Assembly: GCA_014379585.1 (NCBI GenBank)
Contig: JACMLN010000159.1
Coordinates: 1-39,494 of the forward strand
Length of the DNA stretch: 39,494 bases
Direction: 5' to 3'
Source of the DNA: Gloeobacterales cyanobacterium ES-bin-313
GTDB taxonomy: Bacteria; Cyanobacteriota; Cyanobacteriia; Gloeobacterales; Gloeobacteraceae
Shown: piece by piece, positions 1 through 39,494 of the stretch
How positions within the stretch are numbered: position 1 is the stretch's first letter
Layout: every line of letters starts with the position of its first letter
Notes under the pieces: model-generated
The model's input: only the letters and a program-made list of their open reading frames with translations
Told to the model about the DNA's origin: nothing
The model's database searches: none
Program-made: the position numbers and the translations under genes

Positions 1-1
1 C

Positions 2-292
2 CAATCCCCCAGCGATATCGTCTACGAAGCCCGCTGCGATCAACTCACCCGCCAAACGGGAGACAAGTGGGCATGGTTCGAGACCCTTGCCCTCCCCTAC
101 GCCCAACTGCGCCTGAAACAAGGAACCGGAAGACTGATCCGCTCACGCTCAGACCGGGGAATTGTGGCTATTCTTGACCCACGCATGACCCGAAAAAATT
201 ACGGCAAAACGATCCTACGGGCTTTGCCACCGATGAGTGTCGTTCGCCAGTTTGATATCCAACGCTTCGAGTCTTACTTGGAAGAGTCATAG
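2..292 (+). CDS. DinG/Rad3-family ATP-dependent helicase, C-terminal fragment (5' end outside window)
   Basis: Only the last 96 codons are inside the window; the reading frame is open from base 2 and stops with TAG at 290-292. The translation contains GRLIRSRSDRGIVAILDPR followed by KNYGKTILRALPP, which is the typical C-terminal motif VI region of DinG/XPD-like superfamily 2 helicases (arginine-rich motif, then D-P-R and an S/ALPP segment). Such proteins unwind DNA in repair or in resolving unusual structures. The family assignment rests on this motif only. The N-terminal Walker motifs and any iron-sulfur cluster cysteines lie outside the window, so DinG and other Rad3-like helicases cannot be told apart here. 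Confidence 0.72.
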   Translation, partial: QSPSDIVYEARCDQLTRQTGDKWAWFETLALPYAQLRLKQGTGRLIRSRSDRGIVAILDPRMTRKNYGKTILRALPPMSVVRQFDIQRFESYLEES

Positions 293-505
293 CCAAGGCT
301 CAATTGCATCATGACGAAGATACTTTGGTATCTGCAAGTTGCGATGAAAGCCGCTTGCGCTCATGAAGATGCCCTGCCTCATGTAGATGCGGTTATGAAA
401 TCCGCGCAGCCGAAAAATTTAAGGACTGAGCCGTTCCCAAGACGTTCTAAGTACTAATGTTCGCAACCATTGATGAAGCAAGATCCTTTGTGGGAGTCGT
501 ATAGT
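293..505. other. intergenic gap after helicase; no clear gene
   Basis: This gap separates the helicase stop from the convergent glgA stop. A 48-codon plus-strand ORF runs from ATG 311 to TAA 455-457, but it has no good Shine-Dalgarno sequence at normal spacing and no recognisable similarity, so I do not call it a gene. No intrinsic terminator stands out. Confidence 0.4.
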
Positions 506-1882
506 TTAGCCCAGGCGATTGATCAATTCTTGGTACAGATCTTTGTATTTCTTGGCGGAGGCAGACCAACTGAGATCAGCTTCCATTCCCCGTAGTTGCA
601 AAGCTTTCCAGTACTCTTTGTAGCGGAAGGCTTCTTCGGCTCGGTAGAGCATGGCGAGCAAACTCTGGGGGTCGAAGCGGTCGAATAAGAAGCCATTTCC
701 AGTCTCACCCATCGGATCGTGGAAAGAAACAGTATCGGCGAGTCCGCCTGTTTTGCGCACTAAAGGAACTGCACCGTAGCGCAGGGCAACCATCTGGCCG
801 ATCCCACAGGGTTCGAAGCGCGATGGCATCAAGAAAAGATCTGCACCACTATAAATACGTTGGGCAGTGGTTGTCTCGTAGCGCAACACTGCAGCCACAC
901 GGTCAGGAAAACGCTCCGAGGCAACGCGGAAGAGCATTTCGTACCAGGGGTCTCCTGTGCCAAGAATCACCATCTGGGCACCGCTGTTATTCAACCATGT
1001 ATCCCAAAGTGGTGCCAGCAGATCGAAACCTTTTTGATCGACAAGGCGGGAAACAATCCCGATCAAAAATCGATCCGCACTGACCTCAAAACCGAACTGG
1101 CGCTGGAGAGCCATTTTATTTTCGGCTCTACGCTCTACGCTCTTTGCGTCGTAGTTGACGACCAAGTGTTTATCTGTGGCGGGGTCATTCGCTTTGGTAT
1201 CGACGCCATTGACAATGCCGCGCAAACGATCACCCTGGGAGCGCAGTAGTCCATCGAGACGTTCCCCATAGTCCGGGGTGCAAATCTCGCGGGCATAGTT
1301 CGGGGAAACCGCTGTGATCGCATCGCTGTGTACGATACCTGCCACCATCGGGTTCCAGGCGTAGGTGTCGTAGGGCACATCAACAAAAGCACGGAAATAA
1401 GGCAGGGGTGGGCCTTGATAAGAAAGATTGTGTATTGTAAATACTGTCATCACGCGCTCAGAGCGCATCCAGAGGGGCAATAGCCCGGTGTGCCAGTCGT
1501 GGCAGTGGAGAACATCAGGTTTCCAGTCGCCTTTCCAGAGGTATTCGGCCACCGTGCGCGAAAAGACTGTAAAGCGCCATGCTTCGTCTTCCGCTCCGTA
1601 GATCTGGCCACTAGCAAAAGCGGCATGACCAACTAAGTAAAGGGGAATCTCAGTACCGGGGAGTTTTGCTTCGAAGATTTCTACTCCCTGAAACATCACG
1701 CTCCCCTGCCAGATCGCCTGCTCTGACTTAGGCAGGTTATTTAAAAAACCGTAGTAGGGCATGATGATCCGCACATCGCAGCCCATTTCTGAAAGGGCAA
1801 TCGGCAAGGCACCGACGACATCCGCCATGCCACCCACCTTCGCCAAGGGAGCGCATTCTGCTGCTGCAAAGAGAACTTTCAT
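506..1882 (-). CDS. glgA: glycogen synthase (ADP-glucose type, GT5)
   Basis: This 458-residue protein transfers glucose from ADP-glucose to the non-reducing end of a growing alpha-1,4-glucan in carbon storage. The N-terminus MKVLFAAAECAPLAKVGGMA carries the K-x-G-G ADP-glucose-binding signature of GT5 starch/glycogen synthases, and the C-terminal half carries the conserved SRFEPCGIGQMVALRYG and KTGGLADTV segments around the catalytic Glu. Length fits the family (about 460-490). I start at the ATG at 1882 because the family begins MKVLF; an in-frame extension to 1942 adds residues without family resemblance. It is transcribed convergently with the helicase gene and divergently from the hypothetical gene at 2012. 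Cyanobacteria often carry two glgA paralogues; which one this is cannot be settled here. Confidence 0.93.
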   Translation of the reverse strand: MKVLFAAAECAPLAKVGGMADVVGALPIALSEMGCDVRIIMPYYGFLNNLPKSEQAIWQGSVMFQGVEIFEAKLPGTEIPLYLVGHAAFASGQIYGAEDEAWRFTVFSRTVAEYLWKGDWKPDVLHCHDWHTGLLPLWMRSERVMTVFTIHNLSYQGPPLPYFRAFVDVPYDTYAWNPMVAGIVHSDAITAVSPNYAREICTPDYGERLDGLLRSQGDRLRGIVNGVDTKANDPATDKHLVVNYDAKSVERRAENKMALQRQFGFEVSADRFLIGIVSRLVDQKGFDLLAPLWDTWLNNSGAQMVILGTGDPWYEMLFRVASERFPDRVAAVLRYETTTAQRIYSGADLFLMPSRFEPCGIGQMVALRYGAVPLVRKTGGLADTVSFHDPMGETGNGFLFDRFDPQSLLAMLYRAEEAFRYKEYWKALQLRGMEADLSWSASAKKYKDLYQELINRLG

Positions 1883-2011
1883 TGCTGACCCCGATTGCTT
1901 CCACTTAAAGGGTAACTGGGTTGGGAAAACTTCAAGCAACACTTTGCAAAGATTTTCCGACTTTTGGCAGAGAGAACGGTAGCATTAGAAACATTGGAAA
2001 CAGCCCTGAGT

Positions 2012-2416
2012 ATGGATTACATGAGCGAAGACTATTCCGAGAGTTTAGAAGCCGATATTCTCGCTGCAACATTACAAATGGCTTTGGCTGATTCCAAAAA
2101 CTTGATGGAATTCCTTGCCAAAAAGTTCGAGCTGGCCTTGCCAGATCAAACAACCGTGCGGCGGGGTGGCTGGTTTCTTTCCAAGGAGAAGCCGGTTGAA
2201 GCGATTGAACTGCGCTTTGACGATTATCAGTACTTCATTGAGCAAGATAAACCAGGGTTGCCTACGGCGAAAGTGATGAAACTGGTGCGCGGCATTGCCC
2301 TTAAGACCGACCAGGTGGCTGTGGAGCAGTGGCTCAAATCCGTTGCCCAACAGTTAGCCCTCCAGGCTGAACGCTCCGAAGCAACCCGACAAGCCCTTAG
2401 CCGCTTTGTGGAGTAA
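2012..2416 (+). CDS. conserved hypothetical protein upstream of the YbjQ-like pair
   Basis: The protein has about 134 residues if it starts at ATG 2012. Other in-frame starts are TTG 1964, TTG 1994 and ATG 2021, and none has a strong ribosome-binding site, so the start is uncertain. No signal peptide or membrane segment is visible. The protein is mixed alpha/beta and charged, with a conserved-looking core (RRGGWFLSKEKPVEAIELRF) and a C-terminal helix rich in Gln, Ala and Glu. I do not recognise the family. The stop is 6 nt before the next ATG (2423), and a third gene follows 11 nt after that one, so the three are probably co-transcribed. Function unknown. Confidence 0.7.
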   Translation: MDYMSEDYSESLEADILAATLQMALADSKNLMEFLAKKFELALPDQTTVRRGGWFLSKEKPVEAIELRFDDYQYFIEQDKPGLPTAKVMKLVRGIALKTDQVAVEQWLKSVAQQLALQAERSEATRQALSRFVE

Positions 2417-2422
2417 CCAGCC

Positions 2423-3388
2423 ATGGCCTTTTGGAATCGGGAGTCTGAGGTTGAGAAACAGACAAGACTCCGGCGCGAACAAGAAAATCAGGACAGCTTA
2501 GAAGCCCTCAAAAATGGTGGACTGCCCCTCCAAGCGGTTCACCGTCTCAAGGAAGCCCGCGCCAACAGCGATCGCTTTTTTACCAGCGATTTAACGAGTA
2601 ACGAACATCTTCTCACCCGCGAAGCAGGCTACGAACCGATTGGCCAGGTCATGGGCAGTGCTTTTTACAAAGTTTCCTACCGGGCGTACTACTCAGGGGG
2701 CTGGGGAAGTACGGGCGAATTAACGCTCCTGAGCCATGCGCAACTGGCTGCACGCGAATTAGCAGTCGATCGCTTGACCCAAGAAGCAAAATTGCTCGGT
2801 GCCCATGGGGTAATCGGAGTACGCCTCAAACTCGGAAATTACGACTGGAGTGCCAATCTGGTCGAATTTACGGCCATCGGTACAGCGATTCGGATTCCTG
2901 GGCGCAAATCTGCGGCTGAACCGTTCACCAGCGATCTCAGTGGTCAAGAATTTTGGCAACTCCATCAATCGGGCTACTGGCCCCGCGCCATTGTGCTTGG
3001 GGTTTGTTCTTACTACATCTACGGAACCTACCAAACTCGTGCTCTGCTCAATAACTATTGGGGAAGTGGGCGCTCCAATCAGGAAATTTCCGAATTCACC
3101 CAGGGTTTCCAGCAGGCACGGCACATCGCTATGGATCGCCTGAAAGCCGATATCCGACGGGCCAAAGCTGAGGGCTGTGTAGGGATGCACATCGATATGG
3201 AAGTGGAAGACATTGAGTACGAACTTAACGATGTCACTTACCACGATCTGTTGGTGCAGTTTATTGCTGTGGGCACGGCAATTTCCCACGATGATCAGCC
3301 CCAGCCACCACCCGCTAAAACATTGACCATGGTCAACTTGAAAGACAAGTCCAAAAGCTTAATCCAGATCGACAACATTCGCGAATAA
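2423..3388 (+). CDS. tandem YbjQ-like (heavy-metal-binding domain) protein, paralogue 1
   Basis: The 321-residue soluble protein contains two copies of a YbjQ/UPF0145-like domain. Copy 1 (about residues 52-160) begins FFTSDLTSNE and ends GAHGVIGVRLKLGNYDWSAN...VEFTAIGTAI; copy 2 (about 167-290) begins PFTSDLSGQEFW and ends FIAVGTAI. The G-x-x-x-V/I-G-V-R...GTA ending is the hallmark of YbjQ-like folds, which assemble into pentamers; the label heavy-metal-binding is a database name without firm biochemistry. A charged N-terminal helix of about 45 residues precedes copy 1. The next gene is a paralogue of the same layout. Copy 2 here is the more divergent half, with an insertion before its C-terminal strands. 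Role unknown. Confidence 0.8.
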   Translation: MAFWNRESEVEKQTRLRREQENQDSLEALKNGGLPLQAVHRLKEARANSDRFFTSDLTSNEHLLTREAGYEPIGQVMGSAFYKVSYRAYYSGGWGSTGELTLLSHAQLAARELAVDRLTQEAKLLGAHGVIGVRLKLGNYDWSANLVEFTAIGTAIRIPGRKSAAEPFTSDLSGQEFWQLHQSGYWPRAIVLGVCSYYIYGTYQTRALLNNYWGSGRSNQEISEFTQGFQQARHIAMDRLKADIRRAKAEGCVGMHIDMEVEDIEYELNDVTYHDLLVQFIAVGTAISHDDQPQPPPAKTLTMVNLKDKSKSLIQIDNIRE

Positions 3389-3399
3389 GAGACAAAACC

Positions 3400-4224
3400 A
3401 TGCCTAACAACAACCAACCCCCCGTTGATCTTCCTGTACATGCCCGCGAACGCCTCTCTGCTATGCGGGGAACACCGGAGCACCGCACACTATTTACCAG
3501 CGATCTGTCGGTAAACGAGTTCTTACTCGTTAAAGAATCGGGCTTCGAACCGGTTGGCTTGGTTCTCGGCAGTTCCATCTACCACATTGGATTCCAGCAG
3601 AGTGCCTGGAGCAAAAACATGGAAATGACTGTGCTCACCCAGGCGATGTACCATGCCCGCGAACTGGCCATGACCCGCATGGAAGAAGAAGCAGACGCTC
3701 TCGGAGCCGACGGCATTATTGGTGTGCGCCTCAAGGTCAAGCGCCTCGACTGGTCTGACGACTTGGCTGAATTTGTTGCCATTGGCACCGCTGTTGTCGC
3801 CAACGAAGGGCATGGAACTTTTCGGACCGTTCACAACAAACCCTTCACCAGTGAGCTTTCAGGGCAAGATTTCTGGACACTCCTCAAAGCGGGCTATCGT
3901 CCGGTCGGATTGGTGATGGGCAACTGTGTCTACCACGTCGCCCACCAAGGTTTCGGGCAGTGGTTTAGTAATCTTGGTCAAAATGTTGAAATGACTAACT
4001 TCACCCAGGCACTCTACGACGCGCGGGAACTGGCCATGGAGCGGATGCAAGCCGAAGCCACCCATCTTCAGGCTGAAGGTATTGTGGGAGTCGATATCCA
4101 CGAAGGCTCCTACGGTTGGAGTAGCCACGTCATTGAGTTCTTCACCGTCGGTACTGCCGTGATCGCCATGCGCGCCGACCATCACATTCCAACGCCTCAA
4201 CTGGTGTTGACAGTCAACGACTAG
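3400..4224 (+). CDS. tandem YbjQ-like (heavy-metal-binding domain) protein, paralogue 2
   Basis: The 274-residue protein is a paralogue of the preceding gene, again with two YbjQ-like copies. Copy 1 (about residues 30-133) runs from LFTSDLSVNEFLL to FVAIGTAV; copy 2 (about 146-260) runs from PFTSELSGQDFWTLLKAGY to FFTVGTAV. Both copies keep the helix ARELAM-x-RM-x-x-EA followed by a G-I-V/I-G-V strand, so this paralogue looks less degenerate than its neighbour. It lies 11 nt downstream and is likely in the same transcript. No secretion signal is seen. Tandem duplication of a domain pair within one operon suggests hetero-oligomers or rings with four domain types, which is inference. Confidence 0.8.
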   Translation: MPNNNQPPVDLPVHARERLSAMRGTPEHRTLFTSDLSVNEFLLVKESGFEPVGLVLGSSIYHIGFQQSAWSKNMEMTVLTQAMYHARELAMTRMEEEADALGADGIIGVRLKVKRLDWSDDLAEFVAIGTAVVANEGHGTFRTVHNKPFTSELSGQDFWTLLKAGYRPVGLVMGNCVYHVAHQGFGQWFSNLGQNVEMTNFTQALYDARELAMERMQAEATHLQAEGIVGVDIHEGSYGWSSHVIEFFTVGTAVIAMRADHHIPTPQLVLTVND

Positions 4225-4299
4225 ATACCTCAAAAAACAGATCCGTTTCCACTTTGGGAATGCTATTGTCGCAATGCCTTAGCATCGAAGAGAAAATTG

Positions 4300-5118
4300 A
4301 TGATGGCAATCAAAGTCTCTGAAATTCATATTTACCCTGTCAAGTCCTGTAAAGGGATTGCGCTGTCGAGTGCATGGCTCGATGCGCGGGGATTGCGCTT
4401 TGATCGCGAGTGGATGATCATCGATGATCACAATCGCTTCATGACCCAGCGCAACAACCCCACAATGGCCTTAATTGAGACGGCACTGAGCAATACTGGT
4501 TTACGTCTCACCCTCCCTGATAGCAGTTTTGTCGATATTTCTCTAACATTGCCCCCCATCGATCAGCGCATCGTCGAAGTCTGGGGGGATCAATGTCAAG
4601 CCATCGATCAAGGCGAGGCAGCGGCTCAGTTTCTCAGCCAGTTTTTAGAAAAACCCTGTCGCCTCGTGCGCATGGCGGCAACTTGGGTACGCACTGTCGA
4701 TCAAAATTTTGCGCCACCGGGATCCCAGACTGCTTTCTCAGATGGCTATCCGCTGTTGGGCATTTCAGAAGCTTCCCTGGCAGATTTCAATGCGCGACTG
4801 CCGCAGCCTGTACCGATGAACCGTTTTCGTCCCAACTTGGTGTTTTCAGGCAGTGATGCCTACGCAGAAGACCGCTGGCATACGGTTCGCGTTGGCGAGA
4901 TAGTTTTTCGGGGGGTGAAGCGCTGCTCGCGCTGTCGCATTACCTCCGTAAACCAATCCACCGGTGAATTCACAAGCAATCTTGTCCTCGATACCCTTGC
5001 TGAATATCGCAAAATTGACCGTGGTCTGGTTTTTGGCCAAAACCTCGTTCACGTTGGCAGTGGCCAGGTTCATCTTGGTGCTCCAGTTCAAGTGATCGTC
5101 GAAAGCGATCTACCTTGA
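4300..5118 (+). CDS. MOSC domain protein (MOSC N-terminal barrel plus MOSC domain)
   Basis: About 272 residues. The N-terminal part has the MOSC_N beta-barrel signature (VSEIHIYPVKSCKGI, then LDARGLRFDREWMIID and FMTQRNNPTMALI). The C-terminal MOSC domain contains FRPNLVFSG and KRCSRCRITSVNQSTGEF; the Cys in this K-x-C-x-R-C motif is the residue expected to bind molybdenum or carry sulfur in the mARC/YcbX group. These proteins hold molybdenum cofactor and reduce N-hydroxylated compounds or handle sulfur; the substrate here is unknown. The candidate SD GAAGAG (4287-4292) favours ATG 4300 over ATG 4303 or TTG 4297. There is no ferredoxin domain at the C-terminus, unlike E. coli YcbX, so an external reductase would be needed. 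Confidence 0.88.
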   Translation: MMAIKVSEIHIYPVKSCKGIALSSAWLDARGLRFDREWMIIDDHNRFMTQRNNPTMALIETALSNTGLRLTLPDSSFVDISLTLPPIDQRIVEVWGDQCQAIDQGEAAAQFLSQFLEKPCRLVRMAATWVRTVDQNFAPPGSQTAFSDGYPLLGISEASLADFNARLPQPVPMNRFRPNLVFSGSDAYAEDRWHTVRVGEIVFRGVKRCSRCRITSVNQSTGEFTSNLVLDTLAEYRKIDRGLVFGQNLVHVGSGQVHLGAPVQVIVESDLP

Positions 5119-5142
5119 GGCAAACTACTGTAAGATGGAGTC

Positions 5143-5216
5143 CGGGATGTAGCGCAGCTTGGTAGCGCATCTGCTTTGGGAGCAGAGGGTCGCAGGTTCG
5201 AATCCTGTCATCCCGA
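5143..5216 (+). tRNA. tRNA-Pro (anticodon TGG)
   Basis: The sequence folds as a cloverleaf: the acceptor stem CGGGATG pairs with CATCCCG at the 3' end, the anticodon stem TCTGC/GCAGA encloses loop TTTGGGA with anticodon TGG, and the T-arm GCAGG-TTCGAAT-CCTGT is canonical. CCA is not encoded. It lies just after the MOSC gene, separated by 24 nt, so it may be in the same transcript or have its own promoter. Confidence 0.95.
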
Positions 5217-5325
5217 TAGTGCGAGACCTTTTGAGTGCAGTTGCTTCAAAAAGTGCTCGTTGGGAACTCCGTACTTTACAAATTGTCACTTAAAATAGCC
5301 CAAGGGCGGTTTGGAGCAATTTCGT

Positions 5326-5856
5326 ATGACAGTGGCATCAGCAAGAAAAGAAGCACGCAACTATTTGTGGGTCGTTCACTGGGTTATGGCGACCGCCTAC
5401 GTGATTATTTTTAGTGTCGGGCTTTATATGGTGAACTTGCCTGAGAAGAGTCCTTTGGCCAGTCCGTTGTATAGCTTCCACGAATCCATGGGTGTGTTGG
5501 TGATGCTCCTACTCACTGGCCGGATTTTCTTGACCTTGCGTGCCCTAGCCCCCGTAAAGCCCAAGAACTGGATAGTCACTGCGACGATCCACACACTTTT
5601 GTATACTTTGATGGTCATTGTGCCCCTCAGTGGCTACTTCCACTCCAACCTCAACGGCTACAGTGTTGAGTTCTTTGGACTCCCCACTCCCACACTCGCG
5701 CAGAAAAACAAACCTGTGGCGGAAGCCACCGATGAATTGCACCAATGGCTCGCCTACACCTTTGCTGCTTTCGTTGGTATTCATTTGATTTCACAGCGCA
5801 AATGGATCGCCGGAAATATCAAGAAAGTCACCAGACGTTTTAGTTCTGCTGCCTAG
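5326..5856 (+). CDS. cytochrome b561 family membrane protein
   Basis: The 176-residue integral membrane protein has four hydrophobic helices (roughly residues 14-37, 55-75, 87-110 and 137-156) and histidines in the expected places for two b-type hemes: VHW in helix 1, FHES before helix 2, TIHTLL in helix 3, and LHQW plus GIHLI in helix 4. This is the bacterial cytochrome b561 pattern (E. coli CybB-like, about 175 residues), which moves electrons between quinol and other carriers such as superoxide. I use ATG 5326 because GGAG at 5313-5316 is well spaced; the upstream TTG at 5311 is unlikely. It ends 7 nt from the convergent hisIE stop. Confidence 0.87.
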   Translation: MTVASARKEARNYLWVVHWVMATAYVIIFSVGLYMVNLPEKSPLASPLYSFHESMGVLVMLLLTGRIFLTLRALAPVKPKNWIVTATIHTLLYTLMVIVPLSGYFHSNLNGYSVEFFGLPTPTLAQKNKPVAEATDELHQWLAYTFAAFVGIHLISQRKWIAGNIKKVTRRFSSAA

Positions 5857-5863
5857 CTCATTT

Positions 5864-6481
5864 TCAGCGCTTACGCTCCTGGAGCACCCGGTAAACATCG
5901 AGAATATCCAAGTCAGCATGGGCGAGCAGGACAAGGGTGTGATACCAGAGATCTGCCACTTCTTCAGCGATCCGCTCCCCATCTTTGGCCGCCATCACCA
6001 CTTCAGCTGTTTCTTCCCCTAATTTTTTGAGAATTTGGTTGGCTCCACCCGCCAAAAGACGACTCGTGTAGGACTTCTCGGTAGGGTTCGCTTTGCGCTC
6101 TTGCACGGTACGAAAGACCTGAGAGAGGGTATCGGCTGGGGGTAAGGACTTCTTGCCACTATCTAGACGATGAAAGCAGCTGCGCTCGCCTGTGTGGCAG
6201 GCAATATCGCCAAGTTGTTCAACTGTGACTAGCAATACGTCGCTATCGCAGTCGTAGCGCAGGGCATGGACTTTTTGGAGGTGGCCAGAGGATTCACCTT
6301 TATGCCAAAGCTTTTGCCGTGAACGGCTCCAGAACCAGGTTTCGCCCGTTTCGAGGGTGCAGGCGAGAGATGCGCGGTTCATCCAAGCCACCATGAGAAC
6401 TGTGCCGTCAAGAACGTCTTGGACAACTGCTGGAATCAGTCCTTGCGCATCAAACTGTACGGCGTTCAGTATGTCTACCAA
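5864..6481 (-). CDS. hisIE: bifunctional phosphoribosyl-AMP cyclohydrolase / phosphoribosyl-ATP pyrophosphatase
   Basis: The 205-residue fusion carries out steps 2 and 3 of histidine synthesis. The N-terminal HisI domain (about 1-115) has the conserved [33 protein letters not shown] and [10 protein letters not shown] segments; the Cys and Asp residues of these motifs bind the zinc and magnesium ions. The C-terminal HisE domain (about 118-205) has [14 protein letters not shown] and [14 protein letters not shown], the all-alpha MazG-like pyrophosphohydrolase fold. The length matches the usual HisIE fusion. It stands alone rather than in a his operon, as is common in cyanobacteria. Confidence 0.96.
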
Positions 6482-6566
6482 AATTACGCTCCTATGCGGA
6501 AAATTGCCTTTGTTCGGGCACTCTAAAAACTACGATAGTTTAAAGCAATTGTTGAAGGGGTACACG

Positions 6567-6875
6567 ATGCGTTGGCAATTTCTCTGCCCGTTAGCTGTTT
6601 TGACGCTGGCAATGGCCTCAACCGCCGCCCATGCCGATGAAGATCTTTACAAAATTCTCCGGGAGCCACTTTTTCGGGCTGCACCAAATAGCACTAACTT
6701 CTCCGAGTTGGTGGTAAAACAGCAGGCTGAATTTTCGAATGTGCAAGTACGCCGCTTCGTTACTGAAATGTACGAGCCTGGTCTGATTACCCGCGATATC
6801 CCAACGCCGTTCACGTCTTCTTTGCGTTCACAGCCCTCTTATTACCAAGTGACTGGCGCCGAACCTTCCCGCTAG
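6567..6875 (+). CDS. small secreted hypothetical protein
   Basis: About 102 residues. The ATG at 6567 follows AAGGGG at 6555-6560 and begins a clear signal peptide (basic MRWQF start, hydrophobic core, cleavage expected after A-H-A near residue 23). The same frame is open further upstream across hisIE, but that part is a shadow. The mature part, about 80 residues, has no cysteines or known motifs. I do not recognise the family. It is transcribed divergently from hisIE and convergent with the acidic-protein gene. Confidence 0.65.
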   Translation: MRWQFLCPLAVLTLAMASTAAHADEDLYKILREPLFRAAPNSTNFSELVVKQQAEFSNVQVRRFVTEMYEPGLITRDIPTPFTSSLRSQPSYYQVTGAEPSR

Positions 6876-6933
6876 CTCGCTCAGGCACTAACTCAGGGTT
6901 TATAACATCTTGAAATAGGTCAATAAACTGTAA

Positions 6934-6953
6934 GGGTGCAGTCTGCTGCGCCC
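6934..6953. other. short hairpin in convergent intergenic region
   Basis: GGGTGCAG (6934-6941) pairs with CTGCGCCC (6946-6953) over a TCTG loop, with one G-T wobble. No T-run follows on either strand, so it is not a classical intrinsic terminator. Confidence 0.45.
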
Positions 6954-6967
6954 CCAGGCAATATGTA

Positions 6968-7021
6968 CACAAGCCACAGGTTACTGCTTTGAACCGACAA
7001 GCAGCAAGCTGTGGTTTTGTG
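6968..7021. terminator. long imperfect hairpin between convergent genes (possible terminator)
   Basis: Three nested stem segments pair: CACAA (6968-6972) with TTGTG (7017-7021), CCACAG (6974-6979) with CTGTGG (7009-7014), and CTGCTT (6984-6989) with AAGCAG (6999-7004). It begins 3 nt past the stop of the minus-strand acidic-protein gene, where a terminator is expected, but lacks a U-run. It may stop transcription from both sides, block 3' decay, or form a structured RNA end. Confidence 0.5.
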
Positions 7022-7023
7022 CA

Positions 7024-7914
7024 TTAGTTTCCAAAGTACTTTTTCATAAAGCTATCGGGATCCGTGAAGTCAATCGTAGCGAGAGCATTCGGATCATTAA
7101 GCAGCCTCCCCAGTTCACTGTTGGGATCTTCCACGCCAAGGACAAAGGAACTATTTGGATCGTTGAGAGCTTGGGAGATCATGCTATTCGGGTCATCCAA
7201 CGCCAGACTTAAGGAACTATTTTCATCTTCAACCGCCAAGCTAAGTGGACTGTTGGGGTCAAGATTGCTGAACCAACCACCACCATTCGCATTTTCGCTA
7301 CCAAAGAAGTTCTCTTCGTCGCCGTATCCGCCAGCATCTAGCCAATCGTCACTGTAGCCGCCGTCACTCAGCCAATCGTCGCTAAACCAGCTATCACTAT
7401 CCCAGCTACTGCTCCAATCGTCACTAAACCAGTCGTCTTCGAACCAGTCATCCTCCATCCAGCTATCAAAGTCCCAACTCCAATCTTCATAGCTATCCCC
7501 AAAAAAGCTTTCATAAAATTCGCTACTATCGTAGGAATCATCGCCCCAATAATAATTAGAAGCATCCTCTTCATAGATGCCAAAACTATTGACATACTCT
7601 TCATTTTCAGGGTTGGGAACGTAGCTACTCTCCCAGCCAAAAACATCCTCGAAGTCACTGTATCCTGATGTCGAAGCTTCCTCGCTACTCTCACTACTCA
7701 CATCCTCGGCATATTCATCAGAGGCGAAAGGGTTGATGAATTGATCTTCATCGCTTACGTACTCCTGAGTCTCAGAAGCACCACTGTAGTCATACCCCGA
7801 ACTTTCCCCGTCGCTCTCTTCGCTATAGCTTTGATCCTCATTACTTTCTTGTTCGCAGTCGCCTTCCACCACGGTGCTCCGGCACAACAGACAATTTATA
7901 ACTCGGAATGTCAT
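7024..7914 (-). CDS. extremely acidic Trp/Asp- and DPNS-repeat protein, third gene of the SNF2-SWIM operon
   Basis: The 296-residue protein has three zones. Residues 1-20 hold a short Cys-containing start (C8, C11, C20), a possible metal site. Residues 21-215 are low-complexity and rich in Asp, Glu, Ser, Tyr and Trp; within them residues 150-200 form irregular pentads of the kind DDWFS/DDWFE/DDWLS. Residues 219-296 are seven consecutive 11-residue repeats with consensus D-P-N-S-x-[LIF]-x-x-[AG]-[LV]-x, running to the C-terminus. I know no family with this layout. It starts 26 nt after the SWIM gene on the same strand, so it is probably the last gene of that operon. There is no signal peptide. 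The weak SD leaves the start somewhat uncertain. The strong negative charge would suit a DNA mimic, a histone-like-protein or metal binder, or a low-complexity scaffold; all are inference. Confidence 0.72.
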   Translation of the reverse strand: MTFRVINCLLCRSTVVEGDCEQESNEDQSYSEESDGESSGYDYSGASETQEYVSDEDQFINPFASDEYAEDVSSESSEEASTSGYSDFEDVFGWESSYVPNPENEEYVNSFGIYEEDASNYYWGDDSYDSSEFYESFFGDSYEDWSWDFDSWMEDDWFEDDWFSDDWSSSWDSDSWFSDDWLSDGGYSDDWLDAGGYGDEENFFGSENANGGGWFSNLDPNSPLSLAVEDENSSLSLALDDPNSMISQALNDPNSSFVLGVEDPNSELGRLLNDPNALATIDFTDPDSFMKKYFGN

Positions 7915-7940
7915 CCCAAAACATCACGGTTTGGCGTGAG

Positions 7941-8726
7941 TTAGATTCCCATGGCAATCGTCATCGCTCGATTGCGCACTTCACTGTAGAGGGCTTTGAG
8001 ATAGGTGACAGCCGGTTCTGCTGCTTCAATCGGTGGTGAACCAAGAATGTCAAGAATCGTTTCCCCTGTTGGCGGAGGGGCAATCACCACAAGGCTGCTA
8101 TCGAGTTCGCCTGTTAGTTCCCAAAAACCAGCCGGGGTGAGGGGGGCGAACGCATCAGGAATCACAGGGACATTTTCAATTTCCGTTCTGCCACCCCGCA
8201 ATTCCCGGAGGCGACGAATAATTTCGGTGCGGGTTCTTCCGCGCAGGGCAAACAGCACAAACGGATCTTGATCGAATCGCTCCCCCATCAAGTAATAGAC
8301 GGCGGCAATATGCTTACAAGGGTTCGCTGAATCAGGACAGGAACACTCGCTATGAATGTCCCATTTGTTAAAAGGAAAAAGGCTCAAACCACTGGCAATA
8401 AAGGCGCGTTCGATATGTTGGGGCATTTCTCCCGCCAACAATTTGGCAGCAAAGATCGCTTCTCCCGCTAAGTTCGCGACGACTTCCTCCCATTGCTCGT
8501 CGCTAAAGCGATCTAGGGCAAGGCTGACATCGTAGGGCATCGGCGCAGTCCCTTGGACTTGGGCGACGACTTGAGCCGATTGAAAGTCCATGGACAGGAC
8601 GTTGCCACCACGGGCGTAGTTGCGCCCACGGGCAAGACGTTGGGTCCAACCGAAGGACTCCAACACGTCGATCCAGCGCTGTGCCCACCATTGGCTCGCA
8701 AACACTTTTGCTCCAGCGTCGTTCAT
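7941..8726 (-). CDS. SWIM zinc-finger protein
   Basis: The 261-residue soluble protein carries a SWIM motif, C128-S-C130...C137-K-H139 (CxCx6CxH), a zinc-binding module for DNA or protein contacts. Its ATG overlaps the TGA of the SNF2 helicase gene by four bases (8723-8726), which means tight translational coupling. Such SWIM proteins are commonly encoded beside SNF2-family helicases in bacteria, and are thought to work with them on DNA. The N-terminal half contains W-rich segments (QWWAQRWIDVLESFGW) and RGRNYARGG, common in this SWIM group; the C-terminal part after the finger is a predicted helical region with no known motif. Confidence 0.87.
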   Translation of the reverse strand: MNDAGAKVFASQWWAQRWIDVLESFGWTQRLARGRNYARGGNVLSMDFQSAQVVAQVQGTAPMPYDVSLALDRFSDEQWEEVVANLAGEAIFAAKLLAGEMPQHIERAFIASGLSLFPFNKWDIHSECSCPDSANPCKHIAAVYYLMGERFDQDPFVLFALRGRTRTEIIRRLRELRGGRTEIENVPVIPDAFAPLTPAGFWELTGELDSSLVVIAPPPTGETILDILGSPPIEAAEPAVTYLKALYSEVRNRAMTIAMGI

Positions 8727-11695
8727 GACACCTCCCTATCGATAATTTCGGAGCGATCCAAGAGCAGCAATTGCCGCAATTGATCGGTACTCATCTCCGA
8801 CAGCCAGTTTTCTCCAGCACTGACCACTTGTTCGGCGAGGGCTTTTTTGCTCTCGATCAACAGGTGAATGCGCTCTTCTAACGTACCTGTACAGACAAAT
8901 TTGTAGACTTGGACATTTTTGGTCTGACCGATCCGAAATACCCGGTCAGTGGCCTGATTTTCGACTGCTGGATTCCACCAGCGATCGAAGTGGAAAACAT
9001 GGTTGGCGCGGGTGAGGTTCAGGCCAGTGCCCCCAGCTTTGAGGGACAGAATAAATAGGCGCGGTCCTTGGGGGTCTCTCTGGAAGCGGTCAACCATCGC
9101 TTCGCGCTGGTTCTTGGTGGTACTGCCGTACAAGAAAAAGACTTCCGACTTGAGGCGCTCGTGCAAGTAGCGCTGCAACAATCCCCCCCATTCCGCAAAC
9201 TGGGTAAAGATCAGCGCCCGGTCATCCTCAGCGAGTACTTCTTCGAGCATCTCTTCGAGGCGGCTGAGTTTGCCTGAGCGGTCAAACAGTTCGCTTTTAT
9301 CTCCCAGGAAGTGACTGGGATGATTACAGATCTGCTTGAGTTTCACCAGAGTGGCAAGCACGACCCCGCGCCGTTGAATACCTGTGCTCTCTTCAATTTT
9401 TTCCAGAGACTCCTTGACGATCTTTTCGTAAAGGGCGGCTTGCTCAGGGGTCAGGGGACAAAATACGGTGTTTTCTTGCTTGTCAGGCAGGTCTTGAATA
9501 ATCAGCGGGTCGCTCTTGAGGCGGCGCAGGATGAAGGGCTGGACAAGGGCACGCAGAGAAGCCAAGGAACTGCGGTCTGCGTACTTCTCGATCGGGATGG
9601 CAAAACGGCGTTGGAAGAAGTTCTTCGCTCCCAAATAGCCTGGATTGAGAAACTCCAGGATCGACCAGAGTTCTCCCAAACGGTTCTCCACGGGTGTGCC
9701 CGTGAGGGCGATCCGAAAATGCGCACTTAACTCCCGGATTGCCTGGGTTTGCTTCGCTTCGGGATTTTTAATATTTTGGGCCTCGTCCAGCACCAACCCC
9801 TGCCACTGAACGCGCTTGAGATCCTTGATGTCGCGCTGCACAAGAGCGTAGTTGCTAATCACGATCTGTTTGGCTTGCACCGCTTCGACAAAGTTGCGCC
9901 CCTTCGGGCGGCGCGTGCCGTGGTGCACATGAACACTCAGGCTAGGCGAAAACTTTTTGATCTCCCGTTCCCAGTTGCCCATCACCGAGGTCGGACAGAT
10001 CAACAAGATCGGGGCTTCAAGGCGACCTTCTTGGGCAAGATGTAGCACAAAAGCCAACAGTTGTACGGTTTTGCCCAGACCCATGTCGTCGGCAAGACAG
10101 GCACCAAGGCCCCATTCTTCGAGAAACTTCAACCAGCCAACCCCAAGCTTTTGGTAGGGGCGCAGGACACCTTGGAAGCCCTCTGGTTCGTCAATTGGGG
10201 TTAGGTTGCGGTGATCGTTGAGGTTTTCGAGCAACTGCTTGAGGGAGCCGGAGCTATCGAAGTTGACGATCGGCAGACCAGCAATGGTTTGGGCGTCGCC
10301 GACACTGAGCCGCAAAACGTGCTCAAGGGTCAGTCCGGCTTGATCTTGACCCGATTCAAAAAATTTGCGGGCGGCACGTACATCCTGGGAGCGCATTTCT
10401 ACCCAAGTACCACCCACCTGCACCAAAGGATCTTGACTGGCTGCCAATTTTTCAAATTCTGCACGGGTGATTTTTTTGCCGCCAAGCGCCAGTTCCCAGC
10501 GAAAACTGAGTAAACTTTGCATCCCAAGACCGCCAGCACGTTCGGGGGTACTCGCTTCGATGCGCAGACCCAAACGATTTTTGAGGCTGCCGACCTCAGA
10601 GAGACTGTCGGGCAACAAGACACCGAAGCCACTTTCCCGCAGTCGCCACGTTGCCGCTTTTAAAAACTGAAAAGCTTCTGGGGTCGTGAGGGTGGAACAG
10701 ATCGGTTGACGAGTCATTAAGCCTGATTCAATCCCACCGTAGATCCGTGAAGCAAGACCCAACCCGGCCAAAAATGTCTCTTGGAGGTCGCCATTGGTTG
10801 CCCAAACGGCTTGGGCGCTTAATGCCTTGCCGCCGTCGTCCTGCAACAAAAAATGCAATAGCCAGGTTTTGTCCTCGCCTTCTGGTGGCTCTAAGCGAAA
10901 ACTGGTGCGAAAGCGATCTTGGTAGTGGAGAGGGGCTTGCCAGGTATTGAGATTTTCCAGCAGACCGTTTACTTCAGCTTGGGGCAACCCGCCTGTTGGA
11001 CTACTGAGCGCCTGCAACCACTGACGGGTCAACCCAGACGGGAAAGTACCTACCGCTGAGACGGGATCTCCATGGGCAGTTGCCCGTACTTGGGCATCGA
11101 GACAGGTTTCTAAAAAGTGATCGAGGACGGACAAAGGTGAAAGCGTCGGGTCAGCAGCACGGCAGGCACCCGGAAAGCGGGCCAACAGCGATCTTTGCCG
11201 CTCACGATCCACCGCACTGTCCAAAAGCGGCATCCAGCGTGCCATGGGGGGGTGGCCTGGGAGCAGACCCGGCAGAAACTTCGAGCGCACCGCAAGATCG
11301 AGAATCCAACGGGCGCATTGCGACCAAAAACGCAGATCCGCAGCGATGGACGCGTCGCTATCCCCCATAGGCAGTCCCGACAGCAGTTTCAACGTGGCAA
11401 GTGGATCCAGCCACAATCCAGAAACCTCCCAAGGTAGAAGCCGCACATCTTCCGATTGGGTGGGCGGACTGGCCGAATACACAACCCCCGACTGGGTGGT
11501 GGGCAACGTGAGCGTTAAACTACCAACCTCGGCTGGGGCGTTCAACCACTGTTCGAGAGCAGGAATATCGAGGCTATAGGGATGCAGTTCAGGGTTTTCT
11601 GGCCACTTGCGCTGTTTCGGCAGAGACTTCCAGGTTTCTCCCCAAAGAAAAAACCCGTTGCGCGGGCGTACCCAAAGACCGTGCAAGATTGCCAT
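8723..11695 (-). CDS. SNF2-family DEAD/DEAH-box helicase
   Basis: The 990-residue protein has the SNF2 ATPase core in its C-terminal half: motif I ADDMGLGKT (about residue 535), motif II LDEAQ, motif III LTGTPVENRLGELWSI, and the helicase C lobe with LKAGGTGLN, FDRWWNPAVENQATDR and FRIGQ. The N-terminal 500 residues are the helicase-associated region seen in bacterial SNF2 proteins. These enzymes translocate on duplex DNA and remodel protein-DNA complexes; the bacterial cellular role is not well defined. I start at ATG 11695 (MAILHGLWVRPRNGFF); the frame extends upstream to 11929 but that part looks noncoding and would overlap the divergent gene. Together with the SWIM gene (4-nt overlap) and the acidic protein it forms a likely three-gene operon. 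Confidence 0.94.
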   Translation of the reverse strand: MAILHGLWVRPRNGFFLWGETWKSLPKQRKWPENPELHPYSLDIPALEQWLNAPAEVGSLTLTLPTTQSGVVYSASPPTQSEDVRLLPWEVSGLWLDPLATLKLLSGLPMGDSDASIAADLRFWSQCARWILDLAVRSKFLPGLLPGHPPMARWMPLLDSAVDRERQRSLLARFPGACRAADPTLSPLSVLDHFLETCLDAQVRATAHGDPVSAVGTFPSGLTRQWLQALSSPTGGLPQAEVNGLLENLNTWQAPLHYQDRFRTSFRLEPPEGEDKTWLLHFLLQDDGGKALSAQAVWATNGDLQETFLAGLGLASRIYGGIESGLMTRQPICSTLTTPEAFQFLKAATWRLRESGFGVLLPDSLSEVGSLKNRLGLRIEASTPERAGGLGMQSLLSFRWELALGGKKITRAEFEKLAASQDPLVQVGGTWVEMRSQDVRAARKFFESGQDQAGLTLEHVLRLSVGDAQTIAGLPIVNFDSSGSLKQLLENLNDHRNLTPIDEPEGFQGVLRPYQKLGVGWLKFLEEWGLGACLADDMGLGKTVQLLAFVLHLAQEGRLEAPILLICPTSVMGNWEREIKKFSPSLSVHVHHGTRRPKGRNFVEAVQAKQIVISNYALVQRDIKDLKRVQWQGLVLDEAQNIKNPEAKQTQAIRELSAHFRIALTGTPVENRLGELWSILEFLNPGYLGAKNFFQRRFAIPIEKYADRSSLASLRALVQPFILRRLKSDPLIIQDLPDKQENTVFCPLTPEQAALYEKIVKESLEKIEESTGIQRRGVVLATLVKLKQICNHPSHFLGDKSELFDRSGKLSRLEEMLEEVLAEDDRALIFTQFAEWGGLLQRYLHERLKSEVFFLYGSTTKNQREAMVDRFQRDPQGPRLFILSLKAGGTGLNLTRANHVFHFDRWWNPAVENQATDRVFRIGQTKNVQVYKFVCTGTLEERIHLLIESKKALAEQVVSAGENWLSEMSTDQLRQLLLLDRSEIIDREVS

Positions 11696-11810
11696 GCCTC
11701 TTATTCTATTCTTGTTTTTTGAGCCAATCCAAAAACTATCTGTCTTCTTGATGACGCAGGAGGGTGTGCTTAGTGGTAAATAAGGAAGGACTGTTCGAGT
11801 ACCGCCCAAG

Positions 11811-12437
11811 ATGAGGTTCTGGTTCCTCGTTTTCCCCCTCACTGTTCTGCTTGCCTTACCTGCTTGGGCAGATCCCCACGATGATCTCGTCAAAGCCCTG
11901 AGGCAGACGCGGGTTGCCTTTGGCAGCAATGTTGCTTTCGCTGCTTATCTCAAGCAGGAAGAGAAGCTTACGAGTGCCCTTGACGTAGCTTTCTATAGTC
12001 AACAAAAGCTCTCTAGCAGGAGCCTTTTGAGTGTACGCCACGTCATTCGTCAGATGCGCACCCTCGAAAAGGCATGGATTTTTCGATACACCCTGGGAAT
12101 CAAAGGCATCGAATCCCAAAATGATGTCAGCTTCTACTACGCCGACCAAGAAAAGGTCAGCCAAGCATTTGTCGGCGTCGATGCTCGGATTAAATTGAGC
12201 GAATATTTGGTCGCCCAAGACCAAGAGGACGGCAACGGACTCTACGCCACCTATGCCTTCGACCGCCTACTGCGGGTCAGCCTCGACAGCATCATTCGTA
12301 ATATTGACGTTTGCATCAATCGGCTGACCCGTTCCCAAAGTTATCGGGCAGGAACGAAGGGGCTGAAAGTACGGACAGGTGGTAAGGCAAAAGCATTGCC
12401 TGTGACTGGGACATTGTTGTTTGTTGGCAACCGATAG
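11811..12437 (+). CDS. secreted hypothetical protein, overlaps next gene tail to tail
   Basis: 208 residues, beginning with a clear signal peptide (MRFWFLVFPLTVLLALPAWA, cleavage near residue 21). The mature part is mainly alpha-helical and charged, with one Cys, and ends in a basic Gly/Lys stretch (GTKGLKVRTGGKAKAL). I do not recognise the family. It is transcribed divergently from the SNF2 operon. Its last 97 bp overlap the 3' end of the minus-strand gene 12341-12811, so the extreme C-terminus of one or both could be misassigned. Confidence 0.68.
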   Translation: MRFWFLVFPLTVLLALPAWADPHDDLVKALRQTRVAFGSNVAFAAYLKQEEKLTSALDVAFYSQQKLSSRSLLSVRHVIRQMRTLEKAWIFRYTLGIKGIESQNDVSFYYADQEKVSQAFVGVDARIKLSEYLVAQDQEDGNGLYATYAFDRLLRVSLDSIIRNIDVCINRLTRSQSYRAGTKGLKVRTGGKAKALPVTGTLLFVGNR

Positions 12438-12811
12438 ATTGGGGTGCGGCAAAGGCCACTGAAGCAACCACGGTAGAAGCGCCCATAGACTGGGTAGTTG
12501 CGTCCGTAGTAGCGCTCATCGCGCTGCTGAATATCCCCAAAGTAACGTGCCTCGTTGACCTGCTGGTTATAAGCACTTTCTGCTTGGGCAGCGGCAAGAG
12601 AATCGTAGACTACCCCAGAGTAGGTGATGCGGGTCGGTTGTGGAGCTGGTGGGCGGCTTCCAAGGCCATTTTCGACGAGCATATTCGCTTCTTCGATGCT
12701 CATAGTGCCGTTGGCAATTTGGCGCTGGATATAGCGCGGGTAGGGAGCCGCTACAGCGGGCACAGCAATCAGGAGAAGCAGGCAGGCAGGGAGGAAAGAT
12801 CGTAGTTTCAT
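12341..12811 (-). CDS. secreted hypothetical protein
   Basis: 156 residues if started at ATG 12811, where an intact signal peptide begins (MKLRSFLPACLLLLIAVPAVAA). An in-frame ATG at 12835 would add eight residues before it and is less likely. After cleavage it contains a short helical stretch NGTMSIEEANMLVENG, a linker rich in Pro and Tyr/Arg (RYYGRNYPVYGRFYRG), and two Cys in CFSGLC. No known domain. Its 3' end overlaps the convergent gene. Confidence 0.66.
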   Translation of the reverse strand: MKLRSFLPACLLLLIAVPAVAAPYPRYIQRQIANGTMSIEEANMLVENGLGSRPPAPQPTRITYSGVVYDSLAAAQAESAYNQQVNEARYFGDIQQRDERYYGRNYPVYGRFYRGCFSGLCRTPIYRLPTNNNVPVTGNAFALPPVRTFSPFVPAR

Positions 12812-12890
12812 GGCAAATTCCGACGCTCTTTTCATTAAACCTCAACGTACAAGGACGGGTAGCGAAACTGGCGAGAAATGCGCCCTACGG

Positions 12891-13832
12891 CTAAAAAGTC
12901 CCTTGGGATTGGTTCTCCTCAACTTTCAGCGCCGCCAAAGAAACTTCCCAAGCGAGGCGTGGAGAGACATAACTAAGCAGTTGGGTGCGCAGTTTTTCGA
13001 GAGCAGCAAGTTGTTGGGATTGGCCTGCCTGCCAAACAAGATGTTGAAGATAATCCACCAAGAGCACTTGGGCTTCGACGGTAAGGGCTTCATCGACTTG
13101 GCGGGCAAGGTGCAAAGAACTGCGCAGATCCAAGGGACTCTGAGACCATTTGCGCAAAGCGATGAGGAGATCCGGGGGCACAGTCGCAATCCATTCCAGC
13201 AGTTGCTTCGCTCTACCGGGACTGCCTTGGGACATGGCAATAATTTCTGAGGGTGCTTCGAGAGCGTGTTCAGCCAGAATTGTTTGGACAAGCTGGTCAG
13301 AGAGGCGCACAAACGGAATCTTTTGGCAGCGAGAAACGACAGTAGTTAGGACAACTCGCAACTCGGGGACGATGAGGATCAGTGTAGCCGCCCCCGGTTC
13401 TTCAAGCACTTTAAGCAGGGCATTGGCGGCTCCATCACCTAGGGTCTGGGCGTTTTCGAGGACAACCACGCGGCGTTGGGCTTCGACGGCAGGCCGACTC
13501 AGAAATTGGATGATGCCCCGCACCTGTTCCATACGGATCTGGGGCTGAGAACGGGGCAAGGCACCCTCGGCGAGGGCTTCACTGCGGGTAAGCAGCTTCT
13601 CCCCTTTTTTAAACGTTGGCTCGATCCACAAAAAGTCAGGATGGTTGCTGCGCACTACCCGTCCGTCCGTACACTCGAGTAAAGCGCCCGCAAAGGCGCG
13701 TGCCACCATCGCTTTGCCGATTCCATCCTGACCCACAAAAAGATACGCTGGGGCGATCCGAGCACTGACGAGGCTGCGCTCAAGAAGTTCGAGGGCTAAG
13801 GTTTGACCGAGTGCAGCAGTTTGTAGAGGCAT
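12891..13832 (-). CDS. holB: DNA polymerase III delta' subunit
   Basis: 313 residues; part of the clamp-loader complex that puts the sliding clamp onto primed DNA. Walker A is GQDGIGKA (residues 34-41), followed by HPDFLWIEP, VLEEPGAATLILI and the SRC motif (VVSRCQ) that acts as arginine finger toward the neighbouring subunit. The family fold is AAA+ plus a C-terminal collar domain. The zinc-binding cysteine cluster found in E. coli delta' is not evident here. The ATG directly abuts the stop codon of the preceding hydrolase gene (TAG 13833-13835), so the two are probably co-transcribed although functionally unrelated. Confidence 0.9.
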   Translation of the reverse strand: MPLQTAALGQTLALELLERSLVSARIAPAYLFVGQDGIGKAMVARAFAGALLECTDGRVVRSNHPDFLWIEPTFKKGEKLLTRSEALAEGALPRSQPQIRMEQVRGIIQFLSRPAVEAQRRVVVLENAQTLGDGAANALLKVLEEPGAATLILIVPELRVVLTTVVSRCQKIPFVRLSDQLVQTILAEHALEAPSEIIAMSQGSPGRAKQLLEWIATVPPDLLIALRKWSQSPLDLRSSLHLARQVDEALTVEAQVLLVDYLQHLVWQAGQSQQLAALEKLRTQLLSYVSPRLAWEVSLAALKVEENQSQGTF

Positions 13833-14855
13833 CTAGAGAGAGGGAGCAAAGTTTTCAAGAAAAGTCTGAGCAAAGGGAGAGCGGAGGACATTGCCCACAC
13901 CAAGATCGAAAGGTTCGCTGGTGCGGCTGGCGTTGGCGAGCAAGATAAAAGTCAGCTTTTGGGTAGGGACTTTTAAGACCAAGCTAGAGAAACTCTCAAT
14001 TTCGCCGTAGTGCCAAACCAGTTTTCCGCCTCGATAGTTTTGGACAAACCAACCGAATCCGTAGGGCTGAGGAGTGCCATTGTTCGCAATAAACGGACTC
14101 CAGGCAAGTTCTTGGGTTTTGGCACTGACAAATCGATGTTGATCGACTGCAATATAGTACTTAGCTAAGTCGAGAACCGTAGTGATAATTCCAGAGCCAG
14201 TGTTGATCTTGGGGCCAGGGTAACGACTCGGCAACATTTGACCAGCAGCGTTAAGTCGGTAAGCATGAGCCAATTCATTGAGAGCGCCATTGCTGCTGCG
14301 TGGAGTGGTCTGCTCCATGCCGAGCGGTTCGATAATCCGGCTGACCAATAAATCTCGAAAACTTTGTCCGGAGAGGGTTTCCAGGACACGGGTTAATTTT
14401 GCGAAGTTGGAATCGCTATAGGCGTAATGCGTACCGGCAATGCCATCACCCGTATGGGAAAAGTAGTGAAGTACCCGAGGTGTATCGCCCTTCATTTCCG
14501 GGAAGAACTGGCGCATGGGTGTATTGAGATCCAATTTGCCCTCCTCCACCAGACTCAGCAGCAACGTCGAAGCAAAGGTTTTGGTGAGGGAGGCAATTGG
14601 GTAGGCCGTGTTGGCTGTGGCTGGCAACTTGTTTTCGAGATCTCGTAGCCCAAAACCATCCGCATAGATCACCGAATCATTACGAATGATTGCGACTGAG
14701 AGGCCAGGGATTTTCAAAGTTTTGCGCAGGGATTCGATGCGATCGCGCATGTGGCTGATGCGCAAACTGTCCCCTGGAGCCATCTCTGGAGCGCCCCAAA
14801 CAGGCTGTGTAAAAGGCAGAAATAGGCACAGCAGCCAGAAAACAAAGGATTTCAT
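13833..14855 (-). CDS. serine beta-lactamase-like hydrolase (class C / esterase type), secreted
   Basis: 340 residues with a signal peptide (MKSFVFWLLCLFLPFTQPVWG, cleavage near residue 22). The catalytic SxxK motif is S89-L-T-K92 in IASLTKTF; the second motif is Y146-S-D148 (replacing the usual Y-S-N), and the third is H-Y-G in WHYGEIESF. This is the class C beta-lactamase/D-Ala-D-Ala carboxypeptidase/esterase superfamily; most such proteins are peptidases or esterases acting on cell-wall peptides or small esters rather than antibiotics. The substrate is unknown. The gene ends immediately at the holB start. Confidence 0.88.
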   Translation of the reverse strand: MKSFVFWLLCLFLPFTQPVWGAPEMAPGDSLRISHMRDRIESLRKTLKIPGLSVAIIRNDSVIYADGFGLRDLENKLPATANTAYPIASLTKTFASTLLLSLVEEGKLDLNTPMRQFFPEMKGDTPRVLHYFSHTGDGIAGTHYAYSDSNFAKLTRVLETLSGQSFRDLLVSRIIEPLGMEQTTPRSSNGALNELAHAYRLNAAGQMLPSRYPGPKINTGSGIITTVLDLAKYYIAVDQHRFVSAKTQELAWSPFIANNGTPQPYGFGWFVQNYRGGKLVWHYGEIESFSSLVLKVPTQKLTFILLANASRTSEPFDLGVGNVLRSPFAQTFLENFAPSL

Positions 14856-14997
14856 CTCAAAGCATAAAAAGGGACAACCGCCACCAGACTAGCTTGAGTA
14901 CAAGTGTGAAGACTTACAACATCACTGCGATTTCTTTCATTTACTTCCGACCTTTTGCCCAGTCCAGATAAACTCTTAGGATTACTGCATCTATGTC

Positions 14998-16992
14998 TTG
15001 GTGATTGTGGATAAAGGCACCTTGGTCGAATTCCGGCTACAGGGTCACCGACTGCTCGGGATCATTAGTGGCCCAGAAGGAAAAAAGAACTGGAATCTGC
15101 AAACGGCGACGGGCGGTGTTCAAACCATCCATCCTCGGCAGGTGACTTTTACAGCAACCGGTGGCCCTTACCGTGCTGCTGAACTTTCGACCTTTCTGAC
15201 TGAGGCCGAGCGCCTTCAAGAAAATGCAGATCTTGGCCTCGCTTGGGAACTATTTAGCGAGTCCCAGAGCTTAGTCACCCCCGAAGAGCTTGCCCAATTG
15301 CTCTTTGATGCGACGACACCTGTGGCGTGCTACGCGGCCCATGGTCTGTTGATCGAGGATCATCTCTACTTCAAGCAAAAAGCCGAAGGCTACGAACCGC
15401 GCTCTGCAAGCCAAGTCGAAGAATTGCGCCATCAGCAGGCCGTCGAGGCACGTAAAGCGAACGAACAAGCAATGTTTGTCGAGTCTATCAATCAAGCCCT
15501 AGCTGGCAAGCCCGTTGACTGGCAAGGGAGCAGCCGTCTGCGTCTTGAAGCCCTGGACCGCTACGCGCTTTGGGGAGAGGAAGCCCCAGAACGTTCCCAG
15601 GCCCAAGACATTCTTTCCCATCTCGGTCGTCCAACCCGCCCTGAGGAAGCTGCTGCTTTGTTGGTCGGACTTAATCTCTGGAAGCCCCACGAAAATATCC
15701 CTTTGCGGCGTTCGGGCATCCCCACCCAGTTCTCGGAGGCCATCCTTGGCGTTGCGGATCAACTCCTCGAAAATCCGCCAGAGGATCTTGATACACGCAA
15801 AGACTTTGGGCGTTTGGCTGTCTACACTATCGACGACGAATCCACCCGCGAAATTGACGATGGTTTGAGCCTGGAAATTCTCCCCGATGGCGCTGAAAAG
15901 CTTTGGATCCATATCGCCGATCCGACCCGTTGGATGCATCTTGGCGATCCCCTCGACCTCGAAGCACGGCGGCGAGCCACCAGTGTTTACCTGCCAACTG
16001 GATCGATCCCGATGTTTCCAGAACGCCTTGCTACAGGCCCAATGAGCCTTGTACCTGGACAACTGAATGCCGCCCTCAGTTTTGGCGCGATCATCGCCCC
16101 GGATGGCTCTGTCGGAGACTACGAGATCACAACGTCCCTGATTCGGACTGTCTACCCGGTGAGCTACGAAGAAGCCGATCCGTTGATTGCTACCGGCGAA
16201 GAACCGATCCTGGCTCGCCTCCACGAAATTGCCCTGTTGCGCCGCAGTCATCGCCACAGTCATGGAGCCGTCACCATTGACCTTCCTGAAGCCCAAGTCA
16301 AAGTGGACGGCGAAGAAATCCACCTCGAATTGCTTGGGGATTCTGCATCGCGGGTGCTTGTCTCTGAAATGATGATCCTCGTCGGCGAGATCACTGCCCA
16401 TTTCGCCACCCAACATCAAATTCCGATTCCGTTTCGCACCCAAGCAGCCCCAGACCTACCACCCCAAGAAGAACTGAACCGACTTCCGGCTGGCCCTGTG
16501 CGCGAATTTGCCATTTGTCGGTTCATGCAACGTGGCGAAGTGAGTGTCTATCCGAGTCGTCATGGTGGCCTCGGACTCGAAGCCTATGCCCAGGCAACTT
16601 CACCGATCCGGCGCTACAGCGACTTATTGGTTCATTTCCAAATGAAGGCATTTTTGCGGGGAGAGGCACCACCCTTAAGTTTGGAGATCCTCAAAGAAGT
16701 GATCGCCACCATCGATGCCGCCAACTATGAAGTCGTCCAACTAGAACGCCAATCCGAACGCTACTGGATCTACGAGTACCTGCGCCAACGCCGTACCCAA
16801 CCCCAACCTGCTCTCGTCCTCGACTGGATGGGCGGCGATCCCCAACGTGCTTTGGTACTACTCGAAAATGTTGGGCTGCGTCAACCAGTGCGCTTTGATC
16901 GCCCCGTCTCTCGGGGTGAAATGGTCGATCTCAGCATCTCCCAGGTCGATCCACGCCAAGATATTCTGATCCTCAGAGAAATTCGACGATGA
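14998..16992 (+). CDS. RNase II-family 3'-5' exoribonuclease
   Basis: 664 residues. The catalytic RNB domain contains TIDDESTREIDDG (about residues 276-288), the cluster of Asp residues that binds Mg, and IHIADPTRWM with the conserved P-M-F-P-E-R-L segment and the arginine-rich ATSPIRRYSDLLVH near residue 530. An S1-like beta domain closes the protein. The enzyme degrades single-stranded RNA from the 3' end. It is the short cyanobacterial/chloroplast RNase II type rather than long RNase R. The start is unusual: TTG 14998 or GTG 15001, with no in-frame ATG; the out-of-frame ATG at 14993 opens a three-codon ORF ending inside the start region. Confidence 0.92.
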   Translation: MVIVDKGTLVEFRLQGHRLLGIISGPEGKKNWNLQTATGGVQTIHPRQVTFTATGGPYRAAELSTFLTEAERLQENADLGLAWELFSESQSLVTPEELAQLLFDATTPVACYAAHGLLIEDHLYFKQKAEGYEPRSASQVEELRHQQAVEARKANEQAMFVESINQALAGKPVDWQGSSRLRLEALDRYALWGEEAPERSQAQDILSHLGRPTRPEEAAALLVGLNLWKPHENIPLRRSGIPTQFSEAILGVADQLLENPPEDLDTRKDFGRLAVYTIDDESTREIDDGLSLEILPDGAEKLWIHIADPTRWMHLGDPLDLEARRRATSVYLPTGSIPMFPERLATGPMSLVPGQLNAALSFGAIIAPDGSVGDYEITTSLIRTVYPVSYEEADPLIATGEEPILARLHEIALLRRSHRHSHGAVTIDLPEAQVKVDGEEIHLELLGDSASRVLVSEMMILVGEITAHFATQHQIPIPFRTQAAPDLPPQEELNRLPAGPVREFAICRFMQRGEVSVYPSRHGGLGLEAYAQATSPIRRYSDLLVHFQMKAFLRGEAPPLSLEILKEVIATIDAANYEVVQLERQSERYWIYEYLRQRRTQPQPALVLDWMGGDPQRALVLLENVGLRQPVRFDRPVSRGEMVDLSISQVDPRQDILILREIRR

Positions 16993-17027
16993 AGTCACAC
17001 CCTGTCAGCCGTCCTCTGCTTCGTCAG

Positions 17028-18137
17028 TTATGTCACGGAAATATCTTTCATTGTCCTGGGTGGCAGATCCTCTGAAGAGCCCTGTAGACCAAGGGGTAGA
17101 ACTGCATCGTTGTCGGCGGGTGGCTGGTCATTAAATTGCGCCATGAAAGCCTGGACATTTTCGGGCAAGTGCGCAAAGGAGAACTGGGCATCTCCAGCGG
17201 CAATGGTTGCCCAGAAGTAACGCAGATGTTCAGAGTACTGCGCTGCTTGGGTTTGGGGGATCTCAAGCGCACCACTGAGCCAACGGATCATGTAGTGGTG
17301 GCTGCCTTGAGCCATGCGTTCAAGAGTAACCTTCTGCAATTCTGGCCAGTCGGGGAGGTTTTTTATATGGTGCGTTTCAACCTGTAACTTCCCGTCTTCC
17401 CAGTTCAAAATGCGGTAGGGATGGGGGTAACTGACGAGGGAGCCGGTGGTAATTTCGTAGAGATTGCCTTGCTGGGCAATATCTTGAACGTGTAAGTGAC
17501 CTGTGAACACCATGGCACTGTAGCCTTTGAGCACCTCGACGAGGGCATCGGTGGGCAAAATATAGTTGCTCAAAATGGGGTTGAGGCGCTGAAATGGTAG
17601 ATGTTCCAGTAAGTTGTGATGCACCATCACCAGCCAAATGGCCTCAGGATGCGCGGCGAGGCGGCTTGCGACCCAGGTCAGCTGGGCTTGATCGAGTCTG
17701 CCAAGCACTTTGCTGCCTTCGATCACGTTGGAGTTGAGACCGATGAGTCGCACTCCAGGTAAGATTTCGCGTTCGTAGTCCAAACCCTCAGAATCGTCGT
17801 AGCCGAACTGTCGATAAAAGCTGGGAAAGTCTTTTAAGCCCAGCAATTCGGGCGAACTCTCCCAAGTGCGCGCATCGTGATTGCCAGCAATGACGTAGGT
17901 TGGAAAGGGTAGCTTTTCGAGTGTCTCCCGTAGCCACGCGTGGTTGACCTGCTCCGAATTTTGGGTCAGATCGCCGGGGATGAGCAAAAAGTCGAGATCG
18001 CAAATTTGCAGATGCTCCAGTACCGCACTGAGAGCAGACTGACTGACTTCATACAGAGGGGCACGACCGGGGTAGTCCTCAAGGGTTTCCGGCAGAGTAA
18101 TGTGGGGGTCACTGAGGATAGCAAAGCGAAAATGCAT
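17028..18137 (-). CDS. calcineurin-like metallophosphoesterase (Icc/CpdA-like)
   Basis: 369 residues. Metal-ligand motifs of the family are present in order: D10-x-H12 in LSDPHITLP, G-D56 in PGDLTQ, G-N86-H87-D in AGNHDAR, MVHH in VMVHHNLLEH, and TGHLHVQD. These form the di-metal centre of class III cyclic-nucleotide and related phosphodiesterases. About 100 C-terminal residues follow the catalytic domain, including an acidic/Pro-rich tail; they are not part of the core. The physiological substrate (cAMP, a phosphoprotein, or a phospho-sugar) cannot be told from sequence. It faces the RNase II gene convergently with a 35-nt gap. Confidence 0.88.
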   Translation of the reverse strand: MHFRFAILSDPHITLPETLEDYPGRAPLYEVSQSALSAVLEHLQICDLDFLLIPGDLTQNSEQVNHAWLRETLEKLPFPTYVIAGNHDARTWESSPELLGLKDFPSFYRQFGYDDSEGLDYEREILPGVRLIGLNSNVIEGSKVLGRLDQAQLTWVASRLAAHPEAIWLVMVHHNLLEHLPFQRLNPILSNYILPTDALVEVLKGYSAMVFTGHLHVQDIAQQGNLYEITTGSLVSYPHPYRILNWEDGKLQVETHHIKNLPDWPELQKVTLERMAQGSHHYMIRWLSGALEIPQTQAAQYSEHLRYFWATIAAGDAQFSFAHLPENVQAFMAQFNDQPPADNDAVLPLGLQGSSEDLPPRTMKDISVT

Positions 18138-18185
18138 GCAACTGACTCTCTAAACGCTCCTCAAAAATCTTGTCACAGAAGCGAC

Positions 18186-18500
18186 CTATGCGGGAGGTTC
18201 CGGAACTTCTTGTAATCTGCGGCGCAGCTGGGTTGAGGGGGCAAAGACAGCCATCCATGCCCCAGGCACAACGACAGGCAGTCTAGTGCGTGGGTGTTGG
18301 TTGACGCGAGAACGCCGATAACGCCGATTAAACGTGCCGAAGCTCGACAACTGGACACTTTGGCCAGCGACGAGGGCATCGCTAATCGCATCGAGAGCTG
18401 CCTGGAGAGCGGCAGCAGCCAGTTTTTGGCTCAGACCATCGACGCGCTCGGCCATTTGCTGAACTAACTGTTGACGGTTAAGGGCTTCTGAATTTTCCAT
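18186..18500 (-). CDS. HU/IHF-family DNA-binding protein
   Basis: 104 residues from ATG 18500, where the HU fold begins (NRQQLVQQMAERV...). Typical features: a helical dimerisation half, then VQLSSFGTFNRRYRRSRVNQ and HPRTRLPVVVPG, matching the beta-arm with its conserved F-G-T-F and R-x-x-R-x-x-x-N-P segments. Such proteins bend DNA and compact the nucleoid. The C-terminal helix ends with an 8-residue Pro-rich tail. An upstream in-frame start at 18602 would add residues without family resemblance. No SD is visible. Confidence 0.82.
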   Translation of the reverse strand: MENSEALNRQQLVQQMAERVDGLSQKLAAAALQAALDAISDALVAGQSVQLSSFGTFNRRYRRSRVNQHPRTRLPVVVPGAWMAVFAPSTQLRRRLQEVPEPPA

Positions 18501-18643
18501 GGGGGGGTAGATAAAACAAAAAGTGGCCCGACATTGATCGGACCACACATTTTTAACTTGGGTGGGAGGCGTAGATGCAGTCTGAGGCATTCCGAAAAGC
18601 AATGTTGTGTCACATACTACAGGTGTTGCCTTCGTAATGCCTC

Positions 18644-19408
18644 ATGGTCTATGGGATGAGCGAACAGACCTTGAATTGGGACGGTGTCAGCGTTAGCGCC
18701 CGCACTAGTGGTCAGGGAACCGCGATGATTCTGCTCCACAGTTTAGGGGGACAGAGTGATCACTGGCAGTTTGTCCAGCCGACTCTCGCTGAAGCTGGAT
18801 TTCGCGTCACCGCCCTCGACTTACCGGGGCACGGCAATTCAGGATTGCCGGAGAGTCACTTTACTCCTCGCTGGATGGGAGAAGCCCTCGCCCGTTCCTT
18901 GGATCGTCCGACGATCCTCGTCGGCAATAGCCTCGGTGGTTGGGTTGCCCTCAGAGCCTACTTGTCTCGTCCTGAAATGGTTTTAGGGATCTGTTTGGTG
19001 GCCAGTGCAGGACTAAAAGGGATGCCCACCCGCCCCCCAAAAATGCGCCTCAATCCTGGGCAGAACAATCTACTCGATACCCTGCTGCAGGCTGTATTTT
19101 TTGCCCCACAACATCTCTTGCCTAGTGCGCGCGAAGCCCTCATGCGGGGCATTTTTACCCCTGCTCTGCTCAAACTCGTTCCAGATGGGTTGCTCTATCC
19201 TGCGGATCTCATGGAGATTCAGTGCCCAACATCGATCATCTGGGGCCAAGACGATCAGATCTTGCCTGTGACTTGGGCAGACCAATTTGCCCGCTCTCTG
19301 CCTTTCTACAAGAAGTTGGTTATTCCGCGATGTGGGCATCTTCCCCAGCTTGAACATCCTGAGCTATTCAATCGAGAATTACTTGCTTTTGCAAAGGTTT
19401 TTCAATGA
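18644..19408 (+). CDS. alpha/beta-fold hydrolase
   Basis: 254 residues. The fold is recognisable from LLHSLGG (oxyanion region, residues 31-36), LDLPGHGNS, the nucleophile elbow G94-N-S96-L-G-G, an IIWGQDD segment carrying the likely catalytic Asp, and a CGHLPQLEHP segment carrying the catalytic His. No signal peptide. This superfamily includes esterases, dehalogenases and C-C hydrolases; the substrate is not predictable. The start may be ATG 18644 or the in-frame ATG 18656. It ends 12 nt from the convergent GST gene. Confidence 0.86.
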   Translation: MVYGMSEQTLNWDGVSVSARTSGQGTAMILLHSLGGQSDHWQFVQPTLAEAGFRVTALDLPGHGNSGLPESHFTPRWMGEALARSLDRPTILVGNSLGGWVALRAYLSRPEMVLGICLVASAGLKGMPTRPPKMRLNPGQNNLLDTLLQAVFFAPQHLLPSAREALMRGIFTPALLKLVPDGLLYPADLMEIQCPTSIIWGQDDQILPVTWADQFARSLPFYKKLVIPRCGHLPQLEHPELFNRELLAFAKVFQ

Positions 19409-19420
19409 TTTCTCAGTGCA

Positions 19421-20116
19421 TCAGTTTTGAGTAGGTGCCGTTTGACCAAAGAGCACTTTTTTGGCTTCTTCGCTCATCGGTGCTGGTGCTGAAACTGCTA
19501 ATCCTTTTGCATAGGCGCGTAGAACCGCCGGACGTTCGGCCATCCCTTCGAACCAGCGTTTGAGGTGGGGAAAGTCTTCGAGTTTTTGTTGCTGGCGTTC
19601 GTAGGGCACGACCCAGGGATAGCTGGCCATATCCGCAATCGAATATTCCCCAGCCACGTAGGGGAAGTTGGCTAACTGGCGGTTAAGCACCCCGTAGAGC
19701 CGATTGGTTTCTTTGACGTAGCGGTCGATGGCGTAGGGAATTTTCTCGGGTGCGTACTGACCAAAGTGATGATTTTGGCCAGCCATGGGGCCAAGGCCAC
19801 CCATCTGCCAAAACAGCCATTCTGTGACTTTGACGCGGCCACGCACATCGGTAGGCAAAAACTTTCCGGTTTTCTCGGCAAGGTAGAGCAAAATTGCCCC
19901 TGACTCAAACACAGAAATCGGTTCACCCCCCCCTTGAGGGGCTTGGTCGATGATTGCAGGCATACGATTGTTGGGGGCAATTTTGAGGAAATCGGGTTTG
20001 AACTGATCTCCAGCCCCGATGTTGACGGGATGAATCTGGTAATTGAGATCTGCTTCTTCTAGGAAAATGGTGATCTTGTGGCCGTTGGGTGTTGGCCAGT
20101 AGTAGAGATCGATCAT
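19421..20116 (-). CDS. yfcG: YfcG-like (Nu-class) glutathione transferase / disulfide-bond oxidoreductase
   Basis: 231 residues. The N-terminus MIDLYYWPTPNGHKITIFLEE matches E. coli YfcG closely, including T9 and N11, the residues that position glutathione disulfide in that enzyme. Further shared blocks are NNRMPAIID, ISVFESGAILLYLAEKTG and MGGLGPMAGQNHHF. YfcG reduces disulfides with glutathione and has low classical GST activity; this protein is likely to act the same way in the cytoplasm. AGGAG lies about 9 nt ahead of ATG 20116; a longer frame to 20185 is not family-like. Confidence 0.9.
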   Translation of the reverse strand: MIDLYYWPTPNGHKITIFLEEADLNYQIHPVNIGAGDQFKPDFLKIAPNNRMPAIIDQAPQGGGEPISVFESGAILLYLAEKTGKFLPTDVRGRVKVTEWLFWQMGGLGPMAGQNHHFGQYAPEKIPYAIDRYVKETNRLYGVLNRQLANFPYVAGEYSIADMASYPWVVPYERQQQKLEDFPHLKRWFEGMAERPAVLRAYAKGLAVSAPAPMSEEAKKVLFGQTAPTQN

Positions 20117-20352
20117 CGCGCAAGGCTCCTGTCGGTTGCTCTTCCAACGATAGCGATTTCTTCGGCTCCGTGTCAGGCTTTCCAAGATGATTGGAGGCGA
20201 TCCACAGGTTGCTCCTAATGGCTGCTTGGGACTTACTCATTGATTTTCCTGCGGCTCAGTGCAGGCAAAGTTCCGTCTCAGGGTAATGGTGATTGTGCTT
20301 TAGGACAGTTACTAATGAGAAAAGAGCCCAGAAACCTGTCTTTGTATGACCC

Positions 20353-20360
20353 AAGGAGGT
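20353..20360 (+). promoter_or_regulatory. strong Shine-Dalgarno site
   Basis: AAGGAGGT sits 4 nt before ATG 20365, complementary to the 16S rRNA 3' end. It is the strongest RBS in the window and fixes the start of the two-repeat secreted protein. Confidence 0.8.
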
Positions 20361-20364
20361 CTCG

Positions 20365-20883
20365 ATGAAAATCCTCGCTGCATTTGCAACTGCCTTTGTT
20401 GGACTGGCACTCATTGCCACTTCTGCTTCAGCTGACCCAACAGGAGATGGCAACTTGTTTGGTGCTGCCGAAGTCTGTGGGATCCCCACTGCAGGTATCC
20501 CTTACACGGATGGTCCTGGGTTCGAATCTGCCCGCCAAAATGCCCTACGTTCGCGACAAGATTGTCAGCAAGTCAGCTATACCGTCGGCCAATTAACGGG
20601 TCGGCAAGCGCGCGGCAACCAATTTAACTACCGCCGCCCCAACCGCGTGGCGCGTGGCAATGGTCAAGGCAGATATAATCCCCAAAGCAATCTCGCTTAC
20701 GCCGCCCCTAGCAATCTCGGCAATTTGTTTGGTGCTGCTCAAGCCTGTGGGATCTCTACGAATGGCATTCCTTTTGTCGGTGGAAGTGCTTTTGAATCTG
20801 CCCGACAAACTGCTTTGCGCTCTCGCCAGGATTGTTCACAGGTTGCCTTTACGGTTTCCAAAACTGCTCGCCGTCCTTACTAG
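20365..20883 (+). CDS. secreted protein with two Cys-containing repeats
   Basis: 172 residues with a signal peptide (cleavage near A23). The mature part has two copies of a module of about 45 residues: residues 29-74 and 119-164. Consensus GNLFGAA-x-x-CGI-x-T-x-GIP...FESARQ-x-ALRSRQDC-x-QV. Each copy has two cysteines, C38/C67 and C128/C157, with the same 29-residue spacing, so intra-module disulfides are likely. A linker rich in Asn, Arg and Gln separates them. I do not recognise the family. A near-perfect SD AAGGAGGT (20353-20360) precedes ATG 20365, suggesting high expression. Confidence 0.75.
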   Translation: MKILAAFATAFVGLALIATSASADPTGDGNLFGAAEVCGIPTAGIPYTDGPGFESARQNALRSRQDCQQVSYTVGQLTGRQARGNQFNYRRPNRVARGNGQGRYNPQSNLAYAAPSNLGNLFGAAQACGISTNGIPFVGGSAFESARQTALRSRQDCSQVAFTVSKTARRPY

Positions 20884-20995
20884 CAAGGACGGTAGGCTTC
20901 CCAGACCCCAGGGCGAAAACAAGATCAGGTGGCGGGCACGATACTCAAACGATGTTTTGAGATATTTAGAAGAACATTGGGTTTGGGCAATAAAA

Positions 20996-21049
20996 AACCT
21001 GGGGATCCCGCTAAAAGCTGCTTTGAAATCTTTTTGGGACTCCCAGGTT
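20996..21049 (-). terminator. intrinsic terminator of the TonB-C-like gene (minus strand)
   Basis: AACCTGGG (20996-21003) pairs with CCCAGGTT (21042-21049), and inside it TCCC (21006-21009) pairs with GGGA (21036-21039) across a symmetric 2x2 internal loop. Read on the minus strand the stem is followed by a T-run (complement of the A-run 20992-20997). It lies 18 nt beyond the minus-strand stop at 21067. Confidence 0.65.
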
Positions 21050-21066
21050 GATGCAATGGAAATCAG

Positions 21067-21675
21067 TTAAGGGGTGGTATTTAAAACGATTTTCCGGCCA
21101 TCGGGCAAGAGGCTCAAGGAGCGCTCTAAGGAGTTGGGGCTACCGATGGATCGACCATCCCAAAACAGTTCTGTGACTGTCACCGAGGGAATATCGTTGG
21201 GCAAGGACTCTAGATCGCCTGTGGCATAAACCGTCTCCACAGCTTCGCGAGCGACATCCGGTGAGGCCGTTGTATGATCGCCAAGAATTTGAACATCGCT
21301 GACTTGACCGCAGCGACCAATTTTGTACTGAACCACGGTGTAACTATCTGGCAGTGCCCGCTCAAAGTACAGCGCGTGGTGGAGGTGCATTTCTGCAGAG
21401 AGATAGTTGTTGTAGCTAGCAAGAGACAACTGCGTCTCGGGGCTAAGGGTTTTTCTGGCGGACAACTGGGCAAGGTTTTCAGGAAGGCTAGAAACTTCCT
21501 CGGCCCAACGCAACAGTTTGCCAGGGTTTAACGTGTCGGTGATTTCTTGTTCGAGTGCCTGGTAGCCATCCCGGAATTGGGCGGGATGAATCGCACTGAA
21601 CATTGCACCGGAAACGGGAGTCAAGACGATGGCAAGGCCGAGAGCCAAGAACCAATTTTGTTGTCCATGTATCAT
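21067..21675 (-). CDS. membrane-anchored protein with a TonB-C-like C-terminal domain
   Basis: 202 residues. A hydrophobic N-terminal segment (WFLALGLAIVLTPVSGAMFSA, about residues 7-27) is either a signal peptide or anchor. A helical middle part (about 35-105) leads to a C-terminal domain with SYTVVQYKIGRCGQVSDVQI and REAVETVYATGDLESLP, resembling the beta-alpha-beta TonB C-terminal fold (yet no TonB Pro-rich linker). The assignment is by pattern only. I choose ATG 21675 because GGAGAG stands about 6 nt ahead; the frame extends to 21708. No exbBD genes are nearby. Confidence 0.62.
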   Translation of the reverse strand: MIHGQQNWFLALGLAIVLTPVSGAMFSAIHPAQFRDGYQALEQEITDTLNPGKLLRWAEEVSSLPENLAQLSARKTLSPETQLSLASYNNYLSAEMHLHHALYFERALPDSYTVVQYKIGRCGQVSDVQILGDHTTASPDVAREAVETVYATGDLESLPNDIPSVTVTELFWDGRSIGSPNSLERSLSLLPDGRKIVLNTTP

Positions 21676-21786
21676 AACAATCTCTCCTAATCGAGGTGTG
21701 CCCTTCAAGAAGTAGCTTCCATGATGAATGTTCCAAAGCCGGATGTCACCAGGAAATATTTTTGTCGCCGCAATGAAGGCCGATCT

Positions 21787-22284
21787 TCACGAAAGACCGA
21801 TCACATACTTGCGCCACTCTTCGTTGATCCCACCGCGCAGGTGCTTGGTAATTTCGAAGTGGAGGGAACTATGGGGACGGCGCGGGACAGAATTGAGGGG
21901 CATGGCGGCTTCTTTGGGAGTGCGGTTGCCCTTGCGAATATTGCAGCGCACACACGCGGTCACAACATTGTCCCATTCGTCGATCCCACCACGGGAGCGC
22001 GGAATGATGTGATCGATGGTTAGATCTTCTTTGAAGCCACAGTACTGACAGGTATGGCTGTCGCGGTGGAGGACGTTGCGGCGAGTTAGTGGAATTTCTT
22101 TGTAAGGAACAGACACATAATGTCGCAACCGGATCACCGTCGGCAACGGAAAATTCCTCGATAAAACTCGGCCATTGTGCTCCACCTGCTCAGCTTTCTC
22201 TTTTAGCAGCAGAATCACTGCCCGACGCCAACTGGTGATGTTGAGCGGTTCGTAGGAAGCGTTAAGAACGAGCACCTTCCCCAT
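21787..22284 (-). CDS. HNH endonuclease family protein
   Basis: 165 residues from ATG 22284 (MGKVLVLNASYEPLN); the in-frame TTG 22290 is less likely. The C-terminal half has the HNH core with zinc-binding CxxC pairs: CQYCG, then DHIIPRSRGG, DNVVTACVRCN and KGNRTP. The N-terminal half (about 1-75) with NITSWRRAVILLLKEKAE is the conserved partner region of this widely distributed bacterial HNH group, which in cyanobacteria is a conserved housekeeping gene of unknown substrate. No intein or intron is attached. Confidence 0.87.
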   Translation of the reverse strand: MGKVLVLNASYEPLNITSWRRAVILLLKEKAEQVEHNGRVLSRNFPLPTVIRLRHYVSVPYKEIPLTRRNVLHRDSHTCQYCGFKEDLTIDHIIPRSRGGIDEWDNVVTACVRCNIRKGNRTPKEAAMPLNSVPRRPHSSLHFEITKHLRGGINEEWRKYVIGLS

Positions 22285-22375
22285 GGGCAAAACCTAGCAG
22301 TCGGGGTCGAAGTTTGCCAGATCTTAACATGTGTTGCAGTATATGAGGACAAGCAGTTGTACCAAGAGGTTCACC

Positions 22376-22729
22376 ATGCGACTAGTACGGGTTCACTGTG
22401 ATGCCCAGGGAGAGTTGACAATTGCCTGGTATCCGTTTGATCGTAGTGGCAAGACTGATTTTGAACATCCTTTACAACGTCCCTACCCGCTGGTCAGAAC
22501 AGGGTTGGAAGTAGTCGGTCCAGCCACCCTCGACCTCGTCGTCGAAGATGACTACAGTCAGGTCTACACAGTGCTGGTTCCAGAAGGGGGTCTGGCACCC
22601 TGGATGTTTCACTATCTCTATGCGGCGCTCTGGGAACACATTGTCGTCGTCAAGCACTTTTTGCCCCCTGCCCCAACATCCTCAGATATCGAACGGCTCG
22701 ATGCCCTCACAACGTCGGTTATTGCTTAA
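22376..22729 (+). CDS. conserved hypothetical protein
   Basis: 117 residues from ATG 22376 with AGAGGT 5-10 nt upstream; the frame extends upstream to 22331 without support. Mixed alpha/beta soluble protein, rich in Tyr, Trp and Pro (AWYPFDRSGKTDFEHPLQRP), with an Asp-rich strand LDLVVEDDYSQVYTVLVPEG and a helix AALWEHIVVVKHF. No known domain. Its TAA stop overlaps the T-run of the convergent pix terminator. Confidence 0.68.
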   Translation: MRLVRVHCDAQGELTIAWYPFDRSGKTDFEHPLQRPYPLVRTGLEVVGPATLDLVVEDDYSQVYTVLVPEGGLAPWMFHYLYAALWEHIVVVKHFLPPAPTSSDIERLDALTTSVIA

Positions 22730-22756
22730 AAAAAAGGGCGCAGCAACGCTGCGCCC
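22728..22756 (-). terminator. intrinsic terminator of the pix operon
   Basis: A perfect 9-bp stem, GGGCGCAGC (22736-22744) with GCTGCGCCC (22748-22756), has a 3-nt loop. On the minus strand it is followed by eight U residues (complement of A-run 22728-22735). It lies 22 nt past the pixL stop. Confidence 0.92.
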
Positions 22757-22778
22757 GGACGGGTTGTGTCATGAACAT

Positions 22779-25487
22779 TTACATTGCGGCAGATTCGACT
22801 TTCTCTCCTTTGAGCAGACGTTGAACCCCTTGGAGCAGTTCGTCTTCGAGGTAAGGCTTGGTGAAGTAGCCCTTCGCACCGAGTTGGAAAGCGGTGAGGC
22901 GGTGTTTGTCTGCACTGCGGCTGGTGAGCATCGCCACAGGCAAGTGGTTGAGAAGGCGATCTTTTTGAACTTGGGCGAGGAATTCGAAACCATCCATGCG
23001 GGGCATTTCGACGTCGCAGAAGACAGCGTCGCAGGTAAGGCCGGAGCGCAACTTCTCGATTGCCTCTTGGCCGTCGCGAGCCTGTTCGACCCGATATCCG
23101 ACTTTCAAGAAGGTCATGGAGAGCAGTTCTCGGACGGTAATCGAGTCGTCCACAATCAAAATCGTCTTTTGAGAGGGCGTAGAGGCTGGCGTCGGTTCAG
23201 GCATGTTTGCCCAGGGCATCAGCATGGTTTGTCCGGTGGCAATCCCGATGATCTCAAGAACATCGATGATCGGGAGAACCTTACCGTTTCCAAGCACTGT
23301 CGCTCCCGCAATACCGATTGGACGCTGGACAGGGCCACGCAGTTGCTTAATCACAATTTCCTGTTCTTCGAGGAAACCATCGACTTGGATGGCCAAGAAG
23401 GTCTCGCCGCTGCGCAAGATCACTGTGGAGGTAGAAGTACTCTGGGTTAGAGGAATGCGCTCGTTGCCGTAAAGACCAATCCGGTAGTAAGGCAACAAGT
23501 CGATCAGCGGGATAAAGCGCAATTCTTGGTCGCGCCAGAGTACGTAGGTCTGCTCGTCGCGGCTGTAGATTTGGTCGGTAGGCATCTCGACCATCTCCTC
23601 GATACCGTCGAGGGGAATAGCCACCGAGGACTGGTTGTGCAGACAGAGCACAGCCCGCGAAATGCTCAAGGTCAGTGGCAGGCGAATCGTAAAGGTTGTT
23701 CCTTGGCCTTGCCGTGAATCGATGGTGATCGTTCCGCGCATCCGGGTGAGGTGGCTTTGCACCACATCGAGACCGACACCGCGTCCAGCGATCTCAGTCA
23801 CCTGTTGGGCAGTGCTGAACCCAGGCATAAAGATCAAGGGGTACAGTTCGACATCGCTCATCTTGCTAGAGTCTTCGGCAGTGATCAGTCCGCGTTCGAG
23901 GGCTTTTTCTCGAATCCGTTTTGCGTCTAGACCTTTACCGTCGTCGCTTACTGCAATCAAGGTTTGGTTGCCCTGGTGATAAGCACGAACTTCGATGCGA
24001 CCCTTGGGAGACTTACCCAATTGAGCACGCACTTCCGGTGATTCCATCCCGTGCATCAGGGCGTTGGTCACCAAGTGGGTAAGGGGATCGTAGAGTTCTT
24101 CGAGGATAGCCTTGTCGATTAAGGTATCCCGGCCTTCAAGGATCAGATCCACATCTTTGCCGAGGCCAATCGAAAGGTCGCGCACAGCCCGTGGCAGGCG
24201 ATCAACAATTTCGGCCAAAGGCAACATGCGAATCTGGTTGAGACCGTCCTGCAACTGGGTCGAAATATAGCGCAGTTGGCGGGTCACTTCATCGGATTCA
24301 TCGGTGACAAACTCGATATCCGAAGCGACTTCTTTGACCCGGACAATTAGCTCCATAATCTCCTGGGAGATCGTATGGAAAGCCGTGTACTGATCCATCT
24401 CCAGGGCATCGAAGGAGCGATCCACATAGCTTGTTTGGCTGCCATTGGAGGGCACCGCATTGCTGCTGATCGTGCCACCAGCAGCGATCCCCAGCACAGT
24501 CTTGTCGTAGTGTTCGGCGAGACTTTGGCTGACGCGATTGAGCTGTTGGGTGCGGCTTTGGAGGGTTTCAAGAAATTGGCGCATCCGAATTTGCTGGGTT
24601 TCCAGGGAATTGCGGTTGATCACCAGTTCGCCAACCATGTTGTTGAGGCCATCGAGGAGCCGCACTTCAACCCGCATGGTACGGCGGGTACTGGGGGCAG
24701 GGGTGGTGCGTGGTGGAGCCGAAAACTGCACTTCGCGGCGCGCGGGGGGCACTGTCGGTGCAACTGGGGGCACTTCAGTTTCATCATTGACATCTGGAGC
24801 TGGTGGTATTGCCGCAAAGAGGTCACTAAGATCCACCGCTGGCAATGCTTCTGGCGTAGTGGCCGGGAGCGGTTCAGGGATTTCTCCCCCAGCCGTAAAG
24901 CGAGCCAAACCTTCCGGTGTGCCAAACAGTACCGCAAGAATGTCGTCGATCACCTTGGCGGTGGCCGGAGTTGCTGGTAGCTCGAGGGTGAGGGCTGTGA
25001 CTTCCTCGATCTGTGACGCTTCAGGAAGCTCCACAATTTCGGGAATGGGAGCGACGTCTTCTTCAAGATCCGGTTGACCGAGGAGATGGCGCTCAATGCG
25101 CTGCATGAGCGGTTCAGCTTCTTCGAGGGCTTGCGCTTCAATGGCGGGATTAGGACCACCAGGCACCTGCAACTGTTGCAGTAAGCTCTGCAGAATATCC
25201 ACCGTACGCAGCAGCAAACTTTCTAGGGTTTGGCTAATCGCAATCGGCTGTTCCTGGAGGGTCTTGAAGTTATCCTCCAACCTGTGGGAGACCGTGCGGA
25301 TCGCTTGAAGTCCAAGCATCCCGGCTCCACCTTTGATCGAGTGGGCGGCACGGAACAGTTCTTTCATGCGCTCGCCGTCCTCGTCGGGATGGCGAAGTTC
25401 CATCAATCCCTGCTCTAGGGTATTGAGGTGGTCGCGGGCTTCTTCGATGAAGTATCCCAAAATGCGCTGTTGAGCTTCTAGCTGCAT
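22779..25487 (-). CDS. pixL: CheA-like hybrid histidine kinase of pilus chemotaxis
   Basis: 902 residues. Domains in order: Hpt with phospho-acceptor H49 (RAAHSIKGGAGMLG), a long acidic/Pro-rich linker (about 120-280), dimerisation and phosphotransfer helices, HATPase_c with NALMHGME, DDGKGLD and AGRGVGLDV, a CheW-like domain, and a C-terminal receiver with D825 in VFCDVEMPRMDG and the conserved Lys in FTKP. This is the CheA-REC fusion (PixL/TaxAY1/HmpE type) that in cyanobacteria relays signals from an MCP to the type IV pilus machinery. It is the last gene of the operon, 18 nt after pixJ. Confidence 0.94.
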   Translation of the reverse strand: MQLEAQQRILGYFIEEARDHLNTLEQGLMELRHPDEDGERMKELFRAAHSIKGGAGMLGLQAIRTVSHRLEDNFKTLQEQPIAISQTLESLLLRTVDILQSLLQQLQVPGGPNPAIEAQALEEAEPLMQRIERHLLGQPDLEEDVAPIPEIVELPEASQIEEVTALTLELPATPATAKVIDDILAVLFGTPEGLARFTAGGEIPEPLPATTPEALPAVDLSDLFAAIPPAPDVNDETEVPPVAPTVPPARREVQFSAPPRTTPAPSTRRTMRVEVRLLDGLNNMVGELVINRNSLETQQIRMRQFLETLQSRTQQLNRVSQSLAEHYDKTVLGIAAGGTISSNAVPSNGSQTSYVDRSFDALEMDQYTAFHTISQEIMELIVRVKEVASDIEFVTDESDEVTRQLRYISTQLQDGLNQIRMLPLAEIVDRLPRAVRDLSIGLGKDVDLILEGRDTLIDKAILEELYDPLTHLVTNALMHGMESPEVRAQLGKSPKGRIEVRAYHQGNQTLIAVSDDGKGLDAKRIREKALERGLITAEDSSKMSDVELYPLIFMPGFSTAQQVTEIAGRGVGLDVVQSHLTRMRGTITIDSRQGQGTTFTIRLPLTLSISRAVLCLHNQSSVAIPLDGIEEMVEMPTDQIYSRDEQTYVLWRDQELRFIPLIDLLPYYRIGLYGNERIPLTQSTSTSTVILRSGETFLAIQVDGFLEEQEIVIKQLRGPVQRPIGIAGATVLGNGKVLPIIDVLEIIGIATGQTMLMPWANMPEPTPASTPSQKTILIVDDSITVRELLSMTFLKVGYRVEQARDGQEAIEKLRSGLTCDAVFCDVEMPRMDGFEFLAQVQKDRLLNHLPVAMLTSRSADKHRLTAFQLGAKGYFTKPYLEDELLQGVQRLLKGEKVESAAM

Positions 25488-25505
25488 GACTCGATTCCCG
25501 AAAGT

Positions 25506-27584
25506 TTATTCAGCAGATTCCACTTGGAAACGGTCTGTGGCATCGCGCAGATCTTGGGCGACAAGCACCAAGCCCTGGAGCGCGTCGGATACCCGACGGG
25601 ACTCCGAAGAAGTCGCCTGGGCGCTGACTTCGACGGTTTCCATGACAGCGGCCACCTCTGTGGAGGTTTTTTCTTGAGCGACGGTCTCTTCGGCAATTTC
25701 GGCGACCAATCCGTCGATTTGCATCGAAACCTGGATGATTTCGTCGAGAGATTGTTTCGCTTCTTCCGCCAGTTTGGTACCAGCAACGACCTGCTGGGTG
25801 CCCTTTTCCATCGCTTGCATAACCGCGCCAGTTTCTGATTGAATGTTGAGCACGATTTGCTCAATTTCACGGGTCGCTTTGGCCGCCCGATCCGCCAGTT
25901 GTCTGACTTCATCGGCAACGATCGCAAACCCACGTCCGGCTTCGCCGGCTCGAACGGCCTCAATACTGGCGTTGAGCGCCAACAAATTGGTTCGACTGGA
26001 CAGCTGGTTGATCAAGGCAACGATCTTGGAAATTTCTTGCGTCGATTCGGCAAGGCGCTTGACCTTTTTGCCTGTTTCAGAGACCGTTTCCCGTAGGCTC
26101 AAGATACCTTGTACCGTCCGATCGACTGCGTCGCCCCCCCGTGCCGCAGTTTGGGAAGCTTGGCGGGCAACGCTTTCGGCGCGGCGGGCATTTTCGGCCA
26201 CCTGTTGAATCGATTTGGTCATTTTCTGAACTGATTGGCGGCTTGTCGAGATCTCTTCGGCTTGACGCAGCGCTTCTTTGGAAAGGCCACGGGCGAAACT
26301 TTCGGAGTCAAGAGCCGCTTGGTTGACCTTTTGGACGGACTGTTTGACTTGGACAATAATCTTGTGCAAGCTGGCAATCGTGACGTTAAAGGCATCCGCA
26401 ACCGCTCCAGTTAACGAAGCACTGACCTCCGCTTTGACCGTCAAGTCGCCTCTTGAGGCACCTTCAACTTGGTCAAGTAAGTGAATGATCTCTTCTTGCA
26501 GTTGCTCTTTGTCCCGCTGTTGGCGGCTCATTTCATCTTCAGCCCGACCAATACCGCGCTGAAGATCCGCAGCCATCTTGTTAAAGGTCGCCGCCAACTT
26601 GCCGACTTCGTCGCTAGACTTCGGTTCGAAGCGCGCGTCCACATCGCCTTCGGCGACTTGGCGGGCAGTGATTTGCAATTGTTGAATCGGCTGAACCACC
26701 GAGCGATTCAGGAGCCAGGTAATTGCCAGCGTTGCCGCCCCAATCGCTGCAGCGCCAAACAGTCCCCCAGCGAGGGCATTGGTTTGCAGTGAAGTTTGTT
26801 GCTCTGCACTCAAGCCACTGTTGATCACGGTGTAGTAGACTGACCCGTTCACAGCAGCAACCGTTGAAACCACCAATGCACCGATACCCATGGCCTGTTT
26901 GACACCCAAGGAGCTGTCCATGAGCCAACCACGGTTGGGGGCTTCCGTCATCGATAGCGTTGCAGGCATCGGCACACGGGTGGGTGTCAGGGTCGCAGTT
27001 CGATCGACTGGAGCCGCTTCGCTGGGATCTCCTGCACCGCTGGCCACTTCGTCGTTGCCAAAGTCGAGGTTGAATTGTTCGTTGCTTGGCACAGCACTGG
27101 CCGCTTCTTCGAGCATCCGAATGTCTTGCTCAGAGATCTTAAAGTCTTCCTCTGGCAATTCCGTAGTCGGTAAACTATCGAAGCTGTCCAAGTTAAAATT
27201 CGCAGTTTCAAAGGCTTCAAGGTCAAAATTGAAGTCGTCGTGGTCGTTACTCTCAGGTTGTTCCAGGCTATTGCCGTCAGCAAAGATCGACTCGCCTACT
27301 ATTGGGTTATAACTTTCCCCTGTAAGGTCGATATCGATGCGCTGGAGGGCTTTTTGAGCCGTCTGCAAAATCTCTGGATCTGAAGTCAGTCCGAGCACCA
27401 CCTCGTACTGCTCACGGGCGAGTTCCTGGCGGCCAATTTGCTGCTGGGCGGAGGCGAGCCACAAGCGCAAATTTGGATCCGCAGGACGGCTTTCAACTAA
27501 ACTTCCAAACAGGCGAGCAGCTTCTTCATATTGCTCTTGGGCAAATGCTTCGACGGCTCTTTGATATTCTGTAGCAGAGACCAT
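25506..27584 (-). CDS. pixJ: methyl-accepting chemotaxis protein of the pix/pil system (no GAF photoreceptor)
   Basis: 692 residues from ATG 27584 (AAGGAG upstream). Domains: N-terminal TPR-like helices (about 1-85), a long acidic region (about 90-220), two membrane segments near 228-250 and 268-291 with only a short loop between, HAMP (about 290-345), and a C-terminal MCP signalling domain (about 420-690) with the conserved tip [26 protein letters not shown]. There is no GAF/phytochrome chromophore domain, unlike Synechocystis PixJ/TaxD1, and no periplasmic sensor domain. The sensory input must therefore come from the N-terminal cytoplasmic region or from partner proteins. Upstream in-frame start 27722 lies inside pixI and is rejected. 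Confidence 0.92.
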
Positions 27585-27622
27585 GGTCACCTTTCTCCTT
27601 CTACTGCGCGTGGCAGGCAAAT

Positions 27623-28129
27623 CTAGTGGGTAAGCAGGGGGGTTTTCTGCGCCCAGCACTGGGATGTCAAAATTGCGGCAGGATCGAGAATTAGAATTTC
27701 TTCTTCCTCGATCTGGCCGCACACGAAGGGAAGTGGGCTTTGTGAAGGTGCAATCTCCTCTGTCTTGAGCCAGACCATGCCCTGAATCGCATAGACAGCA
27801 AGACCAATCAGATGTTCACCCTCTTGGATGACGATCATCGGGAAGGTTTGGGTAGTGTTCTGGAAAAGGCTGTCCTGCATGCAAAATTCCAAATCCAAAA
27901 TCCAGATAATCTCGCCTCGCAAGTTGAACGTGCCAATCAGGGCTGGCGAAGTATTCGGAAGGGCTGTAATCTGTGGCGTCGAGAGCTCCACTACCTCCAC
28001 CACGCCACTCGCAGGGAATGCGAATCGGGCCTTACCACCTAGTTCAAAACGCAGGTGCAAGTCCCCTCTTGGCGCATCCTCTCCAAGTAAATCTGGGGAG
28101 ATAGTCGGCATTGAAACAAAATTTTCCAT
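27623..28129 (-). CDS. pixI: CheW-like adaptor
   Basis: 168 residues forming a single CheW-like domain: [15 protein letters not shown] near the start, then [19 protein letters not shown], which is the conserved G-x-x-N-L-R-G core, and [14 protein letters not shown]. The protein couples the MCP to the CheA kinase. It lies between pixH (8 nt upstream) and pixJ (38 nt downstream). The C-terminus ends with an extra 15 residues beyond the domain. Confidence 0.92.
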
Positions 28130-28137
28130 GGGTTACC

Positions 28138-28518
28138 TCAGACTTTCCCGTTAGTGCTTTTGAGTAAACTTCTGACCGTGCGAATTAATTCTTGGGCGAC
28201 AAAAGGTTTACTAATATACGCATCGGCGCCTTGCTTGATTCCCCAATGCACGTCAAAGTCTTCTCCTTTGGAGGAACAAAGCACGATCGGCATTTTCGAA
28301 GTATGTGGGTTCTCGCGCAGCTTACGACAGACCTCATAACCGTTCATTTTTGGCATGATGATGTCAAGAACAACGACATCAGGTACCTGTTCTTTGAGTC
28401 GGGCAAGTGCCTCATAGCCATCTTGACAGGTGACAACATCCAAGCCGCTCTCGCGCAGAAGGGCAGAGATCATCTCCCGCTGGCTGAGGTTATCTTCTAC
28501 GACAAGCACTGTACTCAT
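28138..28518 (-). CDS. pixH: CheY-like response regulator
   Basis: 126 residues: a stand-alone receiver domain. The acidic pocket is in VVEDN (E8, D9), the phospho-acceptor is D52 in VLDIIMPKMNG, the switch Ser sits in CSSKG, and the conserved Lys is in ISKPF. No output domain. In the pix/pil systems PixH is the second CheY-like regulator, which acts on the pilus motors or as a phosphate sink. The start is ATG 28518 (MSTVLVVEDN), 20 nt after the end of pixG. Confidence 0.93.
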   Translation of the reverse strand: MSTVLVVEDNLSQREMISALLRESGLDVVTCQDGYEALARLKEQVPDVVVLDIIMPKMNGYEVCRKLRENPHTSKMPIVLCSSKGEDFDVHWGIKQGADAYISKPFVAQELIRTVRSLLKSTNGKV

Positions 28519-28538
28519 CTTGCAAAGCCTCACAAAGG

Positions 28539-29696
28539 TCAGGGTCTAGGGGAAGTGAATAATGCCGCTTGGGGAATCAAATACTTATCGACAATATCGA
28601 GAAGTTCCCGTTCACCGAAGGGTTTGGTCAGGTATTCTGTGGCTCCAGCCATCCGAGCACGGACTCGGTCTACAAATCCGTCTTTCCCAGTCAGCATAAT
28701 CACCGGAGTTGAGCGGAAAATATTCGACTTGCGCAACATTCCACAGACTTCGTACCCATCGAGACGGGGCATGGCGATATCGAGCAAGATCAAATCTGGC
28801 TTGAACGAGAAGAGTTCATTGAGCGCTTTGAGCGGATTGGCAATCGTTTTGACCTCGTACCCGCGCCCTTGCAAGAAAAATTCCACACTTTTTTGGATGG
28901 AGATGCTGTCGTCCACACAGGCAACCCGTTGGATCCGCGCCGTTGCCGAAGAGGGAGTGTTGACAGGGGGAACACCACCATCAAGACGCATCCAGCCCTG
29001 CTGTAGGTAAGGAGCAATCGCCCGTGCCACAGTGGTCACATCGCGACCCAGCAGGCGGCCTAATTGCTTTAAGCTCCACTCCCCAGTCATATACTGTTGC
29101 ATCTGGGCATACACTGCCGGTGGCAGTTGCTTCTGAAGTTGCTCGTGATCGAGAATAATTGGGCGCTGCTCTACCCAGCGCACTTGGGGTTGAAGCTTTT
29201 GCCATTCACTGCGGCGACGCTCCACTTCAATGAGCACTTTGGCGAGTTCCATGGTCATCAAAAGCGGCACGAGCCCTTCGGTATCTTCGAAGATAAATGC
29301 CCCCGCTTTGAGATCAAGTAACTCAAAGAGGATTTCTTCGGTGCTCACGCGAATGATTTGCTGGGCTTGCAGCGCGGACATTTGAGCACTTCCAACCAAC
29401 GCTGCCAACAGACCATATTCTGGTGCACTTGCTGGAGCATTGAGGGGAATGATACTAAAGGCTTGGTCGGGAATACCGAGGCGACCAGCGCACTGTTTAA
29501 GGCGGTCAATCGCACCAGTACTACTTGTTGCATAGACCAGTCGGCCCTTCTGACAAAAAAGAGACCAAAAGCGACTGTCGCCCGTTTCAATAAAAAGCTC
29601 GCCTGTGCGCTGATTGAGTTCGATCAGCTGCAGTAGACTGCGTACATCAATGTCGTTGAGATTACCTTGCATCTGGTGGACCGCAGGGATGGGCAT
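28539..29696 (-). CDS. pixG: PATAN-domain response regulator (PatA/PixG-like)
   Basis: 385 residues. The N-terminal PATAN part (about 1-245) has QGNLNDIDVRSLLQLIEL and NQRTGELFIETG, typical of PatA-like proteins that control pili and heterocyst patterning. The C-terminal receiver (about 257-377) carries D306 in LILLDIAMPRLDG and Lys in LTKPFGERE. PixG is the first CheY-like output of the pix system and may bind the extension motor PilB. It is the first gene of the operon; a second in-frame ATG at 29672 would give an N-terminus starting at MQGNL. Confidence 0.92.
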   Translation of the reverse strand: MPIPAVHQMQGNLNDIDVRSLLQLIELNQRTGELFIETGDSRFWSLFCQKGRLVYATSSTGAIDRLKQCAGRLGIPDQAFSIIPLNAPASAPEYGLLAALVGSAQMSALQAQQIIRVSTEEILFELLDLKAGAFIFEDTEGLVPLLMTMELAKVLIEVERRRSEWQKLQPQVRWVEQRPIILDHEQLQKQLPPAVYAQMQQYMTGEWSLKQLGRLLGRDVTTVARAIAPYLQQGWMRLDGGVPPVNTPSSATARIQRVACVDDSISIQKSVEFFLQGRGYEVKTIANPLKALNELFSFKPDLILLDIAMPRLDGYEVCGMLRKSNIFRSTPVIMLTGKDGFVDRVRARMAGATEYLTKPFGERELLDIVDKYLIPQAALFTSPRP

Positions 29697-29760
29697 CTGC
29701 CTCAGAATGCCCCGATCCTAGCTTCGTTACCACAACAAAGCAGCAAAACTTGGAGAATTT

Positions 29761-29791
29761 CTGTGCGGCAACTGTGCCGCACAGTCTTTTT
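29761..29791 (+). terminator. intrinsic terminator in the hmpF leader (possible attenuator)
   Basis: CTGTGCGGCA (29761-29770) pairs perfectly with TGCCGCACAG (29775-29784) over a 4-nt loop ACTG, followed by a TCTTTTT run to 29791. This is a strong rho-independent terminator read on the plus strand. It sits 56 nt before hmpF and inside the divergent promoter region, with no upstream plus-strand gene to terminate. It may be an attenuator for hmpF or the end of an RNA antisense to pixG. Confidence 0.75.
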
Positions 29792-29847
29792 GGAATTGCT
29801 TAAAGGATCGTGTTTGCCAAATCGCCTGCGAGGGTAAACTGAGGCAT

Positions 29848-31545
29848 GTGAAGTCTCTAAACAGTGTAACCGTGCGCTATCTGGCTATTGTTCAACGCAA
29901 GCGATTCCTCGGTCAACAGGAACTTCAACTCTTAGCCAAAGAGTTGGGTGAATATTCCTGGAGTGCGGCGCAAGGCGAAATTAGCTCCGAACTAGTTGGT
30001 CGCTTCAGCCCTGGAACTTTGGTAATCGCCGATGTCAGTACCAACAACCAGATCCAACGCATCGAAGATGCGGCAGATCATCTTGTTGCGCTGCTTCAAA
30101 GTTTCTCGCGCTTTAGTGAAAGCTTCAAAGCCCAAGTCGAAGAAATCGAATCTTGGAAACAGTCTTTGATCTACCAGAGCCAAGAATTAAGCCGCCGCGA
30201 GGCAGAACTCCTCGTCCGTGCCCAAGAACTGGAGATGCAACTGACCCAGGTGGGCGGGATCGATCCTGATGAGATGAGTGCGATCCGCGAAGCCGCTGAA
30301 GGAGACCATTCCTTCAGTCCTTCTGCGATCAGCACCGAACAAGAATGGCTGCGCCAGCGCGAACAAAGCGTCGAATCCATGGAAACGCAGCTCACCGACC
30401 GTCAGCGCGAACTCGATCAGCAACTAGAGCGTCTGCGCGCCCAACAAGCAGATCTTCAACTCGAACGCGAAGCCCTCCAACACCAGTGGGAGCAGCAGTC
30501 CGCTACCAGCAGTAGTAGTAGCATCAGTGAAGCGCAACTCGCACAAATTCAGACCTATTTACAGTCCCTCTATCACCTCGCAGACACAAACGAAGACGGA
30601 GAGCTTGCCGAGGCAAAGCTTGCGTGGCAACAAGACTGGCAAGCCTTCACAGATACCCTCACTGAAATCTCCCACCAAGCAGCAACCCTTGAGCAGCGCC
30701 AAAAACAATTTGACGAAGAGTGGCAAGAATTTCGGGTTCGCGAAGCGGAATTGCAAACGATCAGCAGTGGCCTAGAGCAGGAGTGGGCACAGTACCACTG
30801 CCAACAGGTATTAGTAGATGCGCTACTAGCAGAACAGGAATCAGCCGCCCTTCGAAAAACCAGTGCGCAGACCGTACCTGTCGATCGCGAAAATGTCGAA
30901 CGACTCCAGCGCCAACTGCGCGAGGAGCAACGCGAATACCAACAGCGAGCGAGCCTAGTGCTTCAGCAAGAAGAAGAACTCCATTCGCAAGAAACCCACA
31001 TGCAGGAGTTGCGCCATCGTTTACTGACGAGCAACGGCAGTCTTTCTGCTGATGAGCGCGCCGACATGGAAGAGGAGCTTGAATTTGAAGAGCAAGGCTG
31101 CTTGATTTTGCGGGACTCTCTAAGCCAGCAACAACAGCGCCTCCAGGTTGAACAAGAAAAAATTGACCAACAAATCACCCGACTACGCTCTTTGGTCGGT
31201 AGTTTCGATGGGTCAGAGGACAACAATCTCAACCGACTCCATGAAGCTCTGCGTGCTTACCGCATGAATCTCAACCGTCGGCAAGAAAATCTTGAAAAAG
31301 ATCGTCAAGCGCTGAGCCGCCTCGAAGCTGAGTTGATCCAAGCCCGAACAACCCTCGCCCAACTAAGAAGCGCCTTCGAACAGCACGAAGCAGAAAGCCA
31401 AATGCGCAACAGTGCACTCCAAGGGCAGCAGATCGAACTCGAACGCCGTCAAAGTGCCCTCGAAGCCCAGCACCACGGCCAAAGTCAGGCCAAACCCCTC
31501 ATCCAAGATCTAGAATTCTTGCTGCGCAGTTTGCAGACAGGCTAG
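29848..31545 (+). CDS. hmpF: HmpF-like coiled-coil pilus motility protein
   Basis: 565 residues. A small globular N-terminal domain (about 9-90: RYLAIVQRKRFLGQQELQLL...GTLVIADVSTNNQIQRIEDA) is followed by a segment IESWKQSLIYQSQELSRREAEL and nearly 430 residues of coiled coil rich in Gln, Glu and Arg. From memory this N-terminal domain plus the W-K-Q-S-L-x-x-Q-x-Q-E-L-x-R-R-E block matches the cyanobacterial pilus motility protein HmpF, which is needed for type IV pilus activity and twitching polarity. Divergent position from pixGHIJL supports this. Start is GTG 29848; GTG 29872 would give the family-like start MRYLAIVQ. An out-of-frame ATG-TGA overlaps the GTG. Confidence 0.78.
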   Translation: MKSLNSVTVRYLAIVQRKRFLGQQELQLLAKELGEYSWSAAQGEISSELVGRFSPGTLVIADVSTNNQIQRIEDAADHLVALLQSFSRFSESFKAQVEEIESWKQSLIYQSQELSRREAELLVRAQELEMQLTQVGGIDPDEMSAIREAAEGDHSFSPSAISTEQEWLRQREQSVESMETQLTDRQRELDQQLERLRAQQADLQLEREALQHQWEQQSATSSSSSISEAQLAQIQTYLQSLYHLADTNEDGELAEAKLAWQQDWQAFTDTLTEISHQAATLEQRQKQFDEEWQEFRVREAELQTISSGLEQEWAQYHCQQVLVDALLAEQESAALRKTSAQTVPVDRENVERLQRQLREEQREYQQRASLVLQQEEELHSQETHMQELRHRLLTSNGSLSADERADMEEELEFEEQGCLILRDSLSQQQQRLQVEQEKIDQQITRLRSLVGSFDGSEDNNLNRLHEALRAYRMNLNRRQENLEKDRQALSRLEAELIQARTTLAQLRSAFEQHEAESQMRNSALQGQQIELERRQSALEAQHHGQSQAKPLIQDLEFLLRSLQTG

Positions 31546-31570
31546 CGCTGGTGTTAGCATGATTTCTGTT

Positions 31571-31644
31571 GGGCACGTCGCCTAGTGGATATGGCACCTC
31601 GCTACGGACGAGGACTAACCGGGGTTCGAATCCCTGCGTGCCCA
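31571..31644 (+). tRNA. tRNA-Arg (anticodon ACG)
   Basis: Acceptor stem GGGCACG pairs with CGTGCCC, anticodon stem CCTCG/CGAGG encloses CTACGGA with anticodon ACG, and the T-arm is CGGGG-TTCGAAT-CCCTG. The A34 is expected to be edited to inosine. No encoded CCA. It sits 25 nt downstream of hmpF and is followed by a terminator. Confidence 0.94.
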
Positions 31645-31650
31645 TTTTCA

Positions 31651-31678
31651 AAACCCGCTCTTGTAGCGGGTTTTTTTT
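31651..31678 (+). terminator. intrinsic terminator downstream of tRNA-Arg
   Basis: AAACCCGCT (31651-31659) pairs with AGCGGGTTT (31665-31673) over loop CTTGT, and the T-run continues to 31678. It is a canonical rho-independent terminator on the plus strand. Confidence 0.93.
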
Positions 31679-32087
31679 CCCGACTCGCATTATGGCTTCA
31701 CCCCCAAGCGTTACGCCTGCTGATCCTATGAAGCAATGCGCAGATCGGCGAAGGGGGCGCAATAGCTTGTTCTTACCTACTCTTGGCTCTTATTCGCCCT
31801 GCTCAAGACAATGCTTCTCCGCGCCCCATGTCAGTCTGGATGCAGCAGCGGTTGACGTACTTTCGAACATGCATTGCTGCAATGCCAAACATTTCTGTAT
31901 CAGGTTTTACTCCCTCAGAAACTAATTCAATATCTCTCTTCTAAAGAAAATAAAGTAACTGCATAGATCTACGGAACAACAAGGTGTTTAAGTGGATTCA
32001 CTGATCAAAATCTACCATCTTAGTAAGTAGAGTATCTCTAAAAATTCTCTTGTATACCAATGTAAAAGAGTCGAATTGCCCTAGAGC
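31679..32087. other. gene-poor gap after tRNA-Arg
   Basis: I see no supported gene here. The frame open across 31569-31925 passes through the tRNA and is a shadow. A 15-bp palindrome GCATTGC-T-GCAATGC lies at 31871-31885 and could be a protein-binding site. The base composition becomes clearly AT-rich after about 31900. Confidence 0.5.
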
Positions 32088-32116
32088 TTGACAAATACAT
32101 AGAAAGCAAATATTGT
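32088..32116 (+). promoter_or_regulatory. candidate sigma-70-type promoter
   Basis: TTGACA (32088-32093) is followed by a 17-bp spacer and TATTGT (32111-32116), a perfect -35 with a 4/6 -10. It precedes a small ORF and a hairpin with T-run. The AT-rich context makes chance matches likely, so confidence is moderate. Confidence 0.45.
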
Positions 32117-32227
32117 CCTTGCTAAGAAATGTAAATTGCTTGCCTTAATAAAAAGCAATCCCCAAAAGTCAGGGAATGATAATTTTACGGAATACTATAT
32201 TTTTGCGAAGAGCAATCAATATTTTTC

Positions 32228-32350
32228 ATGAAAGATATGGGCAAAAAGAAATATCCCAAAAGACATAAATACTTAGCTAGAGAGATGAATGAAAATGATA
32301 TATTTGGTCTGCATTTATTCCTAAAGGCGTACGTGTATGCCGCAGGATAA
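32228..32350 (+). CDS. possible 40-residue small protein
   Basis: A short ORF from ATG 32228 to TAA 32348-32350 encodes a 40-residue peptide with a strongly basic first half (MKDMGKKKYPKRHKY) and a more hydrophobic second half (IFGLHLFLKAYVYAAG). It has no clear Shine-Dalgarno sequence. It lies between a promoter-like site and a terminator-like hairpin in an otherwise empty AT-rich region. I recognise no family; it may equally be noncoding or part of a noncoding RNA. Confidence 0.25.
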   Translation: MKDMGKKKYPKRHKYLAREMNENDIFGLHLFLKAYVYAAG

Positions 32351-32408
32351 TGGTAGCCTCTTTTTAAGATCCCTTCCTAGCAACAGTCATTATCAATAGA
32401 GCGATGTG

Positions 32409-32429
32409 AAAGGTTAGTACAACCTTTTT
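32409..32429 (+). terminator. weak terminator-like hairpin
   Basis: AAAGGTT (32409-32415) pairs with AACCTTT (32421-32427) over AGTAC, with a T-run from 32425 to 32429. Seven mostly weak base pairs; could end a transcript from the promoter-like site at 32088. Confidence 0.4.
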
Positions 32430-32580
32430 GGGGGGTATCTTGGGAACACAATCTCAACCTAGCTTTTGCCAATCAAGCATAGCGATGTCATAGATCGTAT
32501 GAAGTAAGCAGCTTTTAGCCACGTTTGAGCTTGTAGGATTGTCCTGTTTAACTTGGGGCTGCGGATCTCATTGTGGATTG

Positions 32581-32611
32581 TTGATAACAGGCACATTACT
32601 CCTGTTATCAA
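32581..32611. promoter_or_regulatory. perfect 11-bp inverted repeat upstream of malectin gene
   Basis: TTGATAACAGG (32581-32591) and CCTGTTATCAA (32601-32611) are exact inverted copies around a 9-nt centre, 42 nt before the ATG at 32654. It could be an operator for a dimeric regulator or an RNA stem-loop in the leader. There is no T-run after it. Confidence 0.55.
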
Positions 32612-32653
32612 ATAACTAGCGCAAATACGTTTGAATCTGTTTCGGGGGAAGCA

Positions 32654-35275
32654 ATGTTGCAATTTTCCAGCAAACAGAGAAAGTTTTTTGTGCGCCCAGA
32701 AAGCTTCTTTCTGCCACTACTTTCTCTTATAGTTCTTTTAGGCATGTGCTTGCCTAGTATGGCCGCAGCGACTTTTCGCGCGAATAGTGGTGGTGCCCAA
32801 TATACAAGCAGCACCACAGGTACCTGGAACGCCGACAGTAGTTACACTGGCAGTTCTACAACCTACAGTAATACCAACACAATCGCCAATACCGCTGACC
32901 CCAAACTTTATCAGTCAGAACGGTGGGGCAGTTCCTTTGGATACAGTGTCCCAGTCGCCAATGGTTCCTATACGCTCAATCTCTACTTCGCTGAGATTTT
33001 CTACACCAGCACGGGTAAGCGGGTCTTCAATGTCGCGGCTCAAGGTAAAACAGTCTTGAGTAACTTCGATATCGTTGCAGCCGCAGGTGGGGCGAATCGA
33101 GCAGTTGTCAAAAGTATCCCAGTGACGGTTACGAACGGAGTTTTGAGTGTTAACCTCACAAGTGTCGTGGGCGATGCAAAAATTTCGGCAGTTGAGCTAG
33201 TTGCAGTAGCAAGCACTCCACCTGTGACTACTTCATCAGCGAGTTTTCGTGCCAATAGTGGTGGTGCCCAATATACAAGCAGCACCACAGGTACCTGGAA
33301 AGCTGACAGTAGTTACACTGGCAACGGTTGGGGCTACAGCAATTCCAACACCATTGCCAATACTGCTGACCAAAAACTTTACCAATCGGAGCGCACAGGC
33401 AGTTCCTTTGGCTATAGCATTCCACTTGTGAATGGCTCCTACACGCTCAATCTCTACTTTGCAGAGATTTTTTACTCAAGCACCGGGCAACGAGTTTTTA
33501 ATGTTGCAGCCCAAGGCAAGACCGTTTTGGGCAACTTTGACATCGTTGCAGCTGCAGGCGGAGCCAACCGAGCGATTGTCAAAAGTATTCCTGTGACGGT
33601 GACGAATGGGGTTCTGAGTGTCAATCTCACTGGCGTAGTCGCTAGTCCAAAAATTTCCGCAATCGAAGTTGTAGGAGCAGGGAGTGCTCCACCGCCGCCA
33701 CCGCCTGTTCCCACACCTGTAACGGTGACGTTAAGCCCCATCGCCAATAGCTCTGCTGTCTCAGGGGTGATCTACCAGCAAGCGACGACCTCTTCCCCGG
33801 TAGATTCAGTCCTTTTCTACGTCGATGGCAGTTTAGTCAACACAGCAACAACATCCCCCTACTATCTAGGTGGTACGACCAATGGACAACCCAACGGTTA
33901 TAGTACAGCGAGTCTTTCGCCAGGGCTGCATACACTGCAAGCCATAGCAACCGTTGGTAGTACGACCTACGCTTCATCGACGTTGAGCTTTACGGTTGCG
34001 CCTCCCAGTCCTACAGGCAGCCTGTATCCGATCCCATTTAGTAGCCAGTACATCGGCCCATCGCGTTCAGTCACCCAGACGACTTCTCAGGTCATGGATG
34101 CAGTCGGTGCGCCTGGATCGCCAAGCAACCCGAACTTGTCGAACTGGAGTCCAGTAACCTGGGCGAGTCCTCAGGCTGCTAGCAATTTTACAAACCAAAT
34201 GGTGGCTTGGTACCTCGCAAATGGTATCCAACCGACGATCAATGCCAACGATACCCGCAGAGTCCAAGTCTACTCTGGAGTGACCTACGGGCCATCCTAT
34301 GCGCCTCGTGATGGCATCGACAAAGATGCGGCAGACAACAAGCTGTTACCCAATGAAAGCGACTGGCCACATCTACGAGTACCCTCAAGTGCCTTTGGGT
34401 ATGGTGGCAACCCTATGCCTTATCCCGTTATGCCCGCTACGGCAGCAGGACAACCTGGGTGGTGGTACTACGTCGGCTCTGCCTCGGAACCGCTTAGAGA
34501 CGTTTGGAACCATACGCTTAGTTATGGGAATACCACCCAACAATTTACGAGCGTTTATGGCTTGGTTGGCAAAATTCGTTACACAATTCCCTCGAATTAC
34601 GTACCCGTGTATCGGCAAAGTGGAGACAATGCAGCAATTATTGCTGGCCCACAATCCAACGGTGTTGGAGCGATGACAGAGTTGTACCATGCTTTAGAAG
34701 GTGGTGGTAGCTACGCTGGAACCATCGGGACGCAGTACAACAACGGTTTGCAGTCATACCCATACAAGCTTGAAGATGGTAGCAGTTCTGCTTCGAAAGA
34801 AAAGTACGCAGCAAAACTGATTACCTCTCAAGATGCTGCCAAAGTTGCAAGTGGGGAGATCAAATTCTTCGATCACCCGATTGGTTTTGCGGTCTACCAA
34901 CATTTTTTTGCTGTCGTACCTGCAAGCCAAAGCCGTGACATGGGTATGGGCAGTAAAGCAAGCACTGGTTGGGGCTGGCTCCCCTACGGTGGACGGGTAC
35001 GCTTGATGCTCAGTGACGATGAGATCGATGCTCTCACATCCAATCTCATGGCTCGCGCCATCGCCAAAACCTTTAACCGCTATGGTGGGGTTGCTATGGA
35101 CGGGACTGGCTGGGATCAGCAGCAAGTATCGATACGTGCCTCTGTTCTCACATCAGAGTTGACCCCCTTTGGTGGCGAGAGTGCTGTGAATTCCGAACTG
35201 AACAACCTCTTTAATACTTCACAGGTCAAACAAAACTGGGCACTGGTCATTCCTCCCATGTGGCCAACCAAATAG
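32654..35275 (+). CDS. secreted protein with two malectin domains, an Ig-like domain and an unknown C-terminal domain
   Basis: 873 residues. A long basic N-terminus leads to a hydrophobic signal segment (about 18-38, ending PSMAAA). Two malectin-like carbohydrate-binding domains follow (about 39-185 and 196-339; each FRANSGGAQY...LYQSER...GSYTLNLYFAEIF...GKRVFNVAAQGKTV), near 84% identical by my count. A Pro-rich linker leads to a bacterial Ig-like domain (about 355-450). The last 420 residues are rich in Asn, Tyr, Ser and Trp and I do not recognise them. Malectin domains bind glucose-rich glycans, so a role on exopolysaccharide is plausible. GGGGAAG precedes the ATG by about 3 nt. The gene stands alone, between AT-rich gap and terminator. 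Confidence 0.85.
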   Translation: MLQFSSKQRKFFVRPESFFLPLLSLIVLLGMCLPSMAAATFRANSGGAQYTSSTTGTWNADSSYTGSSTTYSNTNTIANTADPKLYQSERWGSSFGYSVPVANGSYTLNLYFAEIFYTSTGKRVFNVAAQGKTVLSNFDIVAAAGGANRAVVKSIPVTVTNGVLSVNLTSVVGDAKISAVELVAVASTPPVTTSSASFRANSGGAQYTSSTTGTWKADSSYTGNGWGYSNSNTIANTADQKLYQSERTGSSFGYSIPLVNGSYTLNLYFAEIFYSSTGQRVFNVAAQGKTVLGNFDIVAAAGGANRAIVKSIPVTVTNGVLSVNLTGVVASPKISAIEVVGAGSAPPPPPPVPTPVTVTLSPIANSSAVSGVIYQQATTSSPVDSVLFYVDGSLVNTATTSPYYLGGTTNGQPNGYSTASLSPGLHTLQAIATVGSTTYASSTLSFTVAPPSPTGSLYPIPFSSQYIGPSRSVTQTTSQVMDAVGAPGSPSNPNLSNWSPVTWASPQAASNFTNQMVAWYLANGIQPTINANDTRRVQVYSGVTYGPSYAPRDGIDKDAADNKLLPNESDWPHLRVPSSAFGYGGNPMPYPVMPATAAGQPGWWYYVGSASEPLRDVWNHTLSYGNTTQQFTSVYGLVGKIRYTIPSNYVPVYRQSGDNAAIIAGPQSNGVGAMTELYHALEGGGSYAGTIGTQYNNGLQSYPYKLEDGSSSASKEKYAAKLITSQDAAKVASGEIKFFDHPIGFAVYQHFFAVVPASQSRDMGMGSKASTGWGWLPYGGRVRLMLSDDEIDALTSNLMARAIAKTFNRYGGVAMDGTGWDQQQVSIRASVLTSELTPFGGESAVNSELNNLFNTSQVKQNWALVIPPMWPTK
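32783..33300 (+). repeat. 47-bp exact direct repeat within tandem malectin domains
   Basis: Bases 32783-32829 and 33254-33300 are identical over 47 nt, at an offset of 471 bp (157 codons). The surrounding domains are also very similar, so the second malectin domain arose by a recent in-frame tandem duplication. Confidence 0.9.
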
Positions 35276-35330
35276 GCCAGCAATCCAGATGCGATCAATC
35301 GCTCTAGAACCGTAAATCGGCCTAAATATC

Positions 35331-35359
35331 AATGCCGGGGGCTTGTCCCCCGGCATTTT
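35331..35359 (+). terminator. intrinsic terminator of the malectin gene
   Basis: AATGCCGGGGG (35331-35341) pairs with CCCCCGGCATT (35347-35357) over loop CTTGT, followed by TTTT to 35359. Strong rho-independent terminator about 55 nt after the stop codon. Confidence 0.92.
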
Positions 35360-35533
35360 CATGATCTAGGACTGCAACTTGAAGGCAAGTCACAGCCACG
35401 GAGCCAAAAAGTCGTTGGGCAAACCGACAGCACGAAAAGCACTTGCTTATCGGATGCTGCATAAAGTACTCTCAGGCCAGTTGGGTTCCTGTGCACTTCA
35501 GTCTGAATTCACCTTCTAATTCTTGGTACCGAC

Positions 35534-36616
35534 ATGGAGAACCGCTCTGCGGGCAACCGGAAGTTGCTCTTACTGCAAACTCTGCGCGGCACGGCTGCTC
35601 TATTCGTCGTTCTCTATCACGCGGGGGGAATGTCCTTGTTCAAGCTCGGAAACCCGTTTCTGAACGGCGTCTTTGGGTTTGGTTCTGCTGGTGTCGATTT
35701 CTTTTTCGTGCTGAGCGGCTTCATCATTTTCTATATCCATTCAAAAGATTTAGGACACAAAGGGCGCTTGAAGTCGTTCATCACTAAACGCCTGCAGCGG
35801 ATCTACCCAATCTACTGGTTAGCTACCCTGCCACTGATTCCTTTCTATTTTCTGTTCCCTGCCTTTGGTGAAGGCTACGAGAAGAACCTCGATGTGATTG
35901 CCAGTTCGCTGCTGCTCATCCCTCAGTCCCACCCGCCAGTTCTCTCAGTTGGTTGGTCTTTGTCCCACGAGATGCTTTTTTACCTATGCTTCAGCCTAGC
36001 AATCCTGCTACCTCCCCGTCTTTCTCTAGCTCTGGCCTGGGTTTGGGGAACTGCAACCCTCGCCTTCAGCCTCACCCTCGCCTCCGGTTTTCCATCACCT
36101 AGCTATCTGGCAGACTTCTTCTTTAACGCCCGCAACTTGGAGTTTCTAGCCGGATGCTTGTGCGCCTACGCTCTGCGGCGCTGGACGCTGCCTGCTAGAG
36201 ATCTGATTGCCTTTTTTGGTGTAGCGCTGTTCGCTATTGCCGCTCTGCCTGGTTATCGAGAAATGGCTCCGCTCGGGTATGTCATTGCCTACGGTGTCCC
36301 TTCGGCACTCATTCTGCTTGGCTGTGCATCAAGAGATATGCATGCCCCGCTCAAAGTGCCAGCGTTTCTCGACTACCTGGGCAACGCTTCTTATTCGATC
36401 TATCTGGTGCATTTCCCGTTGCTACAGGTGACGATCAAAGCCTTTGGCTCCCTGGGAAGGGGGAGTGTGGTCGGCGAACATGTTGTGATCTTTGCAAGCG
36501 TAGGGATCGGAATTCTGGGCGGTTGCCTGTTTCACTCCTTCGTAGAGAAACCGCTCTTGCAGATCTTTAAGCAGTGGAGTGAAAATCGTCAGAAGCTGGA
36601 GAAGCAGTTTAGCTGA
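35534..36616 (+). CDS. acyltransferase family 3 membrane protein (OafA/YrhL-like)
   Basis: 360 residues with about ten hydrophobic helices. The family signatures are present: LQTLRGTAALFVVLYHAGG with the catalytic-type His, then SAGVDFFFVLSGFIIFY, and FITKRLQRIYPIYWL. VGWSLSHEMLFYLCF, another conserved block, lies near residue 140. Proteins of this family transfer acetyl or other acyl groups to sugars in exopolysaccharides, O-antigen or peptidoglycan, in the cytoplasmic membrane. The acceptor here is unknown; nearby rfbF-like gene and the malectin protein suggest a surface glycan. It ends with a short charged tail. Confidence 0.92.
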   Translation: MENRSAGNRKLLLLQTLRGTAALFVVLYHAGGMSLFKLGNPFLNGVFGFGSAGVDFFFVLSGFIIFYIHSKDLGHKGRLKSFITKRLQRIYPIYWLATLPLIPFYFLFPAFGEGYEKNLDVIASSLLLIPQSHPPVLSVGWSLSHEMLFYLCFSLAILLPPRLSLALAWVWGTATLAFSLTLASGFPSPSYLADFFFNARNLEFLAGCLCAYALRRWTLPARDLIAFFGVALFAIAALPGYREMAPLGYVIAYGVPSALILLGCASRDMHAPLKVPAFLDYLGNASYSIYLVHFPLLQVTIKAFGSLGRGSVVGEHVVIFASVGIGILGGCLFHSFVEKPLLQIFKQWSENRQKLEKQFS

Positions 36617-37407
36617 AATGCCATGCACCGATCTTTACGGCTGGTACATGAGAGCGTCAGTGAGCACTCTCCTACTCTCCCTTACTAGTATTTGTTAGGA
36701 TACTTTGACAATTGTGCGCCAAGCTTAATGTTGTTTCCCTGAATATGTATTGTTTTTCGCTGTAGCCGCCCTCTCTAGATCTATGGATAGGTGGTGGTGG
36801 GGATTATTGCTTCGTGTCTCTCAAATCGGCTAAGGGTGTTTGCGAAGGCGATCGGAATTTTCTCTCTGATTAGATAAGGCTGATCAGGCTATCCATAAGC
36901 TCAAATCTTCTCGTAATGCATAAAAAATCCCCAATACTGGCCTCAAGCCTGCATAAAATTTTGAACTGTATGTATATTCAGTAGAGGATCCAACAGCAAT
37001 ATGTTTTTAGACTTATGCTTACTATTTTTAGGCAAAGGTCTTGATCCTGGATTGGAGTGTAGATCGCGGGATATGCTACTGTTATCTCATCAAAAGCTCC
37101 TTACCTATACGGAGCAATAGTGGATGGCATTGGTAATAGTCCCTAGCTATAGAGCGCCCAAATGTCTAACTTCAATCACAAGTTACGTCCTTTTACCTAT
37201 ATATTTCCACTGAGAAAGTCGTTTTTTTACCAATGGGGTAATTACAGTCGAGGTGACATACTATCATCACCTACTCTCCCTCGCACAGCTCCATCGAGAA
37301 TGTCCCATCTCTCTCAAGGTTGATTGCAAGAGACGACACAATATAGAAAATATCCCTACTAAAACATGGAGGTTTAGCCAATTTCAAAAATTTTTAGCCG
37401 TGGCAGG
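36617..37407. other. AT-rich gene-poor gap
   Basis: No supported gene. A 39-codon plus-strand ORF (37001-37120) and a 16-codon ORF with three adjacent Trp codons (36783-36833) are open but have no SD, and ORFs of this size occur by chance in such sequence. The 12-mer CCTACTCTCCCT occurs at about 36671 and again at about 37267. I see no terminator hairpin for the acyltransferase gene. Confidence 0.45.
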
Positions 37408-37638
37408 ATGCAGTTGATCCAAACTTTGCCGCTACTGTTCAAACCTATCGGGGGTTCATGGGCTTTTGCAAAGCACCCATCTGTCACGTTTCTCGCCGCT
37501 TCAGCCAGTAGAAGTATGTATCCATTGCAACTGTTTTCGCTTTTCAAAGTGCCCAGTCTCAGCCAATACTTCCATTTCCAGTCGATTCTTTCCACTTCCA
37601 GTGAGTTCCTTCCATTTCCAGTGAGGCAAAGCGAATAA
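37408..37638 (+). CDS. doubtful 76-residue ORF overlapping the regulator start
   Basis: This ORF is open from ATG 37408 to a TAA (37636-37638) whose last A is the first base of the next ATG, a TAATG overlap typical of translational coupling. A weak GGCAGG precedes the start. The N-terminus is hydrophobic/aliphatic (MQLIQTLPLLFKPIGG). However, its 3' third consists of 20-bp tandem repeats, whose length is not a multiple of three, and the composition looks noncoding. I give it low weight. Confidence 0.22.
   Translation: MQLIQTLPLLFKPIGGSWAFAKHPSVTFLAASASRSMYPLQLFSLFKVPSLSQYFHFQSILSTSSEFLPFPVRQSE
37571..37630 (+). repeat. three tandem 20-bp direct repeats upstream of the NarL-type regulator
   Basis: Units at 37571-37590, 37591-37610 and 37611-37630 share TCCAYTTCCAGT at their start, with variation in the last eight bases. 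The array ends 7 bp before the ATG at 37638. Period 20 is close to two helical turns, so a protein could bind the same face of each unit. Confidence 0.85.
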
Positions 37639-38399
37639 TGAATATCACAACTTCCAAGCCGACTAAAATTTTAATAGTCGATGATCAAGCTGTATTCCGT
37701 AAAGGATTTTGCAGTATGCTCCACTCTGCAGGCAGCCCGTTCATCGTCGAGGAGGCCAGCGAAGGCCAGCGGGCAATACAGATGATTCGGCGTTCAAGAC
37801 CAGATCTTGTGTTACTCGATGCAGCGATGCCCGACCTTGATGGAATGCAGGTCGTTCATCATGTCCATGAATTTGATCCATCAGTAAAAATTTTAATTGT
37901 CACCGACGTAGAAGATGATTTTCTGCTGGCGTTTCGCGCTGGCGCCAATGGCTGCATCCTCAAAAATGTTGAAAATCAAGAATTACTAAATGCTGTTGGA
38001 TTAGTCCTTTCTGGCTACCTAGTTTATGGTAGGGCGATCACAAAGATCATTATCGAAAATGACCACCTCGCTGAGAAAACTGCTAAGTACAGCAAGATGG
38101 TGATGCAACTGACTGCGCGGGAACTTGAGGTTTTAAGTTTAATCTCCCAAGAACTCACCAACGCTGAGATCGCAGAGCGGTTATTTATCAGCCCCCGCAC
38201 GGTCGATGCACATCGTTCAAAATTGTTGCGTAAACTCGGTTCACGCAATACTGCTGGTCTGATGTGTATTGCCATGGAACTTGGATTGGTTTTCGATCAA
38301 GAAGATGGCTCCATCCACCAGACAGCCTTACAAGCTTCCGTTGGCAATCGGAGGCACGAAAACGTTGCATATCTTAAACAGAGCATCAGTGTGGGATAA
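37638..38399 (+). CDS. NarL/LuxR-family response regulator
   Basis: 253 residues. Receiver domain (about 8-125) with acidic pair D15-D16 in LIVDDQAVF, phospho-acceptor D61 in LLDAAMPDLDG, the switch Thr in VTD and Lys in ILKN. C-terminal LuxR-type HTH (about 155-215): LTARELEVLSLISQELTNAEIAERL followed by ISPRTVDAHRSKLLRKLG. A tail of about 35 residues follows the HTH, which is longer than usual for this family. No sensor kinase gene is nearby, so it is an orphan. The three 20-bp repeats immediately before its ATG may be autoregulatory sites. Confidence 0.93.
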   Translation: MNITTSKPTKILIVDDQAVFRKGFCSMLHSAGSPFIVEEASEGQRAIQMIRRSRPDLVLLDAAMPDLDGMQVVHHVHEFDPSVKILIVTDVEDDFLLAFRAGANGCILKNVENQELLNAVGLVLSGYLVYGRAITKIIIENDHLAEKTAKYSKMVMQLTARELEVLSLISQELTNAEIAERLFISPRTVDAHRSKLLRKLGSRNTAGLMCIAMELGLVFDQEDGSIHQTALQASVGNRRHENVAYLKQSISVG

Positions 38400-38510
38400 G
38401 CAAGGAGCAGTTGATCCTTGCACCTATTCCCCGAAAAGGGGCAGAATGCATAGATAGTCACGACAGATTCGATTATAATTTTCATGTACAAAAATCGTTA
38501 ACTTTGATAC
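38400..38510. other. short gap after regulator
   Basis: This stretch has no gene. It leads into the two hairpins described next. Confidence 0.4.
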
Positions 38511-38538
38511 AGAAATCAGTTTTGCAGAACTGATTTCT
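38511..38538. other. hairpin 1 downstream of the regulator
   Basis: AGAAATCAGTT (38511-38521) pairs with AACTGATTTCT (38528-38538) over TTGCAG. Its 3' arm contains AGAACTG (38526-38532), which is also complementary to CAGTTCT in the 5' arm of hairpin 2 (38565-38571), so the two could be mutually exclusive. Confidence 0.65.
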
Positions 38539-38552
38539 ACAGATCGAATACT

Positions 38553-38723
38553 ATGACTAAATTGCAGTTCTTGATACTCATTTCAAGAACTGCAATTTGG
38601 TTTTTTGGCCTGCAAAGCTTGAATTCCAGATCGATAAAACTTTTTGGTGCTATCACTAATTTGGTACAGTATTTTTACTTAGTCATGGCCAATATTTTGC
38701 ACATTTTAATCGGTTTTTATTGA
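38553..38723 (+). CDS. doubtful 56-residue hydrophobic ORF
   Basis: An ORF from ATG 38553 to TGA 38721-38723 encodes a hydrophobic 56-residue peptide with two possible membrane helices (around LQFLILISRTAIWFFGL and VQYFYLVMANILHILIGF). It has no SD, and its first third is the terminator stem-loop, so it may be only a by-product of that sequence. If real it would resemble small membrane peptides; I do not claim it. Confidence 0.18.
   Translation: MTKLQFLILISRTAIWFFGLQSLNSRSIKLFGAITNLVQYFYLVMANILHILIGFY
38559..38606 (+). terminator. strong intrinsic terminator (hairpin 2)
   Basis: AAATTGCAGTTCTTGA (38559-38574) pairs perfectly, over 16 bp, with TCAAGAACTGCAATTT (38583-38598), with an 8-nt loop, then GG and a T-run (38601-38606). 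It probably ends the transcript of the NarL-type regulator gene. It also lies inside the small ORF 38553-38723. Confidence 0.82.
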
Positions 38724-38750
38724 AGACTTTACGATGGTAAACAGAGTCCG

Positions 38751-38791
38751 TCGGTGGACGAATTGGCTTTTTCACTAATTGCCTCCACCGA
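38751..38791. other. hairpin in intergenic region
   Basis: TCGGTGGA (38751-38758) pairs with TCCACCGA (38784-38791), and AATT (38761-38764) pairs with AATT (38777-38780) inside it. No T-run follows. Could be an RNA processing or binding element; the surrounding 38607-38954 otherwise holds nothing I can name. Confidence 0.45.
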
Positions 38792-38954
38792 TTACTTAGT
38801 GTCATGCTGTTAGTGTGATTCAGACCAAGATAGAAAATATTGTTTCGATAGTTGACCGTCTAAAGATTGGCATCGAGCAAAGAATTACCCGGCAGGCTTG
38901 ACGGTTTAACAATCTCAGCCTCCGAAATGCAACCTCTCACCCATGGAGGCCGAA

Positions 38955-39368
38955 GTGAGCAAAAGGTGTGAGCGAAATCGAAACCGAACCCGTGCAGGTG
39001 GCCGGCGGATTACCTGCCCGATCCACGGGTTTTGTTTAAAAAGCTGCAGTCGCAAGTATCCGATCTTTGCTGAAAATTTGGGTCAGTTGCGGGAGGGCGG
39101 CATCAGTAAACGCAGAGCGCAGCTTTCCTTAACGGTGTCCCAGACCGTGCCGCTGCAGCATGAATGGCTGGAGTCTTTTTGGTGCTACGAATGCAATGAC
39201 GTGACTTGGTATCACGTGCGCAAAGTGGATGATCGCCATTTACTCCAGACAGCAACGCCTGAGCACTGGCAACGGGCGACTGGAGTCGCACCGCCGCCTG
39301 GATTTAACCCTTCAGTCAGTGAATTCAGCCAGCGAGAAGCACACCTCAGTGTTCTGCGCATCCGCTAA
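38955..39368 (+). CDS. conserved cyanobacterial Cys/His protein of unknown function
   Basis: 137 residues from GTG 38955. The GGAGG at 38945-38949 is 5 nt ahead of this GTG, and the in-frame ATG 38943 would bury it, so GTG is the better start. The N-terminus (SKRCERNRNRTRAGGRRI) and CPIHG, with a second Cys pair in WCYECND and a nearby WYHVRK, suggest zinc-binding. From memory, proteins with this start are widespread in cyanobacteria and unannotated. It lies directly upstream of the rfbF-like gene (50-nt gap), suggesting a link with a surface-glycan locus, but this is inference. Confidence 0.72.
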   Translation: MSKRCERNRNRTRAGGRRITCPIHGFCLKSCSRKYPIFAENLGQLREGGISKRRAQLSLTVSQTVPLQHEWLESFWCYECNDVTWYHVRKVDDRHLLQTATPEHWQRATGVAPPPGFNPSVSEFSQREAHLSVLRIR

Positions 39369-39418
39369 AAAGGCTTCCTGAAATTTTTATTTAGCCCTAT
39401 TACCAAGAGAGAAATCCA

Positions 39419-39494
39419 ATGAAAGCAGTACTGCTAGCGGGCGGGTTGGGCACTCGCCTCAGTGAGGAAACTCAGATCAAGCCCAAGCCCATGG
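39419..39494 (+). CDS. rfbF: glucose-1-phosphate cytidylyltransferase-like nucleotidyltransferase, N-terminal fragment (3' end outside window)
   Basis: Only 25 codons are present: [20 protein letters not shown] and KPKPM. The G-G-L-G-T-R-L nucleotide loop followed by S-E-E-T is characteristic of the CDP-glucose pyrophosphorylase RfbF, while RmlA or GalU have different residues after GTR. RfbF makes CDP-glucose for dideoxy or branched sugars in O-antigen and other polysaccharides. GAGAG precedes the ATG by about 8 nt. The rest of the gene lies outside the window. Confidence 0.8.

Follow-up and report, generated by a model that had tools for sequence, protein, structure and literature searches.

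A tandem array of seven 11-residue DPNS units in an apparently orphan acidic protein from an early-branching cyanobacterium

The window analysed here, by which we mean the whole stretch of 39,494 nucleotides, contains a gene for a strongly acidic protein with seven gapless 11-residue units at its C-terminal end, most of them opening with Asp-Pro-Asn-Ser (DPNS), and the pattern of codon conservation within this array shows that the repeats are maintained by selection at the protein level (Table 1). Our preferred reading, which we hold tentatively and at somewhat less than an even chance, is that the protein is a polyanion, lineage-restricted and for the most part disordered, which would use several amphipathic segments at its C-terminus, each capped by DPNS, for multivalent binding.

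Table 1. Coordinates of the acidic repeat gene, its segments and the adjoining hairpin within the window
Feature	Position	Strand	Remarks
Acidic repeat protein ORF	7024..7914	(-)	296 codons/amino acids; ORF listing and codon usage
N-terminal acidic segment with spaced Tyr/Phe/Trp	7492..7914	(-)	without family match
Acidic Trp-rich segment with DDW[FL] array (5- and 10-residue units)	7300..7491	(-)	about residues 142-205; 15- and 30-bp repeats
DPNS array: seven 11-residue units of 33 bp	7030..7260	(-)	residues 219-295, gapless
Stable 58-nt hairpin directly 3' of the stop codon	6966..7023	(-)	z -4.55; single copy in genome

The units read DPNSPLSLAVE, DENSSLSLALD, DPNSMISQALN and DPNSSFVLGVE (1 to 4), followed by DPNSELGRLLN, DPNALATIDFT and DPDSFMKKYFG (5 to 7). 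Within residues 201-296 the sequence matches itself at 29 positions at a lag of 11 and at 25 at a lag of 22, while the best value for any lag from 5 to 39 in 20,000 shuffles was 20. An earlier note, made from the sequence alone, had thus counted the units correctly and placed them at the right coordinates, except that it ran the array exactly to the stop codon; a single Asn (residue 296) stands between unit 7 and the stop. Its consensus, D-P-N-S-x-[LIF]-x-x-[AG]-[LV]-x, is broadly right and slightly too tight, as units 2, 5, 6 and 7 depart from it. Unit 2 has Glu for Pro, unit 6 has Ala at positions 4 and 6, and unit 7 has Asp at position 3 and Met at position 6; across units 1-7, the residues run L, L, I, F, L, A, M at position 6 and A, A, A, G, L, D, Y at position 9. 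In the DNA the repeat can barely be made out: adjacent units have 12-19 of 33 bases in common and Tandem Repeats Finder at score 30 did not report it.

Adjacent units agree at 48% of first and 62% of second codon positions, and at 21%, the background level, of third positions. At unit positions 1 and 3 the wobble base is a pyrimidine in 14 of 14 cases, matching the need of the two-fold Asp and Asn codons, and the third bases of the proline codons are C, G and A. This pattern alone cannot pick the strand, because a plus-strand ORF (7064-7357) overlaps the gene and shares its wobble position. The strand is chosen instead by codon choice: the codon-usage score per codon is 0.049 for the acidic repeat gene (neighbouring genes range from -0.014 to 0.123), against a maximum of 0.015 over 2,000 synonymous recodings of it drawn at random, and -0.214 for the plus-strand ORF. 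With first and second positions kept, third positions at background and codon usage fitting the minus strand, the ORF is most likely a real gene and the duplications behind the array are most likely old. The earlier suggestion that the array grew by tandem duplication is supported. That the ORF is untranslated and its repeat a chance by-product of DNA duplication is therefore very improbable; a homologue was found nowhere and a search for a sigma-70-like promoter close to the gene returned none, as such a reading would expect, but it accounts neither for wobble saturation beside conserved first and second positions nor for a codon usage exceeding that of every recoding. Translation could start at ATG 7914 or, 14 codons in, at GTG 7872, with GGAG at 7880-7877. 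The hairpin beyond the stop codon sits between convergent genes and is a probable transcript end; being single-copy, it is ruled out as a repeated element.

The protein as a whole has a net charge of -72 and a pI of 4.05, and 43% of its residues are Ser, Asp or Glu. Most of the charge sits in residues 1-218, the DPNS array contributing only -11. The DDW[FL] array, which spans 7316-7462 (-), remains detectable in the DNA and is the younger of the two, the DPNS array being older as judged by the wobble-base saturation of its units, so that one gene records internal duplication in two rounds. By eye the sequence shows no signal peptide, and the protein is probably cytoplasmic.

Searches for relatives returned nothing convincing. 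The full protein had no match in 58 other relatives, including eight other genomes of the host's order, nor in genome contigs, viral contigs, plasmids or phages; no family in Pfam, NCBIfam, PHROGs or PADLOC scored above its cut-off, and no PDB relative was found. The C-terminus alone, run against 390 genomes of the class, gave chance matches only. The best of these (E 0.008) lies inside an Ogt-like methyltransferase ORF, and a second weak match in the host genome, judged by eye, comes from a DPNS that occurs by chance in a prolyl-oligopeptidase-like enzyme. The strict unit pattern, hydrophobic positions included, was GAYCCNAAYWSNNNNNTNNNNNNNGSNNTNNNNGAYCCNAAYWSN; in 386 genomes of the phylum, a strict two-unit DNA pattern was present in the acidic repeat gene only. 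In viral contigs, the unit pattern relaxed at its [A/G] position gave one match, a 43-aa frame, which we rejected, and a DPN-x8-DPN-x8-DPN scan of genome contigs, which specifies no hydrophobic positions, gave unrelated repeats only among the matches listed. Nothing relevant was found in the literature on DPNS or 11-residue bacterial repeats. Across the libraries searched, the DPNS unit thus fits none of the described families, in line with the earlier note. That note had also taken the lack of a homologue in relatives as grounds for doubting the repeat. None was found in relatives, but the repeat stays real, since the codon evidence within the array shows protein-level selection; what the absence suggests is that the gene is an orphan, with no recognisable homologue in sister lineages among compared genomes that lie outside the host's genus, and known so far from one early-branching cyanobacterium.

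Averaged over the units, hydrophobicity peaks at position 6 and again at position 10. The hydrophobic moment of the averaged unit is greatest near 100 degrees, the value of a helix. Taken singly, units 3, 5 and 7 are helix-like and units 1, 2, 4 and 6 more strand-like than helix-like, which makes a uniform helix repeat doubtful. AlphaFold2, run without homologues, gave a pLDDT of 43 for the full protein and 57 for the repeats alone (pTM 0.33); in both runs units 3, 5 and 7 contain short helices and the remainder is mostly unstructured. No PDB fold matched the repeat model with E below 0.001. Confidence is too low for these models to support any particular fold, and low pLDDT without homologues is not proof of disorder. 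The solenoid or stacked helix-turn arrangement proposed earlier is accordingly not established.

The multivalent, disordered reading draws on the exact period, the protein-level constraint and the minus-strand codon usage, on the hydrophobic positions 6 and 10 with their helical moment and the predicted helices, and on the high net charge of a protein with no visible signal peptide. Each unit would form a short segment of amphipathic character, in many cases a two-turn helix initiated by its D-P-N-S cap, with positions 6 and 10 supplying the hydrophobic residues; seven such segments in series could bind a partner, or the protein itself, multivalently, with avidity toward a hydrophobic groove or toward one another, and the acidic, aromatic N-terminal two thirds might act as a soluble sticker-and-spacer tail that adds weak contacts. 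The chief structural alternative, which we consider unlikely, is that the C-terminus folds into a small, compact solenoid built on a 22-residue beta-alpha super-repeat, with DPNS at the corner turns. Units would pair as 2+3, 4+5 and 6+7, their moments alternating between strand-like (2, 4, 6) and helix-like (3, 5, 7); mean BLOSUM62 scores between units favour lag 2 (23.6) over lag 1 (18.7), and the AlphaFold2 repeat model contains an isolated bridge linking residues of units 2 and 6. The alternation was, however, spotted post hoc and is statistically weak, since shuffling the unit order reached it in 9% of cases and shuffling columns in 3%. The pLDDT and pTM are low, no PDB fold matched, and a hydrophobic core of sufficient size is not evident. 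The bolder version, in which the paired units form a new repeat fold, a 22-residue beta-alpha super-repeat that arose in a single early-branching cyanobacterial lineage, and the acidic aromatic tail drives the formation of condensates, strikes us as improbable.

Function might also lie mainly in charge, the protein being a polyanion that would bind cations or basic proteins, or act as a DNA mimic, with the repeats secondary. The net charge and the abundance of Ser, Asp and Glu suit this idea, as does the proximity of the SWIM and SNF2 genes, whose families are related to nucleic acids. We consider it unlikely, slightly more so than the solenoid. The repeats carry little of the charge, keep their hydrophobic positions and are not EF-hand loops, and the neighbourhood is not conserved: the SWIM and SNF2 genes persist in the host's family (SWIM identity 71-75%), but in five of five family relatives no similar gene follows SWIM, and an operon with these genes was rejected. 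Least probable of the functional readings is an STI1/DP-like client-binding domain, a groove of short Asp-Pro-started helices holding hydrophobic helices. The C-terminus gave a marginal Pfam match to PF23195 (Ubiquilin-1-like, E 0.013), and in ubiquilin STI1 domains conserved prolines are placed in short inter-helix turns (PMC13083928), but the match covers 16 residues only, scores 15.6 bits against a curated cut-off of 27, and disappears when the whole protein is scanned.

Several other features of the window deserve mention. PADLOC matches of the SNF2 protein (DpdE, ZorD) fall mainly in its helicase half, and no defence system is claimed. A small protein of 102 aa encoded at 6567-6875 (+) begins like a signal peptide and falls in no Pfam family; four other genomes of the order encode distant relatives of it (best E 1.8e-14), and the four genomes of genus g2 have none. 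A secreted-looking 172-aa protein without a Pfam family (20365-20883, +) carries a cysteine-containing segment twice (NLFGAAxxCGI...FESARQxALRSRQDCxQV). Two Malectin stretches in one protein (32654-35275, +) stem from a 471-bp tandem duplication, and an adjacent pair of related genes (2423-4224, +), the first with a YbjQ match (PF01906), contains by eye a similar domain in two copies each.

An orphan protein with clean internal repeats is a chance to watch protein architecture arise. If folded, the 11-mers would count as a new repeat module of very small size; if not, this would be another lineage-restricted acidic disordered protein, and a lineage-restricted, internally duplicated, acidic low-complexity protein is not new as a kind. 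Among known systems, TPR repeats carry DPN (LDPNNAEA) at the turn preceding a helix; their period is 34 residues rather than 11, and the TPR profile was unmatched. The same holds for helical solenoid repeats generally, whose two-helix units span 30-40 residues and gave no Pfam or NCBIfam match. The EF-hand/dockerin loop D-x-[DN]-x-[DG]-G-x-I-x-x-x-E does not fit either, as DPNS position 6 is never Gly and Pfam gave no match. Low-complexity bacterial DPN repeats (DPNTGQPYPPV, DPNNPDPNKPV) share the DPN spacing of 11 but, among the matches listed, are mostly Pro/Gly/Gln-rich and lack the hydrophobic positions 6 and 10. The STI1/DP (aspartate-proline) domains of ubiquilin, Sgt2 and Hop resemble the proposed form of the array in their short amphipathic helices with Asn/Asp-Pro turns between; they differ in belonging to eukaryotic co-chaperones and in having no gapless 11-residue array, and the PF23195 match is far under its cut-off. 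The repeats of alpha-synuclein, group 3 LEA proteins and apolipoproteins, finally, have a period of 11, are amphipathic and are disordered when free. Their helices are lysine-rich and near-continuous and lack a D-P opening in each unit, and the DPNS protein gave no family match. The period of 11 is shared; the averaged DPNS unit has its highest moment at 100 degrees, but four of the seven units are strand-like.
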